A DNA stretch of 64,000 bases. Source: Actinomycetospora chibensis. Lineage in GTDB: Bacteria; Actinomycetota; Actinomycetes; Mycobacteriales; Pseudonocardiaceae. The stretch lies in assembly GCF_028737215.1 (NCBI RefSeq), contig NZ_JAQZAM010000002.1:62001-126000 (forward strand), given 5' to 3'. Below, one piece after another: positions 1-64,000 of this stretch. The notes beneath the pieces are model-generated. The model was not told the origin of the DNA and did not search any database. It worked only from the letters and a program-made list of their open reading frames with translations. How positions within the stretch are numbered: position 1 is the first letter of the stretch; each line of letters begins with the position of its first letter. A program made the translations under genes and the position numbers.

Positions 1-387
1 CGCTTCGCTCTGCAGGCCGCCGTCGCCGGGCTGCACGCGACGGCCCCGAGCTGGTCGGACACCGCGTGGGCGCAGATCGTGACGACCTACGACGCCCTCA
101 TGCGACGGTGGCCGTCACCCGTGGTCGCGCTCAACCGCGCGGCGGCGCGCAGCCGCCTCGAGCACGCCGACCTCGACGAGGTGCTGCACGACATCGACGC
201 CCTCGCGCCCGACCTCGCCGGCTATCCCTACCTGCCGGCGGCCCGCGCGGACGTGCTCGCCCGGCTCGGACGGAGCGACGAGGCGGCGCGGGCTTACGAC
301 GACGCGCTGGCGTTGACCACGAACCCCACCGAGCGGCGGTACCTGGCGCGCCGGCGCACCGAGCTCGAGCCTTCCGACGACCGGTGA
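1..387 (+). CDS. ECF sigma factor, C-terminal part (5' end outside window)
   Basis: The frame is open from the first base to the stop at 385-387, so this is the 3' part of a longer gene. The 128 visible residues match the helical, TPR-like C-terminal extension (DUF6596-type) of the ECF42-like sigma factor family. Recognisable stretches are 'SPVVALNRAAA', 'AGYPYLPAARADVLARLGR' and the ending 'TNPTERRYLARRRTELE'. Sigma regions 2 and 4 would lie upstream, so promoter specificity cannot be judged. In this family the gene is usually next to a small YCII/DGPF-domain protein gene, which would also be upstream. The family call is fairly secure and the exact group is inferred. Confidence 0.8.
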   Translation, partial: RFALQAAVAGLHATAPSWSDTAWAQIVTTYDALMRRWPSPVVALNRAAARSRLEHADLDEVLHDIDALAPDLAGYPYLPAARADVLARLGRSDEAARAYDDALALTTNPTERRYLARRRTELEPSDDR

Positions 388-447
388 TCGAAGTACCGAT
401 ACGGACACTGAACGTCTGCGACGGCACTTCGCTGACACTCCGGGCCC

Positions 448-1809
448 CTACGCGGCCGCCGCTGCCGGCCGGACGGCGTGGCTGCCCCCACGCCGCCCGA
501 CCGTCCGTCCACCGGAGTGCGGGGTGGCCTCCGGTCGACGGACCTCCGCGACGTCGCGGCGCGCGCTACCCCGGCGCCGCGACGGGTCCTTGTCCCGCAT
601 CCAGGCCTGTGCGGGCTCCTCCACCCAGCGGTAGGCGAGATGCGCGAGCAGCAATGACGCCACCGCGAGGTGGGGCACCAGGAGGGCCGCCGCCGCCGTG
701 TCCGGGGCGAGCGCGGGGATGCGCGTCATGGCGACGAGCGCCATCTCGATCAGGGGGAAGTGCACGAGGTAGAGGGCGTACGAGATGCGCCCGCCGTGCC
801 GCAGCCGCGGGGTGCCCAGGGCGCGGGCGACCGGCCCGTCGGTGAGCGCCAGCGCGCCGAGCAGCACCGGCAGCATCGGCACGGCCAGGAAGACGCGGGC
901 GTCGGCGCTGACGGCGGCGGTCGCCGGCGCGGTGGCGGCCCAATAGACGACCAGCGCGATCTCGGCGAGGGCGACCACCAGCACACGGTGCGCCCAGCGC
1001 GAGACCACCTGGGTGCGCGGCACCCGGCGCACGACCAGCCAGGTCAGCACGCCCGCGCTGAAGCCGGCGACGAGGCGCACCGCCCAGAAGCCCTCGAACG
1101 CGCCGTGCAGTGCGCCCTGCACGGCGAAGACGGCCGTCGGCATCGCCGCGAGCACGGCCAGCACCGCGAGGACCGGGCGCGGCCAGCCCCGCACGAACCA
1201 GGCGGCCGCGGCCAGGAGCGGGAAGGCCAGGTAGGCGGCCCACTCGGCGCTGATCGACCACGCCGGCAGGACGAAGGACACGCCGTCGATGCCCGGCGAG
1301 TCCCACATCTGCGTCATCGTGACCTGGCGCAACCAGCTCAGGGGGTCCAGGCCGGGCTGGGCGCCCTGCCACGTCACGACGCCGTCGCTCCCCAGGACGG
1401 CGCGCGCCGCGCACCACAGCCCGACCAGGACCACCACGACCGCGTACAGCGGCCACACCCGGGCGAGTCGCGCCCAGACGAAGCCCAGCGCCTGCCGCGG
1501 CCCCGGCGCACCACGCCAGCGGTCGAGGTAGGAGCGGGCGAGGAGAAAGCCCGAGAGGGCGAAGAACAGGTCCACCCCGAGCGGGCCCGCCGCGAGCAGC
1601 GGGGCGATCGGCCCGAACCACGCGGCGTAGCCGGTGACGGGCAGGAAGCTCAGGTGGTGGACGAGGACCCACACCGCGGCGACCGCGCGCAGCCCGGTCA
1701 GCGCCGGGATCTCGACGGTGGCCGACCGACCCACCGGGGCCGTCGGGCGGGACGACGTTCCGCCCCGTGGCGACGGGATGTCGTGGTCCTGCCCCACCAC
1801 CGTCCGCAT
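448..1809 (-). CDS. Membrane acyltransferase, acyltransferase 3 (OafA/YrhL) family
   Basis: This 453-residue polytopic membrane protein should move an acyl group, commonly acetyl, onto a cell-surface glycan or lipid. The signature begins near residue 35 with 'IPALTGLRAVAAVWVLVHHL', including the conserved Arg and the His of the active site. It is followed by 'GVDLFFALSGFLL' and about ten hydrophobic segments. There is no fused SGNH domain, and the tail after the last segment is Arg-rich. The ATG at 1809 is chosen because a strong ribosome site (GGGGAGG) lies 4 bases before it; an upstream ATG at 1848 has none. Its substrate is unknown. It is transcribed away from the GNAT gene across a 344-base gap. 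Confidence 0.85.
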   Translation of the reverse strand: MRTVVGQDHDIPSPRGGTSSRPTAPVGRSATVEIPALTGLRAVAAVWVLVHHLSFLPVTGYAAWFGPIAPLLAAGPLGVDLFFALSGFLLARSYLDRWRGAPGPRQALGFVWARLARVWPLYAVVVVLVGLWCAARAVLGSDGVVTWQGAQPGLDPLSWLRQVTMTQMWDSPGIDGVSFVLPAWSISAEWAAYLAFPLLAAAAWFVRGWPRPVLAVLAVLAAMPTAVFAVQGALHGAFEGFWAVRLVAGFSAGVLTWLVVRRVPRTQVVSRWAHRVLVVALAEIALVVYWAATAPATAAVSADARVFLAVPMLPVLLGALALTDGPVARALGTPRLRHGGRISYALYLVHFPLIEMALVAMTRIPALAPDTAAAALLVPHLAVASLLLAHLAYRWVEEPAQAWMRDKDPSRRRGSARRDVAEVRRPEATPHSGGRTVGRRGGSHAVRPAAAAA

Positions 1810-2153
1810 CGCGCCTCCCCGACGTCCACCGGCGGGATCGGCATCCACCGACCCTCGACCTGGTTAACGGCTCCGAGTGGCCGCTACCTGATACTCCGAT
1901 CGGTGGATCGGTGGGTGGTGCCGTTCGATCAGGGATCACAAGGGGTCAGCACTGTCGCTGTCCGTCACATGCCACGAACGGAGCAACCACCGGCGGGTGG
2001 CGATGACACCGGGTCGAGGGTCGGCCTCCGGACGGCACTGCGGGAGCTCCGTGCACCGCCCGGGCCCGTTCGTACCGCCACGTCCCGCCCGATCGGAGAG
2101 ACTGGCGCCTCCAGGTGTTCCTCCGTTGCCAATGCTGTGCAACAGTGCCGACC
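1810..2153. other. Divergent intergenic region, 344 bases
   Basis: This region separates the 5' ends of the acyltransferase and GNAT genes. I see no convincing gene. It holds a short inverted repeat GTTGC-N9-GCAAC at 2125-2143, just before the GNAT start, and a GATCGG-rich stretch near 1896-1915. No clear TANNNT hexamer stands at the leaderless distance from either start. Confidence 0.4.
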
Positions 2154-2726
2154 ATGACCCTGGCGATCGCGCCGCCCGTCGTCCGCGCCGTGCGTCCCGA
2201 GGACCTCCCCGCGGTCGCGCGGCACATGCGCGGCATGCTCGGGCGCGAGCTCGGCGGCTACGACCCACGCCTGCACGCCGACATCGACGACCTCGCCGGC
2301 ACCTACCTGGGCGCGCGTGGGACGCACCTGCTGGTGTGCCTGGCCGAGGGGCCCGACGGGCCCGCCGTCGCGGGCACCGCGTCCGTGCGCGCCGGGGGAC
2401 CGAAGCCGCAGTTCACGCCGACGTGGCTCGCTCGCCGCTATGAGGGCCGGCGCATCGGCCAGATCTGCCGGGTCTGGGTCGACCCCGAGCACCGCCGCTC
2501 GGGCGTGGGTCGGCTGCTCGCGACCGGGGCCGCGCGATGGGCCCTCGACGCGGGCTACGACCCGGTCTGCCTGCACACGAACGCGTCGATCCCGGGGGCG
2601 CTGGCGTTCTGGTCGAACTTCCCCGGCGCGGTGCTGGTGCACGACGCGCGCCCGGACCCCTGGTCGACGGTGCACTTCGAGATCGACCCGGCGACGTTCA
2701 CGGCCGCTGCGGACCTCGCGGCCTGA
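2154..2726 (+). CDS. GNAT-family N-acetyltransferase
   Basis: This cytoplasmic protein of 190 residues has the GNAT fold and is expected to transfer acetyl from acetyl-CoA to an amine. The CoA-binding motif A is visible as 'ICRVWVDPEHRRSGVGRLLATGAARWA', around residues 104-130, with the RRSGVGR pyrophosphate loop. 'VCLHTNASIPGALAFWSNF' follows as motif B. The ATG at 2154 is preferred over 2115 because the added residues are unlike the family. A GTTGC/GCAAC inverted repeat sits just upstream. It converges on mscL with 12 bases between the stops. The substrate cannot be told from the sequence. Confidence 0.8.
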   Translation: MTLAIAPPVVRAVRPEDLPAVARHMRGMLGRELGGYDPRLHADIDDLAGTYLGARGTHLLVCLAEGPDGPAVAGTASVRAGGPKPQFTPTWLARRYEGRRIGQICRVWVDPEHRRSGVGRLLATGAARWALDAGYDPVCLHTNASIPGALAFWSNFPGAVLVHDARPDPWSTVHFEIDPATFTAAADLAA

Positions 2727-2738
2727 GCAGGGCCGGAC

Positions 2739-3185
2739 TCAGCGGTCCTGCTGGGGGATGCGCCCGCCGGCGCCACCCGCGTCGCCGCGGCCGTCACCCG
2801 GGACCGGGCGGGCCTGGGCCTTGAGCAGGTCACGGATCTCGATGAGCAGCTCGACGTCGGAGGGGTCGGCCGGGCCCTCCTCCTCGCCGCGGCGCCGCCG
2901 TTCCTCGACCACCTTCAGCGGCATGACCACGAGGAAGTAGATGACGGCAGCCGTGAGGACGAGCGTGATGATCGCGTTGATGAAGCTCGCGTAGTCGAAC
3001 ACGACGCCCGAGACCACGAAGGAACCAGCGAATTCGCCCCCACCGGAGAACACCTGGATCAGGGGCTTGAGGAAAGCGTTGGTGAACGCCGTCACGACGG
3101 CGGTGAACGCGGCGCCCACGACGACCGCCACCGCGAGATCGACCACGTTCCCGCGGAGCAGGAAATCCTTGAATCCCTTGAGCAC
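2739..3185 (-). CDS. mscL: Large-conductance mechanosensitive channel MscL
   Basis: MscL is a homopentameric inner-membrane channel that opens under membrane tension and releases solutes on hypo-osmotic shock. The 148-residue protein starts at a GTG with GGAGGA 6 bases before it. It shows the N-terminal helix 'LKGFKDFLLRGNVVDLAVAVVVGAAF', TM1 with the Gly/Ala-rich pore, a short periplasmic loop containing 'FSGGGEFAG', and TM2 'FINAIITLVLTAAVIYFLVVMPL'. The usual cytoplasmic helix 'DVELLIEIRDLLKAQ' comes near the end, and a Gly/Asp-rich tail is slightly longer than in E. coli. A TATCCT hexamer about 40 bases upstream is a likely promoter. Confidence 0.96.
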   Translation of the reverse strand: MLKGFKDFLLRGNVVDLAVAVVVGAAFTAVVTAFTNAFLKPLIQVFSGGGEFAGSFVVSGVVFDYASFINAIITLVLTAAVIYFLVVMPLKVVEERRRRGEEEGPADPSDVELLIEIRDLLKAQARPVPGDGRGDAGGAGGRIPQQDR

Positions 3186-3223
3186 GTCTATTCCTCCGGC
3201 ATACGGATCGCTTTCCGTGCCGA

Positions 3224-3229
3224 AGGATA
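3224..3229 (-). promoter_or_regulatory. Putative -10 element (TATCCT) of mscL
   Basis: TATCCT on the minus strand lies 38 bases before the mscL GTG, leaving room for a leader with its ribosome site. No good -35 box is seen. Confidence 0.4.
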
Positions 3230-3298
3230 GGGGCACCGGTCGGCGTGCCCTCACCGCCCACGCTGGGGAGTCGCGATTCCCGGACGGGCCGGGGGAGA

Positions 3299-3342
3299 AC
3301 CCGGCGCGAGACCCTCCCCCGACGGGCGGTCTCGCACCGGGT
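3299..3342 (-). terminator. Long GC hairpin, possible transcription stop
   Basis: ACCCGG-c-GCGAGACC (3299-3313) pairs with GGTCTCGC-a-CCGGGT (3328-3342): 14 pairs with one mismatch and a 14-base loop. There is no T-tract, as is common in high-GC actinobacteria. It lies about 180 bases after the chaplin-like stop and upstream of mscL. Confidence 0.35.
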
Positions 3343-3421
3343 CCTCGGCCCGGACCCACTCGTCCGGAGAGGGGACCTCTCACGTCCTCGGGCGGGTCCG
3401 TGCGATCACACGGCCCGAGCG

Positions 3422-3463
3422 CCCCCTCGGGGCCGGAAGGCCGGGCCGACCGGCCCGAGGGGG
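3422..3463 (-). terminator. Hairpin terminator candidate after chaplin-like gene
   Basis: CCCCCTCGGGGCCGG (3422-3436) pairs with CCGGCCCGAGGGGG (3450-3463), 14 pairs with one bulged G. It lies 57 bases downstream of the chaplin-like stop. No T-tract follows. Confidence 0.5.
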
Positions 3464-3519
3464 TGCTCGTCCGCGGGGTGCACCGCCGATACGGGGTCGA
3501 CGGGCACCGGTGGAGAGAC

Positions 3520-3837
3520 CTAGTTGTCGGCGTCCACGGCGTTCGCGCAGCTCTTGCTGACGCCCGCCTCCTGCTCACTGCCCTTCTCCACCGAGCTGAG
3601 GATCGGGACGGTGCCGGCGACGTCCTGGACCGGGACCTGCACCCCGAGGACGTTGACCGGGACGTTGTTGCCGCAGACGTTGGTCGGCACGATCGTCTGG
3701 ACATCGCTGATGTTGACCACACCGTGCTGCTCGGTGCCGTGGTCGTGGTGCTCACCGGCGAAGGCCGCACCGGTGGTGCAGGCCAGGCCGGTGCCGATCA
3801 GAGCAGTGGCGGTCAGGGAGCGACGCAGAAGCTTCAC
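3520..3837 (-). CDS. Chaplin-like small secreted protein 1
   Basis: The 105-residue product has a signal peptide (KLLRRSLTATALIGTGLA, then a GAAFA-type cleavage site near residue 27) and a mature part of about 78 residues. The core 'VPTNVCGNNVPVNVLGVQVP' resembles chaplins, the hydrophobic amyloid-forming coat proteins of Streptomyces spores and aerial hyphae. A second Cys lies near the C terminus ('SKSCANA'), so a disulphide is possible. The mature start is His-rich. The GTG at 3837 has GAGGAGA 8 bases upstream and aligns with the start of the neighbouring paralogue. The similarity is to a short motif only, so the coat-protein role is inference. Confidence 0.7.
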   Translation of the reverse strand: MKLLRRSLTATALIGTGLACTTGAAFAGEHHDHGTEQHGVVNISDVQTIVPTNVCGNNVPVNVLGVQVPVQDVAGTVPILSSVEKGSEQEAGVSKSCANAVDADN

Positions 3838-3979
3838 AGCAGGGTTCTCCTCGGTTGAGGTCGTCGACCCCGCAACTCGACGGGATCGTGGGGAGCAGCG
3901 GCCGACCGTGGAAGGGCAGGTCGCGCCTGCTCTCCCGTCACCGAGCCGCGAAGTGTTGCCAGGAGCGGGTGGGTCCTGC

Positions 3980-4285
3980 TCAGTCGTTGTCGGCGGCGAC
4001 GTCGTTGTCGCAGTTCTTCGCGACACCGGCGGCCTGCTCGCTGCCGTGCTCGGCCGGGCTGAGGACCGGGATGGTGCCGGCGACGTCCTGGACCGGAACC
4101 TGGACGCCGAGCACGTTCACCGGGACGTCGTTGTTGCACGCGTTCGTCGGGACGATCGTCTGGATCGAGTCGACGTTCGCGAATCCCTCCTGACCACCCT
4201 CGTGAGCAAAGGCGGCGCCGGTCGTGCTGGCCAGGCCCGCACCGATGAGCGTGGTCGCCAGCACGGACTTACGGAGAATTCCCAC
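3980..4285 (-). CDS. Chaplin-like small secreted protein 2
   Basis: This tandem paralogue of the gene downstream has 101 residues. It has a signal peptide ('ILRKSVLATTLIGAGLASTTGAAFA') and a mature domain with 'VPTNACNNDVPVNVLGVQVP' followed by 'VQDVAGTIPVLS'. The second Cys is in 'AKNCDND'. The core is nearly identical between the two copies while the flanks differ, so the core is the functional unit. The GTG at 4285 has AAAGGA 7 bases before it; an ATG at 4303 with GGAAGGA upstream is an alternative. A TAATGT hexamer at 4370-4375 and GTGATC boxes lie further upstream. The products are probably exported to the cell surface. Confidence 0.7.
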   Translation of the reverse strand: MGILRKSVLATTLIGAGLASTTGAAFAHEGGQEGFANVDSIQTIVPTNACNNDVPVNVLGVQVPVQDVAGTIPVLSPAEHGSEQAAGVAKNCDNDVAADND

Positions 4286-4369
4286 AGTGATGTCCTTTCG
4301 CATGGTCCTTCCCGTGCCGGGGCGGCGACGAGAAGCCTTCACCGGCGGCACCGGAATGCCGCGCGGCGG

Positions 4370-4375
4370 ACATTA
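4370..4375 (-). promoter_or_regulatory. Putative -10 element (TAATGT) of the chaplin-like genes
   Basis: TAATGT on the minus strand lies 84 bases before the GTG of the second chaplin-like gene. The same hexamer precedes the gas vesicle operon at 61529-61534. No good -35 box is visible. Confidence 0.3.
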
Positions 4376-4694
4376 GTGGTTGATGACCGAGCAGTTCGGG
4401 CACAGAGGATCTCGCCTATTGGTCACCCGCTCGTGATCGTCCGAACCCTGATGAGGTGATCGGCATGCAGGCTTCCGTACTCGTCACGGACGGCGGGTGA
4501 TCATCTGGGCCAGTGATCCACTACGGGGTGCACACCGCACTCACCGAAGATCACGACGGGTGGTGGACTGCTCTTTTCGGGCGAACGCCGAGCGGCTCGT
4601 CGACGGCGGTGGGTGGCACGTGTCGCGGTGCGCCAGGCCCATTCGGGCCGCTCGCCCGCCCATCCGGAGCAAGCGCGGACGGGTCCCTTGTCGC

Positions 4695-4700
4695 TACCGT
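4695..4700 (+). promoter_or_regulatory. -10 element (TACCGT) of a leaderless MFS transcript
   Basis: TACCGT is followed by 6 bases and then the GTG start, so transcription would begin at or next to the start codon. There is no ribosome site. The same arrangement recurs at many starts in this window. Confidence 0.55.
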
Positions 4701-4706
4701 TCGCGC

Positions 4707-6038
4707 GTGTCGTCCTCGACCACGCCGTCCGCGTCGACCGTCCGCATCGGGCGTCCCCTCGCGGCCTGGGCCACCTGGGACTGGGGCTCGGCCGCCTTCA
4801 ACCACGTCGTCACCACCTTCGTCTTCACCGTCTACCTGACGAGCTCGGTCGCCGCCGACGAGGCGGGCGGCTCGGCGGCGCTCGCCACCGCGATCACGGT
4901 GTCCGGCATCCTCGTCGCGCTCGTGGCGCCGGTGTACGGGCAGCGCAGCGACGCGGCGGGAGCCGAGACCGGGCGGCAGCGCCGGCTCGGCTGGCTCACC
5001 ACGGTGATCGTGGTGTGCACGGCGCTCATGGCGTTCGTCGCGCCGGAGCCCTCGTACCTGTGGTGGGGGCTGCTGATGCTCGGCATCGGCACGTTCGCCT
5101 ACGAGCTCGCGCAGGTCGAGTACAACGCGATGATCTACCGCCTCGCGCCCCCGGGACGCACCGGACGCGTCTCCGGGATCGGCTGGGCCGCGGGCTACGT
5201 CGGCGGCATCGTGCTCCTGCTGCTCTGCTTCGTCCTGTTCCTGTCGGACTCGCCCGTGATCGCCTTCGAGGGCGAGGGGACGGCTGTGCGGGTCGTCGTC
5301 GTCCTCGCCGCGCTCTGGTTCGCCCTCGCGACCATCCCGGTGCTGCGGATGCGGTTCCCGTTCCCCGCACCCCCCGGGGACACCGAGGCCGCGGTCGGGT
5401 GGGCGGCGTCGTACCGGCTGCTGTTCCGCCGTCTGGCGCGCCTGTACCGCGACGACCGCAACCTGCTGGGCTTCCTGGTCTCCAGCGCGATCTACCGCGA
5501 CGGCCTGACCGCGGTCTTCACCTTCGGCGGCGTGCTGGCGTCGGGGACCTTCGGGCTGACCCCCGGCGACGTCATCATCTTCGCGATCGTGGCCAACGTG
5601 GTGTCGGCGGTCGGCGCGATCGTCGGCGGGTGGCTCGACGACCGCGTCGGGCCGAAGATCGTGATCATGGTCTGCCTGGCGGCCCTGGTCGTGACAGCCG
5701 GCGGCATGCTGTTCGCGTCCGGGCCCACCGCGTTCTGGATCGGAGGGACGTTCCTGTCGCTGTTCGTCGGGCCGGCCCAGGCGTGCTCGCGGAGCTATCT
5801 CGTGCGCCTCGTCCCGCCGGGGCGCGAGGGCGAGCTGTTCGGGCTGTACGCCACCACGGGACGCGCGGTGAGCTTCCTCGCGCCGGCGCTGTTCGCTCTG
5901 TTCATCACGCTGTTCGGCGCGCAGCGCTGGGGCATCCTCGGGATCGGGATCGTGCTCCTGCTCGGGCTCGTGACCCTGATCCCCGTCCGGTCGGTGGCCG
6001 GCAGCGCGGCGGCCGGCGAGGAGGCCGTCCGCACGTGA
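4707..6038 (+). CDS. MFS transporter, UMF1/Atg22-like family
   Basis: This polytopic membrane protein of 443 residues has twelve or so hydrophobic segments. The start of the fold, 'AWATWDWGSAAFNHVVTTFVFTVYLTS', is typical of UMF1-family permeases related to the yeast vacuolar effluxer Atg22. 'RTGRVSGIGWAAGYVGGIVLLL' in the middle is another family signature. Bacterial members are mostly uncharacterised, so the substrate is unknown. The GTG at 4707 is chosen because TACCGT lies 6 bases upstream and the protein then begins just before the first membrane segment; longer frames add an Arg-rich stretch unlike the family. It converges on the next gene with a 7-base gap. Confidence 0.85.
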   Translation: MSSSTTPSASTVRIGRPLAAWATWDWGSAAFNHVVTTFVFTVYLTSSVAADEAGGSAALATAITVSGILVALVAPVYGQRSDAAGAETGRQRRLGWLTTVIVVCTALMAFVAPEPSYLWWGLLMLGIGTFAYELAQVEYNAMIYRLAPPGRTGRVSGIGWAAGYVGGIVLLLLCFVLFLSDSPVIAFEGEGTAVRVVVVLAALWFALATIPVLRMRFPFPAPPGDTEAAVGWAASYRLLFRRLARLYRDDRNLLGFLVSSAIYRDGLTAVFTFGGVLASGTFGLTPGDVIIFAIVANVVSAVGAIVGGWLDDRVGPKIVIMVCLAALVVTAGGMLFASGPTAFWIGGTFLSLFVGPAQACSRSYLVRLVPPGREGELFGLYATTGRAVSFLAPALFALFITLFGAQRWGILGIGIVLLLGLVTLIPVRSVAGSAAAGEEAVRT

Positions 6039-6045
6039 CGCGCCG

Positions 6046-6756
6046 TCAGCTCAGGCGCGCCCCGATCCAGCGCACCAGGCGGGCACCGAACTCCGCGACG
6101 AGGATCCAGAAGATCGCCGCCAGGCCGTAGTTCACAACGTAGGCGAAGATCGGGTCCGCGAGCACGAAGAGGTCGCGGAAGCCGAGCACCGCGGTGTCGG
6201 CGACGCCGCCGATGAACCGCGCGACGCCGTTGGCGACGTTGACCCCGACGATCGTCAGCACGATCGACGCGAGGAGCACGGCGGCGAGGACGTAGCCGAT
6301 CACCCGCACGACGGTCGCGAGGATCGTGGCCGTCTTCCAGATCGTCTCGCCGACGTTCCGCGGAGCGCGCTCGTCGCGGCCGTGCGGGGCGTCGGCGCCG
6401 TCGGTCTGCTCGGCGTGCTGGTCCTGCTTCTGGTCCTGCGACCGGCTCTGCCGGGGCTCCTGCTGCCGGGACTCCTGCTGGTCCTGCCCGGAGTCCTGCG
6501 ACCGGCTCTGCTGGTCCTGCTCGGCGTCCTGGGACTGCGGGGTGTCGTCGGAGGTCGTCGACTCCGAGGACCTGGTCGAGCTCGAGCCCTCGCTGGTGGA
6601 CGACGAGGAGTCGGACGACGCCGTCGGGCTCGCACCCTGGTCGGCCGTGCTGCTCGCCGTCCCGGTGTTCTCGCCCCCGGCCGCGCTCTCCTGGTCGTCG
6701 GTGTCGGTCCCGCCCTGGGTGCGCTGCGCACCGGCCTGCTCGGTCACGCCCGGCAT
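6046..6756 (-). CDS. Q/S/D-rich protein with C-terminal membrane domain (YggT-like topology)
   Basis: The first 130 or so residues of this 236-residue protein are low complexity: Ser/Thr/Asp-rich, then blocks rich in Gln ('QDQQSRSQDSGQDQQESRQQ'), probably disordered and cytoplasmic. The C-terminal 100 residues hold two to three hydrophobic segments. They include 'VVRVIGYVLAAVLLASIVLTIV' and a final 'VNYGLAAIFWILVAEFGARLVRWIG'. That part resembles the YggT-like membrane proteins common in actinobacteria, but I cannot prove homology. The ATG at 6756 is likely; a GTG three codons later is possible. The function is unknown. Confidence 0.65.
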   Translation of the reverse strand: MPGVTEQAGAQRTQGGTDTDDQESAAGGENTGTASSTADQGASPTASSDSSSSTSEGSSSTRSSESTTSDDTPQSQDAEQDQQSRSQDSGQDQQESRQQEPRQSRSQDQKQDQHAEQTDGADAPHGRDERAPRNVGETIWKTATILATVVRVIGYVLAAVLLASIVLTIVGVNVANGVARFIGGVADTAVLGFRDLFVLADPIFAYVVNYGLAAIFWILVAEFGARLVRWIGARLS

Positions 6757-6797
6757 GATGGCACCGGCTCCGTGACCGAGCAGTACCGAGGGGTAGC

Positions 6798-7397
6798 TCA
6801 CATGGATGTCGCGCCGTCGATGTGCTCGCGGAGCATGTCGGCGTGCCCGGCGTGCTGGGTCGTCTCGGCGATGATGTGGAGCAGGACGCGGCGCACCGAC
6901 CACGAGGTCCCCGGCTCGTGCCAGGGGGCCTTCGGCAGCTCGTGGCGGGCGTTGAGGTCCGGCAGCGTCGCGAGCGTCGCCTCGGTGCGGGCCGCGACGT
7001 CCTCGTAGTGCGCGACGACGCCGGCGAGCGTCTCGTCGGGCAGGAGCTTGAACTCGTTCTCGCGCTCGACCAGCCAGGCGGGCTTCTCGTCGAGGCTCGC
7101 GATCCAGCCCTCGAAGTCGTCGATCGTCATCCCCTCGGGCAGCTCGAAGCCCTCCTCGGCCGAGGCGCCCTCGACCGCGAAACGCATCCAGCCCTCCTCG
7201 ACCTTCGCGACGTGCTTGATCAGCCCCCCGAGGGTGAGCTGCGACTGCGTCGGCCGGGACCCGGCCTGCTCGTCGGTGAGGTCGCGGGTGGGGAAGACCA
7301 ACCAGTGGCGCGCCTGGGCGAGCTCGGCGAGGAGGTCGGCACGCTCGTCGGCGTCGGTGCTGCTCATCGGGGTCTCCTGCGTGGCGGTGACGGTCAT
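6798..7397 (-). CDS. DinB-fold protein (DUF664), possible thiol-dependent S-transferase
   Basis: This protein of 199 residues has the four-helix DinB/mycothiol-transferase-like fold. The expected metal-binding histidines are present: one in 'GGLIKHVAKVEEGW' (first helix pair) and a second group in 'LLHIIAETTQHAGHADMLREHIDG'. In actinobacteria such proteins use mycothiol or a related thiol to detoxify or modify small molecules. The substrate here is unknown. The ATG at 7397 has a GAGGAAAG ribosome site 8 bases away and a TAACGT promoter 36 bases upstream. Confidence 0.85.
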   Translation of the reverse strand: MTVTATQETPMSSTDADERADLLAELAQARHWLVFPTRDLTDEQAGSRPTQSQLTLGGLIKHVAKVEEGWMRFAVEGASAEEGFELPEGMTIDDFEGWIASLDEKPAWLVERENEFKLLPDETLAGVVAHYEDVAARTEATLATLPDLNARHELPKAPWHEPGTSWSVRRVLLHIIAETTQHAGHADMLREHIDGATSM

Positions 7398-7413
7398 CGG
7401 GGCCTGCTTTCCT

Positions 7414-7439
7414 CGTCGTCCCTGATGAGGACGACGTTA
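7414..7439 (-). promoter_or_regulatory. -10 element (TAACGT) with palindrome before the DinB gene
   Basis: TAACGT on the minus strand (7434-7439) lies 36 bases before the ATG. A perfect inverted repeat CGTCGTCC-N7-GGACGACG (7414-7436) overlaps the expected start of transcription and ends just before the ribosome site. It could be an operator or a leader hairpin. Confidence 0.45.
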
Positions 7440-7446
7440 GGCAGCC

Positions 7447-7469
7447 AGGCGGACAGCTTCGGTCCGCCT
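7447..7469. terminator. Small hairpin between glfT2 and the DinB gene
   Basis: AGGCGGAC-N7-GTCCGCCT forms 8 perfect pairs. It lies 82 bases beyond the glfT2 stop on the minus strand and could end that transcript. The T-run flanks it on the other side, so the direction is uncertain. Confidence 0.35.
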
Positions 7470-7551
7470 TTCCCGACGAGTACGCCCGAGGATGCGGATT
7501 TCCTGGCACTGGGTGCAAGCGTGGACGCAGGGCTTGCACTCACAGACGGAC

Positions 7552-9594
7552 TCAGCGGAAGCGGTCGAAGACCTGCTCGCGCCAGGCCTCGCGGCTCACC
7601 AGCTCGCCCATCGCCTCCTGGTAGCGCGCGCGGGCCGACGGCCAGGCCTTGGCGATCTCGGCGTGCAGCGCCACCGACTCGCGCAGCATCGACCAGAACA
7701 TCTCGCGGTCACGCTTGCGGAAGGTGACCCCCGAGCCGTCGGAGGTCGTCACCGCGGCCCCGTCGAGCCGGGACAGCATGAACCACTGGCTGTGTTCGGC
7801 GGGGACCTCGCGCTGGGGGCGCTCGAGGGCGGCGCGGTCGACGGGGCGCAGCTGGTGGGCGAGCCCGCGGGCGAGGGCGGCGACCTGCGCGACCTTGCCC
7901 ACCGGCGGCTTCGGCCACAGCTGCGACTCGCGGGCACCCATGGCCGAGCGGGGCACCTCGTCCGCGCCGCGGTGCACCGTGCCGTCCGGGAACTCCGCGC
8001 GGGTCGCCCGCACGGCGCCGAGGGCGGTCGGCAGCGCGCCGAACAGGGACTTCGGCCCGGACAGGAAGTCGCGCATCGCCATGTGGTGCAGCGCGATCGT
8101 CGAGTACTCGAGCAGGAACAGGTGGCGCAGCGTGCGCTTGAGCGAGTCCGCGAGCATCGCGCGCGGGTTGTCCGGGCCGTGCAGTGCGCCGACGACGAGC
8201 CGGTTGCGGACGTGGAAGTACGCCTGCCAGTCGGAGCTGTCGTCCTTCTCCACGAACGAGAGGTGCCAGATCCCGACGCCGGGCACGGTCGCGGTCGGGA
8301 TGCCGTGGCTGCCGGCGCGCAGGCCGTACTCGCAGTCGTCCCACTTGATGAACAGCGGCAGCGGCAGCCCGATCCGCTCGGCCACCGAGCGCGGGATCAG
8401 GCACATCCACCAGGCGTTGTAGTCGACGTCGGTGCGCCGGTGCATCCACAGCGTCTCGCGCAGCGAGTCGACGGCGAAGTCGTGGTCGTCGGTGGTGTGC
8501 GGGGCGAGCTGCCAGAAGAACGTGCCGCGGTCGACGACCTCGCCCATCGCGTGCAGGTGCGAGCGCGCCTGCAGCGAGAGCATCTGGCCGCCGACGAGCA
8601 TGTCCTCGCGGGCGAACCGCGAGAACGCCAGCGCGCGCAGCACCGAGTCCGGCTCGAGGACGATGTCGTCGTCCATGAACAGGATCTGCTCGGCGTCGGT
8701 GTTCTCCAGCGCCTCGTACATGATCCGCGCATAGCCGCCGGAACCGCCGAGGTTGGGCTGGTCGATGATCCGCAGCTTGTCGCCCAGCGCCGCGGCCGCC
8801 TCGTCGAACCCGGGCTGGTCGCGCACCTTGGACGTGCCCTGATCGGGGATGATCACCGCGGTGAGCGAGTCGCGGACCAGCGGGTCGTCGCCGAGGGCCT
8901 TCAGCGTGGCCACGCAGTCCGTCGGCCGGTTGAAGGTCGGCATCCCCACCGCGATCGCGGCCCGACCGGGCGCCTCGCGCTCGGCGTACCAGCCGCCTGC
9001 GACGAGCTCGAGGGACGAGCCCTCGCTGGTGAGGTCGAACCACACCCAGCCGCCGTCGCCGAACGGCGCGAGCGAGACGGGGACGACGACCTCGTGCTCG
9101 GTGTCGTTCGCCTCGGTGCCGACGACCTCACCGGACACGTGCACGGCCACGCCGCGCGCCGTCGAGCGGTGGACGTCGACCCGTCCGCGCCCGCGCAGCC
9201 GCAGCCGCAGGGTGATCCCGTCGAGGATCGACCAGCGCCGCCAGTACGCGGCCGGGAAGGCGTTGAAGTACGCGGCGAACGAGACCTCGCTGCGCTCGGG
9301 CAGGCGCACGCCCGTGCGGGACACGACCTCGGCGACACGCTGACCGCTGCGGCGTACGTGCATCACGTACTCGTCGGCGGTCTCGTCGTAGGTCCCGGGA
9401 CGATGGGCGGTCGGCGCGGTGGTCTTCACCGAGGTCGCGGTGCCCTCGTCCAGGTAGAGCGCGCGGACCGAGGTGGGCTCGGCCGGGCGCGGCAGGATGA
9501 CGCGCTGCAGCAGTGCCGTGCCCGCGGGACGCACCGACATCTCCACCGTCCCGGTGGCGCCGCCGCGCCGTCCCTTGTCCACCGTGCTCGTCAC
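7552..9594 (-). CDS. glfT2: Galactofuranosyltransferase GlfT2
   Basis: GlfT2 polymerises the galactan of arabinogalactan at the inner face of the membrane, adding alternating beta-1,5 and beta-1,6 galactofuranose from UDP-Galf. The 680-residue protein matches mycobacterial GlfT2 (about 637) along its length. There is an N-terminal beta-rich domain ('EVSFAAYFNAFPAAYWRRW', residues 103-121) and a GT-A domain with the DDD metal motif at 308-310. The acceptor-site 'WDDCEYGLR' lies at 418-426, and a metal-ligand His at about 444 ('GIWHLSF'). A helical C-terminal domain follows. The GTG at 9594 has TACCGT 7 bases upstream and no ribosome site, so the mRNA is probably leaderless. glf lies just upstream on the same strand, but each gene has its own promoter. 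Confidence 0.95.
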   Translation of the reverse strand: MTSTVDKGRRGGATGTVEMSVRPAGTALLQRVILPRPAEPTSVRALYLDEGTATSVKTTAPTAHRPGTYDETADEYVMHVRRSGQRVAEVVSRTGVRLPERSEVSFAAYFNAFPAAYWRRWSILDGITLRLRLRGRGRVDVHRSTARGVAVHVSGEVVGTEANDTEHEVVVPVSLAPFGDGGWVWFDLTSEGSSLELVAGGWYAEREAPGRAAIAVGMPTFNRPTDCVATLKALGDDPLVRDSLTAVIIPDQGTSKVRDQPGFDEAAAALGDKLRIIDQPNLGGSGGYARIMYEALENTDAEQILFMDDDIVLEPDSVLRALAFSRFAREDMLVGGQMLSLQARSHLHAMGEVVDRGTFFWQLAPHTTDDHDFAVDSLRETLWMHRRTDVDYNAWWMCLIPRSVAERIGLPLPLFIKWDDCEYGLRAGSHGIPTATVPGVGIWHLSFVEKDDSSDWQAYFHVRNRLVVGALHGPDNPRAMLADSLKRTLRHLFLLEYSTIALHHMAMRDFLSGPKSLFGALPTALGAVRATRAEFPDGTVHRGADEVPRSAMGARESQLWPKPPVGKVAQVAALARGLAHQLRPVDRAALERPQREVPAEHSQWFMLSRLDGAAVTTSDGSGVTFRKRDREMFWSMLRESVALHAEIAKAWPSARARYQEAMGELVSREAWREQVFDRFR

Positions 9595-9601
9595 ACCGAC
9601 G

Positions 9602-9607
9602 ACGGTA
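9602..9607 (-). promoter_or_regulatory. -10 element (TACCGT) of leaderless glfT2
   Basis: TACCGT on the minus strand is followed by 7 bases and the GTG. There is no ribosome site. Confidence 0.55.
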
Positions 9608-9724
9608 GCCGCGAGGGGGCGCCGGACCCGGGAGCACCCCGGCGGGTCGGACGAGCCGTCGTCCCGCACGATCGGGTCGACCGGTTCCCGAGACGCTCAG
9701 CAGACCAGGCCGGACGGGCAGTTC

Positions 9725-9779
9725 CGCGGGTCGTCCTTCGACGGCTGGGTCGGGGCCGTCGACTCATGAACGACCCGCG
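9725..9779 (-). terminator. Nested hairpin after glf
   Basis: An outer stem CGCGGGTCGT/ACGACCCGCG (9725-9734 with 9770-9779, 10 pairs) encloses an inner stem TCGACGGC/GCCGTCGA (9738-9745 with 9755-9762, 8 pairs). It begins 24 bases after the glf stop and probably ends the glf transcript, in keeping with a separate promoter for glfT2. Confidence 0.55.
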
Positions 9780-9802
9780 AAGCGGCCGCACGAGTGACGA
9801 CG

Positions 9803-11489
<1,687 letters not shown>

Positions 11490-11493
<4 letters not shown>

Positions 11494-12917
11494 GACGTCG
11501 GCAGGCGGTGCCCGGCCCAGGGCATCGCACGCTCCAGGTCGGCGGCCAGCGCGAGCAGCGTCGACTCGTCGCCGTAGGGCGCCATCACCTGCACGCCGAC
11601 CGGCCAGCCCTCCTCGGTCCGCCCGAGCGGCAGCGAGATCGCCGGGTTGCCGGTGACGTTGGACAGCGCGGTGAAGCCCGCCGTCGAGAAGATGTGGTCG
11701 TACCACCCGCGGGCGTCGCGCGAGGCGTCGTTCTGATCGAGGTACCCCAGCGGCGTGTTCGGCACGTTCATCGTCGGTGTGAGGACCACGTCGTAGCCCT
11801 CGTGGAACTCCGCGACGGCCCGCCGGGTCGCGTTGAAGACACGGTCCGCGGCGTAGAGGTCCGACGCGCGCAGCCCGCGCCCGTACTCGGCACACGCCAG
11901 CGTCGCCGCCTCGAGGACATCGGGCCCCGGGGTGACGCCGAGGGCCGCGGCCAGCCCGTCGACGCCGTCGGCGAGGAAGCTCGTCCAGGCGACGAGGTTG
12001 GCGGCGTCGAACGCGTCGGCGTCCAGCGACGGGCCGGCGACGTCGACGGCGTGGCCCAGGCCCTCCAGCGCCCGCGCCGCCGCCTCCGTGGCCTCGACGC
12101 AGCGCGCATCGACCGCGCCGCTCCCCGAGAACGGCGTGGTCTGAACCGCCACCCGCAGGCGGCGGCTGCCCGCCCCGACCTCGTCGAGGTAGGGCCGGCC
12201 CGGGTCCGGCAGCAGGTAGCGGTCGCCGGGCTCGGCGCCGTGCACCGCGTCGAGCAGCCCGGCGCAGTCGCGCACCGTGCGGGTGACGACGAACTCGATG
12301 CCCATGCCGAGCAGGGGGTCGGCGTAGTCCGGCCCCGGCGACGTGCGTCCCTGGCTCGGCTTGAGCCCCACCAGCCCGCACGCGGCCGACGGGATGCGGA
12401 TCGAGCCGCCACCGTCGCTGGCGTGGGCCACCGGCAGGGCCCGCGCGGCGACGAGCGCCGCCGAGCCGCCGGACGAACCGCCGGGGCTGCGGGTGGTGTC
12501 CCAAGGGTTGCGCACCGGGCCGGTGGCGACCGGCTCGGTCGTGGCGTTGAACCCGAGCTCCGGGGTCGCCGTCACCCCGAGGGTCGCGAGCCCGGCCCGG
12601 CGGAAGCGCGCCATGAGGTGGGTGTCGGCCGGCATGGCCACGCCCGCCCCGAGCATGCGGCTGCCGGCGGTCTGCGCCACCCCGGTCGCGTGCAGGATCA
12701 GGTCCTTGATCGCGAACGGGACACCGGCGAAGGGACCGTCTGCGGCGTACTCGAGCGGCGCGACGAAACGCTCGCCCACCAGCGCGTTCAGCTGGGGATT
12801 CACCGCGTCGAGAGCGGCCGTCGCGGCCTTCTGGACCTCCTCGGCGGAGACCTGTCCGTCGCGCACGAGCGCGGCCAGGGCGGTGGCGTCGAGGTCGGCG
12901 TACTCGTGGGCTTCCAT
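11490..12917 (-). CDS. Amidase signature family hydrolase
   Basis: The 475-residue protein carries the Lys-Ser-Ser triad of the family. These are Lys at about 71 ('FAIKDLI'), the cis-Ser within 'SPGGSSGGSA' (145-154), and the nucleophile Ser at about 172 ('SDGGGSIRIPS'). It would hydrolyse a carboxamide to acid and ammonia; relatives include GatA and nylon-oligomer amidases. No gatB or gatC is nearby, so it is probably not part of the tRNA amidotransferase. The ATG has GGGAGGA just upstream and a TAGCGT promoter 27 bases away. Confidence 0.88.
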
Positions 12918-12944
12918 GGTTCCTCCCGGGTGACGGCACCTCGG

Positions 12945-12950
12945 ACGCTA
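12945..12950 (-). promoter_or_regulatory. -10 element (TAGCGT) of the amidase gene
   Basis: TAGCGT on the minus strand lies 27 bases before the ATG. The short leader includes GGGAGGA. Confidence 0.45.
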
Positions 12951-13033
12951 GGGCCGGTGAACGGCTTGCACATCGGTCGGTTGACGGACCCGCCCCGGCG
13001 AACGGGCGCTGGTCGGTCGGGCACCCGCGCCAG

Positions 13034-13039
13034 TAGCGT
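13034..13039 (+). promoter_or_regulatory. -10 element (TAGCGT) of the LuxR-type gene
   Basis: TAGCGT is followed by 8 bases and the ATG at 13048, consistent with a leaderless or near-leaderless transcript. Confidence 0.5.
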
Positions 13040-13047
13040 CGCCTCCC

Positions 13048-14010
13048 ATGACCGCCGTGGCGGCCGCCCGCGAGCTGCGGTCGTTCCTCCGGCGCCACGG
13101 CAGCCGTACGCCCGGCGCCGCCCGCACCGTGCTCGACGGGCTCCACGACGTCGTGCCCGCCGACTGCGTGGCGATCTCGGTGTGGGACCCGACGGCGGGC
13201 GCGCACCGGACCCTCGCGTCGTCCTACCCCGTCGCGACCACCGCGCTGATCGACGGACGGATGCACACCGACCGTCTGTTCACGGCGGTGCGCGCGGGCG
13301 GGCGCCCGGTGCGGGTGCGCGACCTCGAGCCCGCGCGACGTCGAGGAGAGATCTTCGAGCGGATCATCGACCCGCACGGCTTCCGGGACGGGGTCACCCA
13401 GTGCCTGTTCGCCGCCGACGGCCGCTACGTCGGGATGCTCAACGCGAGCTCGCTCGACGGCCAGCACCCCGACGACGACACCGTGGCCCTGCTCGAGCTG
13501 CTCGGCGCGGAGCTCGCCGCCGCCCTCGACCCCGTCCCGGCGCCGTCGGCGCGCACCGGCGGCCTGGGCGACGGCGGCGCGGACGGGGTGGTCGTCGAGC
13601 GGGACGGGCGGGTCGTCGTCCTCTCCGCAGGGGCGCGGCCCGACCTGGTGCGTCCGCCCTCCGCGCTCGCCGACCTCGCGGCCTCGGTGCTCGCGGGCGC
13701 CCCGGCGCCGGGCCGGGTGCTGCTCGTCGCGGCGACCGGGGAGGTCGTCGACGTCGAGATGCACGCCACCGGGAGGGGCGTGCTGGTGCTCCACCGCGAG
13801 GTCGGACCGCCCGCCGGGCTCACCGTGCGGGAGCTGCAGGTGCTCGACGGGGTCGGCCACGGCCTCTCCAACCCCGAGATCGGCGCGCGGCTGGGGATCG
13901 GGGCCCGCACCGTCGCCACCCACGTCGAGCACGTGCTCGCCAAGACCGGAGCGCGGAACCGGGCGGCCGCGGCCCGGTGCGCGGCGCGGTGGGGGCTGCT
14001 CGTCTCCTGA
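13048..14010 (+). CDS. LuxR-family regulator with N-terminal sensor (GAF-like) domain
   Basis: This 320-residue regulator has a C-terminal LuxR helix-turn-helix at about 255-315: 'GLTVRELQVLDGVGHGLSNPEIGARLGIGARTVATHVEHVLAKTGARNRAAA'-type spacing with all the usual positions. The N-terminal 165 residues resemble a GAF-type sensor ('DVVPADCVAISVWDP', 'YVGMLNASS') joined by a variable linker. There is no phospho-acceptor receiver domain, so the signal is probably a small molecule or a protein contact. The targets are unknown. It diverges from the amidase and ends directly against the esterase gene. Confidence 0.85.
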   Translation: MTAVAAARELRSFLRRHGSRTPGAARTVLDGLHDVVPADCVAISVWDPTAGAHRTLASSYPVATTALIDGRMHTDRLFTAVRAGGRPVRVRDLEPARRRGEIFERIIDPHGFRDGVTQCLFAADGRYVGMLNASSLDGQHPDDDTVALLELLGAELAAALDPVPAPSARTGGLGDGGADGVVVERDGRVVVLSAGARPDLVRPPSALADLAASVLAGAPAPGRVLLVAATGEVVDVEMHATGRGVLVLHREVGPPAGLTVRELQVLDGVGHGLSNPEIGARLGIGARTVATHVEHVLAKTGARNRAAAARCAARWGLLVS

Positions 14011-15135
14011 TCAGGACGGTGGACAGGCCACCGGGGGCCCCGCCCCGATCCGCCCGGCCATCCAGGGCAGGGAGTCGGAGAACGCCTGCGAGAACAGCGC
14101 GAAGGTGTGGTCGCCGCCGGGCACCACGACCTCGCAGGTGCTGATCCCCGCCCGGCGGGCGGCCGGGACGAGCGTGCCCGCGGCGGCGGCGGGCTCCGGG
14201 TCGGCGTCGCCCACCTCGAACCAGCCGCCGAGCTCCGGGAAGCGGCGCGCGGCGAGCAGGTCGGCGGGCTCGTGGGCGGCGAAGGCCTGCTGGGAGCCGC
14301 CGAAGAGCTGGGCCACCGCGGAGTCGGTGTCGGCGTTGGTGTCGCCCGCCCGGGGTCCGGCGAGGCCGGCGTAGTCGCCGAACGTCGCGAAGAGATCGGG
14401 GTGGCGCAGCGCGAGCATCAGCGAGCAGGACCCGCCCTCGGACAGGCCGGCGACGGCCCAGCCGCGACCCGGGGGCGCGGTGTGGAACACCTGCTCCACG
14501 AAGCTCGGGACATCGACGGTCAGGTAGGTCTCGACCTTCCCGCCGGGGCCGTCGACGCACTCGCTGTCGCCGTCGATCGTGCCGTTGACGTCGGGCATCA
14601 CGAGGATCGGCGCCCTCCCGTCGTGCGCGGCCGCGTAGGCGTCGGCGGTGGCCGCGGCCTGGCCCCCGTCCAGCCAGTCCTGCGGGGTGCCCGGAGTGCC
14701 GTGCAGCAGCACGACCACCGGGAGCTCCGGCCGCGGGCGGGCGAACCAGGCCGGGGGCACGTAGATCGTCCCGGGGCGGCCGACGAACCCCGAGCGCTTG
14801 CCCGGTAGCGCCGTGGTGGTCACGACACCGCGGTCGGGGACGTCCTTCCGGGCCAGCAGGGCGGCGAGCTCCACCTCGTCCGACGGAGGCAGCCCCATCA
14901 CGTCGCCGAAGGTGCGGAAGTAGTCGAAGTGCGCATTGATTCCGGCGCCTGCGCCGACCAGCACGAGGAGCGTGGTCACCAGCACGACGATCGACCGGCC
15001 GAGCCTGCTGAAGCGCCTGACGCGGGTGCGCAGCACGAGCACCAGCCCGATCACGACGACGAGGGCCGCGATCGCCCCGACGCCGAGGAAGGAGTCCGTC
15101 GTGATGTCGATCTCGGCGATGCCGTTGACGCTCAC
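14011..15135 (-). CDS. Membrane-anchored esterase (antigen 85/esterase D-like alpha/beta hydrolase)
   Basis: The 374-residue protein has two N-terminal membrane helices (about 15-35 and 48-66) and then an exported alpha/beta-hydrolase domain. The nucleophile Ser is at about 232 in 'AVAGLSEGGSCSLML', and a C-terminal 'GGDHTFALF' holds the His. The oxyanion strand is 'LPVVVLLHGTPGTPQDW'. The layout matches esterase D and mycolyltransferase-like proteins of actinobacteria, which act on cell-envelope esters. Whether it transfers mycolate is unknown. It is last in a six-gene operon and its ATG overlaps the permease stop by 4 bases. Confidence 0.8.
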   Translation of the reverse strand: MSVNGIAEIDITTDSFLGVGAIAALVVVIGLVLVLRTRVRRFSRLGRSIVVLVTTLLVLVGAGAGINAHFDYFRTFGDVMGLPPSDEVELAALLARKDVPDRGVVTTTALPGKRSGFVGRPGTIYVPPAWFARPRPELPVVVLLHGTPGTPQDWLDGGQAAATADAYAAAHDGRAPILVMPDVNGTIDGDSECVDGPGGKVETYLTVDVPSFVEQVFHTAPPGRGWAVAGLSEGGSCSLMLALRHPDLFATFGDYAGLAGPRAGDTNADTDSAVAQLFGGSQQAFAAHEPADLLAARRFPELGGWFEVGDADPEPAAAAGTLVPAARRAGISTCEVVVPGGDHTFALFSQAFSDSLPWMAGRIGAGPPVACPPS

Positions 15136-16559
15136 CCGGCCGCCACCGCCGTCTCGTCACCGGCCTCGCGCTCGCTGCCGTCACGACCCGCACGCCGCCG
15201 TGCCAGCGCCGCGAAGACGAACGGCGGCGCCGACAGGACGACCACCGCGGCCGCGAGCAGGAGCACGTAGGTGACGGTGCTGCCGGTGGCGAGCTGGCCG
15301 GGCGGCACGAACCCGAGCACGAAGGCGAGCAGGCACCCCACGAGCCCGATCCCGCCGACCGCGTACACGCCGGGCAGCCCACCCGGGATGCGGTAGGGCC
15401 GGGGTGTGTCGGGCTGGAGGTGCCGCAGGCGCACGACCGCCGCGAACATCAGCCCGTACATGATGATCACGATCTGCGCCGTGACCGCCGACAGCATCCA
15501 GTACGACGTGCTGACGCTGGGGACCAGCAGGAACAGCAGGGTGAAGACGGTGCCGGCCGCACCCTGCAGCAGCAGGAGCGTCACCGGCACGCCGTGCGCG
15601 TTGAGCCGCCCGAGCCGCGCGGGCACCGACCCCTGCCGGGCCACCGCCGCGACCCCGTTCGCGGGCCCGAGGATCCACGGCGCGAGGTGGGCGATCCCGC
15701 CGAACGCCACCACCAGCGCGAGCGGTGCGACGGCCCACCCGACGCCGAGCCGGTCGAGCACCCGGGAGAACAGCTCCATCGTCCCGGAGACCAGGCTGAT
15801 CTCGCTCGCGGGCACCACCATCGCGAGGAAGAGCGAGCCGACCACCGAGAACACGACGACCACCCCGACGCACAGGGCGATCGCGCGCGGGACGGTGCGT
15901 CCGGGGTCGCGGGTGTCGCGGGCGTGGAAGCCCGCCATCTCCATGCCGGTGAACAGCAGGATGATCCCGCCGAGGAACGCCAGGTTGTTGAGCTGCACGT
16001 CGGGCACCAGCGCGCCGGCCGAGAACGGGATCTCGCTCGGGTTGCCCTGGGCCAGGTACGCGACGGCGAGCAGGACGAGACCCACCGCCGGGATGATCGA
16101 GCCGGCGAGCGTGCCCACCGAGCCGATCCACGACGAGGTGCCGACCCCGCGCAGGCTCACGATCGTCGTCGCCCAGAAGAACGCGAGCATGACCACGACG
16201 AGGAAGAGCTTGTCGTTGGCCAGGGACGGGTCGATCGCGTAGGCGAGGCTCGCGGCCATGAACGAGAGCACGGTGGGGAACCAGGCGACGTTCTCGGCGT
16301 AGTCGCACCAGACGGCCAGGAAGCCGGCGCGCTCGCCGAACGCCTCCTTGACCCAGGCGTAGACGCCGCCGTCACGCGGCCAGCCCGTGCCGAGCTCGGC
16401 GGCGACCATCGCGATCGGCACGAGGAAGACCACGATCGACAGCGCGAACAGCGCCAGCATCGACCAGCCGTACTCGGCCATCACCGGCAGGTTGCGGATG
16501 CTGACGATCGCCGCGATGTTGATCATCGCGAGGGCCAGGATCCCGAGCTTGGCGTTCAC
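15132..16559 (-). CDS. APC-superfamily amino acid permease
   Basis: This membrane protein of 475 residues has about twelve hydrophobic segments and belongs to the amino acid/polyamine/organocation superfamily. The start 'LALAMINIAAIVSIRNLPVMAEYG' and 'AELGTGWPRDGGVYAWVKEAFG' resemble the glutamate:GABA antiporter branch. 'GMEMAGFHARDTRDPGRTVPRAI' is a conserved cytoplasmic loop. A cationic or acidic amino acid is a reasonable substrate guess, and lysine would fit the upstream lysX-like gene, but nothing in the sequence proves it. The GTG overlaps the stop of the upstream gene by 4 bases. Confidence 0.85.
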   Translation of the reverse strand: MNAKLGILALAMINIAAIVSIRNLPVMAEYGWSMLALFALSIVVFLVPIAMVAAELGTGWPRDGGVYAWVKEAFGERAGFLAVWCDYAENVAWFPTVLSFMAASLAYAIDPSLANDKLFLVVVMLAFFWATTIVSLRGVGTSSWIGSVGTLAGSIIPAVGLVLLAVAYLAQGNPSEIPFSAGALVPDVQLNNLAFLGGIILLFTGMEMAGFHARDTRDPGRTVPRAIALCVGVVVVFSVVGSLFLAMVVPASEISLVSGTMELFSRVLDRLGVGWAVAPLALVVAFGGIAHLAPWILGPANGVAAVARQGSVPARLGRLNAHGVPVTLLLLQGAAGTVFTLLFLLVPSVSTSYWMLSAVTAQIVIIMYGLMFAAVVRLRHLQPDTPRPYRIPGGLPGVYAVGGIGLVGCLLAFVLGFVPPGQLATGSTVTYVLLLAAAVVVLSAPPFVFAALARRRAGRDGSEREAGDETAVAAG

Positions 16560-17056
16560 CGGGCGCCCTTCGCGAGCAGCATCGCGTCGATCCGGTCGGC
16601 CACCACGTCCTCCGCTCCTCCGCCGACGACCACGACGAGATCGCCGTAGGTGCGCACGGTCGTCGACGTCCGCGTGCGCTCGGGGCCCTCGACGCTGCGC
16701 GCCGCGGCGTCGCGGTCGGCGTCGTCGGCGAAGGCGTCGGCCTGGACCGTCGCCGTCTCACCCCCGCGGCACCGGACGGCCACGACGAGCGTCCGCGCGG
16801 CGACGGCGTCGGTCGCCCGCGGGTCGGGCAGGTCGGTGCGCGAGCAGACGACCAGCCCGGCCGCGGTGATGTCGGCCTGCAGCGCGTCGAGCGCCCCGGC
16901 CCCGCGCGGTCCCTGGGGCGACCGGTTCCCGCCCGCGGCGATGACGACGACGGTGACCACGACGGCCAGCGCCATGCCGACGAGCAGGACGATCAGCACG
17001 ACGTCCCCGAACCCGCCGCCCTTCGTCCGGCGCGGGTGCGTCTCGATGACGCTCAC
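16556..17056 (-). CDS. Small single-pass membrane protein of unknown function
   Basis: The protein has 166 residues. An N-terminal cytoplasmic stretch ('SVIETHPRRTKGGGFGD') is followed by one membrane helix at about 20-43 ('VVLIVLLVGMALAVVVTVVVIAAGG') and an exported domain of about 120 residues. That domain has two Cys ('VVCSRTDLPD' and 'VAVRCRGGE') that could form a disulphide. I do not recognise the domain. It lies between the lysX-like gene and the permease with 4-base overlaps on both sides, so it should be made in step with them. Confidence 0.7.
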   Translation of the reverse strand: MSVIETHPRRTKGGGFGDVVLIVLLVGMALAVVVTVVVIAAGGNRSPQGPRGAGALDALQADITAAGLVVCSRTDLPDPRATDAVAARTLVVAVRCRGGETATVQADAFADDADRDAAARSVEGPERTRTSTTVRTYGDLVVVVGGGAEDVVADRIDAMLLAKGAR

Positions 17057-20000
17057 GCGGCGGTCGCGCCGGGTGGTGCCGACGCCTCGGGTGCGGTGCT
17101 CGACGGCGAGGGGGCCCCGCCCACGGCGGCCGGGACGAACAGCGGGCCGAGCCCGGGGACGGCGAGGAAGCCCTCGGCGCCCGCGTAGAGCAGGCCGACC
17201 CGGGGCAGATCGGCGGGGCTGCGGTAGGCGAGCACGCGCGGCAGCCACTGCGGCCCGAACTTCTCGTTGAAGTCGTGCAGCGACCGGACCTGGAAGAACG
17301 GGTTCAGCACGCCGACCGCGCGCCGGGCCAGCTTCTGCGTCGGCGTGAAGGGCACGTCGTCGGCGAACAAGCGGCCCCACATCGCGAAGTTCATGGACAG
17401 CCGCGTCACCCCGCGCTCGTCCAGCGCCGAGGCGCTCTTCGCGATGAGGAACTCGGTCATCCCGTTCGGGGCGCCGGGGTCGTGGCGCATGAGGTCGAGC
17501 GTGTAGCCGAACGTCGTGCCGGTGGCCGGGCCGCCGTAGGCGGGCACGAGCCGCAGGAAGCCGCCGGGCACGCCGTCGGCGTCGAGGGCGACGCAGAGCA
17601 GGAAGTCGCGGTTGGCGTCGGACCCGGTGATGTCCTGCGAGAGCGACATCGTGAAGCCGCGCTCGGGGTCCTTGCCGCGCCACTTCTCCGAGATCGCGTT
17701 GAGCGCCGCGACGAGCTTCGGCGACGCCGCCGACTCGGCGATCATCTGGAACCGGTAGGTGCGCTCCACCCGCCGCACGGCCGCGCGCACGCTCTTGCGC
17801 TCGCGGCCCTCGAGGGTGAACGACGGGCAGTCGATGATCGCCTCGTCGCCCAGGTAGAACGACCGGAAGCCCCGCGAGGCGAGCAGACCCCCTTCCTGCG
17901 TGTCCTCCTCGCGCGCGGCGAGGAACGCCGGGGTCCAGGCGCGCTGGGCGCACATCGCCAGGAACTCGTCCACGACGGCCGGCAGCGACGCCTCGTCGCC
18001 GATCGGATCGCCGGCGGCGAGCGCGTAGCCGCCCAGGTACGTGTACGCGATCATCGCGCGTCCGTCGGAGCCGAAGAAGAAGCTCTTGTCGTCGCGCAGG
18101 GCGAAGGCGGCGAGCGTGTCCCACCCGTAGGTCTGCACCAGGAGCCGCGCGCGGCTCCAGTCGTCCCGCGTGTGCGGGTCGCGCGCCGTGAGCGGCCGGA
18201 ACAGCAGGATGAGGAAGACGACGAGCCCGACGACCCCGAGTGTGAGCAGCGCGGCCGGGAACGTCTCGGCGAACAGCCGCCGCGAGAACGTGTACGGCCC
18301 GTCGATCCCCACGAGCCCCCCGAAGATCGTCTCGAGGCCGCCGAGGAAGGTGAGCTCGGGCGTCATCCGGCCGCTCTGCAGCCCCAGCGAGACGAAGCCG
18401 AACGCCAGCACGGCGGTCAGGTAGATCGGGACGAAGCGCACCAGGCGCAGCAGGGACGGCGGGTCGGCCGGCGCGCGGAAACTCTTCCGGGCGACGAGCA
18501 GCAGGACGAGCAGGGCGACGCTGATGCCGAGCCCCACCTGGTGCGGGCCCTTGAGGACGTGGGCCACCACCGCGAGTGCGGAGAGGACCACCGCCACCCG
18601 CCACGCCGCCTGCTTGCGCTTGGCCAGCTGATCGGCGAGCAGCAGCAGGAGCAGGCCGATCGCCGCGGAGAGCACGTGCCCGGTGACCGCGAACCACGGT
18701 GGGACGAGGTCGACGTTGATCCGGTCGCCCAGCCGCTCGTGGACGATCGGGACGTGCACCATGAGGTGCAGCAGGCCCGCGAGCGCCGTGAGCCCGGCGA
18801 TCACGGTGACCACCCAGGGCCGGCCCGGTGGACCGTCGTCGGTCGCCGAGGCCCTGGCGGGCACCGCCGTGACCGACGCCGGCGGTGTCGCCGCCGCGAG
18901 GGCGGCGGCGGGCATCGGCGTGGGCGGCAGGACCGGCCGGTGGGCGCCGCCCGGGCCGCCGCCGGGCGGCGGGGCGAACTCGGGGCGCAGGGTCGGGAAC
19001 AGGATGACCTCGCGGATCGAGTCGACGCTCGCCAGCAGCATGACGAGCCGGTCGATGCCGATGCCCAGCCCGCCGGTGGGCGGCATGCCGTACTCGAGGG
19101 CGCGGACGTAGTCGAGGTCGATGTCGCCGGCCTCGGGGTCGCCGTCGCGCTTGGCCTGCGCCTCCTCCTCGAAGGCCGCCATCTGCACGACCGGGTCGTT
19201 CTGCTCGGAGTAGGCGTTGCACAGCTCGAAGCCGGCGACGATCAGCTCGAAGCGCTCGCTGTAGGCGGGGTCGTCGCGGTGCGCGCGGGCCAGCGGGGAC
19301 ACCTCGCGCGGGTAGTCGATGCAGAACACGGGGCCGACGACGTCGTGCTGGACGCGCTCGTCGTAGACCTCCTTCATCAACCGGCCCGGGCCCCAGCCCT
19401 GCTCCCACGCGATCCCGAGGCGGTCGAGGGCCGCCCGGGCGTCGGCGATCGGCATGTCCGGGTGCATCACCTCGCCGGTCTTCTCGGCGATCATGTCGGC
19501 GAAGCGTCGCCGGGGCCACGGCGGCCGGAGGTCGATCTCCTGGCCCTGGTAGCGCACGGTGAGGTCGTCCCCCAGGGCGGCGTGCGCGGCCGCGGTGACC
19601 ATGCCCTCGGTCAGGTCCATCATGTCGTGGTAGTCCGCGAAGGCCTGGTAGGCCTCGAGCATCGTGAACTCGGGGTTGTGGCGGGTGTCGACGCCCTCGT
19701 TGCGGAACACCCGCCCGAGCTCGAACACCCGCTCCATGCCGCCCACGATCAGCCGCTTGAGGTGCAGCTCGAGGGCGATCCGCAGGTACATGTCGAGGTC
19801 GAGCGCGTTGTGGTGGGTGACGAACGGCCGGGCCGAGGCGCCCCCCTGGATGCTCTGCAGCACCGGGCCCTCGACCTCGGTGAAGCCCTTCTCCGCGAGG
19901 TGGTTGCGGATGGCGTGGACCGCCGCGTGGCGGATGCGGAAGATCTCGCGGGTGCGCTCGTTGACCTCGAGGTCGGCGTAGCGCTGGCGGTAGCGGGTCT

Positions 20001-20553
20001 CGACGTCGGCGAGGCCGTGGTGACCGCCGGCCGGGGGCCGCAGCGCCTTGGCCAGCAGGGCGCACTCGTCGACGCGGATCGAGAGCTCGCCGCGCCTGGT
20101 GGTCATCACCGTGCCGCGGACGCCGACCCAGTCGCCGCGGTCGAGGTCGTCGATCGCGACGTGCGCGTCGTGCCCGACGACCGCGGTGTCGACGAAGAGC
20201 TGGATGGTGCCGCTGCGGTCGCGCAGCGTCCCGAAGCTCAGCCCGCCCTGGCGGCGCAGGCCCATGAGCCGGCCGGCGACGTGGACCTCCTCGCCGGTGA
20301 GCGTGTCGGGGGCGAGGTCGCCGTGGGCGGCGCGGAGGTCGGCCAGCGAGTGGTCCACCGGCCAGCGGTAGGGCTCGGTCTCCCCCGCGGCGCGGCGCGC
20401 GGCGAGCTTCGCCGTGCGGATGTCCTGCTGGCCGAGGTGCGCGTCGGGGCCGTTCGAGGCGTCGGGGCCGGCCGCGGAGTCGGGCACATCGGGAGGGGCC
20501 TCGCCGTGGGCGTCCGTGGGGGCGTCGGTGTGGGCGTCGGTGTGGGCGTCCAT
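17053..20553 (-). CDS. lysX: LysX-like lysyl-tRNA synthetase/MprF fusion with swapped domain order
   Basis: The 1166-residue protein joins a class II lysyl-tRNA synthetase to an MprF-type lysyl-phosphatidylglycerol synthase. Residues 1-60 are low complexity with DAHT repeats. An OB fold (about 88-165) precedes the catalytic core, with motif 2 '[20 protein letters not shown]' (283-302) and motif 3 '[12 protein letters not shown]' (495-506). A Pro/Ala linker (525-578) leads to six or so membrane helices (580-800) and the DUF2156 aminoacyl-transfer domain to about 1120. The product would charge tRNA with lysine and pass it to phosphatidylglycerol, making the membrane less negative. In mycobacterial LysX the MprF half comes first; here the synthetase is N-terminal. 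Confidence 0.93.
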   Translation of the reverse strand: [1166 protein letters not shown]

Positions 20554-20554
20554 G

Positions 20555-21355
20555 TCAGCGCGCTCCCTCCTGCTCCCGTGGCGTCCCGGTCTCGCCCGTC
20601 GACCCGGCAGGGGGGCCGTTCGGTGGATCGTTCTGGGGCTCGTTGGGCCTCCCGGCGATCGCCTCCACGACCGCGTCCCAGCGCCGGCTGTCCCGCTCGG
20701 GGAACCGACGGCGGCTGCGCAGGGCCTTGCTCGAGCCCTCGGGGTAGCGCCAGCGCGCCCACGGCGAGGTGGGCCGGGCCAGGCGCACCGCCGCGAACAG
20801 CGCGAGCACGGGCACGAGCAGGCCGAGCAGGCCCAGCAGCGGGCGTCCCTTGAACAGGGCCACGATCGCGAGGAGACCGCCGACGACGATCGTGCTCACC
20901 ACGGCCACGACCCCGTCGCCGGTGTCGGAGTCGAACGGGTTGGCCCCGACCACGAGCAGCGCCATCAGCGCGCCGACGATCAGCACGGCGTCCACCGAGA
21001 CGCGGCCCTCCCGCTCCCAGTAGACGTCGGAGAGGTGCAGCCAGAGCGCGAACTCGTCGAGCGTCAGCGCCGCACCCGCCCCGAAGGCGGCCGCGAGCAC
21101 GTAGAGCCAGGGGCCCTCGGGCTGGTAGGTGAACTCGCCGACCCCCGCGACCAGCATGAGGAAGATGCCCCACACCAGGTGGTGGAGGTGGACGCCGCCG
21201 ACCGACTGGTTGCGGAACGGGCCCTTCCCGGCGCGGATCAGCCGCACGACCAGCCGCGTCCCGAGGAACACGACGATGAACGAGCCGAGCATCCAGGCAG
21301 CGGCGGCCCGGGACTCGAGATCGAGGCCCAGATCGAGGTTCACGTCGGGACTCAC
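20555..21355 (-). CDS. Integral membrane protein with GVHxHH motif
   Basis: This 266-residue protein has six to seven hydrophobic segments. A conserved-looking 'NQSVGGVHLHHLVWGIFLMLVAG' places three His at a membrane edge, and 'LDEFALWLHLSDVYWEREGR' follows two helices later. Such His/Asp/Glu residues suggest a metal-binding or hydrolytic site, but I do not know the family's function. The Pro/Asn-rich tail is cytoplasmic or disordered. The GTG overlaps the DMT gene stop by 4 bases, and one base separates its stop from the lysX-like start, so it belongs to this operon. Confidence 0.75.
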   Translation of the reverse strand: MSPDVNLDLGLDLESRAAAAWMLGSFIVVFLGTRLVVRLIRAGKGPFRNQSVGGVHLHHLVWGIFLMLVAGVGEFTYQPEGPWLYVLAAAFGAGAALTLDEFALWLHLSDVYWEREGRVSVDAVLIVGALMALLVVGANPFDSDTGDGVVAVVSTIVVGGLLAIVALFKGRPLLGLLGLLVPVLALFAAVRLARPTSPWARWRYPEGSSKALRSRRRFPERDSRRWDAVVEAIAGRPNEPQNDPPNGPPAGSTGETGTPREQEGAR

Positions 21356-22230
21356 GTCGGGGCTCCCACGGTTTCCGGTTCGGGCAGGGCCGCCGCCGAC
21401 GAGCGCGACAGCGCCGCCGTGGCCACGATCATCAGGACGACGAGCAGACCGATGAGGCCCCACTCGAGGCCGTCGGCACGCACCTGCTCACCGAGCACGA
21501 CCACCCCGAGCACCGCGGCGACGATCGGCTCGCCCACGGTCACCGCCGGCAGCGACGCCGCGAGCGGGCCGGCCCCGAAGGCCGTCTGCTGCAGCAGCGT
21601 CCCGCCGAGCACCGCGGCGATGAGGACCCAGGTCTCCCACGAGGTGATCAGCGCGAGCGGCCCGTCGCCCAGCAGGTCGACCACGGACTTCGTCAGCGCG
21701 GCCACCAGGCCGTAGGCGAGGCCCGTGGCCACCGCGAGCAGGGCCGCGCGCCGGGGACCGCGCTTGCGTCCCGCCGCGAGCACGCACACGGCCAGGAGCA
21801 CGAGCAGCGTCGCCAGCGACGGGAGCCACCCGTCGAGCGGGGCCTGGTCGACGCCCGCGGTGGGCTCGCCGATCACGACGAACAGCGCCAGCGCGGCGAC
21901 CAGCACGACGGCCCAGCGGATCTCGGGACGCCCGATCCGCCGGCCGGTCAGGCGCGCCTCGAGGGGCAGCGCGAAGAGCACGGTGGTGACGAGCAGGGGC
22001 TGGACCAGCAACAACGCCCCGACGCCGAGCGCCGCGGCCTGGACGACGAAGCCCCCGGTGTCGCCGATCGTGCCCGCCCACCAGCGGGGCGAGCGGACGA
22101 GGCGGACGATCAGCCGGCCGCCGCGCGCCTCCTCGTCGGGCACGTCGGCCGCCGCGCCGCGCTGGGCCACGGAGGCGATCGCGAAGAGCAACGCGGCCAG
22201 CACCGCGAGCGCGCCCGCCAGGAGGGTCAC
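21352..22230 (-). CDS. DMT-superfamily (EamA/NIPA-like) transporter
   Basis: The 292-residue membrane protein has about nine to ten short hydrophobic segments with the internal duplication of the drug/metabolite transporter superfamily. 'LLFAIASVAQRGAAADVPDEE' and 'GGFVVQAAALGVGALLLVQPLLVTTVLFALPL' resemble the actinobacterial NIPA-like group. 'AVTVGEPIVAAVLGVVVLGEQV' is the EamA-type signature of the second half. The substrate is unknown. This is the first gene of the six-gene lysX-like operon. The GTG start has GGAGG directly abutting it, so the true start is a little uncertain. Confidence 0.8.
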   Translation of the reverse strand: MTLLAGALAVLAALLFAIASVAQRGAAADVPDEEARGGRLIVRLVRSPRWWAGTIGDTGGFVVQAAALGVGALLLVQPLLVTTVLFALPLEARLTGRRIGRPEIRWAVVLVAALALFVVIGEPTAGVDQAPLDGWLPSLATLLVLLAVCVLAAGRKRGPRRAALLAVATGLAYGLVAALTKSVVDLLGDGPLALITSWETWVLIAAVLGGTLLQQTAFGAGPLAASLPAVTVGEPIVAAVLGVVVLGEQVRADGLEWGLIGLLVVLMIVATAALSRSSAAALPEPETVGAPT

Positions 22231-22308
22231 CTCCGCGTCCGATCAGCCCACGTCACCGCGCCAGTGCATCACCGGGCGGGCACGCAAAGCGACAGGATCT
22301 TCGCGTCG

Positions 22309-23937
22309 TCACCCGATCGGTGGAGAGATCATCGATCGGCCTGTCGCGGATGTGACCTGGCGTATCTTGGCGGCGCCGCTCTCGTCCGGTGATCCGCCAC
22401 TGCGTGGTCCAGCCGTCGGCGCTGGACGCCGTAGGACGCGGGACGCCGCGGCCCTGATGACCACGGCAGCGGCCACGGCGAGGGCGACCACGACCACCGC
22501 CAGGCAGTAGGCGCCGAGCCAGACGTGCTTGAAGACCTCGAGGTAGCCGTCTCCGAGCACGGCCGCGGCAGCGAGCATCACCCCGGTCAGCGCGGCGACG
22601 CCCGCGATCCGGCCTGCCGCCGCGGCCCGGGGAGCAGCCCTCCGCGTGGCGCGCAGTGCACCGAGAGCACCTGCGACGACGCCGAGCAGGGCCACCAGCG
22701 ACGGCGCCCAGGGAACCGGGGTCGCATCGAGCGTGGCGCGGAAGCGCGGGATGTCGGCCCCCTGCTCGCCCATCGGCGGGTCCGGCTTCGGTGGGTAGGA
22801 GGACTCCGGAAGCCCGAGCGGCAGGGACGGGAGGTAGCCGAGATCCGCTCGCAACGTCGCCTGCATCCCGACGCCCAGGACGGTGACGAGGACGGTCGGT
22901 CGTTCTGCCAGCAGGCGGTAGGTCGTGGAGCGGGCACGAGCCGGGTCGTCGGCGATCGCCTCGGTCCACCCGGGGATCCCCTCCGCGTTGCGGACGTAGT
23001 AGCCCTCGCCGCTGCGGTCGTAGGCGCTCGGGGGGAGGCCCAACGGCGCGGTTGCCGTCGGTCCGAGCTCCGGCAGCGCCAGGGTGAACACGAGGTTGTG
23101 AGCATTGATGCTCGCGTAGGCGCGCGCCTGGTGGTCCACCGACGCCACCAGCAACGGGACGGCGGCGACGGCGAGCGCGACGGCTGCGGTCGGCCCCGCG
23201 AGTCGACGGAGCCGGGCGCGTGCGCCGACGGTGGTCGCCGTGCACACCAGCAGTCCGACCAGGGCGACCGGGGCGTAACCCGGTTTAGCCGCGGCCGCCA
23301 CGACCGCACCCGAGACCACGAGGGCCAGGCCCGTCAGTCGCGGTGCTCGCTCCTCCGGTCCGGTGACCACGATCGTCGTGGCCCCGAGCAGGAGCGCGAC
23401 TGTGCCGAGCAGCCCGGCGGGCTCGCTGAACGTGGACACGAAGAACCGCGAGAACGCGGCGAGGACCAACGGCGCCAGGGGGACTGCGAGCCATGCCGCA
23501 CGGCGGGCGCCGCTGGCGAACGCGGCGACGGCGGTGACCGCTCCCACCAGGGCGGCGTAGAGGAGTCCCAGGCGGTTGAGGGACCAGGTCGGCCCCGCGC
23601 CGAGGGTGGCGGCACGGAGGATCGGCAGGGCCGAGGACGCGGCGTGGTCTTCGCACGGCGGGTGACCGGTCGTGAACCGCATGACGACCGCGTTCTTCCA
23701 GTTGGATGCCTGGTCGGCGGTGTCGGGCCGGATGCCCGCGGCGCAGTAGAGCCGGTACCCGTCCCCGTTGTCGCCTGCGCCCGTCGGGGTCGGGCCCACC
23801 AGCCCGAGCACCGCGACGACCAGGACGGTCGCGAGGAGTCCCGCGGCTGCGGCGACCACGCTCCGGCGGACGCGTTGGCGACGTCGCGTCGGAGCAGGAA
23901 CGACGGGCGGCATCCTGCTAGTGAACCGGCTGCCCAC
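22309..23937 (-). CDS. Polytopic membrane protein, WsfD-like glycan biosynthesis family
   Basis: The protein has 542 residues with about ten membrane helices. After the first helix comes an extracytoplasmic 'DNGDGYRLYCAAGI' motif, which resembles the acidic active-site loop of proteins annotated as WsfD-type hexose transferases. Several large loops are exported. I infer a GT-C-like role in envelope glycan assembly from this motif and from the neighbouring genes. The start at 23937 is a GTG; an ATG at 23913 is an alternative, and neither has a spaced ribosome site. The last 20 or so codons use unusually many A/T third bases. Confidence 0.6.
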   Translation of the reverse strand: MGSRFTSRMPPVVPAPTRRRQRVRRSVVAAAAGLLATVLVVAVLGLVGPTPTGAGDNGDGYRLYCAAGIRPDTADQASNWKNAVVMRFTTGHPPCEDHAASSALPILRAATLGAGPTWSLNRLGLLYAALVGAVTAVAAFASGARRAAWLAVPLAPLVLAAFSRFFVSTFSEPAGLLGTVALLLGATTIVVTGPEERAPRLTGLALVVSGAVVAAAAKPGYAPVALVGLLVCTATTVGARARLRRLAGPTAAVALAVAAVPLLVASVDHQARAYASINAHNLVFTLALPELGPTATAPLGLPPSAYDRSGEGYYVRNAEGIPGWTEAIADDPARARSTTYRLLAERPTVLVTVLGVGMQATLRADLGYLPSLPLGLPESSYPPKPDPPMGEQGADIPRFRATLDATPVPWAPSLVALLGVVAGALGALRATRRAAPRAAAAGRIAGVAALTGVMLAAAAVLGDGYLEVFKHVWLGAYCLAVVVVALAVAAAVVIRAAASRVLRRPAPTAGPRSGGSPDESGAAKIRQVTSATGRSMISPPIG

Positions 23938-23983
23938 GGTGCCCGCCCGGGTCGGGGGACCCGCCGCCCTCCTCCGCCCCGGA

Positions 23984-25432
23984 TCAGCCGATCGCGTGCA
24001 CGTCCATCGTCGAGAACCCGTTGAAGCCGAACGTCACCACGCCACCCTCGCGCACCACCACCTCGTGCGTGGCCGGCGTGGGTGGACCAGGCGGAACCCA
24101 GCCCGGATAGAGCGCCCGTAGGAGCGGCGAGTCCGCGAGTCGCTGTTCGATCACCGGCGCGATCCGGGCCCGGTCCGAGAGCGGATCCACCACCGTGCAC
24201 CGGTCGGCGCAGAAGAACGCCACCGCGCCGAGCTCCTCGTAGGTCTCGACCACGGCACGGTCGGGAGCCCGGGCCACGACTGCGGCGTACTGCGACGGGG
24301 TGGCCCGGTTGTAGTTGAACGGTGAGCCGGTGCCGGCATAGTCGTGCCGGACCACATACGCGGCGCCCACGGAGACGAGGACTGCGCACGCGGCGACGGC
24401 GACCCATCGGGCCATCCCGGGAGCACCGGCGGCGAGGGCGAGCAGCACCAAGCCGGCGCCGACCGCCGGCGCCGGGTACCACGGGTACGGCGCCACGTCG
24501 AGCAGGTAGAGAAGGAAGACGTGGGTCAGCGCCCCGACCGCCAGCAGCGCGACGGGGCGACGCCGAGGAGCTCGCCACAGCAACCACAGAGCGGCCACGA
24601 CCCCCGCGGCGGCGCCGGCCAGGGACAGCCACGTCGCCGCCGGCCACGTCCGGGCGAAGAGGACGACGGCCTCGCCGAACATGTAGCCGCGCAGTCCGGC
24701 CTTCTGCCCCGGTGACTGCTTCCAGATGAGCGTGTCGGGCAGCACGGTGCCGAAGCGCAGGAGCGACACGACCAGCCAGGGCAGCACGGTGAGCGCGGCG
24801 GCCGTCACCGCCACGAGCACGCGACGTCCCGTGAGCGCCACGGCCAGGATCGCCACGACCCCGAGGTCGGGTCGCACCAGCAGTAGCGCCCCTGACGCGA
24901 TCCCGACCCCGACCGGTCGGCCGACGGCGACCTCGTGCGCGGCGACCGTCAGCACGGCCACCGCCAGGAGCGACTCGAGCCCGAAGGCGGCCTGCGTCGT
25001 GGGCGAGGACGCCAGCAGCGCGGCGGCGACGGGCCCTGCCCACGCCGACCACCCCCACCGGCGGGCGAGCCCGGACACCGCGGTCGAGATCACGGCCATC
25101 AACCCCGCCGACACGATGCCGAGGGCGGGTACCGGCGGCAGCACCAACATCGGCAGCGCCAGCAACACGACCCACAACGGGCTGGTCGCCGTGTTGGACG
25201 CGAGGTCGGGCGTGACACACCAGCATCCGTGCTCAGCGAGGTTCCGCGCGTAGGACAGCGTGATGAAGGCGTCGTCGAGCAGGGCCTGGTGAGCGATGCC
25301 GGTCAGCACCACGCCGAACACGGCACCGAGCAGCGCGGGCGCCCACCGACGAAAGCCACGGACTATCTCCGGGTCCACCAGGTGCCTCGTCGGCGCCGGG
25401 AGGACCCCCACCGGCTCATCAGTCACCGTCAT
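23984..25432 (-). CDS. GT-C fold membrane glycosyltransferase (AftB-like)
   Basis: The 482-residue membrane protein has a large first extracytoplasmic loop with 'LLDDAFITLSYARNLAEHGCWCV', the DD motif of polyprenyl-phosphate-dependent GT-C enzymes. 'ASSPTTQAAFGLESLLAV' and 'RPDLGVVAILAVALTGRR' follow. This is similar to AftB-type arabinofuranosyltransferases, which use decaprenyl-phospho-arabinose outside the membrane. Its C-terminal exported part has a Cys pair ('FFCADRCTVVDP'). The donor and product are inferred. The gene precedes the WsfD-like gene by 46 bases, so the two are probably co-transcribed. Confidence 0.7.
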   Translation of the reverse strand: MTVTDEPVGVLPAPTRHLVDPEIVRGFRRWAPALLGAVFGVVLTGIAHQALLDDAFITLSYARNLAEHGCWCVTPDLASNTATSPLWVVLLALPMLVLPPVPALGIVSAGLMAVISTAVSGLARRWGWSAWAGPVAAALLASSPTTQAAFGLESLLAVAVLTVAAHEVAVGRPVGVGIASGALLLVRPDLGVVAILAVALTGRRVLVAVTAAALTVLPWLVVSLLRFGTVLPDTLIWKQSPGQKAGLRGYMFGEAVVLFARTWPAATWLSLAGAAAGVVAALWLLWRAPRRRPVALLAVGALTHVFLLYLLDVAPYPWYPAPAVGAGLVLLALAAGAPGMARWVAVAACAVLVSVGAAYVVRHDYAGTGSPFNYNRATPSQYAAVVARAPDRAVVETYEELGAVAFFCADRCTVVDPLSDRARIAPVIEQRLADSPLLRALYPGWVPPGPPTPATHEVVVREGGVVTFGFNGFSTMDVHAIG

Positions 25433-25552
25433 GCACCCACCGTGCCGTCACCGGAACCGGACCATCCGGTATCGGTACCCACCTGCGGCGTGTCGCACGA
25501 TCGTCACCGGCCGAGCCCCAGCAGCCGGACGAACTTTGGAACAGTGTGATGG

Positions 25553-26209
25553 ATGCGCGTCCCGACGGCAGTCGCTGCCACCGCCCTCCCGGCCCTGGCC
25601 CTCGCCGTCCTGGGGTCCTCGCACCCCGCGATGCTGACGCCGGAGTCGGCGCCGTGGTGGCGCGACCTGCACCTCATCGGGATCGTGCTGTTCCCGCTGC
25701 TGGCGCTCGGCCCGTGGGCGGTGGTGCGGGCGTCCCGCCCCGCCGGACCCGTCGGGTGGGTGCTCGAGGGCCTCACCGTCGTCCTCGGGTTCGTCTACGC
25801 CGGCTTCTACACCGCGCTCGACGTCCTGGCCGGCGTCGGCGGGGGCCACCAGACGATGCGCCTCGGCCCCGGACCCTGGGTAGCCTCGCTGTTCGAGATC
25901 GCCGACGTCGTGACGGTGCCCGGCGTCTACGCCTACCTCGCCGCGACCGTGCTCGCCGCCGTCCTCGCGCTCGTGCGTGCCCCGGGGGCCTGGCGCCTGC
26001 TCGCGGCCGTCGGCGCCCTGTTCGCCGTCGTCGGCGCCTGGTCGTTCCTCACCAGCCACATCTACTACCCCTACGGCGTCGCGACGATGGTGATGCTGGC
26101 CCTCGGTCACACCCTGCTCCTCGTGGCCGCGACCCGGCGACCCGCGACCCGCCGACACCGCCGGGCGACGTCCCCCGCCCCCGCGGAAGAGGCCGCGGCC
26201 ACCCCGTAG
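25553..26209 (+). CDS. Hypothetical membrane protein with five to six helices
   Basis: The 218-residue protein is strongly hydrophobic. An early exported loop contains 'PESAPWWRDLHLIGIVLFPLL', and later segments include 'FVYAGFYTALDVLAGVGGGHQTMRLG' and 'SHIYYPYGVATMVMLALGHTLLL'. Scattered His residues are in or near the membrane. I do not recognise the family. The C-terminal 25 residues are Arg/Pro/Ala-rich. It diverges from the GT-C gene across 120 bases and precedes a methyltransferase gene by 82 bases. Confidence 0.6.
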   Translation: MRVPTAVAATALPALALAVLGSSHPAMLTPESAPWWRDLHLIGIVLFPLLALGPWAVVRASRPAGPVGWVLEGLTVVLGFVYAGFYTALDVLAGVGGGHQTMRLGPGPWVASLFEIADVVTVPGVYAYLAATVLAAVLALVRAPGAWRLLAAVGALFAVVGAWSFLTSHIYYPYGVATMVMLALGHTLLLVAATRRPATRRHRRATSPAPAEEAAATP

Positions 26210-26291
26210 CGGGCGCCCGACCGTCCACCCGCCGGACCCCGCCGACCGGTCCTCGACGGGTCCTCGACGCCGAACCGGCCTGTCCGATTCC

Positions 26292-27188
26292 ATGGGCGAC
26301 GTGCTCCCCCGCCTGTCCCGCCTGCGCCACGCCCTTCACGTCCGGTTGATCCGCGCTGTGGAGCGCGGGACGGCCGCTGCGCTCGATGCGCGGGTGACGC
26401 CGCGACTCGACGATCTCGAGGCGCGCGTCCGGGAGCAGAGGGCCGAACTTGCCGCGGTCCGGGACGAGCTCGCCGCGACGCGCCGTGACGCGCAGGCTCG
26501 TGATGTGCGGGTCCACCGGGACATCGTCGCGGCCGGGGAGCGCGACGCCGCCGCCTCGAGCGCCCACTTCGTGCGCCAAGCGATGCCCGGCGCGCGGACG
26601 TTCCCCCTGCCGGCCGCCACCCTCGCCCATGCGCTCGGGCTCGCGCCGCGCGGTGGGATGGCGCTCGAGTTCGGGGTCTACACCGGCACCACCCTGCGCG
26701 CGATCGCCGCGGCCCGCACGGACGGCAAGGTGTACGGCTTCGACTCGTTCCAGGGCCTGCCCGAGGACTGGCGGGCAGGCTTCGCCGCCGGCGCCTTCGG
26801 CGGCGTCGAGCCCCCGGACGTGCCCGGTGCCGAGCTCGTCGTGGGGTGGTTCGCCGACACGCTGCCCACCTTCCTCGACGCCCACCCCGGCCACGTCGAC
26901 CTCCTGCACCTCGACGCCGACCTGTACACGTCGACGGCGACGGTGCTCGAGCAGGTCGGTCCGCGCCTGCGCCCGGGCTCGGTCGTCGTGTTCGACGAGT
27001 ACCTCAACCACCCGGGGTGGGAGGAGGGCGAGCACCGCGCCTGGACCGAGTACGTCTCCCGCACAGGGCTCGGCTTCACCTACGAAGCGTTCACCCAGGA
27101 CAACGAGCAGGTCGTCGTGATCATCACGTCGACACCGCCTCCGCGTGAGGCCCCGCTCCCGCGGAGCGCCGCCGAGATCGCCCGCTGA
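26292..27188 (+). CDS. TylF/CmcI-like SAM-dependent methyltransferase with N-terminal coiled coil
   Basis: The 298-residue protein has a predicted coiled coil at about 35-75 ('LDDLEARVREQRAELAAVRDELAATRRDAQ'-type heptads) and then a class I methyltransferase domain. 'ALEFGVYTGTTLRAIAAA' is the SAM loop, 'VYGFDSFQGLPEDW' is typical of the macrocin-O-methyltransferase (TylF) family, and 'LLHLDADLYTSTATVLEQ' holds the conserved acidic residues. Relatives methylate sugar hydroxyls. The neighbouring glycan genes suggest a sugar target, but this is inference. Confidence 0.8.
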   Translation: MGDVLPRLSRLRHALHVRLIRAVERGTAAALDARVTPRLDDLEARVREQRAELAAVRDELAATRRDAQARDVRVHRDIVAAGERDAAASSAHFVRQAMPGARTFPLPAATLAHALGLAPRGGMALEFGVYTGTTLRAIAAARTDGKVYGFDSFQGLPEDWRAGFAAGAFGGVEPPDVPGAELVVGWFADTLPTFLDAHPGHVDLLHLDADLYTSTATVLEQVGPRLRPGSVVVFDEYLNHPGWEEGEHRAWTEYVSRTGLGFTYEAFTQDNEQVVVIITSTPPPREAPLPRSAAEIAR

Positions 27189-27256
27189 CCTCACGGCGGC
27201 CGCCGCTCGCCCGGCGCCTACGCCGCGACAGGGCGTCGTGGGCCGTGCCGCCCGGC

Positions 27257-27295
27257 GTGTCTCCTACTCTGGGAGTCGGCCTGCACGGGAGACAC
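27257..27295 (+). promoter_or_regulatory. TACTCT hexamer inside an inverted repeat
   Basis: GTGTCTCC (27257-27264) and GGAGACAC (27288-27295) form an 8-base inverted repeat around TACTCT (27265-27270), a possible -10 about 50 bases before the GlfT2-like ATG. The repeat could be an operator or a leader hairpin. Confidence 0.35.
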
Positions 27296-27321
27296 CCGAC
27301 CCACCGCCGGGAGCCGCAGAC

Positions 27322-29199
27322 ATGACCGACGTCCACGCCGTCAGAAGCGCCACGACCACCTCGCGCGCCGCGCGGGCCGTGGTCGCGCGAGGACTCTTCG
27401 CCGGCCCCACGAGCGACACCCCGGACGAGCTCTACGCCGAGATCGTGCGGGGACGCGCGGAACGACGTCGGCACCACGTGCGGGTGGGCGAGTACAGCCA
27501 CATCAGCACGAACACCTACTTCGGCCGCTTCTTCGCGAGCTACTGGCAGCGCTGGGCCACCGCCACCGAGGTCCGCTTCGAGGGGCGCATCCGCGGCCAC
27601 GGTCGGGTGTCGCTGCGCGCCTCCGACACCAACGGCGTGCCCCGCACCCTGGCCGTGCACGATGTCGGCACCGGGGACCTCTCCCTGTCCGCCACCCTCG
27701 ACCGGTTCCTCGACGGCGGCGGGCTGTGGATCGAGATTCAGACCGACGACGAGGAGCTGCTGCTCTCCGAGAGCCGCTGGACGGTCGCGGCGCCGACCAC
27801 CGACCGGCGCACATCCCTCGTGGTCTGCACCCACAACCGGCCGGTCGACTGCGTCACCACCCTGCGGGCGATCCTCGACGACACGACCGCGCTCGAGACG
27901 CTCGACCGGATCGTCGTGGTCGACCAGGGCACCGACCGCGTCGAGGACCAGCCGCGGTTCGCCGAAGTGGCAGGCGACCTCGGGGCGCGGCTCACCTACC
28001 TGACCCAGGGGAACCTGGGCGGCGCCGGAGGCTTCACCCGTGGTCTCTACGAGCTGGTGGAACTCGGCTCGGACCCACACACCGATGTGCTGCTCATGGA
28101 CGACGACGTCCGCTGCGAGCCCGAGGTCGTCGTCCGACTGTCCGCCTTCGCGCGCCACACCGCGGTACCGACGATCGTCGGGGCGCAGATGCTCAACCTG
28201 CTGCATCCGACCCAGGTGATCGCCGGCGCAGAGCGCGCCGACTTCGTCGATCTCGCGTGCGGGCGGCGACCCGAGGGCGCGATCGGCGAGTCGGATGTGA
28301 CCGGCTACTTCCCCGACGGGACCAAGAACGTCCAGGACCGCCGCGTCGACGCGGACTACACCGGGTGGTGGGCGTGCCTCATCCCCGCCGAGGTCACCCG
28401 GGCCATCGGCTACCCGCTCCCGCTGTTCTTCCAGTGGGACGACGTCGAATACGGCTACCGGGCGCGGGCGCACGGGTTCCCGACGGTGACCCTGCCGGGC
28501 GCGGGGCTGTGGCACGCGGACTTCATGTGGAAGGACTGGGACGACTGGCGGCGGTACTTCAACCACCGCAACGCGATGATCACCGCGGCGATGCACTCGG
28601 AGTTCCCGGTGCGCGCGATCGGGCGCACCATCCGTGATCACCTCTTCCGGTACGTGCTCGCCATGAACTACGGCCTCGCGGCCACCCTGATCAAGGCGGT
28701 CGACGACTTCCTGGAGGGTCCCGGCGTGCTCGCCGACGGCGGTGTGAGCGCGGCGTTCGCCATCCAGGAGGAGCGCCGCCGCTACACGGAGACGACCCTG
28801 CACTCCGTGCACGACGTTCCGGGGCTCCCGGGCGTCGAGATGCCCATCGCGCGCGCCGGTTTCGAGCCGTCGCGGCCCGGGCTCGTCCGCGCCAAGCGCG
28901 TCGTCCAGCAGGCGACCGGCCGTCTCCCGCACCACGGCGGCCTCATCGGCGCCGGTGAGGCCCACTGGTGGCACGTGTCCCTGTTCGACCGTGTCGGTGT
29001 CGTGGATGCGGGGCAGAACGGGGTACGGCTCCGCCGTCGCGACCCGGCGCACCTCAAGCACCTGTCGCGGGAGAGCGCCCGCGTGCTGTGGCGCTTCGCG
29101 CGCGAGGGCTCGGCGGCCGCCGAGCGCTGGCGCGCCGCCCAGGGCTCCCTGACAGCACCCGCGAGCTGGCGCCGCCTCTTCGGCCTCGACGAGGCGTGA
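27322..29199 (+). CDS. GlfT2-like glycosyltransferase, second copy
   Basis: This 625-residue paralogue keeps the GlfT2 architecture: an N-terminal beta domain ('TNTYFGRFFASYWQRW', 64-78), a GT-A domain with 'LLMDDDV' (DDD at 260-262), 'QWDDVEYGYR' (371-380) and His at about 398 ('GLWHADF'). The donor-site 'THNRPVDC' and 'GNLGGAGGFTRGLYE' are also present. It therefore should be active and probably uses UDP-galactofuranose. It diverges strongly from the first copy outside these motifs, so a different acceptor or linkage is likely. The ATG has GGGAG 9 bases upstream. Its stop overlaps the next gene by 4 bases, linking it to an acyltransferase. Confidence 0.85.
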   Translation: MTDVHAVRSATTTSRAARAVVARGLFAGPTSDTPDELYAEIVRGRAERRRHHVRVGEYSHISTNTYFGRFFASYWQRWATATEVRFEGRIRGHGRVSLRASDTNGVPRTLAVHDVGTGDLSLSATLDRFLDGGGLWIEIQTDDEELLLSESRWTVAAPTTDRRTSLVVCTHNRPVDCVTTLRAILDDTTALETLDRIVVVDQGTDRVEDQPRFAEVAGDLGARLTYLTQGNLGGAGGFTRGLYELVELGSDPHTDVLLMDDDVRCEPEVVVRLSAFARHTAVPTIVGAQMLNLLHPTQVIAGAERADFVDLACGRRPEGAIGESDVTGYFPDGTKNVQDRRVDADYTGWWACLIPAEVTRAIGYPLPLFFQWDDVEYGYRARAHGFPTVTLPGAGLWHADFMWKDWDDWRRYFNHRNAMITAAMHSEFPVRAIGRTIRDHLFRYVLAMNYGLAATLIKAVDDFLEGPGVLADGGVSAAFAIQEERRRYTETTLHSVHDVPGLPGVEMPIARAGFEPSRPGLVRAKRVVQQATGRLPHHGGLIGAGEAHWWHVSLFDRVGVVDAGQNGVRLRRRDPAHLKHLSRESARVLWRFAREGSAAAERWRAAQGSLTAPASWRRLFGLDEA

Positions 29200-31229
29200 G
29201 TCTCCGGCCCCGCAAGGACGGCGCGACCGTCCTCGCGGGCGACCCGGAGGTCGCCGCCGTGCCGGGGGCGCTGCGGGGGTTCGGGGGGATCGCGGTCGGG
29301 CTGCTCGTCGCGCTCGGCGTCCTGGGCGAGGAGCCGCGCGCCGCGGTCGCGCTCGACGTGCTGCTGGTCCTCGCCGGGTTCCTCGTCGTGCGCCACGGGC
29401 TCGCGGCCGTGCACGGCGGCTCCTGGTCGGTGGGACGGGGCCTGACCCGCGCCCTGCGGACCCTGCTGCCCGTCACCGTCGTGGTGCTGCTGGCCGCCGC
29501 CGTCGCGACCGCCGTGTCGCTGCCCTCCTCGTGGTGGCCCCAGATCCAGGCCGACGTCGTCGCCTCGGTGCTCCTGGTCCAGAACTGGCACCTCGCGCTG
29601 TTCGCGCCGGCCACCGCCCCGGGTGGCGCGCTGGCCGGGCCCCTCGCCTACCTCTGGGCACTCGCGGTCCTCGGTCAGCTCCTCCTCGGAGTCGTCCTCG
29701 TGCTCGGCCTCGCCGTCGCGCTGGCAGGTCGGCTCGGACGTCGCGTCGAGACCGTCCTCGCGGTCCTCCTCCTCGTGATCACGGTGGCGTCCGGGGTCTG
29801 GGCGACGGTCGGCCCGGCTCCGCTCGACACCGCCGCCCGGGCCTGGGTCTTCGCCGGCGGGGGACTGCTCGCCACCGCACCCGGGACGTGGGCCCTGCGC
29901 TCCCGCCCCACGGTGGGTCTGTCGACCCTGGTGGGACTCGCCGGGATCGCCGCGGCACTGCTCTCATCCTCGCCGCTCGTGCCGATCGTCGCCGTGCTGG
30001 GCGCCCTGACCGTCGTCCACGCCCTCGCGCACGGCCCGGCGACAGCGGTGTCCCGACTGCTCGGGCTCCTCCCGCTGCGGACCCTCGGAGCGGTCGCCCT
30101 CCCGCTCTACCTCTGGGCCGGCCTGGTCCTCGGTTTCTACCTCGTGTGGAGGGGCCGGCCCGAGGTCGGTCTGCGCGGGAGTGCCGTCGTCCTCGGCGTC
30201 GCCGTCGTCCTGGCGCTCGTCACCAGAGCGGTGCGCCGCTGTGCTCCGCGGTCACGACGAGGCGGTGACGGCAGTGGCGGCGGCGGTGTTGGTGGCGTCG
30301 GCCGCCTGCGGTCCATGGCCGCCCTGGTCGTCACGCTCGTCCTGGCCACCGGCGGCTGGTACGTGGCCTCGACTCTGCGCCCAGGCGCGTTCGTCGCGGC
30401 CGCCGACCCCGCCCATCCCGGTGCCGCCGCGCGGCTCCCCGGCTACGGCGAGGTCCCGGCCGGACCCGTGCTGCCCGGGCCCGAGTCGCGCGCGGCGGAC
30501 TGGGCCCCGGGCGCCAGCCGGTGCCGGACGTCCCCGCTCGAGGCGACGCTCCGCATCTGCGGCGAACCGGTCGCAGACCCGCCGTTCCGCGTGGTCGCCG
30601 TGGGCGACTCCCACGTCGAGCAGCTGCTGCCCGCGGTGCGCCCGATCGTCGACGAACGCCGCGGTCAGCTGGTGACGATGCTGCGCGGCGCCTGTCCGTT
30701 CTCGACCGGGTCGGACACGGTGCCCGGCGACGGCGAGTGCGCCGCCTGGAACCGCGCCGCGATCAGCGAGATCGTGGCGCTGCGGGCAGACCTCGTGGTC
30801 ACCCTCGGCTCCCGCGACGGTCGCTCGGCGCTCACCGAGGAGACACCGGCGGGCTTCGTCGAGGCCTGGCGCGAGCTCGAGCGCGCGGGGATCCCGGTGC
30901 TCGCGATCCGGGACAACCCGCGCCTGCCGTTCTCGCCGACCGACTGCGTCGACGCCCAGCCGACGGACCCCGGCGTCTGCGCGGCGCCGCGGGCGCCGCT
31001 CGTGGCGGCGAGTCCCCCCTGGACCCGGTCGGGGCCGCTTCCGGGCAACGTCGTCTTCCTCGACCTCGCCGACACCTACTGCACCGACACCGCTTGTCCG
31101 GCCGTGGTGGGCAACGTCCTGATCTACCTCGATGCGAACCACGTCAGTGCGACGTTCACCGGTACTGCGGCACCGGTCGTCGCACCCGCGCTGCTCCGTG
31201 CGATGGAACACGTCACCCCGGGGTACTGA
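29196..31229 (+). CDS. Acyltransferase 3-SGNH fusion with degraded acyltransferase site
   Basis: The 677-residue protein has about ten N-terminal membrane helices and an exported C-terminal SGNH hydrolase-like domain from about 440. The SGNH domain keeps 'VVAVGDSHVEQLL' (Ser nucleophile block) and 'YLDANHVSATF' (Asp-x-x-His). In the membrane half, the region matching 'LRALAVGLVVIYHVW' of the next gene reads 'LRGFGGIAVGLLVALGVLG', so the catalytic His is missing. It may be a pseudo-enzyme partner, or acyl transfer may rest on the SGNH part. The GTG overlaps the GlfT2-like stop by 4 bases. Confidence 0.8.
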   Translation: MSLRPRKDGATVLAGDPEVAAVPGALRGFGGIAVGLLVALGVLGEEPRAAVALDVLLVLAGFLVVRHGLAAVHGGSWSVGRGLTRALRTLLPVTVVVLLAAAVATAVSLPSSWWPQIQADVVASVLLVQNWHLALFAPATAPGGALAGPLAYLWALAVLGQLLLGVVLVLGLAVALAGRLGRRVETVLAVLLLVITVASGVWATVGPAPLDTAARAWVFAGGGLLATAPGTWALRSRPTVGLSTLVGLAGIAAALLSSSPLVPIVAVLGALTVVHALAHGPATAVSRLLGLLPLRTLGAVALPLYLWAGLVLGFYLVWRGRPEVGLRGSAVVLGVAVVLALVTRAVRRCAPRSRRGGDGSGGGGVGGVGRLRSMAALVVTLVLATGGWYVASTLRPGAFVAAADPAHPGAAARLPGYGEVPAGPVLPGPESRAADWAPGASRCRTSPLEATLRICGEPVADPPFRVVAVGDSHVEQLLPAVRPIVDERRGQLVTMLRGACPFSTGSDTVPGDGECAAWNRAAISEIVALRADLVVTLGSRDGRSALTEETPAGFVEAWRELERAGIPVLAIRDNPRLPFSPTDCVDAQPTDPGVCAAPRAPLVAASPPWTRSGPLPGNVVFLDLADTYCTDTACPAVVGNVLIYLDANHVSATFTGTAAPVVAPALLRAMEHVTPGY

Positions 31230-31251
31230 CGGATCACCTGGCCTCGCGTCG

Positions 31252-31257
31252 TAACGT
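31252..31257 (+). promoter_or_regulatory. Putative -10 element (TAACGT)
   Basis: TAACGT lies 31 bases before the ATG of the second acyltransferase-SGNH gene, leaving space for a short leader with GGGAG. Confidence 0.4.
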
Positions 31258-31288
31258 CAGGTGAACGGACCGACACGCTGGGAGCCGG

Positions 31289-33370
31289 ATGACTGCGAGC
31301 GGGGCCACCACGCCGATGCCCGCGTCCGGGGTCACGACGCCGATCCCGGCGTTCGTCACCCCGGGTCGCCACCGGATCGATCGACCGGTCACCGAACGCC
31401 GCTTCCGCCCCGAGCTCCAGGGGCTGCGGGCGCTGGCTGTGGGCCTGGTCGTGATCTACCACGTGTGGATCGGACGCGTGTCCGGCGGCGTCGACGTCTT
31501 CTTCGTCATCTCCGGCTTCCTGCTCGCCGGGCAGATGACCCGCGCCGCCGAGCGCGGCGCCGTCGACGTCCTCGCCTACTGGGGCAAGACCGCGAAGCGC
31601 CTTCTCGCCCCGACGTCGATCGTGCTGGCCGGCGTTGTGCTCGCCTCGCTCGCGATCCTCCCCCAGTCCCGCTGGCCGCAGACCGTCCACGAGATCGTCG
31701 CGTCGGCACTGTTCTTCCAGAACTGGCAGCTGGCCGCCGACTCGGTCGACTACTACGCCGCCCACAACACGGCGAGCGTGGTGCAGCACCTGTGGTCGCT
31801 GTCGATCCAGGGGCAGTTCTACCTCCTGTTCCCCCTGGCGGTCGTACTCGTCGCGCTCGTCGCCCACCGCCTCGGAGCAGATGTCCGGCGCGCCGTGACG
31901 GCGGGCCTGATCGTGCTCTCGCTCGGCTCGTTGGCCTACTCGGTAGTGCTGACGGCGACGTCGCAGCAGCTCGCCTACTTCCACTCGGCGACGCGGCTCT
32001 GGGAGTTCACGCTCGGCGGCCTGCTGGCCGTCGCCGGCTCCGGCCTGGCGTTGCCCCGGTGGGTGGCGATCGCCGCCGGCTGGATCGGGGTCCTCGGCCT
32101 CGTGCTGACCGGGGTCGTGCTGGACGTCGAGGGCGGCTTCCCCGGCTACCTCGCCCTGTGGCCGGTGCTGTGCGCGCTGGCGATCCTGCTGGCCGGCGAG
32201 ACCCGCCACCGCCTCGGCGCCGACCGCTTCCTGTCGTCGCCGGTGATGCAGTACCTCGGCAACATCAGCTTCCCGCTGTACCTCTGGCACTGGCCGGTCC
32301 TGCTGTTCACGCTGGCCCTGACCCGCCAGCCCGACCTCGGCCCCGAGGGCGGCCTCGTGGTCATCGCCCTGTCCGTCCTGCTGGCCGTGATGACCCGCCA
32401 CCTCGTGGAGGTCCCGCTCGAGGCCGTCTCACTCGGCCGGCCCTCCCGCTGGGGCAACCACCGGGTCGCCGTCGTGCTCCTGGTGCCCGTGCTCGTCCTG
32501 GCCTTCGCGTGGCAGGGCCTCATCAGCCTGGATCAGCGCGCCACGGCCGACCTCGGTCAGGGACAGCACCCGGGCGCGATGGCGCTCGTCGACGGCGCCG
32601 CCGGGGAGGAGGGCGCACCGACGATCCCGTCGTTCGTCGCACTGAACGGGGACTGGGAGCCCGCGCCGCCGGAATGCCGGTTCTCGACCTACGAGCCCAC
32701 GATGCAGGTGTGCGCGTCCCCGATCGACGGTGAGCCCACGAGGCGGCTGGTGCTCGTCGGGGACTCCCACATCCAGCAGTTCACGGCGGCCCTGCTCCCC
32801 TACGCGGAGAGCCAGCGGTGGCAGCTCGTGACCATCCTCAAGGGCGCGTGCCCGTTCGGTCTCGGTGCTCCGTCCGACGGCGAGGCCGCCGGGTGCCAGG
32901 AGTGGAACCAGCAGGCCCTGCAGGAGGTCCGTGACCTGCGACCGGACGCCGTGGTCACCATCGCGTCGCGCGAGGTGCGCGTCGGCCAGACCGAGAACAC
33001 CCCACCGTCCTTCGTCGAGGGTTGGAAGGCCCTGGATTCCCTCGGAATCCCGGTCCTGGGTGTGCGCGACAACCCGCGGTACGACTACGCACCGGCGGCC
33101 TGCGTCGAGGGGCAGCTGCCGCCGGACATCCCCTGCGCCCAGCCGCGGGCGGCCCTCTACCCCGAGGTGCCGTCCTACGAGCGCGCCGGCGAGCTCCCGG
33201 GCAACGTCTCGTTCCTCGACCTCAGCCACTACGTGTGCACCGCGACCGAGTGCCCGCCCGTCATCGGCGGCGTGTTCGTCTACCTCGACAACAACCACCT
33301 GACCGCCACCTACGGACGCTCGATGTCCCCGGTGCTCGGACCGGAGGTCGCCCGCTTGATGGGTTGGTGA
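31289..33370 (+). CDS. Acyltransferase 3-SGNH fusion protein
   Basis: This 693-residue protein is an apparently active OafA-type O-acyltransferase. The membrane half begins with 'RFRPELQGLRALAVGLVVIYHVW' (active His) and 'GGVDVFFVISGFLLAGQM', and ends with 'YLGNISFPLYLWHWPVLLF'. The exported SGNH domain from about 485 has 'LVLVGDSHIQQF' with the Ser nucleophile and 'YLDNNHLTATYG' with the Asp-His pair. Such fusions take acyl groups across the membrane and place them on glycans, as in lipopolysaccharide or peptidoglycan O-acetylation. The target here is unknown. It is a paralogue of the gene just upstream. Confidence 0.9.
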   Translation: MTASGATTPMPASGVTTPIPAFVTPGRHRIDRPVTERRFRPELQGLRALAVGLVVIYHVWIGRVSGGVDVFFVISGFLLAGQMTRAAERGAVDVLAYWGKTAKRLLAPTSIVLAGVVLASLAILPQSRWPQTVHEIVASALFFQNWQLAADSVDYYAAHNTASVVQHLWSLSIQGQFYLLFPLAVVLVALVAHRLGADVRRAVTAGLIVLSLGSLAYSVVLTATSQQLAYFHSATRLWEFTLGGLLAVAGSGLALPRWVAIAAGWIGVLGLVLTGVVLDVEGGFPGYLALWPVLCALAILLAGETRHRLGADRFLSSPVMQYLGNISFPLYLWHWPVLLFTLALTRQPDLGPEGGLVVIALSVLLAVMTRHLVEVPLEAVSLGRPSRWGNHRVAVVLLVPVLVLAFAWQGLISLDQRATADLGQGQHPGAMALVDGAAGEEGAPTIPSFVALNGDWEPAPPECRFSTYEPTMQVCASPIDGEPTRRLVLVGDSHIQQFTAALLPYAESQRWQLVTILKGACPFGLGAPSDGEAAGCQEWNQQALQEVRDLRPDAVVTIASREVRVGQTENTPPSFVEGWKALDSLGIPVLGVRDNPRYDYAPAACVEGQLPPDIPCAQPRAALYPEVPSYERAGELPGNVSFLDLSHYVCTATECPPVIGGVFVYLDNNHLTATYGRSMSPVLGPEVARLMGW

Positions 33371-33415
33371 CGATGGCGACACGGCGACGCGAGGCGGTGC
33401 GTGACGACCACGCCC

Positions 33416-33436
33416 TCGCCCCTACGCTCGGGGCGA
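33416..33436 (+). terminator. Hairpin after acyltransferase gene
   Basis: TCGCCCC-N7-GGGGCGA forms 7 perfect pairs 46 bases after the stop. The loop holds TACGCT, so it could instead mark a promoter (-10) for the next gene 105 bases downstream. Confidence 0.35.
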
Positions 33437-33533
33437 AGCCGGTCCGACGCCGGATCAGCCGCTCGGGGTGGGCCGGTCAGGACCCGGAGTGGGTCGTGAC
33501 CGGGCTCGTCGAGCACGGTTCCGAGGGGGCGCA

Positions 33534-35483
33534 GTGACGATTCCCGTGGTCGGCGTCGCGGACGTCGGCCTGGTCCTCCTCTACGTCCTGGTGCTCTGGC
33601 TCCCCGGCGCGGCGGCCCTGGCCGCCTCGGGGAGCAGGGGATGGGCCGTGGCGGCGGTCGCCCCGCTCGCGACCTACGGGATCGCGGGCGTGGCAGGTCC
33701 CGTCAGCTCCGGGATCGGGGCCCGTTGGGGCGTCCTGAGCCTGGTGCTGGCCACGGTGGTCGCTGCCCTGCTCGGATTCGGGGTACGGCTTCTGACCCAG
33801 CGGTGGGCCGAGGGCACGTCGGCGACACCACCGGGCTGGCCGAGGCCACAGACGATCGTCGTCGCCGCCGCGACCAGCCTCGCCGCCCTCATCGGCGGCC
33901 TCGCGGTCCTCGGTGGGTTCCGGAGGCTCAGCACCCTCCCCCAGGACTGGGATGCGGCGTTCCACGCCAACGGCATCGCGTGGATCGCCAACACCGGCGA
34001 CGGCGGACTCACCGGGATGAGCCGGATCGTCTGGTTCGGCAGCGCGCCGCCGCAGTACTACCCGAACTCGTACCACCTGCTCGGCGCCGTGGTCACCGAG
34101 CTGACGGGGCGGGACATCCCGTCCGTGCTGAACGCGAACACCGTCCTCATCCCCGGGGTCCTCGCGCTCGGCATCGCCGCGCTCTGTCGCCAACTCGGGA
34201 GCCGAGCCCTCCTCGCGGTCGGCGCAGTGCTCGCCGTCGTCGGCATCTCGTCGGTGTACGACATGCTCTGGCGAGGCCCGCTGCTGCCGTTCGCGATGGG
34301 CGTGGCGCTGATCCCCGCCCTCCTCGTGACCCTGCTCGAGTACCTGGCCGCACCACGAGTCCCGCGCCGGCTGCCGACTCTGGTGCCGCTCAGCCTCGCG
34401 GCCTGCGGACTCTTCGCGCTCCATCCCGGCGCCTTCATCGCCGGAGCGCTCTTCGCGATACCGATGATCGTGTCGGCGTGGATGGCCCGACCACGGACGA
34501 TCCTCGTCGACCTCCTCTCCCTCGGGATCGCCGCGCTCGTCGCCGTGGTCGCGCTCCTCCCTCACCTCCTGGGGTCGTTGAAGAGCGCGGCCGACGCGAC
34601 GAGTGACTGGCCGGCCGTGGGGAACGCCGCCGAGGGTCTCGGCGAGGCCCTGCTCTTCGCGCACGACTCGGAGACGGTGCAGGTGTGGTTCGCGCTCCTG
34701 CTGGTCGTCGGTGGGATCACCTGGCTGCGGATGGGCTCGTTGCGCTGGACGATCGTGCCCGCACTCCTGTTCGTCGGGCTGTTCGTGACCGCGTTCGCGA
34801 GCGACGCGCCGATCCTCGACGCGCTGACCCGTCCCTGGTGGAACGACCGCTACCGCTTGATCGGCATCGCCGCGATCCCGCTGGCGTTGTTCGCTGGGCA
34901 CGCCGTCGCGCAGGTCCACGCCACCGGCGTCGCCGCGACCGCGAAACTGATGCCCGCCACGGCGGCCCGCCGAGTCGGGGTGGTCGTCCGCTGGTCGCTC
35001 GCCGGGGTGATCGTCGCCCTCCTGCTCGGCGTCACCGGCGCCAGCTATCTGGTGCGCAACCAGGAGCTCATGGCCAGGAACACCGGCGAGGGACCGGCGC
35101 TGTCCTCGGCGGAAATCGAGGGGCTCCGGGTCCTCGGCGGGATGGTCCCGCCCGGAGAGCGGGTCATGAACGACCAGGGCGACGGCTCGGTGTGGATGTA
35201 CGCCCTCGGGGGCGCACTGCCCGTGGCCGGTCACTACAACCAGTCGTTGGTCGACCCGGACGTCACCCTGCTGTCGAAGAGGTTCGACGACTACGACACC
35301 GACCCGGCCGTGCGTGCCGCCGCCGGCCGTCTCGATGTGCGCTGGGTGGTGCTGGGACGCGGGTTCCTGCGGGAGAGCGCGACCCGGCAACCCGGTCTCG
35401 ACGACCTCGGCCGCGTGTCGGAGCTCCGGCTCTCGTACCAGAACCCCGACTTCGCGATCTACCGGCTCGACGCGGCGCGCTGA
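33534..35483 (+). CDS. Large polytopic membrane protein, DUF6541-like
   Basis: The 649-residue protein has about twelve membrane helices and an exported C-terminal region. The first large loop contains 'LPQDWDAAFHANGIAWIANTGDGG', with acidic residues where GT-C enzymes have their catalytic Asp. The next loop has 'YYPNSYHLLGAVVTELTG'. 'TRPWWNDRYRLIGIAAIPLALFAGH' is another feature of DUF6541 proteins, which are found beside actinobacterial glycan genes. A role in arabinan or other envelope glycan transfer is plausible but inferred. The GTG has GAGGGGG 4 bases before it. Its last 25 bases overlap the opposing glycosyltransferase gene. Confidence 0.7.
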   Translation: MTIPVVGVADVGLVLLYVLVLWLPGAAALAASGSRGWAVAAVAPLATYGIAGVAGPVSSGIGARWGVLSLVLATVVAALLGFGVRLLTQRWAEGTSATPPGWPRPQTIVVAAATSLAALIGGLAVLGGFRRLSTLPQDWDAAFHANGIAWIANTGDGGLTGMSRIVWFGSAPPQYYPNSYHLLGAVVTELTGRDIPSVLNANTVLIPGVLALGIAALCRQLGSRALLAVGAVLAVVGISSVYDMLWRGPLLPFAMGVALIPALLVTLLEYLAAPRVPRRLPTLVPLSLAACGLFALHPGAFIAGALFAIPMIVSAWMARPRTILVDLLSLGIAALVAVVALLPHLLGSLKSAADATSDWPAVGNAAEGLGEALLFAHDSETVQVWFALLLVVGGITWLRMGSLRWTIVPALLFVGLFVTAFASDAPILDALTRPWWNDRYRLIGIAAIPLALFAGHAVAQVHATGVAATAKLMPATAARRVGVVVRWSLAGVIVALLLGVTGASYLVRNQELMARNTGEGPALSSAEIEGLRVLGGMVPPGERVMNDQGDGSVWMYALGGALPVAGHYNQSLVDPDVTLLSKRFDDYDTDPAVRAAAGRLDVRWVVLGRGFLRESATRQPGLDDLGRVSELRLSYQNPDFAIYRLDAAR

Positions 35484-36580
35484 CGTCCCCGGGCGGCGAC
35501 CTCTCGCACGGCCGCGTCCATCTCCCTGCCGGACCGCTCCCAGCTCATGGCAGACACCGACTCCCGGGCTCTCTCGACCCGTGCCCGGTCCCACGGCTCG
35601 CCCAGCATCTCCTCGAGCTCGCGGGCGAACGTCGGCCCGTCGTCGGCCTGTCGGACACCCCGGCGGATCGCGTCCGACAGGCCACGAACGCCGACGGAGG
35701 TCGTCAGGAGGTCCCGACCCGCGGCGAGGGGCTCGAGGACCTTGTTGTTCATCCCGGCTCCCCGCGTCACCGGCGCGACGACCGCACGCGCACCCCGGTA
35801 TACGTCGGCGAGCTCCTCGACGAATCCGCCACGGCCCATGATCGCCGCCGCCCGGGCGGCGTCCTCTCCGGCGTCAGCCGCCGCCCAGGGCTCACCGTTG
35901 CCGAACAGCGTCACTCGAGCGAGCACGTCGTCGGACAGCAGCGGTGCGACCTCACGGGCGAACCACCGCAGTGACTCCTGGTTGGGCGGATAGATCCAGT
36001 CCGCGAGCCAGGCCAGGTACCCGTCCTCCGGTGGCGCCTCCGGCTCGACGGCCGACAGCTGCGGGTGAATGCCGTTCGGCACGACATGCGTCGACGGGAG
36101 TCGACGGACCCGCGCGGCATCGGCCGTGACGTCCTCGTCGGAGATGTAGGAGACCGCGTCCGCCATCGGCAGCAGTACCTGCATCACCGGGACGAGCTGG
36201 GCGTCCTGAGCGACGGCCGACACCCGCTCGCGCACCGTCGAACGCGGCGCAGACCCGACGAGCCGGTACGGGCTGTCGACCAGGTCGACGAGCACCGGGA
36301 CACGGGTCCGGCGGAGGGCCGGCATCATCGGCAGACAGAAGACGTCCCCGAGCAGGACCACGTCGACCGCGTGCACGCGCCGCCGGAACGCGGGGGTCAA
36401 CGACACCCACGTCGCGCGAGCGGCCGAGCGCGGGCCGGGGCGGGCCGGGATGTCGAGCCGGTCGACAGTGTGCCCGCTCGCGCGCAGGCCCCGCACGACG
36501 TTGTCGCGTCGCAGCCGACCGCCGGTGAGTGCGGTGTGGTCGCCGTAGCTGGTCACCACGAGTACGTGCAGTCCGCTCAT
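35459..36580 (-). CDS. Glycosyltransferase, GT4-type (GT-B fold)
   Basis: The 373-residue cytoplasmic protein has the two Rossmann domains of GT-B enzymes. The N-terminal 'HVLVVTSYGDHTALTGGRLRRDNVVRGL' binds the acceptor side. In the C-terminal half 'YLAWLADWIYPPNQESLRWF' is followed by 'VVAPVTRGAGMNNKVLEPLAAGRDLL', a variant of the retaining EX7E donor site. The donor and acceptor are unknown. The context suggests exopolysaccharide or glycolipid assembly. It overlaps the end of the DUF6541-like gene by 25 bases tail to tail and has a TAACGT promoter candidate upstream. Confidence 0.82.
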   Translation of the reverse strand: MSGLHVLVVTSYGDHTALTGGRLRRDNVVRGLRASGHTVDRLDIPARPGPRSAARATWVSLTPAFRRRVHAVDVVLLGDVFCLPMMPALRRTRVPVLVDLVDSPYRLVGSAPRSTVRERVSAVAQDAQLVPVMQVLLPMADAVSYISDEDVTADAARVRRLPSTHVVPNGIHPQLSAVEPEAPPEDGYLAWLADWIYPPNQESLRWFAREVAPLLSDDVLARVTLFGNGEPWAAADAGEDAARAAAIMGRGGFVEELADVYRGARAVVAPVTRGAGMNNKVLEPLAAGRDLLTTSVGVRGLSDAIRRGVRQADDGPTFARELEEMLGEPWDRARVERARESVSAMSWERSGREMDAAVREVAARGRQRAASSR

Positions 36581-36613
36581 CGTTCCCCGGTCGTCCGATC
36601 GACAGGGAGCGCG

Positions 36614-36619
36614 ACGTTA
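36614..36619 (-). promoter_or_regulatory. -10 element (TAACGT) of the GT4 gene
   Basis: TAACGT on the minus strand lies 33 bases before the ATG at 36580. Confidence 0.45.
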
Positions 36620-36724
36620 CCAACGGGGGCCGGGACCCATCGCGCCGACCACACCCACGCCGGCCCGGACGCGTCTCCCCCGACCCGCCGGTGGCCCGGT
36701 GGTCGATGGCGGGAGGATGGCGCG

Positions 36725-37783
36725 GTGACGGGCAAGCACGCGGGAGCAGGTCGACCGACGGCGGCCGAGCCGCTCGGGCCGACCGGACCGGACGACCCCG
36801 GGCCCGACCCGAGGGCCCTCGACGACGTCCGGCCCGAGGTACCCCTCCGGGACATGGCGCCCCTACGTCGCGTGCAGACCGTGGCCCGCTGGGGTCTGCG
36901 CCAGATCGGCACCCGCCGTGGCCGGCGTGTCGTCCTGCGCCGGGTGGCGTTCGGCATGGCCCGTTCCCTGACCTCGGTAGTAGCCGTGGACGTCGCCGGT
37001 GAGAAGTACCTGGTCAGCACGCACGATCGCGCGATCGGGGCGATCACCTTCAGCGAGGGCGGGCTCGACCTGGACCTCATGACCGCGGCCCTGGAACTCG
37101 TCGAGGCCCGTACCGGGCGGGCACTGCGTGGTCGCACGTTCGTCGACATCGGCGCGAACATCGGGACCGCCACCGTCCCCGCCCTGGTCCGGTTCGGGGC
37201 CGCCGGCGGCGTCGCCATCGAGCCGGCCTCAAACAACCTCAAGCTCCTGCGCTGCAACCTCATCGCCAATGAGCTCGCCGACCGGGTGGTCGTCGTCGAG
37301 GCCGCACTCTCGGACAGCCTCGGCACGGCGTTCCTCGAGCTCGGCGAGTCCAACTGGGGCGACCACCGGGTCCGGGCGAGCACCTCGTCCGGCCCGGCGC
37401 GGTACGGCGAGGACGGACGTGCGGTCGACGAGGTCCGCCTCGTCACCTTCGACTCGCTGGTCGAGGACGGGACCGTGGACGTCACGTCGATCGGTGTCGT
37501 CTGGGTCGACACCCAGGGCCACGAGGCCCAGGTGCTCGCCGGCGCGGAGGCGCTCCTCGCGAGCGACGTGCCGGTCGTGATCGAGTACTGGCCGTACGGG
37601 CTCCGGCGCGCGGACGGGCTGGAGCAGCTGCACGCCCTCATCGCGAGCCGGTACCGCACGGTCGTGGACCTCCGGGCCTCCGCCGCGAAGGGCCGGCCCG
37701 TGGAGTTCCCCGCCTCCGAGATCGAACGGCTCGCACCGATCTACGTCGGGACCTCGTACACCGACCTCCTCCTGGTCTCCTAG
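36725..37783 (+). CDS. FkbM-family SAM-dependent methyltransferase
   Basis: The 352-residue protein has an Arg/Pro-rich N terminus of about 60 residues and a class I methyltransferase domain. The SAM loop is 'TFVDIGANIGTATVPALVRFG', followed by 'GVAIEPASNNLKLLRCNLIAN' and the FkbM-type 'VTFDSLVEDG' and 'VVWVDTQGHEAQVLAGAEALL'. FkbM relatives O-methylate sugars or polyketides. The nearby glycan genes suggest a sugar. The GTG at 36725 is chosen because GGGAGGA lies 8 bases before it. Confidence 0.85.
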   Translation: MTGKHAGAGRPTAAEPLGPTGPDDPGPDPRALDDVRPEVPLRDMAPLRRVQTVARWGLRQIGTRRGRRVVLRRVAFGMARSLTSVVAVDVAGEKYLVSTHDRAIGAITFSEGGLDLDLMTAALELVEARTGRALRGRTFVDIGANIGTATVPALVRFGAAGGVAIEPASNNLKLLRCNLIANELADRVVVVEAALSDSLGTAFLELGESNWGDHRVRASTSSGPARYGEDGRAVDEVRLVTFDSLVEDGTVDVTSIGVVWVDTQGHEAQVLAGAEALLASDVPVVIEYWPYGLRRADGLEQLHALIASRYRTVVDLRASAAKGRPVEFPASEIERLAPIYVGTSYTDLLLVS

Positions 37784-37841
37784 GCGGATCGGCCGCGCCC
37801 GCAGGGCCCGGACGCGGTTCGGGTGCCCGTCGGGACGTGCG

Positions 37842-37847
37842 TAGCCT
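37842..37847 (+). promoter_or_regulatory. -10 element (TAGCCT) of leaderless flippase gene
   Basis: TAGCCT is followed by 6 bases and the GTG at 37854. Confidence 0.5.
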
Positions 37848-37853
37848 GGCCCC

Positions 37854-39212
37854 GTGCTGGGCCGTCGGGGTGCGCGGATGGCGAGCCCCGCCGTGCGCGC
37901 CGCCCTCGGCGTACCGGCCAGCCAGGTGCTCCTCGCCGCGTCCGGCTACCTCGTGCTCGTCATGGCGGCCCAGCGGCTGCCCGCGAGCGGGTTCGCGATC
38001 CTCAGCTCGTTCTATCTCCTGGTGAACACCATCGGCCGCGGCGTCTTCGTGGCGATCGAGCTGGAGGTGACCCGGGCGATGGCCGCGGCGATCGCCCGCG
38101 GAGAGAGCAGCGCGCCCACCCTGACCGTGGCGCTCCGGCGTGCCGCGGTCTTCGGAGCGGCGGCACTCGTGCTCGTGCTCGTCTGTGCGCCCCTCGTCCT
38201 GGGGACCGGCGGAGGACCGGCCATCGTCGTGCTGCTGGGGTTCGGTGCGTTGTCCACAGCGACGACCTATCTCGTGCGCGGGCCGCTGGCCGCACAACGG
38301 CGTTTCCACGCCTACGGCGCGACCTGGTGGGGTGAGGCCGCCATCGCGCTGGCCGGGGCCGGGGTGCTGCTCGGCCTCGGCGTCTCGGACACGGACCTCT
38401 GGGCTCTGGTGTTCGTCGTCGCCCCCGTGTCCACGACCGTCATCACCCTCGCGATCGTCCTGCGCGGGCGGCTGGTGGCGAGGCTCCGTCTCCAGCTGTC
38501 GGACCTCCGCGACACCGGCGTCCGACCCAGCCCGGACGCCCACCTGACCAACGCCGCCCTCGTCTGGCTCGTCCTCCTGTTCCTGTCCTCCCAGGGCGTG
38601 TGGAACCTGGTGCCCGTCTTCGTCACGTCGCGGCTCGGCGCCGAGCCCGCGGCCGCCGCCGCCTTCGTCTCCGTCGCCATCCTCATCCGGGCGCCGGTCT
38701 TCGTGTTCCCGGCCGTCCAGGCGTTGCTCATGCCGTCTGCCTCCAGCGCGGCGACCCGTGGCGACCGGGAAGCGCTGGACCGCACGTTCCGGCCCGTGCT
38801 GGTGCTCCTCGCGGCCGGCGGCCTCCTCTGGATCGCGGCATGCGTGAGCGTCGTCCCGTGGTTCTCGCGGGTCGTGTTCCGGGCTGCGCAGACCCCGAGC
38901 ACGACGGTCCTGGCCCTGCTGGGGCTGTCGACGCTGCTGGGTGCCGCGGCCATGGTTCCCCAGACGAAGCTGGTGGCCTCCCTCCGGCACCGCCAGGCGG
39001 CCCTCTCGTGGCTGGCCGGCCTCGCCGTCGGCCTCGGCGTCGCCACCGTCGGGCTCCGCCCGGAGCTGGCGGGCGCCCTGGCCCAGCTCGCCGCGGCGTG
39101 CGCGGTCGTCGGTCTGCTCTGGTTCTTCGACCGCCGCGCCGCGCGGGGACCCGACCGGGCGGTCGGGCTTCCGGCGGACGGCGGGCCGGGGGGACCCCTC
39201 ACGGGCGGCTGA
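37854..39212 (+). CDS. Oligosaccharide flippase-like membrane protein (MOP superfamily)
   Basis: This 452-residue protein has about twelve helices in the pattern of Wzx-like polysaccharide transporters. It starts with 'VLLAASGYLVLVMAAQRLPASGFAILSSFY', the typical first-helix region. 'VFVFPAVQALLMPSASSAATRGDREALDRTF' is a recognisable mid-protein loop. It would turn a lipid-linked glycan from the inner to the outer face of the membrane. Substrate unknown. The TAGCCT hexamer 6 bases upstream marks the GTG as a leaderless start. It is one of two flippase genes in this region. Confidence 0.8.
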   Translation: MLGRRGARMASPAVRAALGVPASQVLLAASGYLVLVMAAQRLPASGFAILSSFYLLVNTIGRGVFVAIELEVTRAMAAAIARGESSAPTLTVALRRAAVFGAAALVLVLVCAPLVLGTGGGPAIVVLLGFGALSTATTYLVRGPLAAQRRFHAYGATWWGEAAIALAGAGVLLGLGVSDTDLWALVFVVAPVSTTVITLAIVLRGRLVARLRLQLSDLRDTGVRPSPDAHLTNAALVWLVLLFLSSQGVWNLVPVFVTSRLGAEPAAAAAFVSVAILIRAPVFVFPAVQALLMPSASSAATRGDREALDRTFRPVLVLLAAGGLLWIAACVSVVPWFSRVVFRAAQTPSTTVLALLGLSTLLGAAAMVPQTKLVASLRHRQAALSWLAGLAVGLGVATVGLRPELAGALAQLAAACAVVGLLWFFDRRAARGPDRAVGLPADGGPGGPLTGG

Positions 39213-39218
39213 TACCTT
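39213..39218 (+). promoter_or_regulatory. -10 element (TACCTT) of leaderless methyltransferase gene
   Basis: TACCTT lies 6 bases before the GTG at 39225 and abuts the flippase stop codon. Confidence 0.45.
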
Positions 39219-39224
39219 GCCCGC

Positions 39225-39965
39225 GTGGTGAGCGTGGGCGTCGTCAGGGTCGAGGCCACCAGGGTCTGGAACCGCGCGAACAAGATGGTGCGGGAGGACG
39301 GTGCCGGACGCACCGCCGGCTTCTTCGCCGGTCAGGCGTGGGAGCACGCCACCCTGCCGCTGCTGCGCCGCCGCCGCGCCGAAGCCCGGTTCACCTTCGA
39401 CGGGGCCGAGCTCCCTTACGAGTACTCGCTCTACGGGCAGACCTGGCGCAACGAGCGGACGATCGAGATCGCGATCGCCCGGCACTTCCTCGCCGCCCGG
39501 GATGCGGGCCGGATGCTGGAGGTCGGCAACGTCCTCAGCCACTACGGCATCCACGGACACGACGTCCTGGACCGCTACGAACGCGCCGTCCCGGGCGTCC
39601 TCAACGACGACGTCATCACGTTCGACCCCGAGACCCGGTACGACACCATCGTCTCCATCTCCACGCTCGAGCACGTGCGCTGTGACGAGGAGGAGAAGGA
39701 CCCCCGTGGCTCCACGAAGGCGCTGGGGAACCTCCGTCGCCTGCTCGCCCCGGGCGGGCGCATGCTGGTGACGGTGCCGGTCGACTGGCACGCGGGCCTG
39801 GACGCTGATCTCGCCTCCGGCCGGTTCGCCCTCGACCGCGGGACGTTCTACCGGCGGACGACCCGCTTCGACTGGGTCGTGGCCGAGCCCGAAGAGGCGC
39901 TCGCCATGCGCTACGGATCTCCCTACGAGGCCGCCAACGGCCTGTTCGTCACGACCACGCCCTGA
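39225..39965 (+). CDS. SAM-dependent methyltransferase-like protein
   Basis: The protein has 246 residues. A class I methyltransferase core is suggested by 'RMLEVGNVLSHYG', 'DTIVSISTLEHVRCDEEEKDPRGSTKALGNLRRLLAPGGRMLVTVP'-type order of motifs, and an N-terminal 'LPYEYSLYGQTWRNERTIEIAIARHFLA'. The SAM loop is atypical (VGNVLSHYG rather than a Gly-rich GxGxG). This form is seen in several glycan-locus methyltransferases. A second in-frame GTG follows one codon later. It lies 12 bases after the flippase gene and may also be co-transcribed with it. Confidence 0.72.
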   Translation: MVSVGVVRVEATRVWNRANKMVREDGAGRTAGFFAGQAWEHATLPLLRRRRAEARFTFDGAELPYEYSLYGQTWRNERTIEIAIARHFLAARDAGRMLEVGNVLSHYGIHGHDVLDRYERAVPGVLNDDVITFDPETRYDTIVSISTLEHVRCDEEEKDPRGSTKALGNLRRLLAPGGRMLVTVPVDWHAGLDADLASGRFALDRGTFYRRTTRFDWVVAEPEEALAMRYGSPYEAANGLFVTTTP

Positions 39966-39983
39966 CCCGGCCCACCGACCGGA

Positions 39984-40409
39984 TCACTCGGGCTCGCCAC
40001 GGGTCGGCAGAGGTTCCGCGAGGTCCGAGGTGGAGCCCTCCGCGGCGGCCTCGGCCTCGGCGCGCCACCGGGCCTCGCGCTCCACGGTGAGCCGCAGGGC
40101 GCCGACCTCCTCCGCGAGACGCCTGGTCTGCTCCTCCAACGTGCCCACCTCACGGGACAGTTGCAGCGACACGGCGAAGAGCACCAGCAGGGACATCAGG
40201 AAGAGCAGGTTGCTCGGCACGGCGACACCGAGGACGGCCGCGGCGCGCACCAGCAGACTCGGGAAGATCGAGAGCAGAACGACGATGCCGGCGACGACGA
40301 TCCAGAGGGCTGCGTACTTCTCCCGCAGCTTGCGGCGGCGCAGCAGCTCGAAGACGAGCACGAACGCCGCCAGCGCGATCACGAGCGTGATCACCGTGAG
40401 CCGGGCCAT
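39984..40409 (-). CDS. DUF2304 membrane protein
   Basis: The 141-residue protein has three membrane helices ('VITLVIALAAFVLVFELLRRR', 'YAALWIVVAGIVVLLSIFPSLL', 'SNLLFLMSLLVLFAVSLQLS') and then a long cytoplasmic coiled coil ('REVGTLEEQTRRLAEEVGALRLTVEREARWRAEAEA' pattern). DUF2304 proteins are commonly encoded beside dolichyl-phosphate-mannose-synthase-like GT2 enzymes, exactly as here, and may anchor or assist them. Its ATG overlaps the GT2 stop by one base, so the two are translated together. Confidence 0.85.
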   Translation of the reverse strand: MARLTVITLVIALAAFVLVFELLRRRKLREKYAALWIVVAGIVVLLSIFPSLLVRAAAVLGVAVPSNLLFLMSLLVLFAVSLQLSREVGTLEEQTRRLAEEVGALRLTVEREARWRAEAEAAAEGSTSDLAEPLPTRGEPE

Positions 40410-41212
40410 CAGGCACTCGCGTCCGGCGGCTCGCGGCGCGCGGGCCCCCGCCGGGCCACTGCCAGGAGGATGGCCGCGACGGCCCGCACGAGGTAGGCGG
40501 ACGACCGCAGCGCACCCTGGCTGGGCCGGCCGGCGGTGCGCTGCCTCATGGCGACGGGCACCTGCTCGATCGTGAGACCTGCACGATGGGCGATCACGAG
40601 CGCCTCGACCGTGTCCCCCAGGTACTCCTCGGGGAAGTCGAACGCGAACAGCTCGAGGGCACTCGGTCCGATCATCCGGAACCCCGACGTGGGGTCCGAG
40701 ACGGGAACACCGGTCAGGCGCGAGAGGATCACCGACAGCGTGCGCATCGCCCACCGGCGCGGGCCGCGCATCGCGTAGTCGCCGACACCCGCGAACCTCG
40801 CTCCGATCGCGATGTCAGCCCGCGACATCGTGGTCAGCAACCGCTGGATGTCCTCCGGGTCGTGCTGCCCGTCGGCGTCGACCTGCACTACGTGGCTGTA
40901 GCCCGCCTCGAGGGCATAGCGGTAACCGGCCCGCATGGCGCCGCCGACACCGAGGTTGAAGGGGAGGCGCATGACCTGTGCGCCCGCGTCCGCGGCACGC
41001 TCGGCGGTGGCGTCGGTCGAACCGTCGTCGATCACGAGCACGTCCGCGGACGGCTGCGTCCGGCGGATCTCCGCGACCACCGACGCGACCGACGCCTCCT
41101 CGTTCAGCGCGGGGAGCGCGATGAGGAGGCTCGCACCACGGGTGCGCGCCCGGTGACGTCTCGCACCCGCGAAGAGAAGCCGGTCCTCTGCGTCGGCAGT
41201 GTCCGAGACCAC
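40409..41212 (-). CDS. GT2 glycosyltransferase, polyprenyl-phosphate sugar synthase-like
   Basis: The 267-residue protein has a GT-A fold: 'LLIALPALNEEASVASVVAEIRR', 'VLVIDDGSTDATAERAADAG', 'VVQVDADGQHDPEDI' (the DxD motif), 'GVPVSDPTSGFRMIG' and a C-terminal 'MRQRTAGRPSQGALRSSAYLVRAV'. This resembles dolichyl-phosphate mannose synthase and would load a sugar onto polyprenyl phosphate to feed GT-C enzymes outside the membrane. The C terminus is hydrophobic and Arg-rich. The GTG at 41212 has TACCAT 6 bases upstream; longer frames add non-homologous sequence. Confidence 0.85.
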   Translation of the reverse strand: MVSDTADAEDRLLFAGARRHRARTRGASLLIALPALNEEASVASVVAEIRRTQPSADVLVIDDGSTDATAERAADAGAQVMRLPFNLGVGGAMRAGYRYALEAGYSHVVQVDADGQHDPEDIQRLLTTMSRADIAIGARFAGVGDYAMRGPRRWAMRTLSVILSRLTGVPVSDPTSGFRMIGPSALELFAFDFPEEYLGDTVEALVIAHRAGLTIEQVPVAMRQRTAGRPSQGALRSSAYLVRAVAAILLAVARRGPARREPPDASA

Positions 41213-41218
41213 GGGCTC

Positions 41219-41224
41219 ATGGTA
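41219..41224 (-). promoter_or_regulatory. -10 element (TACCAT) of leaderless GT2 gene
   Basis: TACCAT on the minus strand is followed by 6 bases and the GTG at 41212. Confidence 0.5.
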
Positions 41225-41264
41225 GGGCGCGAGAGGCCACTCGTTCGGCAACCCCCCGCGCGCG

Positions 41265-42005
41265 TCAGCCGGGCGTCGTGACGTACAGCCGGCTCTGCCA
41301 ACGGTCGCCGGCGCTGGTGTCGGGGTCGGCCGTGACGACGCGGGCCCCGCTCCTCTGGACCAGGGCGCGGACCTCGCGCTCCGGCGTCCCGTGCATCTCC
41401 ATGCCCCTGCGCAACCGGACGGCGACCCTGTTCGGCAGGAGACGCAGCGCGAGCCCGGCCGGGGTGCGGGCCGGGGCGGTCGGCACCTGGAACACGACGA
41501 CCCCGCCCGGACGGACCACCCGGTGGAACTCGCGGGCGTAGCCATGGGCCAGGGACGGGGGCATGTGCTGGAGGACGCGGCACGAGTAGACGAGGTCGAC
41601 CGAGTCGGTGGCGACCCCCGCGAGGTCCGCACCGACCACCTGCTCGAACCGGCAGGCGGACGCGGTCACGGTGCGTCGGGCCGCCGCGAGCATCGTCGGC
41701 GAGATGTCCAGGCCGAGCACGTCACCGAACCCCGCCTGCGCGAGCCCGTGACTCAGGCGGCCCGCACCGCACCCGAAGTCGAGGGCGCGCCCCCGCCCGG
41801 GGTCGAGGCCGAGCTCGGTGAGCCGGGCGAGGACCGCGGCGATCTCCTCGGCGCCGGTCGCCAGGAAGTCCTCCTCGCGCCAGCGCCCGCCGGCCTTGTC
41901 GGTGTCGGTGAGCACGGCCCAGAGGGGGTCCTCCTCGCCGAGGCGGGTCCAGGTCCTCGAGACCTCGTCGATGCCCAACTTCTCGCTCCTGGTCGCTCGG
42001 CTCAC
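41265..42005 (-). CDS. Class I SAM-dependent methyltransferase
   Basis: This 246-residue protein has a clear class I fold. The SAM loop is 'GRALDFGCGAGRLSHGLAQAGFGDVLGLDISPTML', with the acidic residue after strand 2. 'SVDLVYSCRVLQHMPPSLAHGYAREFHRVVRPGGVVVFQVP' is motif II/III. The N-terminal 'SRTWTRLGEEDPLWAVLTD' is typical of a family found in glycan loci. Its target is unknown. The GTG overlaps the stop of the GT4 gene by 4 bases. Confidence 0.85.
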   Translation of the reverse strand: MSRATRSEKLGIDEVSRTWTRLGEEDPLWAVLTDTDKAGGRWREEDFLATGAEEIAAVLARLTELGLDPGRGRALDFGCGAGRLSHGLAQAGFGDVLGLDISPTMLAAARRTVTASACRFEQVVGADLAGVATDSVDLVYSCRVLQHMPPSLAHGYAREFHRVVRPGGVVVFQVPTAPARTPAGLALRLLPNRVAVRLRRGMEMHGTPEREVRALVQRSGARVVTADPDTSAGDRWQSRLYVTTPG

Positions 42006-43147
42006 CGGTCGGCAGCCTTGGTGAAGACCGCCTCGTACGCGTCGAGGACGGCCTCGACGCCGAAGTGCTCGTCGGCGGCGGCCCGGCCGGCCGCAGCGTC
42101 CGGCGGATCGTCGCGGAGGCGGCGCAGCGCCGCGGTCAGCTCGCGGACGTCGCCGGGTGGGACGACCTCGCCGAAACCGGTGGTCCCGACGACGGTGCGG
42201 ACGCCCGGCAGATCGCTCACGACCGCCGGGACCCCGGCGCGCATGGCGACGACCTGCACGATGCCGAACGCTTCGAACGCGTTCACCGACGGCAGAGCGA
42301 AGGCGTCCAGCGAGGCGTAGAAGTCGTCGAGGCGCTCGTCGGCCACGAAACCCAGCAGCGAGATCCGGGGATCGTCGCCGGCGTGTCGCCGGACCCGATC
42401 GACGACGCTCCCGCCCGCCACCCCGAGATAGTCCCCGCCGATGAGCAGCCGGGCGCCGGGGTCGTCGAGGGCGCGGAACGCGTCGACCAGGTGCTCGACG
42501 CCCTTCTCCTCCACCAGCCGGCCCAGGAAGCCGACGTGGAAGCCGGTGCCGTCACGGAAGCCGGGCCGACCCTCGCCGCGCGGGAGGCACGGGGGCGGGA
42601 TCTCGGCGAGAGCCGGCCGGATGACGTCCCACATCCGGCTGTGCCGGGCGTAGTCCTCGCTGCTCACCACCGTCGTCACCGAGTGGCGCAGTGCCCCGGC
42701 GCTGGCGCGGTCGATCGCCCGCCGCTGCAGGCCGTTGACCAGTCCGGGGGGCAGGGTCACGTCGCAGTGGTAGGTCGACACCACCGGTACCGACGACAGC
42801 CGGCTCAGCAGCCCGGCCTCGATCAGCGGCAGGTGCAGGTTGGCCACCCGCGAACGACGCATCTCGTGGAGCGCCATCCGGGTCAGATTGATCCCGATGG
42901 TCCCCTTGCCGACGCGGGCGAGCACCGGCGCGCGCACGATCCGGACGCCGTTCCGCTCGTCGTGGGTGGGCAGCGCCGGGTCGTGCTTGCTGGTGACGAC
43001 GCACACCCGCCACCCGCGCGCGGCGAGGCCCTCGGCGACGTCCCGGGCGACGTTGGTCAGGCCCGACACGTAGGGCGCGTAGTAGGTGAGGACGATGACG
43101 ACGTCGTTCACGACGTCCTCGGCGGTGGGCGGAAGCCCTTCCTGCAC
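42002..43147 (-). CDS. Glycosyltransferase, GT4 family
   Basis: This 381-residue GT-B enzyme starts with 'VVIVLTYYAPYVSGLTNVARDVAEGLAARG', the usual acceptor-side loop. The donor half has 'FHVGFLGRLVEEKGVEHLVDAF', 'LLIGGDYLGVAGGSVVD' and 'ALPSVNAFEAFGIVQVVAMRAGVPAVVSDLPG', which contains the EX7E-type region. It would add one sugar to a lipid-linked glycan. The GTG at 43147 is chosen because GGGGAGG lies 7 bases before it; another GTG at 43111 is possible. It diverges from the Emb-type gene, and a TACCGT lies about 50 bases upstream. Confidence 0.87.
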   Translation of the reverse strand: MQEGLPPTAEDVVNDVVIVLTYYAPYVSGLTNVARDVAEGLAARGWRVCVVTSKHDPALPTHDERNGVRIVRAPVLARVGKGTIGINLTRMALHEMRRSRVANLHLPLIEAGLLSRLSSVPVVSTYHCDVTLPPGLVNGLQRRAIDRASAGALRHSVTTVVSSEDYARHSRMWDVIRPALAEIPPPCLPRGEGRPGFRDGTGFHVGFLGRLVEEKGVEHLVDAFRALDDPGARLLIGGDYLGVAGGSVVDRVRRHAGDDPRISLLGFVADERLDDFYASLDAFALPSVNAFEAFGIVQVVAMRAGVPAVVSDLPGVRTVVGTTGFGEVVPPGDVRELTAALRRLRDDPPDAAAGRAAADEHFGVEAVLDAYEAVFTKAADR

Positions 43148-43199
43148 CGATCGACCTCCCCGCCCGTGGCGTCCGAACCGTCCCGTTCCCCGGGCCCCG

Positions 43200-43205
43200 A
43201 CGGTA
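43200..43205 (-). promoter_or_regulatory. -10 element (TACCGT) of GT4 gene
   Basis: TACCGT on the minus strand lies 52 bases before the GTG. It is divergent from the TAGCGT at 43240. Confidence 0.4.
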
Positions 43206-43239
43206 CGGGGGTCGGAGCGCTGCCGGCGCAGTGGGCGGT

Positions 43240-43245
43240 TAGCGT
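43240..43245 (+). promoter_or_regulatory. -10 element (TAGCGT) of the Emb-type gene
   Basis: TAGCGT lies 32 bases before the TTG start at 43278, giving a leader of about 26 bases with GGGAG. Confidence 0.45.
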
Positions 43246-43277
43246 GGCGACCTCGGCGATCAGGTGGGAGCGGAGGC

Positions 43278-46200
43278 TTGAGCACGGACGCCCCGTCACG
43301 GGACCAGCCGGTCCTCGACAACCCTCCGCAGGGACCTCCGGACCGCGTGCGGCCCATCGCCCGCACGGTCGCCGTGGTCGCCGGACTGGTCGCGATCGTC
43401 GGCGCGCTGGTCCTGCCGTTCGCTCCGGTGGACGTGAGCACCCCCGAGGTCCGCTGGCCCGTCGACCCGCGTGACCCCGCGCCGACGATGCTCATGCTCA
43501 CGGCCTACGAGCCCGTCGACCTCGAGGCCCGCTTCAGCTGCCGGACCGCGCGAGCTGCCACGGCCACGTCGGACGGCGTGGTCCTCTCGACCATGGGTCC
43601 GGACTCGCGTGACGCGGACTCGGACGCACTGACGGTCACGGCGCGCGACGGCGGGGTGACGATCCGCAGCGGGGGCCAGGCCCTGTTCGCCGGCGCTCTG
43701 CCGGACGGTGACTGCAGGTTCGTCGTCTCCGGCGACGCCGCCGGGATGGCTGTCGCGCTCGACGGCACGGTCGTCTCGACGACCGCGAGCCGCATGCCCG
43801 ACCCCATCGACCCGGACGAGCTCGAGGAGGGTGAGGAGGAACCCCTCCCCGACGCCGAGCCCGAGGTCGAGCCCCTCACCCCGCTGCCCGACGTGGACGT
43901 CCTGCGGACCTCGACACCGGCCTCGCCGGACGCCACCGCGGACGACCTGTCGGTGCGCCTCTCGGTCGACGACGCGTTCAACCACGTCCCCTCCGCCACC
44001 AAGTCCGCGCTCATCGTGGTGATCGTCCTGGCCCTGGTCGTGGGGGCCGTGGCGATGTCCGTGCTCGCCCTGCACGCCCGTCGACCCGACCGGGGCGACC
44101 GCGAGCGGGGGCCGCCCGGTGAGCGGATTGCCGCCTGGGCCCGGCACCACGGGCGGCGCCACGTGCAGCGCCTGCGAGCGGCGCCGTGGAGGGCGCTGCC
44201 GCGCCTCGTGGACCTCGTCGTGCCCGCGGTCCTGATCGCCTGGCTCTTCCTCGCGCCGATCACCGACGACGACGGCTACTACAGCGCGATGGCAGCCAAC
44301 GTGCCCTTCTCCGGGTACGTGCCGAACTACTACCAGCTCTACAACCAGGGCTTCACGCCGTTCTCCTGGCCCTACTACGCCCTGTCCTGGTGGCAGACGA
44401 CGTACGGCGTCGGACCGGTGACGCTCCGGGTCCCCTCCCTCGTCCTCGGGATCGCCACCTGGTTCGTGGCCCGGGCGTACGTGGCACGCACGCCACTGCC
44501 GGGCTCGGGCCGGTGGACGCCGGCACTGGCCCGGCTGGCCCTGGCAGCGGGATTCCTCGCCTGGTGGCTGCCCTACAACATGGGCGTGCGGCCGGAGCCG
44601 GTGGTCGGGTTCTTCACGGTCGCCGCTCTCGTCGCGGTCGCCGAGGGACTCGAACGCCGCCGGCTCGCGCTGCTCGGTCTCGCCGTCGGCCTGGCCACGG
44701 CGGGGCTGATGGCCGCGCCGACGGGGTTCATCGCCCTGGCGCCCCTGGTGGCCGCCGCACCGGCGACATGGCGACTGATCCGTGAGGGCTCGGCGACGTG
44801 GTGGGCGGCGGTCGGCCGGTGGGTGGTGGTCCTCGCCCCGGGCGCGGTCGGGAGCCTGCTCGGCTTCTCGGACGGCGCCTATCGCGACTTCGTCCGCTCC
44901 CAGGCCATCTTCGCCCCGATCCAGCGCGCGCAGACCTGGTACCAGGAGCTCTCCCGCTACGAGTCGCTCCTGGGCACCGCGAACCAGTTCGGGTCCTACG
45001 CCCGGCGTGCCGCGGTCCTGGTCTGCCTGCTGGCCCTGGTGTGGTTCCTCGTCCTGCTCGTGGCGACACGGGCCCGCGACATCGTGGTGCCGGCACGCCT
45101 CCCCCTCGCGGGGTGGGCGACGCTCCTCGCGTTCGTGCTGCTGCTGCCCACCCCGAGCAAGCCGACCCACCACTTCGGGGCGTTCGCCGGGCTGGGCGCG
45201 GTGTTCCTCGCCCTGCTGCTGATCGCCGGCCCCCGGCTGGTCGCCGCCCTCGACCGGGAGCGACGGATCCCGCAGGCCGCGCTGGTCGCCACCGGGCTCT
45301 CGGCCGTGCTCGTGCTCGCCCTCGCCGGGCACGGCCGGGACATCTGGCCGTACAGCTGGGGCCTCGGGCAGCCGGCCTACGGCGACTACCCGTCGGTGCG
45401 CGGGCTGGATTTCGACCAGCCGCTCTGGTGGGCGCTCGGGCTCGTCGTCGTCGCGGGGGTGCTCGCCCTCGTCGCTCACCTCCGCGCACCGCACCTACGC
45501 CGTCTCGCCCTCGCGGGCGCCGTGCCCGTGATGGTCGGCGTCCTGCTCGTGGGGTTCACCGTGTGGACGGTCGGCGACTTCATCCGCGCCGCAGATCGCA
45601 CGTCGGCCACCTGGTCGCCCCAGGTCGACGCGTGGCGGGACCCGGCGGGAACGCGGTGCGGGCTCGCGCAGCAGATCGACGTACTCGACCCGCGCGGTGC
45701 CGAGGTCCTACCGACGGCGGTCCTGCCCGGCGGGACCCCTCCTCCGCCCCTGCTCACCGTCGACTCGCCGGACGCGCCACCTCCTGAGCAGCGCACCGAG
45801 CCCTTCGTCCCCGGCGCGGTCTACCCCGACAGCCTTCCGTCGGAGGAGGTGCCGGCCGGGACGCCGACGTGGGGGAGCTTCCTGGTGCCCGAGGAGGGGG
45901 CGACCGCCGACGCCCGTGTGGGCGCCTTCACCACCGACTGGTTCCGGCTCCCTCCGGCCGCCACCGACGCGGGGATCGCCGTGGCCGTGTCCGGTCGGAC
46001 CGGGCGGGACGTCTCGCTGGAGGCGGAGTACGGGCGCGAGACGGCGGACGGATTCACGCTCCTCGGGACCCAGTCGGTCGCGACGCAGGAGGAGTCGACC
46101 ACGTGGCGGACCGTGCCGCTGATCGACGACGACGCCCCGCCCGCCGGTGCGGACGTCGTGCGTCTCGTCGCGAACGACGCGAGCACCACCACCGGCGGCT

Positions 46201-46595
46201 GGCTGGGGTTCAGCGCCCCCCTCGAGCGTCGTTGGACGCCCCTGCAGCAGTACCTGCAACCCGACGGTGCGGTCGGTGTCGCCTGGCAGCTCAAATCGCT
46301 CTTCCCCTGTCAGCGCCAGCCCCGCCAGGCGAACGGCATCACCGAGCCCGGGATCGCCGCCATCGGTTACGGTGCGACGCCCGAGGCGGCGCTCGGCGAC
46401 TGGACATGGGACCCGGAGCGGGGCGGCCTCATGGGTCACGCCGAGCGCGAGTCCGACGTCACCCTGCTCACCACCCGGGTGCGGGCCGTCGGCGACGACG
46501 TGGACGACGTTCACGTCTGGGACTTCCGCGAGCCCTACCCGAGCCACGCCTACGAGCTCATCCGGAACCGGCAGACCGTCTCCGGACTTCCGTGA
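43278..46595 (+). CDS. Emb-type arabinosyltransferase (GT53)
   Basis: The 1105-residue protein matches the EmbA/B/C family (about 1090), which adds arabinofuranose from decaprenyl-phospho-arabinose to arabinogalactan or lipoarabinomannan. An N-terminal helix and exported beta domain (50-240) precede twelve or so helices. The GT-C acid motif is 'APITDDDGYYSAMAANV' (DDD 330-332), followed by 'GYVPNYYQLYNQGFTPFSWPYYALSWW'. A carbohydrate-binding C-terminal domain starts at about 760. An acidic stretch at 175-210 ('DELEEGEEEPLPDAEPEVEP') looks like an insertion in the first domain. Only one Emb gene is in this window. The start is inferred to be TTG with GGGAG 7 bases upstream. Confidence 0.92.
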   Translation: MSTDAPSRDQPVLDNPPQGPPDRVRPIARTVAVVAGLVAIVGALVLPFAPVDVSTPEVRWPVDPRDPAPTMLMLTAYEPVDLEARFSCRTARAATATSDGVVLSTMGPDSRDADSDALTVTARDGGVTIRSGGQALFAGALPDGDCRFVVSGDAAGMAVALDGTVVSTTASRMPDPIDPDELEEGEEEPLPDAEPEVEPLTPLPDVDVLRTSTPASPDATADDLSVRLSVDDAFNHVPSATKSALIVVIVLALVVGAVAMSVLALHARRPDRGDRERGPPGERIAAWARHHGRRHVQRLRAAPWRALPRLVDLVVPAVLIAWLFLAPITDDDGYYSAMAANVPFSGYVPNYYQLYNQGFTPFSWPYYALSWWQTTYGVGPVTLRVPSLVLGIATWFVARAYVARTPLPGSGRWTPALARLALAAGFLAWWLPYNMGVRPEPVVGFFTVAALVAVAEGLERRRLALLGLAVGLATAGLMAAPTGFIALAPLVAAAPATWRLIREGSATWWAAVGRWVVVLAPGAVGSLLGFSDGAYRDFVRSQAIFAPIQRAQTWYQELSRYESLLGTANQFGSYARRAAVLVCLLALVWFLVLLVATRARDIVVPARLPLAGWATLLAFVLLLPTPSKPTHHFGAFAGLGAVFLALLLIAGPRLVAALDRERRIPQAALVATGLSAVLVLALAGHGRDIWPYSWGLGQPAYGDYPSVRGLDFDQPLWWALGLVVVAGVLALVAHLRAPHLRRLALAGAVPVMVGVLLVGFTVWTVGDFIRAADRTSATWSPQVDAWRDPAGTRCGLAQQIDVLDPRGAEVLPTAVLPGGTPPPPLLTVDSPDAPPPEQRTEPFVPGAVYPDSLPSEEVPAGTPTWGSFLVPEEGATADARVGAFTTDWFRLPPAATDAGIAVAVSGRTGRDVSLEAEYGRETADGFTLLGTQSVATQEESTTWRTVPLIDDDAPPAGADVVRLVANDASTTTGGWLGFSAPLERRWTPLQQYLQPDGAVGVAWQLKSLFPCQRQPRQANGITEPGIAAIGYGATPEAALGDWTWDPERGGLMGHAERESDVTLLTTRVRAVGDDVDDVHVWDFREPYPSHAYELIRNRQTVSGLP

Positions 46596-46598
46596 CGA

Positions 46599-47294
46599 TC
46601 AGTCGCGGCGCAGCACGAACAGCGACGACTCACCGCTGCCCGGACGCACTAGCATCCGGCCCGAGAGGAACTGCACGAAGGCCGGCACCGCGTGGACCCC
46701 GGCGTCGAGCAGCTTCGGCAGGCGCGAGTACGGGACGTCCCACAGACCGTCGCTGCCCTCGCGCTCGACGGTGAAGCCGTGGGCGGTGAGGAACTCCCGC
46801 CACGCGGCATGGGGCTTCAGGTTGATGTGCGTCGGGTCGGCGAAACCCATCCACCGCTCGCCCGCGAGCCGCCGGCCCCGTCCGGCGGGGTCGGGCATGA
46901 CGACCAGGGCGTGCCCGCCGGGACGCAGGATGCGCCGCCACGTCGTCATGGTCTGGACGGCGACGTCGTCGGTCAGGTGCTCGAGCACGTGGATGGCGGT
47001 GAGGGCCCCGAACGACGCCGGCGGGAGCTCGTCCGCCCTGGTGTGCACGGCGCAGCCGGGGGCGTGGCGACGGGCCTGCTCGGCGGAGTACTCGGACACC
47101 TCGAACCCCGTCGCCGGGCCCAGCGCCGACAGGCGCCGGACGAGGTGCCCCGTGCCGCACCCGAAGTCCAGGTAGGGGCCGCCGTCGGCGTAGCGGGCGA
47201 CCAGGCGGGTGTAGTACCGCAGGGCGGGCCGGTCGTCGGCCTGCCCGTTGGAGCGGTAGTAGGCCTCGTCGTAGGTGGTGTGCTCGGGGTTCAG
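46599..47294 (-). CDS. SAM-dependent methyltransferase with probable CTG start
   Basis: The full class I domain of 231 residues reads through from CTG at 47294. It begins 'NPEHTTYDEAYYRSNGQADD', then the SAM loop 'GPYLDFGCGTGHLVRRLSAL', 'FGALTAIHVLEHLTDD' and 'RRILRPGGHALVVMPDP'. No ATG, GTG or TTG lies between the upstream stop and a GTG at 47099, and a start at 47099 would remove the SAM loop. CTG is preceded 7 bases away by GAGAGGA and overlaps the flippase stop by 4 bases (CTGA). The target is unknown. Confidence 0.75.
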   Translation of the reverse strand: MNPEHTTYDEAYYRSNGQADDRPALRYYTRLVARYADGGPYLDFGCGTGHLVRRLSALGPATGFEVSEYSAEQARRHAPGCAVHTRADELPPASFGALTAIHVLEHLTDDVAVQTMTTWRRILRPGGHALVVMPDPAGRGRRLAGERWMGFADPTHINLKPHAAWREFLTAHGFTVEREGSDGLWDVPYSRLPKLLDAGVHAVPAFVQFLSGRMLVRPGSGESSLFVLRRD

Positions 47295-48595
47295 CGGAGG
47301 CTCCTCTCGGCGTGACGCATGATCAGGAGGGCGGCCGCGCTCACCAGGACGCCCGCCGCCGACCCGGCGAGGAACCCCACCTCGGCGCCGAGGACGGGGC
47401 CGGGCAGCAGCGCGTACGCGAGGCCGGCGGTGACGAGGGCGGCGGCCCAGCTCAGGGCGACGATCCCGTGGCGGGCACGGGCGACGTGCACCTGGGTGAC
47501 CACGACCAGCCCGATGTGGACAAGGACGCCCGTCGCCATGAGGGCGAGGTCGATCCCACCGACCGCATAGTCGTCGCCGAAGATCAGCGAGATCACCTGC
47601 GGCCCCAGCCAGAGCATGACGGGCACCGCGAGGGCGATCAGCCCCGTCATGGCGGCAGCGCCCTTCGCGAGCAGCACCATGACCTCATGCCGCCGCCCCG
47701 CGCCGATAAGGCGGGTCAGGGTCGGGACGATCGCCGACTGGAGCGGGACCACCATCGCCAGCGGCGCCTTGATGAGGGTGAACGCCGCGACGAACGCGCC
47801 CGCCGTCGCCTCCGCCGCCTCCGGGGACTGCGCGACCACGAGCACCGGCAACCCGTTGAGCAGCAGCTGGGCGCACACCGAGCCGAGCAGCAGGGGCACG
47901 CACGCGGCAGTGACCTGACGCGTCGACACTCCCCCGCGGGGGGCCGACGGCGGTGTGTCGGCGACCGCGCGTCGCCACACGTGCGGGAGCTGCGGGAGGT
48001 GCGCGAGCGCGATCGCCGCGACGAGGGCCCAGCAGAACGAGGCACTGTCGGCTCCGCCGACGAGGAAGACGGCGACCGCCAGCCCCAGCCGTAGCAGTGC
48101 GTCGAGCACCATGATCCCGGCGTGCCGGACCAGACGATCGGTGCCGATGAGCGTGCCGCGCACCAGGAACTGCCCCGCCGAGACCACGCACAGCGCGCCG
48201 AGCGCGACGAGGGACGAGACGTTCCCGTCGAAGGAGCGCAGGACGAGCGGGACGGCGAGGAAGAGGACCACCAGCGCGACGGCGGCGAGGACCCCCGCCG
48301 CGCCCACACCTGCCCGTAGGAGGGCGCGCCGGTCCTGGAGCTGGGGCAGCCGACGAGCCAGCTCCTGCTCGAGCGGGAGGAACGCGCCGAAGCCCAGCAC
48401 CATCGCGAGCGCCCAGAAGGCGCCGAACGTCGCGTACTCGGCCGGGGGCAGGATCCGGGCCACGACCGCCAGGTAGACATTGACGATGAGCCCGGAGAGC
48501 AGGACCCCCACGCCCGCTGCCCCGACGAGTCGGCGTGCGCTCGGTCGGCCGCGGTCGTGCCAGACGGTGCGGTGCTCCTCGCTCGTGATCCCGAT
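47291..48595 (-). CDS. Oligosaccharide flippase-like membrane protein, possible ATC start
   Basis: This is a MOP-superfamily flippase of about 434 residues, with 'SGLIVNVYLAVVARILPPAEYATFGAFWAL' at the first helix and 'LIKAPLAMVVPLQSAIVPTLTRLIGAGRR' in the middle. The first standard start, a GTG at 48511, falls within the first helix. The frame stays open to 48604. A TAGTCT hexamer lies 6 bases before an in-frame ATC at 48595, exactly the leaderless spacing seen elsewhere here. I therefore propose ATC as the start, giving 'GITSEEHRTVWHDRGRPSARRLVG' before the helix. It is the second flippase of the region. Confidence 0.75.
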   Translation of the reverse strand: MGITSEEHRTVWHDRGRPSARRLVGAAGVGVLLSGLIVNVYLAVVARILPPAEYATFGAFWALAMVLGFGAFLPLEQELARRLPQLQDRRALLRAGVGAAGVLAAVALVVLFLAVPLVLRSFDGNVSSLVALGALCVVSAGQFLVRGTLIGTDRLVRHAGIMVLDALLRLGLAVAVFLVGGADSASFCWALVAAIALAHLPQLPHVWRRAVADTPPSAPRGGVSTRQVTAACVPLLLGSVCAQLLLNGLPVLVVAQSPEAAEATAGAFVAAFTLIKAPLAMVVPLQSAIVPTLTRLIGAGRRHEVMVLLAKGAAAMTGLIALAVPVMLWLGPQVISLIFGDDYAVGGIDLALMATGVLVHIGLVVVTQVHVARARHGIVALSWAAALVTAGLAYALLPGPVLGAEVGFLAGSAAGVLVSAAALLIMRHAERSLR

Positions 48596-48601
48596 GCCGA
48601 C

Positions 48602-48607
48602 AGACTA
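48602..48607 (-). promoter_or_regulatory. -10 element (TAGTCT) before the flippase gene
   Basis: TAGTCT on the minus strand is followed by 6 bases and an in-frame ATC. It also contains the in-frame stop TAG that ends the open frame. Confidence 0.4.
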
Positions 48608-48630
48608 TCCGGACGCCGCCGAGCGGACCC

Positions 48631-50583
48631 TCAGGCCTGACCCTCCGCGAGCTGCCGGATCAGCCCGCCCGCGAGCACCATGGACACCTGGCGGTCCGAG
48701 AGCTGGTGACGGAAGGTGTACTCGGTCCCGTCCACCCGGCCGGTCACCTCGTGCCCCTGCTGCAGCTGCTCGTGCACGTTCTCGAACGACAGGGTCGCGC
48801 CCTGGTCGATCTTCGGGTGCTCACCCTCGTCGCCGAACTCGAGCGCGAGGATCCCGAAGTTGGCCAGGTTCTGCCAGTGGATGCGGGCGAAGGACTCGGC
48901 GATCACCACACGCAGGCCGAGGTAGCGCGGGCAGATCGCGGCGTGCTCGCGGGACGACCCCTGGCCGTAGTTGGCGCCGCCGACGATCGCGTGGCCGGTC
49001 GAGTCCTTGATCTCCTCGGCGTTCGCCGGGTAGTCGGGGTCGATCCGGACGAAGGCGAACTGCGCGAGCTGCGGGATGTTCGAGCGGTAGGGCAGGGCCT
49101 CCGCGCCTGCCGGGGAGATGTCGTCGGTGGAGATGTCGTCGCCGACCGCGAGGAGCACCGGCACCTCGAAGGAGTCGGGGAACGGGTCGAACTCCGGCAG
49201 CCCGGAGATGTTCGGACCCTTGACCAGCTCCTCGTTCTTCGCGTCCTCCTCGGGCGGCGGCTCCTCGAGCATGTCCGGGATGACGGTGGGCTCGGGGAGG
49301 TCCAGGTCGCCCCAGGTGAGGCCGAGCTCCTCGGCGAGCTCGCGGGGGTCGGTGATCTCGCCGCGCAGCGCGCTGGCCGCGGCGGTCTCGGGCGAGCACA
49401 GCCAGACCTGGTCGTCCTTGCCGGCCCCGGAGCGTCCGGGGAAGTTGCGGGGGAAGGTCCGCAGGGAGTTCGTGCCGGGCGCGGGGGCCTGGCCCATCCC
49501 GATGCAGCCCATGCAGCCGGACTGGTGGATGCGGGCGCCCGCCGCGATCAACGAGGTCGTCCCGCCCCAGCGGGTGAGGTCGACGAGGATGGGCCGCGAC
49601 GTCGGGTTCACGTCGAAGCTGACGCCGTGGTGGGTCTGGCGGCCGTCGACCATGCGGGCGGCGACGGCGAAGTCCCGCAGCCCCGGGTTCGCCGACGACC
49701 CGATGACCACCTGGCCGACCGGCGTCCCGGCCACCTCCCGCACGGGGACGACGTTGGCCGGCGACGACGGCTGGGCGATGAGCGGCTCGAGCTCCGAGAG
49801 GTCGATCGACTCGGTGACGTCGTACTCGGTGCCCTCCTCGGCGAGCAGCTCGGTGAAGTCGTCCTCGCGCTTCTCGCCCGCGAGGAAGCGACGCACCTCG
49901 TCGTCGGCCGGGAACACGGTGGTGGTCGCCCCGAGCTCGGCCCCCATGTTCGCGATGACGTGGCGGTCCATCGCCGTGAGCGTCGCGAGCGCGGGCCCGT
50001 GGTACTCGAGGATCCGGTTGGTGCCGCCCTTGGTGCCGTGACGGCGGAGCATCTCGAGGACGACGTCCTTCGCCGAGCACCACGGGGGCAGCTCGCCGGT
50101 GAGCTCGATGCCCCAGATCTCGGGCATGCGGATGGTCAGCGGCTTCCCGGTGATCGCCAGCGCCACCTCGAGCCCGCCGACGCCGATGGCGAGCATCCCG
50201 AGCGAGCCGCAGGCCGGGGTGTGCGAGTCGGAGCCGATCATCGTCTTGCCCGGCGCGCCGAAGCGCTGCATGTGCGTCGGGTGGGAGACGCCGTTGCCGG
50301 GCTGGGAGTACCAGAGCCCGAAACGCCGGCTGGCCGAGCGCAGGTAGGCGTGGTCCTCGGCGTTCTTCTCGTCGGCCTGGAGCAGGTTGTGGTCGACGTA
50401 CTGCACCGACACCTCGGTGCGGGCGCGGTCGAGACCCAGCGACTCCAGCTCCTGCATCACGAGCGTCCCCGTCGCGTCCTGCGTCAGGGTCTGGTCGATC
50501 CGCAGGGCGATCTCCTCGCCGGGCGTCATCTCCCCGTCGACGAGATGGGACGCGATGAGCTGGTGGGCGACTCCGTGGGGCAT
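48631..50583 (-). CDS. acn: Aconitate hydratase
   Basis: This 650-residue enzyme isomerises citrate and isocitrate in the TCA cycle using a 4Fe-4S cluster. It belongs to the shorter bacterial aconitase branch. Visible motifs are 'MIGSDSHTPACGSLGML', 'GARIHQSGCMGCIGMGQAPA' (cluster cysteines in CxxC) and the swivel-domain 'GGANYGQGSSREHAAICPRYLG'. The linker around residues 410-450 is Pro/Glu-rich. A strong hairpin overlaps the ribosome site. The hypothetical gene upstream is on the same strand 94 bases away. A more common annotation name would be acnA. Confidence 0.93.
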   Translation of the reverse strand: MPHGVAHQLIASHLVDGEMTPGEEIALRIDQTLTQDATGTLVMQELESLGLDRARTEVSVQYVDHNLLQADEKNAEDHAYLRSASRRFGLWYSQPGNGVSHPTHMQRFGAPGKTMIGSDSHTPACGSLGMLAIGVGGLEVALAITGKPLTIRMPEIWGIELTGELPPWCSAKDVVLEMLRRHGTKGGTNRILEYHGPALATLTAMDRHVIANMGAELGATTTVFPADDEVRRFLAGEKREDDFTELLAEEGTEYDVTESIDLSELEPLIAQPSSPANVVPVREVAGTPVGQVVIGSSANPGLRDFAVAARMVDGRQTHHGVSFDVNPTSRPILVDLTRWGGTTSLIAAGARIHQSGCMGCIGMGQAPAPGTNSLRTFPRNFPGRSGAGKDDQVWLCSPETAAASALRGEITDPRELAEELGLTWGDLDLPEPTVIPDMLEEPPPEEDAKNEELVKGPNISGLPEFDPFPDSFEVPVLLAVGDDISTDDISPAGAEALPYRSNIPQLAQFAFVRIDPDYPANAEEIKDSTGHAIVGGANYGQGSSREHAAICPRYLGLRVVIAESFARIHWQNLANFGILALEFGDEGEHPKIDQGATLSFENVHEQLQQGHEVTGRVDGTEYTFRHQLSDRQVSMVLAGGLIRQLAEGQA

Positions 50584-50591
50584 GCGGAACT

Positions 50592-50621
50592 CCCGAGGGG
50601 CGGCGGCGGTGGCCCCTCGGG
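50592..50621 (-). promoter_or_regulatory. Hairpin over the aconitase ribosome site
   Basis: CCCGAGGGGC (50592-50601) pairs with GCCCCTCGGG (50612-50621), 10 perfect pairs with a 10-base loop, ending 8 bases before the ATG. On the mRNA the 3' arm includes part of the GGGAG ribosome site. It could end the upstream transcript or control translation. Confidence 0.5.
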
Positions 50622-50677
50622 TACCCGATCAGCGCGGTGACGCTGCATCGGGTGGGCGACGTGTGTGGGCTCGGGTG

Positions 50678-50938
50678 TCAGGCGGGCTTGGCCGCCGCCT
50701 TGGTCACGTAGTCCTCGACGACCTGACGGGCCTCGTAGATCGTCCGGGCCGTGCCCCAGGCATTCGGGTCGAGCCTGTTGTGGACCCAGCCGCCGGGAAT
50801 CTGCCGCGTCCCGAGGCTCAGGTGCCCGACCTCCCGCTGCCACAGAATCTCGGACTGGAATCCGCGCGGGTCGTCCCAGTGCCAGGAATAGCCGTAGTCC
50901 TCCTGCTCCTCGAAGACCTCGACGCCATCGATCTCCAT
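50678..50938 (-). CDS. Small hypothetical protein, 86 residues
   Basis: The protein is acidic and rich in Trp and aromatic residues ('YGYSWHWDDPRGFQSEILW'). It has no signal peptide or membrane segment. I do not recognise the family. The ATG at 50938 has GGGGAGG 7 bases upstream, which makes it a real gene. It diverges from the 82-residue gene across a palindromic promoter region and precedes aconitase on the same strand. Confidence 0.6.
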   Translation of the reverse strand: MEIDGVEVFEEQEDYGYSWHWDDPRGFQSEILWQREVGHLSLGTRQIPGGWVHNRLDPNAWGTARTIYEARQVVEDYVTKAAAKPA

Positions 50939-50974
50939 GACACGACCTCCCCGTCGGGGCCCAGGGTGGGACTC

Positions 50975-50989
50975 CCGATCTAGGATCGG
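50975..50989 (+). promoter_or_regulatory. Palindrome over a -10 (TAGGAT) in a divergent promoter region
   Basis: CCGATC-TAG-GATCGG is a perfect inverted repeat. Its centre and right arm hold TAGGAT (50981-50986), a good -10 for the plus-strand 82-residue gene about 100 bases downstream. An operator that controls both small genes is possible. Confidence 0.4.
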
Positions 50990-51086
50990 TGGCCGCCGTG
51001 GTCCTCACGCGTGGCACTCGGAGCATTTTCGATGTGGCGTCCGGCGCAATTCCCCGCCGCCGGACGGATCGAGGTGGAGGACGAAC

Positions 51087-51335
51087 GTGACGGTTTACGT
51101 GTCGGTGCCGCAGATTCCCCTGACGCTGAAATTCGAGGAGGACCTCGGCGCGGTCGTCGCGCGGTTCACGGAGATCATCAATGAGGGCGAGGTGCACCGG
51201 TACGCGTTCGCCGACAACCAGGTCGTCCTGGTCAACTACGGCGTCATCGCGTCGGTGACGTTCTCCGAGGGTCCGCGCACCCTCGAGGTGTCCGAGCTGA
51301 ACCGCGGGCTCGCCGCCCGACTCGACGACGCGTGA
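51087..51335 (+). CDS. Small hypothetical protein, 82 residues
   Basis: The sequence 'VPQIPLTLKFEEDLGAVVARFTEIINEGEVHRYAF' followed by 'NQVVLVNYGVIASVTFSEG' suggests a small alpha/beta protein with alternating strands. There is no signal peptide or membrane segment. I do not recognise the family. The GTG at 51087 has GGAGG 6 bases upstream. It diverges from the 86-residue gene and precedes a 50-residue membrane-protein gene. Confidence 0.6.
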   Translation: MTVYVSVPQIPLTLKFEEDLGAVVARFTEIINEGEVHRYAFADNQVVLVNYGVIASVTFSEGPRTLEVSELNRGLAARLDDA

Positions 51336-51442
51336 GCCGTCCAGGTCCGTGACCTGCGCTGAGCAGAGCATCGGCGTGTCCCGTCCGAATGAACGTGACT
51401 GCCGCCCGTCGCACTGGTAGTGACGGATGTTGCTGTGGTGAC

Positions 51443-51448
51443 TACCGT
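51443..51448 (+). promoter_or_regulatory. -10 element (TACCGT) of a leaderless small gene
   Basis: TACCGT is followed by 7 bases and the ATG at 51456. This promoter pattern is the main evidence that the short downstream frame is a gene. Confidence 0.5.
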
Positions 51449-51455
51449 GTGCAGC

Positions 51456-51608
51456 ATGCAACGGGTGTTGGGTCTGCTCGCGTTGGCCCTCGTGCTGTTC
51501 TGGATCATCGACTCGCCCGCGACCGCGGCGGCGACGGTCACCAGCATCCTGACGATCCTCGCCGGCTTCGCCGAGTCCATCGTGGACTTCTTCCGGGCCC
51601 TCTTCTAG
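51456..51608 (+). CDS. Small membrane protein, 50 residues
   Basis: The short frame encodes 'MQRVLGLLALALVLFWIIDS' and then 'ATVTSILTILAGFAESIVDFFRALF', a helix that crosses the membrane and a second amphipathic or membrane helix. The N terminus could also be read as a signal sequence. There is a leaderless TACCGT promoter and a strong hairpin just after the stop. Similar small proteins are seen in other actinobacteria, but their function is unknown. Confidence 0.6.
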   Translation: MQRVLGLLALALVLFWIIDSPATAAATVTSILTILAGFAESIVDFFRALF

Positions 51609-51613
51609 GCCGT

Positions 51614-51674
51614 CCGCCCCCACGTGTGGGCGGAGCGGGGTGCTGGGCACCCGCCTCGTGACATCACCGTCACG
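51614..51674 (+). terminator. Three tandem hairpins between two small genes
   Basis: CCGCCC/GGGCGG (51614-51633), GGGTGC/GCACCC (51638-51652) and CGTGAC/GTCACG (51657-51674) follow one another. The first probably ends the 50-residue gene. The others lie in the leader of the DUF2267 gene, the last one ending just before its GAGAGGAGA ribosome site. Confidence 0.45.
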
Positions 51675-51685
51675 AGAGGAGAACG

Positions 51686-52081
51686 ATGCAGGAGCAGCAG
51701 TTCGTGTCCGCGGTCAAGGAGAGCCTGGACCTGCCGGACAACCGCACCGCCGAGCGCGCCGTGAAGGCGACGCTGACCGTCCTCGGCCAGCGGCTCGAGG
51801 GTGGTGAGGCCAAGGACCTGGCCTCCCAGCTCCCCGGTGGCCTGGCCGACGCGCTGCCGAACGAGGGCGGCGGCGAGCGCTTCGACGTCGACACCTTCTA
51901 CCAGCGGATCGCCGAGCAGGAGGGCGAGGGCGTCACCGTCGCGCAGGCCCGTCAGCACGCCCGCGCGATCGCCAAGGGCCTCGAGACCGCCCTGACCGAC
52001 GGCGAGTGGCAGAACTTCACCAGCCAGCTCCCGAAGGACTTCCAGGACTTCCTCGGCACCGACCCGGTGCAGAACCGCTAG
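51686..52081 (+). CDS. DUF2267 protein
   Basis: The 131-residue protein is all-helical, with 'FVSAVKESLDLPDNRTAERAVKATLTVLGQRL' and 'LASQLPGGLADALPNEGGGERF' followed by a near-repeat 'ALTDGEWQNFTSQLPKDFQDFLG'. This two-unit layout is the DUF2267 signature. The function is unknown. The ATG has GAGAGGAGA upstream. Its TAG stop shares the palindrome CTAG with the rmlA stop. Confidence 0.85.
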   Translation: MQEQQFVSAVKESLDLPDNRTAERAVKATLTVLGQRLEGGEAKDLASQLPGGLADALPNEGGGERFDVDTFYQRIAEQEGEGVTVAQARQHARAIAKGLETALTDGEWQNFTSQLPKDFQDFLGTDPVQNR

Positions 52082-52986
52082 TCGGAATCGTCGGGTCGGG
52101 CGCCGGCTCCGGCGCGGCGTGCGACGTCCATGACGTACGCGCCGTAGCCGGAGCTGGCCTGCCGCTCGCCGAGCGCGAAGGCCTGGTCGGGGGTGATCCA
52201 GCCCTTGGCCAGCGCGATCTCCTCGAGGCACGCGAAGCGCACGCCCTGGCGGTGCTCGAGGACCTGCACGTACAGGCTGGCCTCGATGAGTGACTCGTGG
52301 GTGCCGGTGTCGAGCCAGGCGAACCCACGCCCGAGGTCGATCAGGCGGGCGTCGCCGCGGGCCACGTAGGCCTGGTTGACGTCGGTGATCTCCAGCTCGC
52401 CCCGCGCCGACGGGGTCAGTGTGCGGGCGATGTCGAGGACGTCGTTGTCGTAGAAGTACAGCCCGGTGATCGCCCGGTTGCTCCGCGGCGCCGCGGGCTT
52501 CTCCTCGATCGTGAGCAGCCGGCCGGTCTCGTCGGCCTCGCCCACGCCGTAGCGACCGGGGTCGCGTACCGGGTAGCCGAACAGCACGCAGCCCTTCTCC
52601 GCCTCCAGGCGGGCGACCTGGTCCTGAAGGACCGTCGCGAAGCCCTGGCCGTGGAAGATGTTGTCGCCTAGGACCAGGGCGGCGGTGTCGTCGCCGACGT
52701 GATCGGCGCCGATCAGGAACGCCTCGGCGAGCCCGTTGGGCGCGGCCTGCTCGGCGTAGTCGAAGCGGACCCCGAGCTCGCCGCCGTCGCCGAGCAGCCG
52801 GCGGAACGCCGGCAGGTCCACGGGGGTGGAGATCACGAGGATGTCGCGGACCCCGGCCAGCAGCAGCACCGAGATCGGGTAGTAGATCATCGGCTTGTCG
52901 TAGACCGGCAGCAGCTGCTTGGACACCGCCCGGGTCACCGGGTGCAGCCGCGAGCCGGAGCCGCCCGCGAGCACGATCCCCTTCAC
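52078..52986 (-). CDS. rmlA: Glucose-1-phosphate thymidylyltransferase
   Basis: RmlA makes dTDP-glucose from dTTP and glucose-1-phosphate, the first step to dTDP-rhamnose and other dTDP-sugars. The 302-residue protein has 'GIVLAGGSGSRLHPVTRAVSKQLLPVYDKPMIYYP' (nucleotide loop and Lys), 'ALVLGDNIFHGQGF' and 'EITDVNQAYVARG'. The length fits the family. The GTG overlaps the rmlB stop by 4 bases. rmlC and rmlD are not in the window. In mycobacteria the rhamnose links arabinogalactan to peptidoglycan. Confidence 0.95.
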   Translation of the reverse strand: MKGIVLAGGSGSRLHPVTRAVSKQLLPVYDKPMIYYPISVLLLAGVRDILVISTPVDLPAFRRLLGDGGELGVRFDYAEQAAPNGLAEAFLIGADHVGDDTAALVLGDNIFHGQGFATVLQDQVARLEAEKGCVLFGYPVRDPGRYGVGEADETGRLLTIEEKPAAPRSNRAITGLYFYDNDVLDIARTLTPSARGELEITDVNQAYVARGDARLIDLGRGFAWLDTGTHESLIEASLYVQVLEHRQGVRFACLEEIALAKGWITPDQAFALGERQASSGYGAYVMDVARRAGAGARPDDSD

Positions 52987-54008
52987 GCCCGGCCCCACAC
53001 CGCGCCGGCACCCTCGACCACCGGCGCCCGGCCGAGCAGCGGGCGCCACCATTCCTCGTGGGTCCGGTACCAGTCGACGGTCGCCGCGATGCCCTCGTCC
53101 CACCCGATCCGCGGCGCCCAGCCCAGCTCCGAGCGAAGCTTGGTGGAGTCGAGCAGGTAGCGGCGGTCGTGGCTGGGCCGGTCGGGGACGATGGTCTTGA
53201 GCTGTGATGCTTCCTGGGGCCCGAGCCCGAGTGCGCCGAGCACCGCGTCTGCGATGCCCTCGACGTCGACCTCGTGCCCGGAGCCGACGTTGTAGGTCTC
53301 CCCGACCCGGCCGTGGTGGACCACGGCGTCGATCGCCGCGGCGTGGTCCTCGACGTGCAGCCACTCCCGGCGGTTCTTCGTCGACGCGTACAGCGGGAGC
53401 GGCTCCCCGGCCAGCGCCCGCGTGGTGAACAGCGGGATCACCTTCTCCGGGAACTGGAAGGGCCCGTAGTTGTTGCTGCAGTTGGTGATCGTGATCGGCA
53501 CGTCGTAGGTCAGCCCGTAGGCGCGCACCACGTGGTCGCCGCCGGCCTTGGCCGCGTTGTAGGGCGTGCGTGGGCGGTACGGCGACTCCTCGGTGAACGA
53601 CTCGTCGACGTCGAGAGGCAGGTCGCCGTAGACCTCGCAGGTGGAGATGTGGTGGAAGCGGCCCACCCCGACCCGGCGGACCGCCTCGAGCAGGCCCTGG
53701 GTGCCCATCACGTTGGTGGCGAAGAAGTCGCCGGGACGGAGGATGGCGAGGCTGTTGTGCGACTCCGCGGCGAAGTTCACCACCACGTCCACGCCGTACG
53801 CCCGGAGCAGGTGCTCGACGAGCTCGGTGTTCGCCATCGAACCGTGCACGAACTCGACGCCGTCGAGGCCCTCGACGTTCTCCCGCACCCCGGCGTAGGT
53901 CAGCGCGTCCAGCGCCACCACCCGGTCCCCGGGATGCTCACGGCGCCAATACCGCACGACGTTCGAGCCGATGAACCCGGCCGCGCCGGTCACGAGCACG
54001 GTCGCCAC
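52983..54008 (-). CDS. rmlB: dTDP-glucose 4,6-dehydratase, atypical active site
   Basis: This 341-residue short-chain dehydrogenase-type protein has the NAD loop 'VLVTGAAGFIGSN', 'AAESHNSLAI', 'HHISTCEVYGDLPLD', the catalytic 'YNAAK' (Tyr 150, Lys 154) and 'VPDRPSHDRRYLLDSTKLRSELGW'. It would convert dTDP-glucose to the 4-keto-6-deoxy sugar. The usual TDEVYG active site is TCEVYG, so the proton-donating Asp is replaced by Cys, and AAESHVDRSI is also changed. It may therefore be a related dehydratase with another substrate. The GTG at 54008 has GGGGAGG 6 bases upstream. Confidence 0.8.
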   Translation of the reverse strand: MATVLVTGAAGFIGSNVVRYWRREHPGDRVVALDALTYAGVRENVEGLDGVEFVHGSMANTELVEHLLRAYGVDVVVNFAAESHNSLAILRPGDFFATNVMGTQGLLEAVRRVGVGRFHHISTCEVYGDLPLDVDESFTEESPYRPRTPYNAAKAGGDHVVRAYGLTYDVPITITNCSNNYGPFQFPEKVIPLFTTRALAGEPLPLYASTKNRREWLHVEDHAAAIDAVVHHGRVGETYNVGSGHEVDVEGIADAVLGALGLGPQEASQLKTIVPDRPSHDRRYLLDSTKLRSELGWAPRIGWDEGIAATVDWYRTHEEWWRPLLGRAPVVEGAGAVWGRA

Positions 54009-54117
54009 CGGTGGCCTCCCCTGGTCGTCCCGCGCGCCCGTCGCACCGGGCTGGTCGACGCCCGATGCTGCCACGACCACCGGCGGAGCCGGGCCGGCCC
54101 TCCCGGCGCGGGGCCCG

Positions 54118-54612
54118 CTACAGCGTCGCGGCGGGCGGCGGAGGCGGCGTCGCGCCGGCGTCGGCGTCGTCGCCTCCGGGCAGGTGCACGTCGGTGATGA
54201 CGATGTTGAGCTCGACGACGGTGACGCCGGCGATCTCCTCGACGGCCTTCGGCACGTGGCGGCGCAGCGCGCGGACGAGCTCGCGGGCCCCGACGCCGTA
54301 CTCGATCTCGACGTCCAGCCCGATCCGGGCCGTCTGGTTCTCGAGCTCGACGCGGACGCCTGCGGTGTTCTCGGTGCTGCCCGTGAGCGTCTGGCGCACG
54401 GCCCCGACGGCGCGGGAGGAGCTGGCTCCGAGCGCGACGACCCCGGGGATCTCACGGGCGGAGAACGCCGTCACCTTCTGGACGACCGAGGGGAGCACCT
54501 CGGTGGTGCCGTCGACGGCGGTCGGATCGCCGACGGCGCCGGCGCCGCCGACCGACGTGGCCGTCGGGGTGGGGCTGGAGGGGGTGCTGCTCGGACGCTC
54601 GGCGCTGGTCAT
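54118..54612 (-). CDS. Asp23/Gls24 family protein
   Basis: The 164-residue protein has a Ser/Thr/Pro-rich N terminus and the Asp23/Gls24 domain: 'VVQKVTAFSAREIPGVVALG', 'ARIGLDVEIEYGVGARELVRALRRHVPKAVEEIAGVTVVELNIVITDVHLPG'-type order. The family forms membrane- or envelope-associated complexes linked to stress. The ATG at 54612 is preferred to 54672. It lies 65 bases after gvpK on the same strand and is probably the last gene of the gas vesicle operon. The Ala/Pro-rich tail is short. Confidence 0.8.
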   Translation of the reverse strand: MTSAERPSSTPSSPTPTATSVGGAGAVGDPTAVDGTTEVLPSVVQKVTAFSAREIPGVVALGASSSRAVGAVRQTLTGSTENTAGVRVELENQTARIGLDVEIEYGVGARELVRALRRHVPKAVEEIAGVTVVELNIVITDVHLPGGDDADAGATPPPPPAATL

Positions 54613-54677
54613 GTGCCCCGAGTACCCCGCCTCGTCCCGGCGGAGTCCGATCCCGTGCGCACGATCGGGCACCGCGG

Positions 54678-54965
54678 TCAGCGGTCGCGGGGCAGGAGCG
54701 GGCCCAGCGGTCCGAGATCCAGGTTGAGGTCGTCCGCCGTGAGCCCGAACTGCTCGGTGAGCTCGTCCATCGCCTCCGCCAGCAGCATCAGTGAGGTGCC
54801 GAGGTCCTCCTCCTGCTGCTCGGTGAGGTCCCCCTGGTCGACGCGCCGGATCGCCTGTCGCTCCATGAGCTGGCGCAGCAGCTCGACGATCGTGAGCACC
54901 AGCTTCATGAGATCTCGGCGGACCGCGTCCTTGTCGATCTCGATGCGGTTCGCCCGCTCACTCAT
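54678..54965 (-). CDS. gvpK: Gas vesicle protein GvpK
   Basis: The 95-residue protein matches GvpK: 'RIEIDKDAVRRDLMKLVLTIVELLRQLMERQAIRRVDQGDLTEQQEEDLGTSLMLLAEAMDEL' in order, ending in 'FGLTADDLNLDLGPLGPLL'. GvpK is required for gas vesicle formation in other organisms, probably in assembly. Its ATG lies 8 bases inside the end of the gvpS-type gene. Confidence 0.95.
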   Translation of the reverse strand: MSERANRIEIDKDAVRRDLMKLVLTIVELLRQLMERQAIRRVDQGDLTEQQEEDLGTSLMLLAEAMDELTEQFGLTADDLNLDLGPLGPLLPRDR

Positions 54966-55266
54966 CGCCCAGCTCCAGCTCCCGGGCCGTCAGGGCCTTC
55001 GGCGCGGCGGCCCCGTTCCGCGGCGTGTCGCCACGTTCGGCCCGCTCCGCGAGCGTGCCCTGCCGCTCCACCGGCGCGATCGACATGACGAGGGCGCGGA
55101 GCGAGATGCGCACGAGGTCGACCCCGGCGAGCGAGATCGTCAGGTCGCCGACGAGCACGACGCCGCCGGCGAGCAGCCGGTCGAGCAGGTCGACCAGGGC
55201 GACCTCCTCGTTCCCGAACAGCGACGTCGCCCGTGGCTCGAGCTCTCCCGAGGACGGGCCCGTCAC
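54958..55266 (-). CDS. gvpS: GvpA/J-family protein (gvpS position)
   Basis: The 102-residue protein has the short GvpA-type core 'VALVDLLDRLLAGGVVLVGDLTISLAGVDLVRISLRALVMS', with two helices around the beta hairpin. The C terminus is a charged tail. It is a minor wall or nucleation paralogue. In Streptomyces the gene between gvpL and gvpK is called gvpS; I use this name from position. The GTG overlaps the gvpL stop by 4 bases. Confidence 0.85.
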   Translation of the reverse strand: MTGPSSGELEPRATSLFGNEEVALVDLLDRLLAGGVVLVGDLTISLAGVDLVRISLRALVMSIAPVERQGTLAERAERGDTPRNGAAAPKALTARELELGDE

Positions 55267-56045
55267 GGCGCCGATCCCCCTGAGGAGGAGGTGGCGGCGG
55301 CGGCGAAGGAGTAGGGGACCCAGGGCCCGGTGAGCTCGACCCGCACCTTCGGGTGGTCCTGGTAGGAGGCGACGACGGCGCGGAGCTCGTCGACCCGCTC
55401 GACCGGCAGCAGGTAGGCCTGGTTGAGGACCATCGGGTCGGTCTGCCCGGACAGCTGGGCGTCCTGGAGCCGGTGGCTCTTCACAGCCGCGGCGAGGGCC
55501 GAGACGGCCGCGTCCACCTCGTCCGCGGCCCGTCGGGCGTCCTCGAGCGTCGTGTCGCCCTCGCGCAGGGCCTTCCGTCGCCGGCGGAGGTAGTCCGCAC
55601 CCGACTTCGGCTTCTCGGCCTCCGCCTCGGCCGCGGCCGGGCTCCCCTTGCGGGCGTAGACCTTGAGGCCCCACTCGGCGCGTCCGGCGAGGCGGTCGAG
55701 CACCGCGGAGAAGGTCTCGGCGCTCTCGTCGAGCACGGCCCGCACCCGCTCGTCGTCGAAGTACACCGTCGCCAGCCCGAGCGGCGCCACGAGGTGGTCG
55801 CGTCCGAGGGTGTCGACGACGTGGTGGTGCGCCCGGGCGGTCGCGGCCAGCCACTCGAGGTCCTCGAGGCGCTCCTCGAGCGCCCGTTCCTGGAACTCGG
55901 CGCGGTCGGCGTCGCTCACCACGGCCGTCACGCCGCGGTGCTCGACGGTCCGGACGGGCCGTCCTCCGAGCCCCTCGAGCCCCGCGACGGCGGCGGGGTC
56001 GACCTCGCGGGCGACGGCGTAGACGTAGGTCAGCGTGTCACTCAT
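55263..56045 (-). CDS. gvpL: Gas vesicle protein GvpL (GvpF/L family)
   Basis: The 260-residue protein has the two-domain GvpF/L layout: 'TYVYAVAREVDPAAVAGLEGL', 'AATARAHHHVVDTLGRDHLVAPLGLATVYFDDERVRAVL', and a C-terminal 'QAYLLPVERVDELRAVVASYQDHPKVRVELTGPWVPYSF'. These proteins bind GvpA and help nucleate or extend the wall. A Lys/Arg/Ala-rich insert lies at about 125-165. The ATG overlaps the gvpJ stop by 4 bases. Its position after gvpJ follows the Streptomyces order. Confidence 0.92.
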   Translation of the reverse strand: MSDTLTYVYAVAREVDPAAVAGLEGLGGRPVRTVEHRGVTAVVSDADRAEFQERALEERLEDLEWLAATARAHHHVVDTLGRDHLVAPLGLATVYFDDERVRAVLDESAETFSAVLDRLAGRAEWGLKVYARKGSPAAAEAEAEKPKSGADYLRRRRKALREGDTTLEDARRAADEVDAAVSALAAAVKSHRLQDAQLSGQTDPMVLNQAYLLPVERVDELRAVVASYQDHPKVRVELTGPWVPYSFAAAATSSSGGSAP

Positions 56046-56599
56046 TCCTCCGCCTTCCGACGTCGGCGCGGAGCGGCCTTCCCCCCGCCGCCCTGTCGCG
56101 CCGTCTGCTTCGACCGCCGCGCGGGCTGGGGTTCGGGTTCCTCGGTGTCGTCGACGATCTCGGCGTCGACCAGCTCGTCCTCGTCGTCGGCCTCGTCGTC
56201 CACGCCCTCGAGGTCCTCGGGCTCCTCGTCACCCTCGAGGGCCGCCTGCCCGTTGCGGCCCTCCAGGGCCTCGAGGCGCTCCTTCAGCCGGCGGTTCTCC
56301 TGTTCGAGCTCGCTGTGTCCCGAGGAGAGGGTGGGGTCGCGCTCCCACCAGTCGATGCCCATCTCCTTGGCGCGGTCGACGGACGCCACGATGAGCCGGA
56401 GCTTGATCGTCAGCAGCTCGATGTCGAGCAGGTTGATCTGGACGTCGCCGGCGATGACGATGCCCTTGTCGAGGACCCGCTCGAGGATGTCGGCGAGGTT
56501 CGTGCCGTCGCCGCCACCGCCCTGGGCGGCCGGCTGGCGGCCGCCGGCCTGGTTCGGGGCGGACGGCATCTGCCCTGTCCAGCGCACCGGGTCACTCAT
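56042..56599 (-). CDS. gvpJ: Gas vesicle protein GvpJ with long charged tail
   Basis: The 185-residue protein has a GvpA-type core at about 32-80: 'LADILERVLDKGIVIAGDVQINLLDIELLTIKLRLIVASVDRAKEMGIDWWE'. A coiled coil follows ('ELEQENRRLKERLEALEG', about 97-114), then an acidic stretch of about 45 residues and a basic end ('RRSKQTARQ', 'PRRRRKAEE'). GvpJ caps or nucleates the vesicle. The tail roughly doubles the usual charge-rich end. The ATG at 56599 follows GAGGGAG by 5 bases. Confidence 0.92.
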   Translation of the reverse strand: MSDPVRWTGQMPSAPNQAGGRQPAAQGGGGDGTNLADILERVLDKGIVIAGDVQINLLDIELLTIKLRLIVASVDRAKEMGIDWWERDPTLSSGHSELEQENRRLKERLEALEGRNGQAALEGDEEPEDLEGVDDEADDEDELVDAEIVDDTEEPEPQPARRSKQTARQGGGGKAAPRRRRKAEE

Positions 56600-56638
56600 G
56601 GTCACTCCCTCTCGTGTCCCCCGGCTCGCGTCGGGCCG

Positions 56639-57754
56639 TCACTCGTCGTCGCCGCGACCCCGTGTGTAGCGCTTCAGCCGTTTGTAGCTGATCAGCTCGC
56701 CGTCCTCGTCCATCTCGGCCTCGTAGATCGCCAGGATGTCGGTCGACTCGGGGATGCGGTGGCTCTCCACCACCTCCAGACCCACGACGTAACCCTCGTC
56801 GGTGCGGCGCACCGAGGTGATCGACTCGCTCTCCTTACCGCTCATCTCCATCACCTGCTCCGCAGCGAAGCGAGCGATCTTGCGAGCGGGGATGGGCTTC
56901 TTGGGCGCCGGCTCGGGGTCCGGTTCGGGCTCGGATTCCTCGACGCTGTCCGGCTCCTCGACGCCCTCGGGCTCGTCGAGGTCCTCGGCGTCGTCGGCGT
57001 CGTCGACCTCGTCCAGGTCCTCGGGCTCGTCGGCCTCGTCGACGTCGTCGGCGTCGTCGGCGTCGTCGACCTCGTCCAGGTCCTCCGGCTCGTCGATCTC
57101 CTCCGGCTCGGCCGCGTCCTCGCTGGTGTCCTCCGCGCGGCGGCGGCGGGGCCGTTCCTGCTCGCTCTCCGAACGGCGCCGGCGGCGCGGACGCTCCTCG
57201 CCCCCACCGGAGTCCGTCGGGGCCTCGTCGGCGGCGGGCCGGCGTCGACGACGGGGTCGTTCCTGGTCCGGGGCCGAGTCGCCGTCCTCCTCTGTCCGGC
57301 GCCGACGGCGCGGGCGCTCGTCGTCCGATCCGGCGGTGCCGTTCCCGGCGTCGGACGTCCGGCGCCGCTTCGGGCGCTCCTCGTCCGAACCGCTCGACGA
57401 CTCCGACGTCCGACGCCGCTTCGGGCGCTCCTCATCCGAACCGCTCGACGACTCCGAGGTCCGACGACGTCGCGGCCGGTCGCCCTCCGCCTCGCCCTCC
57501 GAACGACGTCGCCGGCGTGGACGCTCCTCGTCCGAGCCGGACGCGGTCTCGGACGTGCGGCGCCGACGGCGCGGCTTCTCCTCGCCCGAAGAGTCCGAGG
57601 ACTCCGAAGGGGTCGGGTCCCCGTTCGACCGGCGTCGTTCGGGCGCGTCCTCTCCGGATTCCCCGGACGCCGCCGACCGTCGGCGGCGGGGCCGCTCCTG
57701 ATCGGTGACGCGCGGGGCGTCGTCGTCCTCGGTGACGTCGGCGGACCGCGTCAC
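56639..57754 (-). CDS. gvpO: GvpO with giant low-complexity N-terminal region
   Basis: The last 85 or so residues are a GvpO domain: 'ARKIARFAAEQVMEMSGKESESITSVRRTDEGYVVGLEVVESHRIPESTDILAIYEAEMDEDGELISYKRLKRYTRG' in order. GvpO usually has about 100-150 residues; this one has 371. Residues 20-206 hold ten blocks of the type ERPRRRR, separated by Ser/Asp/Glu-rich spacers. Residues 210-285 are almost wholly acidic with a repeated DEPEDLDEVDDADDA. One 17-residue unit (99-115) is repeated exactly at 116-132. GvpO is needed for gas vesicle production in several species. The GTG overlaps the gvpG stop by 4 bases. Confidence 0.93.
   Translation of the reverse strand: MTRSADVTEDDDAPRVTDQERPRRRRSAASGESGEDAPERRRSNGDPTPSESSDSSGEEKPRRRRRTSETASGSDEERPRRRRRSEGEAEGDRPRRRRTSESSSGSDEERPKRRRTSESSSGSDEERPKRRRTSDAGNGTAGSDDERPRRRRRTEEDGDSAPDQERPRRRRRPAADEAPTDSGGGEERPRRRRRSESEQERPRRRRAEDTSEDAAEPEEIDEPEDLDEVDDADDADDVDEADEPEDLDEVDDADDAEDLDEPEGVEEPDSVEESEPEPDPEPAPKKPIPARKIARFAAEQVMEMSGKESESITSVRRTDEGYVVGLEVVESHRIPESTDILAIYEAEMDEDGELISYKRLKRYTRGRGDDE
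56987..57094. repeat. Duplicated acidic repeat in gvpO
   Basis: The residues DEPEDLDEVDDADDA occur at 221-235 and 242-256 of GvpO. The DNA is built from repeats of GTCGTCGGC-type triplets, prone to slippage. Confidence 0.6.
57359..57460. repeat. Two exact-protein 51-base tandem repeats in gvpO
   Basis: Two adjacent 51-base units encode the same 17 residues, TSESSSGSDEERPKRRR, with only two or three base differences visible between them. They are probably a recent duplication. Confidence 0.7.
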
Positions 57755-57984
57755 GTGCCACCCCCGCCCACGAGGCGCTGCAGCAGGACAGTCTGCTGCT
57801 CGTCCCGTTCGTCCTCGCTGATCTCACCGCGGTCGAACGCGGCGTCCAGCTCGTCGATCTGCGCACGGATGACGCCGGGGTCGTTCATCTGGTGGTCGAC
57901 CTGGTCGGCGATCTTCTCGCCGACCCAGGCCACCCCGCGGACCGGGGCGAGGGGCAGGAGCAGCAACTCGGTGAAGAAACCCAC
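57751..57984 (-). CDS. gvpG: Gas vesicle protein GvpG
   Basis: The 77-residue protein is a clear GvpG: 'GFFTELLLLPLAPVRGVAWVGEKIADQVDHQ', then 'IDELDAAFDRGEISEDERDEQQ'. It is a small helical assembly factor found next to gvpF. The GTG at 57984 aligns with the family start. GAGGG lies 10 bases upstream. The stop overlaps the gvpO start. Confidence 0.93.
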   Translation of the reverse strand: MGFFTELLLLPLAPVRGVAWVGEKIADQVDHQMNDPGVIRAQIDELDAAFDRGEISEDERDEQQTVLLQRLVGGGGT

Positions 57985-57997
57985 GATGCGCCGGCCC

Positions 57998-58804
57998 TCA
58001 GGCCTGGGCCTCGGGGGGCGCTTCGAACTCGGGCAGGAAGTCGAAGGCCGCCGTGGGCCCGATGAGCCGCAGCTCGACCCGTCCCGCCCAGGCGTTGCCC
58101 AGGTCGTCGACGGCCTGCTCGAAATCGTCACGCCCGTCGGTCTTGACGAGGAACGCGAGGTGCACGGCCCCGTTCTCGCCGCCCGCCTCCTTCACCTCGG
58201 TCGCCACCGCGAACTTCGAGAGCGCGTCGACCGTGGCCTGCGCGTCCTCCTGCCGCAGCTGGTCCATCGCCTTCGAGATCGACTCGCCGAGCTGGATGCG
58301 GTCGTAGTAGCTCGCGTCCTCGTCGACCCCGGCGATCTTCTCCCGCAGCTGCTGGATGCGGGGATCGGACTCGACGATGCGGGTGAGGATGACGTCCTGG
58401 TTGTAATCGCCGCGCAGCCGGAACTCGAGATGGCCGCGGAGCTGATCGAGCGCGCGCAGGAAGTAGTCCTGGTGCGGCTTCAGCAGCTCCTCGGCGACCG
58501 CGTCGTCGTCGGTGACGACCGCCCCGAAACGCATCGGGAGGACGGGCACCTCCTGCGCGATCGCGTTGAGGACGGCCTCGTGCGCCATCAGGTCGCGCCG
58601 GGTGCCCAGGGGTCGGTCGGCGGAGACGTCGCTGACGACGGCCGCCAGCCCGCCCTCGGTGACGAGACCCAGCTCGCCGTCCTCGTCACCGTGCGGGATC
58701 GGCTCGAGCCCGTCGGGGATGCGCATCCCCGCCGGGACGATGCCGTAGATGTAGGACCCGCGGGTCGTGCTCCGGGACTTGGTGGAGTCCTCCGTCGTGG
58801 TCAC
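57998..58804 (-). CDS. gvpF: Gas vesicle protein GvpF (GvpF/L family)
   Basis: The 268-residue protein has 'GSYIYGIVPAGMRIPDGLEPI', 'MAHEAVLNAIAQEVPVLPMRFGAVVTDDDAVAEELLKPHQDYF' and 'GAVHLAFLVKTDGRDDFEQAVDDLGNAWAGRVELRLIGPTAAFDFL' in order, typical of GvpF. GvpF contacts GvpA and may prevent premature assembly. It lies 10 bases after gvpA and 13 bases before gvpG. Confidence 0.94.
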   Translation of the reverse strand: MTTTEDSTKSRSTTRGSYIYGIVPAGMRIPDGLEPIPHGDEDGELGLVTEGGLAAVVSDVSADRPLGTRRDLMAHEAVLNAIAQEVPVLPMRFGAVVTDDDAVAEELLKPHQDYFLRALDQLRGHLEFRLRGDYNQDVILTRIVESDPRIQQLREKIAGVDEDASYYDRIQLGESISKAMDQLRQEDAQATVDALSKFAVATEVKEAGGENGAVHLAFLVKTDGRDDFEQAVDDLGNAWAGRVELRLIGPTAAFDFLPEFEAPPEAQA

Positions 58805-58814
58805 CTCGGCCCCC

Positions 58815-59198
58815 TCATGCCTTCTCGCGCTTGCTCTGCTGGCGCTCGCCGCGGACCTCGTCCCACTTCTCCTTGCCGGCGTCGAGCACCCCCTTGGTCT
58901 TGCCCTTCGCGCCGCCCTCGGTGGCGCCCTCGGTGAGGCCGCCCATGAACTCCCCGAGGTCCTTGCCACCCTTCTGATGCAGGTCGAGGCGGTTCGTGGC
59001 CTCGGCGAACTTCAGATAGGTGTCGACACTGGCCACGACGATCCGGGCGTCGATGGTGATCAGCTCGATGCCGACCAGCGACACCTTGACGAACGCATCG
59101 ATGACGAGGCCCTTGTCGAGGATGAGATCGAGGACCTCGGCGAGCCCGCCCTGGGGCGCCTTCTGGACGCCGCCGCCCGATTGCTGGCTGATCGTCAC
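58815..59198 (-). CDS. gvpA: Major gas vesicle shell protein GvpA
   Basis: GvpA builds the hollow ribbed shell. The 127-residue protein has the near-invariant core '[55 protein letters not shown]' at about 19-73, which fits the helix-strand-strand-helix shell unit. A longer tail than usual (to 127) is Gly/Lys/Glu-rich. A 17-base-pair hairpin sits 29 bases upstream. The GTG start has GGGAGGA at 11 bases, which is a long spacing. Confidence 0.96.
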
Positions 59199-59226
59199 GC
59201 TGTCTCACTTCCTCCCTGTGCGGATC

Positions 59227-59265
59227 GCCCACGACGGGCCCCGGTGACCGGGACCCGTCGTGGGC
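59227..59265 (-). terminator. 17-bp hairpin between the gvpZ-like gene and gvpA
   Basis: GCCCACGACGGG-c-CCCGG and CCGGG-a-CCCGTCGTGGGC pair across a three-base TGA loop: 17 pairs and one mismatch. It starts 17 bases after the upstream stop and ends 29 bases before the gvpA GTG. No T-tract follows. It may be a partial stop, a processing site or a stabiliser of gvpA mRNA. Confidence 0.6.
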
Positions 59266-59281
59266 GTCGATCGGCCGGCGA

Positions 59282-60553
59282 TCAGGCCGGGGTGCGCTGA
59301 CGTCGCGAGCGACGACGCGGGCGGTCGTCCTCCTCGGCGGGGGCGTCCTCCGCGGCCTCGTCCTCGGCGTCCTCCGGGAGGTCGTCGTCGACGTCCTCCT
59401 CGGCCTCGTCCTCGAGTTCGTCCTCGAGCTCGTCCTCGTCCGCCTCGTCCTCGAGCTCGTCGAGGTCCTCGTCGGCGTCCTCGTCCTCGTCCTCGGCCAC
59501 GAGGTCGTCGTCGACGTCCTCGTCCTCGTCCTCGTCGAGGTCGTCCTCGGCGAGCTCGCCCTCCTCGGAGTCCTCGAGCTCCTCGTCCTCCTCGGCCGCC
59601 CGCTGCTCCTCCTCGAGGGCTTCCTCGTGGGTCTTGACGACCTCGCTGTCGCGGATCTCGCCGCGCCAGCCCTCGAGTTCCTCACGGTTGATCAGCGTGT
59701 CCATCATGACGTGACGGCAGAAGTGCTTGAACTCCAGCCGGGCGCGACGCCCGACCGCACGCCAGAGGTTCCCCGTCTTCTCGAAGAAGCCCTGCGGGTA
59801 GTACTCCATGATCAGGACGATGCGCGTCAGGTTCGGCGCGAGTTCACTGAACGTCACGATCCCGTCCGCAGAACCCTTGGCCCCCGACGACACCCACAGA
59901 ATGTGGCTATCGGGGACCTGTTCGCGGATAGTCGTCTCCCAGGAACGACGCGACCAGAACACCTTCGCGGTCCAGACGACCTTCTCGTCGGACTCCTGAT
60001 TGACCGTCTCGACCTTCTTCATGAAGCTCGGGAAGTCGGCCATCTGGGTCCACTGGTCGTAAGCCACGCGCAGCGGGACCCCGACGTCCTGGACCTCGTA
60101 GATGTTCATGAACTTGAACTTGCCGCGGCCGGTGCTGTTCCCACCGCCACCACCGCCGCCGCTGCCGTCCTCGTCGCCCTCGTCGTCGTCGTCTCCGCCG
60201 CCGAGACCGACCGCCCCCAGCGCCTTGTCCTTCACCGTCGAGAGACCGCTCTTGATCGCTCCGCCGATGCCGCCGCCCGACGAGTCGTCGTCATCGCCCG
60301 ACCCACCGCCGAACGCGGCACCGAGGTTGCCCGGGTTCCCGGCGACGTCGGTGAGCTTGCCGGTCAGCCCCTCGACCTGGTCGAGAGCGGCGTTGACCGC
60401 CTTGTCGGTGGCCGCCTTCAGCAGCGTCTGAGCCGCCTGCTTGAGACGGTCGACGGGCAGCACGTCGGTGATCGACGAGCCGGACCCGCTGTCGTCGTCG
60501 TGCGGGAGCTGGCCGTTGGAAGCCGCCCGCGGATCGGTCGTGGTCTCAGTCAT
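59282..60553 (-). CDS. SRPBCC-domain gas vesicle cluster protein (gvpZ position) with acidic tail
   Basis: The 423-residue protein has a Gly/Asp-rich N terminus (1-145) and an SRPBCC helix-grip domain at about 146-295 ('MNIYEVQDVGVPLRVAYDQWTQMADFPSFMKKVETV', 'VWTAKVFWSRRSWETTI', 'LTRIVLIMEYYPQGF'). An almost pure Asp/Glu stretch runs from 315 to 410, ending in the basic RPRRRSRRQRTPA. SRPBCC genes are a regular part of actinomycete gvp clusters, where I believe the slot is called gvpZ. The role is unknown. Its ATG overlaps the upstream stop by 8 bases. Confidence 0.82.
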   Translation of the reverse strand: MTETTTDPRAASNGQLPHDDDSGSGSSITDVLPVDRLKQAAQTLLKAATDKAVNAALDQVEGLTGKLTDVAGNPGNLGAAFGGGSGDDDDSSGGGIGGAIKSGLSTVKDKALGAVGLGGGDDDDEGDEDGSGGGGGGGNSTGRGKFKFMNIYEVQDVGVPLRVAYDQWTQMADFPSFMKKVETVNQESDEKVVWTAKVFWSRRSWETTIREQVPDSHILWVSSGAKGSADGIVTFSELAPNLTRIVLIMEYYPQGFFEKTGNLWRAVGRRARLEFKHFCRHVMMDTLINREELEGWRGEIRDSEVVKTHEEALEEEQRAAEEDEELEDSEEGELAEDDLDEDEDEDVDDDLVAEDEDEDADEDLDELEDEADEDELEDELEDEAEEDVDDDLPEDAEDEAAEDAPAEEDDRPRRRSRRQRTPA

Positions 60554-61463
60554 CGCGCTTCCCCGATCCACGGCGCGAGCCCGAGCCGGCCGTGGCCTTG
60601 CTGCGCGACCCCGACGACGTCCGACGCGTCGAGCCGTTGCTGGTGCGGTTCGAGCTGTCGTCGGACGACGAGCCCGACGACGAACGCTTGCGACGCTCCT
60701 GGCCGGTGTCGCTGCTGGTCGAGCCACTGCTCGACGAGCTGCTCTTCGACGCCGACGGGGGCCGTGAGGCACGACGGCGCGACGAGGCCCGCGCGGGGGC
60801 CTCCTCGGCCTCCTCGGCCTCGTCGGCCTCCTCAGTCTCGGCCACGGCCTCGTCCGACTCGGACTCCTCCGTGTCGTCGACCTCGTCGTCGAGGTCCTCG
60901 ACGTCCTCGGTCTCGTCGGCGGCGTCCACGCCGTCGTCGACCGGCTCCTCGGCGGCAGCCGCCTTGCGACGACGTCCACCGCGCGCGGCCCTGCCGACCG
61001 CGCCGCCGGCACCGCCGACCGCGCCACCGACCGCCGACCCGGCCGACCCGGCCACGTCGCCGACAGCGCCACCGGCCTGGCCGACGGCGTCGCCGGCGGC
61101 ACCCGCGGTCTGACCGGCGGCCTGCGTCGCCGCACCCGCCGCGTCCGCGGCCGGCTTGCCGAGGTTCTCGACCCGGTTGACCAGGTTGTCGGTGAGAGCC
61201 TCCATGCGCGAGCTCGCGACGGCCAGCGCCGCGTCCTTGCCCGCCTCGAGCAGCCGACCCCGCACCGCACTGTCGAGCTTCTGGAGCTCCGGTGACGCCT
61301 GGATCAACTTCGAGGCCTGCCCCAGCAGCTGGGCGGGATCGGTGGAGATCTTCTTCCCGGCCAGCGCAGCGCCGAACATGATGGCGAGCTTCATCTTCTT
61401 CGTACGACCGAGTAGATAGCCGCCGATGACCGCGAGGGCCAATTTCAGGCCGGTTCCGGGCAC
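60546..61463 (-). CDS. Gas vesicle cluster protein (gvpY position) with charged tail
   Basis: The 305-residue protein starts with a short hydrophobic segment ('LKLALAVIGGYLLGR', about 6-20) and a basic turn ('TKKMKLAIMFGAALAGKK'). A helical part to about 105 follows, then Gly/Ala repeats (105-160), an acidic stretch (173-222) and a Ser/Arg/Lys-rich end. Similar proteins open actinomycete gvp clusters, sometimes mislabelled DNA primase. The function is unknown. The GTG at 61463 has GGAGG 6 bases upstream. It is the first gene of the operon. Confidence 0.78.
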   Translation of the reverse strand: MPGTGLKLALAVIGGYLLGRTKKMKLAIMFGAALAGKKISTDPAQLLGQASKLIQASPELQKLDSAVRGRLLEAGKDAALAVASSRMEALTDNLVNRVENLGKPAADAAGAATQAAGQTAGAAGDAVGQAGGAVGDVAGSAGSAVGGAVGGAGGAVGRAARGGRRRKAAAAEEPVDDGVDAADETEDVEDLDDEVDDTEESESDEAVAETEEADEAEEAEEAPARASSRRRASRPPSASKSSSSSSGSTSSDTGQERRKRSSSGSSSDDSSNRTSNGSTRRTSSGSRSKATAGSGSRRGSGKRDD

Positions 61464-61908
61464 CGTGCACCTCCGAATGGATTGGTCCGCCTGTGCGGTG
61501 GACCACGGCCCGCCGCCTACGGAGCCGGACATTACATCGCGTGCTTCCGGAATGCGCTAGACCGGTAAGATCAAATTCGCGGTGGGCCGTTCGACCCAAT
61601 TAGTGATCACCAGAGCACGAAGGGTGATCGCGCATTCGGGTGTCGTTCTCGTGCTTCAAGCATCTGCGTCCGTTCGCTCATTCTGAATGGGCGTACGTCG
61701 GGGAGTGCTCGGCCGAATGCGTGGAGTGAGTGTGCGGCGCCGCGATCACCAAGGGTCATGTCGAACGCCATTTCGTTGACGCTCGGCGGTGATTTGGATC
61801 ATACGGGTGTTCTGCCACCGCCGCCAGCTCTCGGCGGTTGGGCAGCACAGCCCAACGTCGTACCGCTCGATGCGCCGGGGTGTTGCTCCGGCCCCGGACG
61901 CGCCGAGG
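61464..61908. other. Gas vesicle operon control region, 445 bases
   Basis: This gap is clearly less GC-rich than the rest. It holds no convincing gene. GAATGCG occurs at 61550-61556, 61714-61720 and inverted at 61632-61638. GTGATC occurs at 61603 (as the palindrome GTGATCAC), 61624 and inverted at 61744-61749. A perfect CATTC-T-GAATG lies at 61679-61689. A likely -10 for the operon is at 61529-61534. Confidence 0.55.
61529..61557 (-). promoter_or_regulatory. Putative gvp promoter: TAATGT with GCGCATTC at -35
   Basis: TAATGT on the minus strand (61529-61534) lies 65 bases before the first gvp start. GCGCATTC (61550-61557) stands where a -35 would be, and the same word recurs in the region. 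It may be an activator site or a special sigma element. Confidence 0.4.
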
Positions 61909-62616
61909 TCAGCCCTCGTCGGCGGCGTCCAGCACCCGGTCCACCGCGCGCCGCACTGATCGCCACGCCCGCACGCGCGCACGGGCGATCCGCGTGCCCA
62001 GCTCGGTCAGACGGTAACGCCGCCGATCGGTGTCGGTCCCGAGCTCGACGAGACCGTGCCGGGCGAGGTGATGGAGGGTCTTCTGAATCGTGGTGGGAGG
62101 TGGGGCGAGGCCGCCCCCGCTGTCCGCCCGTAGCCGCTCCGCGAGCTCCCGCCCGTTGGCCGGGCCGCGACGCAACGTGACCAGCACCAACAGCTCGACG
62201 TGCTCCTGGGAGGCCATCCGGACCGAGCCCCACCGCCGGTTGGCGGTCCCGGCGGTGGCGCCCGAGGCGGGCGCCGGGCGGCGTGCGCCGCGGGGGGCGG
62301 GTGCGGCCGATGGGACGTCGTTGGGTGCGGGCGCCGGGGCGACCTCGATCGGCGTGTCGGAGCCGGACTCCGCCCCGGTGACCTCGTCGGGCGCGGGGGT
62401 CCGCACGGTGAGGGGCACGACGGCGGCGCGGCGCGCGCCCTGCGCCGGGATCTCAGGCGAACCCGTGCCGGTACCCTCGGCCGCGTCCTGCTCGGAGCTC
62501 CGCCGGGGCCGCGGGGGCAGGAGTCCGCGCAGGCTCGCCGTGGCCGACCGCCCGAACGCGTCGCTGAGGTCGGGCGGCTGCTCGTCGTCGCTGGTCATCC
62601 GGAAGTCGGCGGTCAC
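61909..62616 (-). CDS. Winged-helix (PadR-like) protein with disordered N terminus
   Basis: The 235-residue protein has a Pro/Ala/Ser-rich region of about 130 residues and a C-terminal winged helix: 'MASQEHVELLVLVTLRRGPANGRELAERLRADSGGGLAPPPTTIQKTLHHLARHGLVELGTDTDRRRYRLTELG' in order. The fold is PadR-like, but the family name is tentative. It may bind DNA as the gvp regulator or as the partner of the ParA protein. The GTG has GGAGG 7 bases upstream and overlaps the parA stop by 4 bases. Confidence 0.7.
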   Translation of the reverse strand: MTADFRMTSDDEQPPDLSDAFGRSATASLRGLLPPRPRRSSEQDAAEGTGTGSPEIPAQGARRAAVVPLTVRTPAPDEVTGAESGSDTPIEVAPAPAPNDVPSAAPAPRGARRPAPASGATAGTANRRWGSVRMASQEHVELLVLVTLRRGPANGRELAERLRADSGGGLAPPPTTIQKTLHHLARHGLVELGTDTDRRRYRLTELGTRIARARVRAWRSVRRAVDRVLDAADEG

Positions 62617-63698
62617 GAGGTGGCCTCCTGCTCGGGGCGGTGGTCCGCGGTCGTGGTCTCCTCGGCGGCACGCAGGAGGGTCAGGAGCTCGACCCCGAGG
62701 TCGCGGTAGTCACCCGCCACGCTTGCGGCGGTCGGGGACAGGCGACGCCCGGACGAGGTCTTCGAGGTCCCCTCCCGCAGGGCCGCCCACCACGCGGGCT
62801 GCGCGGCCACCTCCTGCTCGAGCTCGTGGGCGAGCCGGCCGAGGCGCCGGGCGTCCTGTGCGGTGCGCTCCGCGTGGCGGATCGAGGTGGTGAACAGCGG
62901 CGACTGGCCGCCGAAGGCGCGCTCCATCGCCTCGCGGAGCTCGGCGTGCACGACGCGCGAGCGCGAACCGGTGGCGAAGAGCACGGCACCGAGCAGGCCG
63001 AGGTCGGGGTTCTGCTCGCGGGCGAGTGCGAAGCGCTCCCCGACCAGGCGCATGCCGACCAGGCCGCCGCCGTCCGACTTCGTGGGCATGAGCACCCACC
63101 GGGCGGCGGTGAGCGCGAGGTCGGTGAGGATCGTCGTCTCGGGCGGGCAGTCGACGAAGACGAGGTCGTAGTCGCCCGCCACCGGCGCGAGCACGGTCGC
63201 GAGGGCACGGAACGCCTCCCGCCCCTGCTCCTGCACCCGGGACACCATCAGCGGCACGAGGTCCACGAGGCGGGCGCCGCCGGGCACCACGTCGAGGCCG
63301 GGGCGGACACCCTCGGCCGGGCGCAGCGGCGAGCCGGCCACGATGCTCATGAGCAGGCCCGCGCCGTGGTCGTCGATCGGCCCGTCGCGGAACCCGAGGT
63401 CGTCGGCGAGGTTCGCCTGGCGGTTGAGGTCGACGAGCAGGCACCGGTACCCGGCCGCGGCGAACTGCCCGGCGAGGTTGGCGACGAGCGAGGTCTTCCC
63501 GACACCGCCCTTGTCGTTGACCATCGCGATCGTCCGCGTCAGCGCGTCCATGTCCGGGTCCGTGGTGGCCGCCGCGTCGTCGACTCCGACCACGACGGGC
63601 GTCGGCGCCCCCGTGCGGTCACCGCCCGCGCGGTCCCTCCCCGCGCCTCTGCGGCGGCGGGTGGCGTTGCGGGCGGCGCGGCCCGCCGGTCCGGTCAT
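62613..63698 (-). CDS. ParA/MinD-family ATPase
   Basis: The domain has 'IAMVNDKGGVGKTSLVANLAGQF' (deviant Walker A with the signature Lys), 'YRCLLVDLNRQANLADDLGF' (switch I region, DLNRQ in place of the usual DxDPQ) and 'GDYDLVFVDCPPETTILTDLAL' (Walker B). Such ATPases move or space plasmids, chromosomes and protein cargos along DNA or membrane. The start is uncertain: the ATG at 63698 gives 361 residues with an Arg-rich N terminus; the ATG at 63551 gives the core only. Upstream of 63698 the codon use is poor. The gene is followed by its wHTH partner with a 4-base overlap. Confidence 0.85.
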   Translation of the reverse strand: MTGPAGRAARNATRRRRGAGRDRAGGDRTGAPTPVVVGVDDAAATTDPDMDALTRTIAMVNDKGGVGKTSLVANLAGQFAAAGYRCLLVDLNRQANLADDLGFRDGPIDDHGAGLLMSIVAGSPLRPAEGVRPGLDVVPGGARLVDLVPLMVSRVQEQGREAFRALATVLAPVAGDYDLVFVDCPPETTILTDLALTAARWVLMPTKSDGGGLVGMRLVGERFALAREQNPDLGLLGAVLFATGSRSRVVHAELREAMERAFGGQSPLFTTSIRHAERTAQDARRLGRLAHELEQEVAAQPAWWAALREGTSKTSSGRRLSPTAASVAGDYRDLGVELLTLLRAAEETTTADHRPEQEATS

Positions 63699-63824
63699 GC
63701 GGCGAGGGTGCGTCCCGGCCCGTGCCCCGGCAAGGCCGACACGGGCGTCCGGAGCCTCTTGGGGCCGCACGGCGGCAGGAACTCACGCTGTCGGCCCAGT
63801 CGACTACGGCAGGCGAGAGGGCCG

Positions 63825-64000
63825 TCACGCGTCGCGTTCGCGGGTGTCGTCCTCGTAGACGTCGGGCACGTTGTCGTGGTCGGTGTCGACCCGCTCTCGC
63901 TCGTGGATCCGCCGGTGCACCCCGTTGCGGTGCCGCAGCACGACCGTGGCGAGCACGGCGGCGAGCAGCGAGGCGGTCAGGACCCCGATCTTCACGTGGT
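63825..64000 (-). CDS. nhaA: Na+/H+ antiporter NhaA, C-terminal end (5' end outside window)
   Basis: The last 57 residues are in frame to the right edge: 'KIGVLTASLLAAVLATVVL' is the final helix, then 'RHRNGVHRRIHERERVDTDHDNVPDVYEDDTRERDA'. The helix and the Asp-rich DxDxDxVPDVY tail resemble the C terminus of actinobacterial NhaA proteins, which exchange sodium for protons. The rest of the gene lies to the right of the window. The call rests only on this end. Confidence 0.65.
   Translation of the reverse strand, partial: HVKIGVLTASLLAAVLATVVLRHRNGVHRRIHERERVDTDHDNVPDVYEDDTRERDA

Follow-up and report, generated by a model that had tools for sequence, protein, structure and literature searches.

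The closest described relatives of the locus analysed here are actinobacterial plasmid pairs of a ParA with an RHH-type partner, as found on the Pseudonocardia plasmids pLS1-1, pLS2-1, pFRP1-2 and pPA12743CP and on Natronoglycomyces p1. These plasmid ParAs are 52–62% identical to the ParA of our window (the whole 64,000-nucleotide stretch of Actinomycetospora chibensis DNA under study), share its VDLN(R/K)Q Walker A' motif and are usually encoded in an overlapping operon. Their partners have the same DLxxxFG-type N-terminus and long disordered linker as the window partner, here called B, but end in an RHH-like domain where B has a PadR domain; the pairs are also plasmid-borne, have no gvp genes nearby and lack the third protein, X, that is discussed below.

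The ParA-AspA-ParB system of the Sulfolobus plasmid pNOB8 is likewise a ParA system with a dedicated partner protein, AspA, which is winged-helix and PadR-like. AspA is a centromere-binding protein (PMC9178275). However, pNOB8 carries a three-protein archaeal plasmid system, and AspA is not among the solved-structure matches found for B. McdA/McdB, which positions carboxysomes, resembles the window pair in that an ATPase of ParA type works with an adaptor that is small and for the most part disordered, and in that the genes lie beside those of a protein organelle. No close sequence kinship was noted, and the C-terminal end of the window adaptor has a DNA-binding-type fold. McdB has an invariant C-terminal tryptophan (PMC13052382); B ends in DRVLDAADEG and has its last Trp at residue 218, so the McdB-type tryptophan is absent.

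Two other families touch on parts of the locus. Genes for P-loop ATPases of the ArsA family sit among gas vesicle genes (PMC2963123), and these ArsA-type proteins of other gvp clusters were, apart from unrelated papers, all that we found in the literature when looking for ParA with gvp. The ArsA/Get3-family proteins differ from the window protein in being ~600 aa long, occurring in other phyla and having no adaptor; an ArsA-type assignment is ruled out by profiles, which identify the window protein as a ParA. PadR/LmrR regulators share their fold with the C-terminal 100 aa of B, but in B this part follows a disordered N-terminus of 130 aa that bears a conserved basic motif, and B is translationally coupled to parA. 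Gas vesicles go unmentioned in a 2025 review of how bacteria position their organelles, and we found no paper linking ParA to gvp in a searched literature that falls short of most subscription journals, where absence is not proof. Gas-vesicle distribution and inheritance appear to be uncharted.

Anatomy of the parA-B pair and the adjoining gvp cluster

The parA gene (62613–63698, minus strand, start at 63698) encodes a 361-aa ATPase with a basic N-terminal extension and a Pfam AAA_31 match (E 2e-24); its start, ATGACCGGACCGGCGGGCCGC, is kept in 8/8 nhaA-linked Actinomycetospora loci compared. The deviant Walker A KGGVGKT, with its signature lysine, is invariant across the subfamily alignment. 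The Walker A' motif, VDLNRQAN, has Asn in place of the usual ParA Asp and departs from the canonical DxDPQ, so we call the ATPase ParA-type because its profile kinship is clear and not by this motif. Asn-Arg (VDLNRQ) characterizes the whole subfamily, including its plasmid members, whereas chromosomal ParAs of the same genus have Asp-Pro (VDFDPQ); the same exchange is seen in plasmid homologues L075–L080. The Walker A' Asp (Asp40 of Soj) is required for ATP hydrolysis. An ordinary chromosomal Soj/ParB pair is ruled out, as those are separate genes with ~35% identity, and in most cases an scpA-like gene comes next.

The adaptor gene B (61909–62616, minus strand, GTG start, 235 aa) overlaps parA by 4 bp and, like parA, is codirectional with gvp; both genes are real and lie where a first-pass annotation of this DNA had placed them. 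Its description of B as disordered and PadR-like is borne out as well. The protein consists of an N-terminal motif, a disordered linker (residues ~1–130 are disordered) and a PadR-type winged helix predicted confidently by AlphaFold at residues ~135–235 (pLDDT >90). Its last 100 residues match Pfam PadR (E 1e-7, 32 bits against a cut-off of 27), and the closest solved folds found by Foldseek are PadR (9qbc, E 7e-6) and LmrR. Both the PadR winged helix and a long C-terminal dimerisation-type helix are present (residues 135–235; 61912–62214, minus strand).

Residues 16–39 of B, DLSDAFGRSATASLRGLLPPRPRR (62500–62571, minus strand), carry a motif common to many RHH-type partition partners, and we propose DLSDAFGRSATASLRGLLPPRPRR as the putative ParA-contact segment. 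A parA gene followed by a small partner gene with an N-terminal motif, the type Ib-like arrangement of plasmid partition pairs, recurs with its 4-bp overlap in almost every locus, whether the partner is of PadR or RHH type, and this shared N-terminal segment may be what interacts with ParA. Apparent damage to B was seen in KRD291, where its N-terminus is missing (L103, 6353–6739), and in CNS-004, where it is frameshifted (L100, 10945–11561); in both, ParA is largely intact, and the damage is either assembly error or decay.

Downstream of the pair, and codirectional with it on the minus strand, the gvp cluster runs gvpT(P)-SRPBCC-gvpA-F/L-G-O-J-F/L-S-K. It comprises a gvpT/P-like gene whose product has an acidic and then a basic tail (60546–61463), an SRPBCC (polyketide cyclase-like) accessory gene (59282–60553), gvpA (58815–59198), gvpF/L (57998–58804), gvpG (57751–57984), gvpO with a long charged tail (56639–57754), a gvpJ-type gene (56042–56605) and a gvpS-type gene (54958–55266), both with the Gas_vesicle domain, and a second gvpF/L (55263–56045). 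The gene at 54678–54965 we take to be gvpK from its position in the cluster; the gene after it (54118–54672) has a weak Asp23/AmaP-like match.

B and gvpT are separated by 445 bp (61464–61908), and position 61464, which had been given as the boundary of the pair, is the edge of gvpT and not of B. This region is poorly conserved except nearest gvpT, where the nhaA-linked Actinomycetospora clade shares the block TTTGATCTT(A/C)CCGGTCTAGCGC (61554–61575, minus strand), a candidate gvp promoter element or B operator. The conserved stretch just before gvpT suggests that gvp probably has, and is transcribed from, its own promoter. Thus, of the earlier statement that the pair is directly upstream of gvp, the adjacency stands, while cotranscription does not necessarily follow across a gap of this length containing a conserved block. 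No copy of the block was found before gvp in those pair-less clusters that were searched, or upstream of parA, and folding of the stretch ahead of gvpT showed nothing out of the ordinary. As had been reported, there is no parS-like repeat array, either in these 445 bp downstream of the pair or in ~300 bp upstream of it; only scattered (G)GTGATC half-sites occur.

Distribution of the pair and linkage to gas vesicle genes

All 18 Actinomycetospora genomes have gvp genes, and the orthologue of the window ParA with its PadR-type partner is present in 11 of them. One (G014) has two copies of the pair in an assembly too fragmented to judge gvp linkage. In 9/18 genomes the pair borders the main gvp cluster at its gvpT (SRPBCC) end. 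In the window, nhaA lies immediately upstream of parA on the same strand (63825 to past the window end, with its 3' part at 63825–64000) and is a neighbour outside the system. The nhaA-SlpD neighbourhood is common to one Actinomycetospora subclade only, and nhaA is beside the pair neither in G005 or G009 nor in any Pseudonocardia locus; an nhaA-linked operon, raised at the outset as the competing neighbourhood, is rejected on this basis. G005 has different flanking genes and no nhaA, yet its parA-B still adjoins gvp. G009 has a separate parA-B-gvpA operon with 4-bp overlaps at both junctions (L041, 8608–10561), and its main gvp cluster (L042) is without the pair.

Five of the 18 Actinomycetospora genomes have gvp but no close ParA, and G008 and G017 have only a different, mobile-element-type ParA. 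With 22 Pseudonocardia genomes, these seven make up the genomes that have gvp without the PadR-type pair. Because so many gvp-containing genomes lack it, the pair is accessory to gas vesicles. At the G008 (L039, 1–8139) and G017 (L046, 5058–9894) loci the ParAs are degraded or of RHH type and stand next to transposase-like integrases that are nearly identical to each other. Further neighbours are shared as well, which points to a mobile element as the carrier of ParA modules. Actinomycetospora genomes also contain one more gvpA that stands alone, at a distance from the gvp cluster (L006, 9498–9842, and nine equivalent loci), usually accompanied by a 96-aa unknown gene, inositol-phosphatase-like, glutamine-synthetase-like and helicase-like genes and often a sigma-70 factor.

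When 85,000 species genomes were scanned with an alignment of this ParA, it matched Actinomycetospora proteins at 75–98% identity, Pseudonocardia proteins mostly at 70–73% and a more distant set. The 70–73% identical Pseudonocardia ParAs also have a PadR-type partner, except in P. kunmingensis, from which B is gone. Among 62 Pseudonocardia genomes, 18 have the PadR-type ParA and 39 have gvpA genes. The survey of co-occurrence proposed in the first-pass annotation shows that gvp is present in 17/18 genomes with this ParA versus 22/44 without it (Fisher p=0.001). The sole gvp-less carrier is an incomplete 5.3-Mb metagenome bin (L110), and the anticipated counter-observation, a pair conserved without gvp, is limited to it. 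After phylogenetic correction the co-occurrence is only modestly significant (Pagel-type likelihood test on an rpoB tree, p=0.04), and as the test uses a single-gene tree with poorly constrained rates, the support it gives is modest.

Physical linkage to gvp is stronger support than the tree-corrected co-occurrence. In six Pseudonocardia genomes parA is within 3.5 kb of gvp genes, in several arrangements: upstream and codirectional (G189), downstream and codirectional with X present (G192), convergent behind gvpK (G202, G165 and G163) and beside a lone gvpA (P. dioxanivorans). On a rough reckoning, the probability of such closeness arising by chance is well below 1% for each genome of 7 Mb. 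These six ParAs are scattered across the ParA tree, and shared ancestry accounts for some of the gvp-linked cases but not for the differing arrangements. In ~10/18 parA-containing Pseudonocardia genomes the module is far from gvp. G163 is the only parA-containing genome, and one of two gvp-containing genomes, in its rpoB group; because it alone has both in a nearly gvp-negative and otherwise parA-negative group, it suggests that parA and gvp were acquired together.

Plasmid kinship, protein X and the LRxLL motif

Outside the two-genus set, the closest ParAs are those of Pseudonocardia plasmids and mobile elements (52–65% identity), so the earlier statement that no partition locus is evident needs revision: plasmid partition pairs are the nearest outside kin. 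In almost all of these plasmid-type relatives the partner starts around the parA stop codon and has the N-terminal DLxxxFG motif, often followed by LxGLLPPRxR, with a C-terminus that appears RHH-like instead of PadR. In the ParA tree, whose deeper branching is weakly supported, the ParAs with PadR-type partners form two clades, one of Actinomycetospora (99/98) and one of Pseudonocardia (99/97), and RHH-type ParAs fall outside each. The module is descended from, or sister to, plasmid partition pairs, and the comparison of RHH-like with PadR ends shows that the C-terminal domain of the partner has been replaced in the PadR-type pairs. The plasmid counterparts of B are probably DNA-binding centromere proteins.

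Most Pseudonocardia loci encode a third protein, the acidic X, just upstream of parA (e.g., L100, 9001–9813; L105, 8384–9784; L109, 8748–9926). The N-terminal 35 residues of X are conserved (ISGYIMLGxKKLxIxI) and lead into a very long run of Asp and Glu, then an LRxLLxPRxRR motif and a basic tail; X does not match any Pfam family. It occurs in 14/62 Pseudonocardia genomes, of which 14/14 have this ParA and 14/14 have gvp (p=0.001); in G164, X and parA are on separate short contigs, where adjacency cannot show. By eye only, and with no claim made, the X N-terminus vaguely resembles GvpA or GvpT strands. We considered whether X might belong, unrecognised, to the gvp cluster of Actinomycetospora and rejected this, as no profile match was found in the window or in the Actinomycetospora loci examined.

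The LRxLL motif is distributed reciprocally between X and B. In loci with X the motif is in X and is absent from the paired B, or B is lost; in loci without X it is in the B of Actinomycetospora and of two gvp-adjacent Pseudonocardia loci (L101 and L147). The other Pseudonocardia loci without X are KRD291, with its N-terminally incomplete B, and the gvp-less bin, which has neither X nor the motif. P. kunmingensis retains X-ParA and has lost B. This pattern, found post hoc, is consistent with a portable module, which would most simply be a hook that activates ParA; both ParB and ParG are known to activate ParA through an N-terminal arginine finger (PMC9178275).

Proposed explanations: vesicle positioning, gvp regulation and others

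Our best explanation, held tentatively at a shade under an even chance, is that a plasmid-type ParA/adaptor partition module was recruited by gas-vesicle loci, had the far end of its adaptor re-aimed and acts on the vesicles; we propose that recruitment occurred in the shared ancestry of Actinomycetospora and Pseudonocardia. ParA-ATP dimers would coat the nucleoid, and an arginine-rich adaptor hook, carried by B as DLSxAFG...LRGLLPPRPRR or, in most Pseudonocardia, by X as LRxLLxPRxRR, would engage ParA and stimulate ATP hydrolysis. The far end of the adaptor, which would be the PadR domain in B and a short hairpin-like N-terminus plus acidic tail in X, would join the gas-vesicle cargo or its assembly site. 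The resulting ParA gradients would spread the vesicles and share them among daughters or spores. Against this reading weigh the DNA-binding-type fold of B, the distance of the module from gvp in ~10/18 Pseudonocardia genomes, the 22 Pseudonocardia and seven Actinomycetospora genomes with gvp and no PadR-type pair, the gvp-less bin, the modest tree-corrected p value and the apparent damage to B in KRD291 and CNS-004. The vesicle-positioning role suggested in the first-pass annotation is thus supported as to the gas-vesicle association, because the pair tracks gvp and nhaA linkage is confined to one subclade, while positioning itself is what we infer from it. That this is the first ParA-driven system for gas-vesicle positioning and inheritance, in which a DNA-binding domain was swapped and the hook later moved onto an acidic cargo protein, X, in Pseudonocardia, is possible, at well short of an even chance.

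The main rival, which we consider unlikely, would make B a transcription regulator of PadR type that represses or activates gvp as well as its own operon, while ParA adjusts how B binds DNA; no vesicle cargo would be involved. Regulation is a live alternative because B retains a DNA-binding-type fold, that of PadR/LmrR, and DNA may still be its ligand, given this fold and the probable DNA binding of its plasmid counterparts. Plasmid ParA/adaptor pairs autoregulate. That the pair precedes gvp on the same strand in Actinomycetospora and G189 fits this role, as do the GTGATC half-sites and the conserved block before gvpT that is missing from the pair-less clusters searched; that block, however, is not seen upstream of parA, and PadR regulators normally need neither a ParA nor a ParA-hook segment. 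In Pseudonocardia the module often lies behind gvp, converges on it or is remote from it, and in P. kunmingensis X-ParA has outlasted B. These non-regulatory positions and the loss of B speak against regulation alone as the explanation.

A relic of DNA partition, a cassette acting on a chromosomal centromere-like site or doing little and lying near gvp through shared island mobility, seems to us quite improbable. It would account for the close kinship with plasmid and mobile-element ParAs, the G008 copy, whose 17-kb contig also carries a transposase-like integrase, and the degraded B of a few genomes, and the joint acquisition in G163 could be an island transfer. Against it, the pair is kept intact across both genera with a changed partner domain and lies beside gvp in several differing arrangements; moreover, a parS-like array is absent, and in G009 gvpA is translationally joined to B. 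Very improbable is that ParA, X and B position another cargo, e.g., spore or polarity material in strains that also have vesicles: the distance of the module from gvp in many Pseudonocardia and the lack of a recognisable domain in X would allow it, but gvp linkage is repeated and extends to a parA-B-gvpA operon, and no other neighbour recurs across both genera.

The pair, apparently re-equipped and retained beside gas-vesicle genes by two related genera of soil bacteria, is a good candidate for the first known machine that positions or regulates these organelles. Recruitment of a partition module to gas vesicles, if true, would provide a genetically compact handle on their distribution and inheritance. 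If this hypothesis is correct, the module would be an apparent case of a partition motor re-aimed through a change of adaptor toward a protein organelle instead of DNA, and it may offer a possible tool for placing the engineered gas vesicles used in ultrasound imaging.
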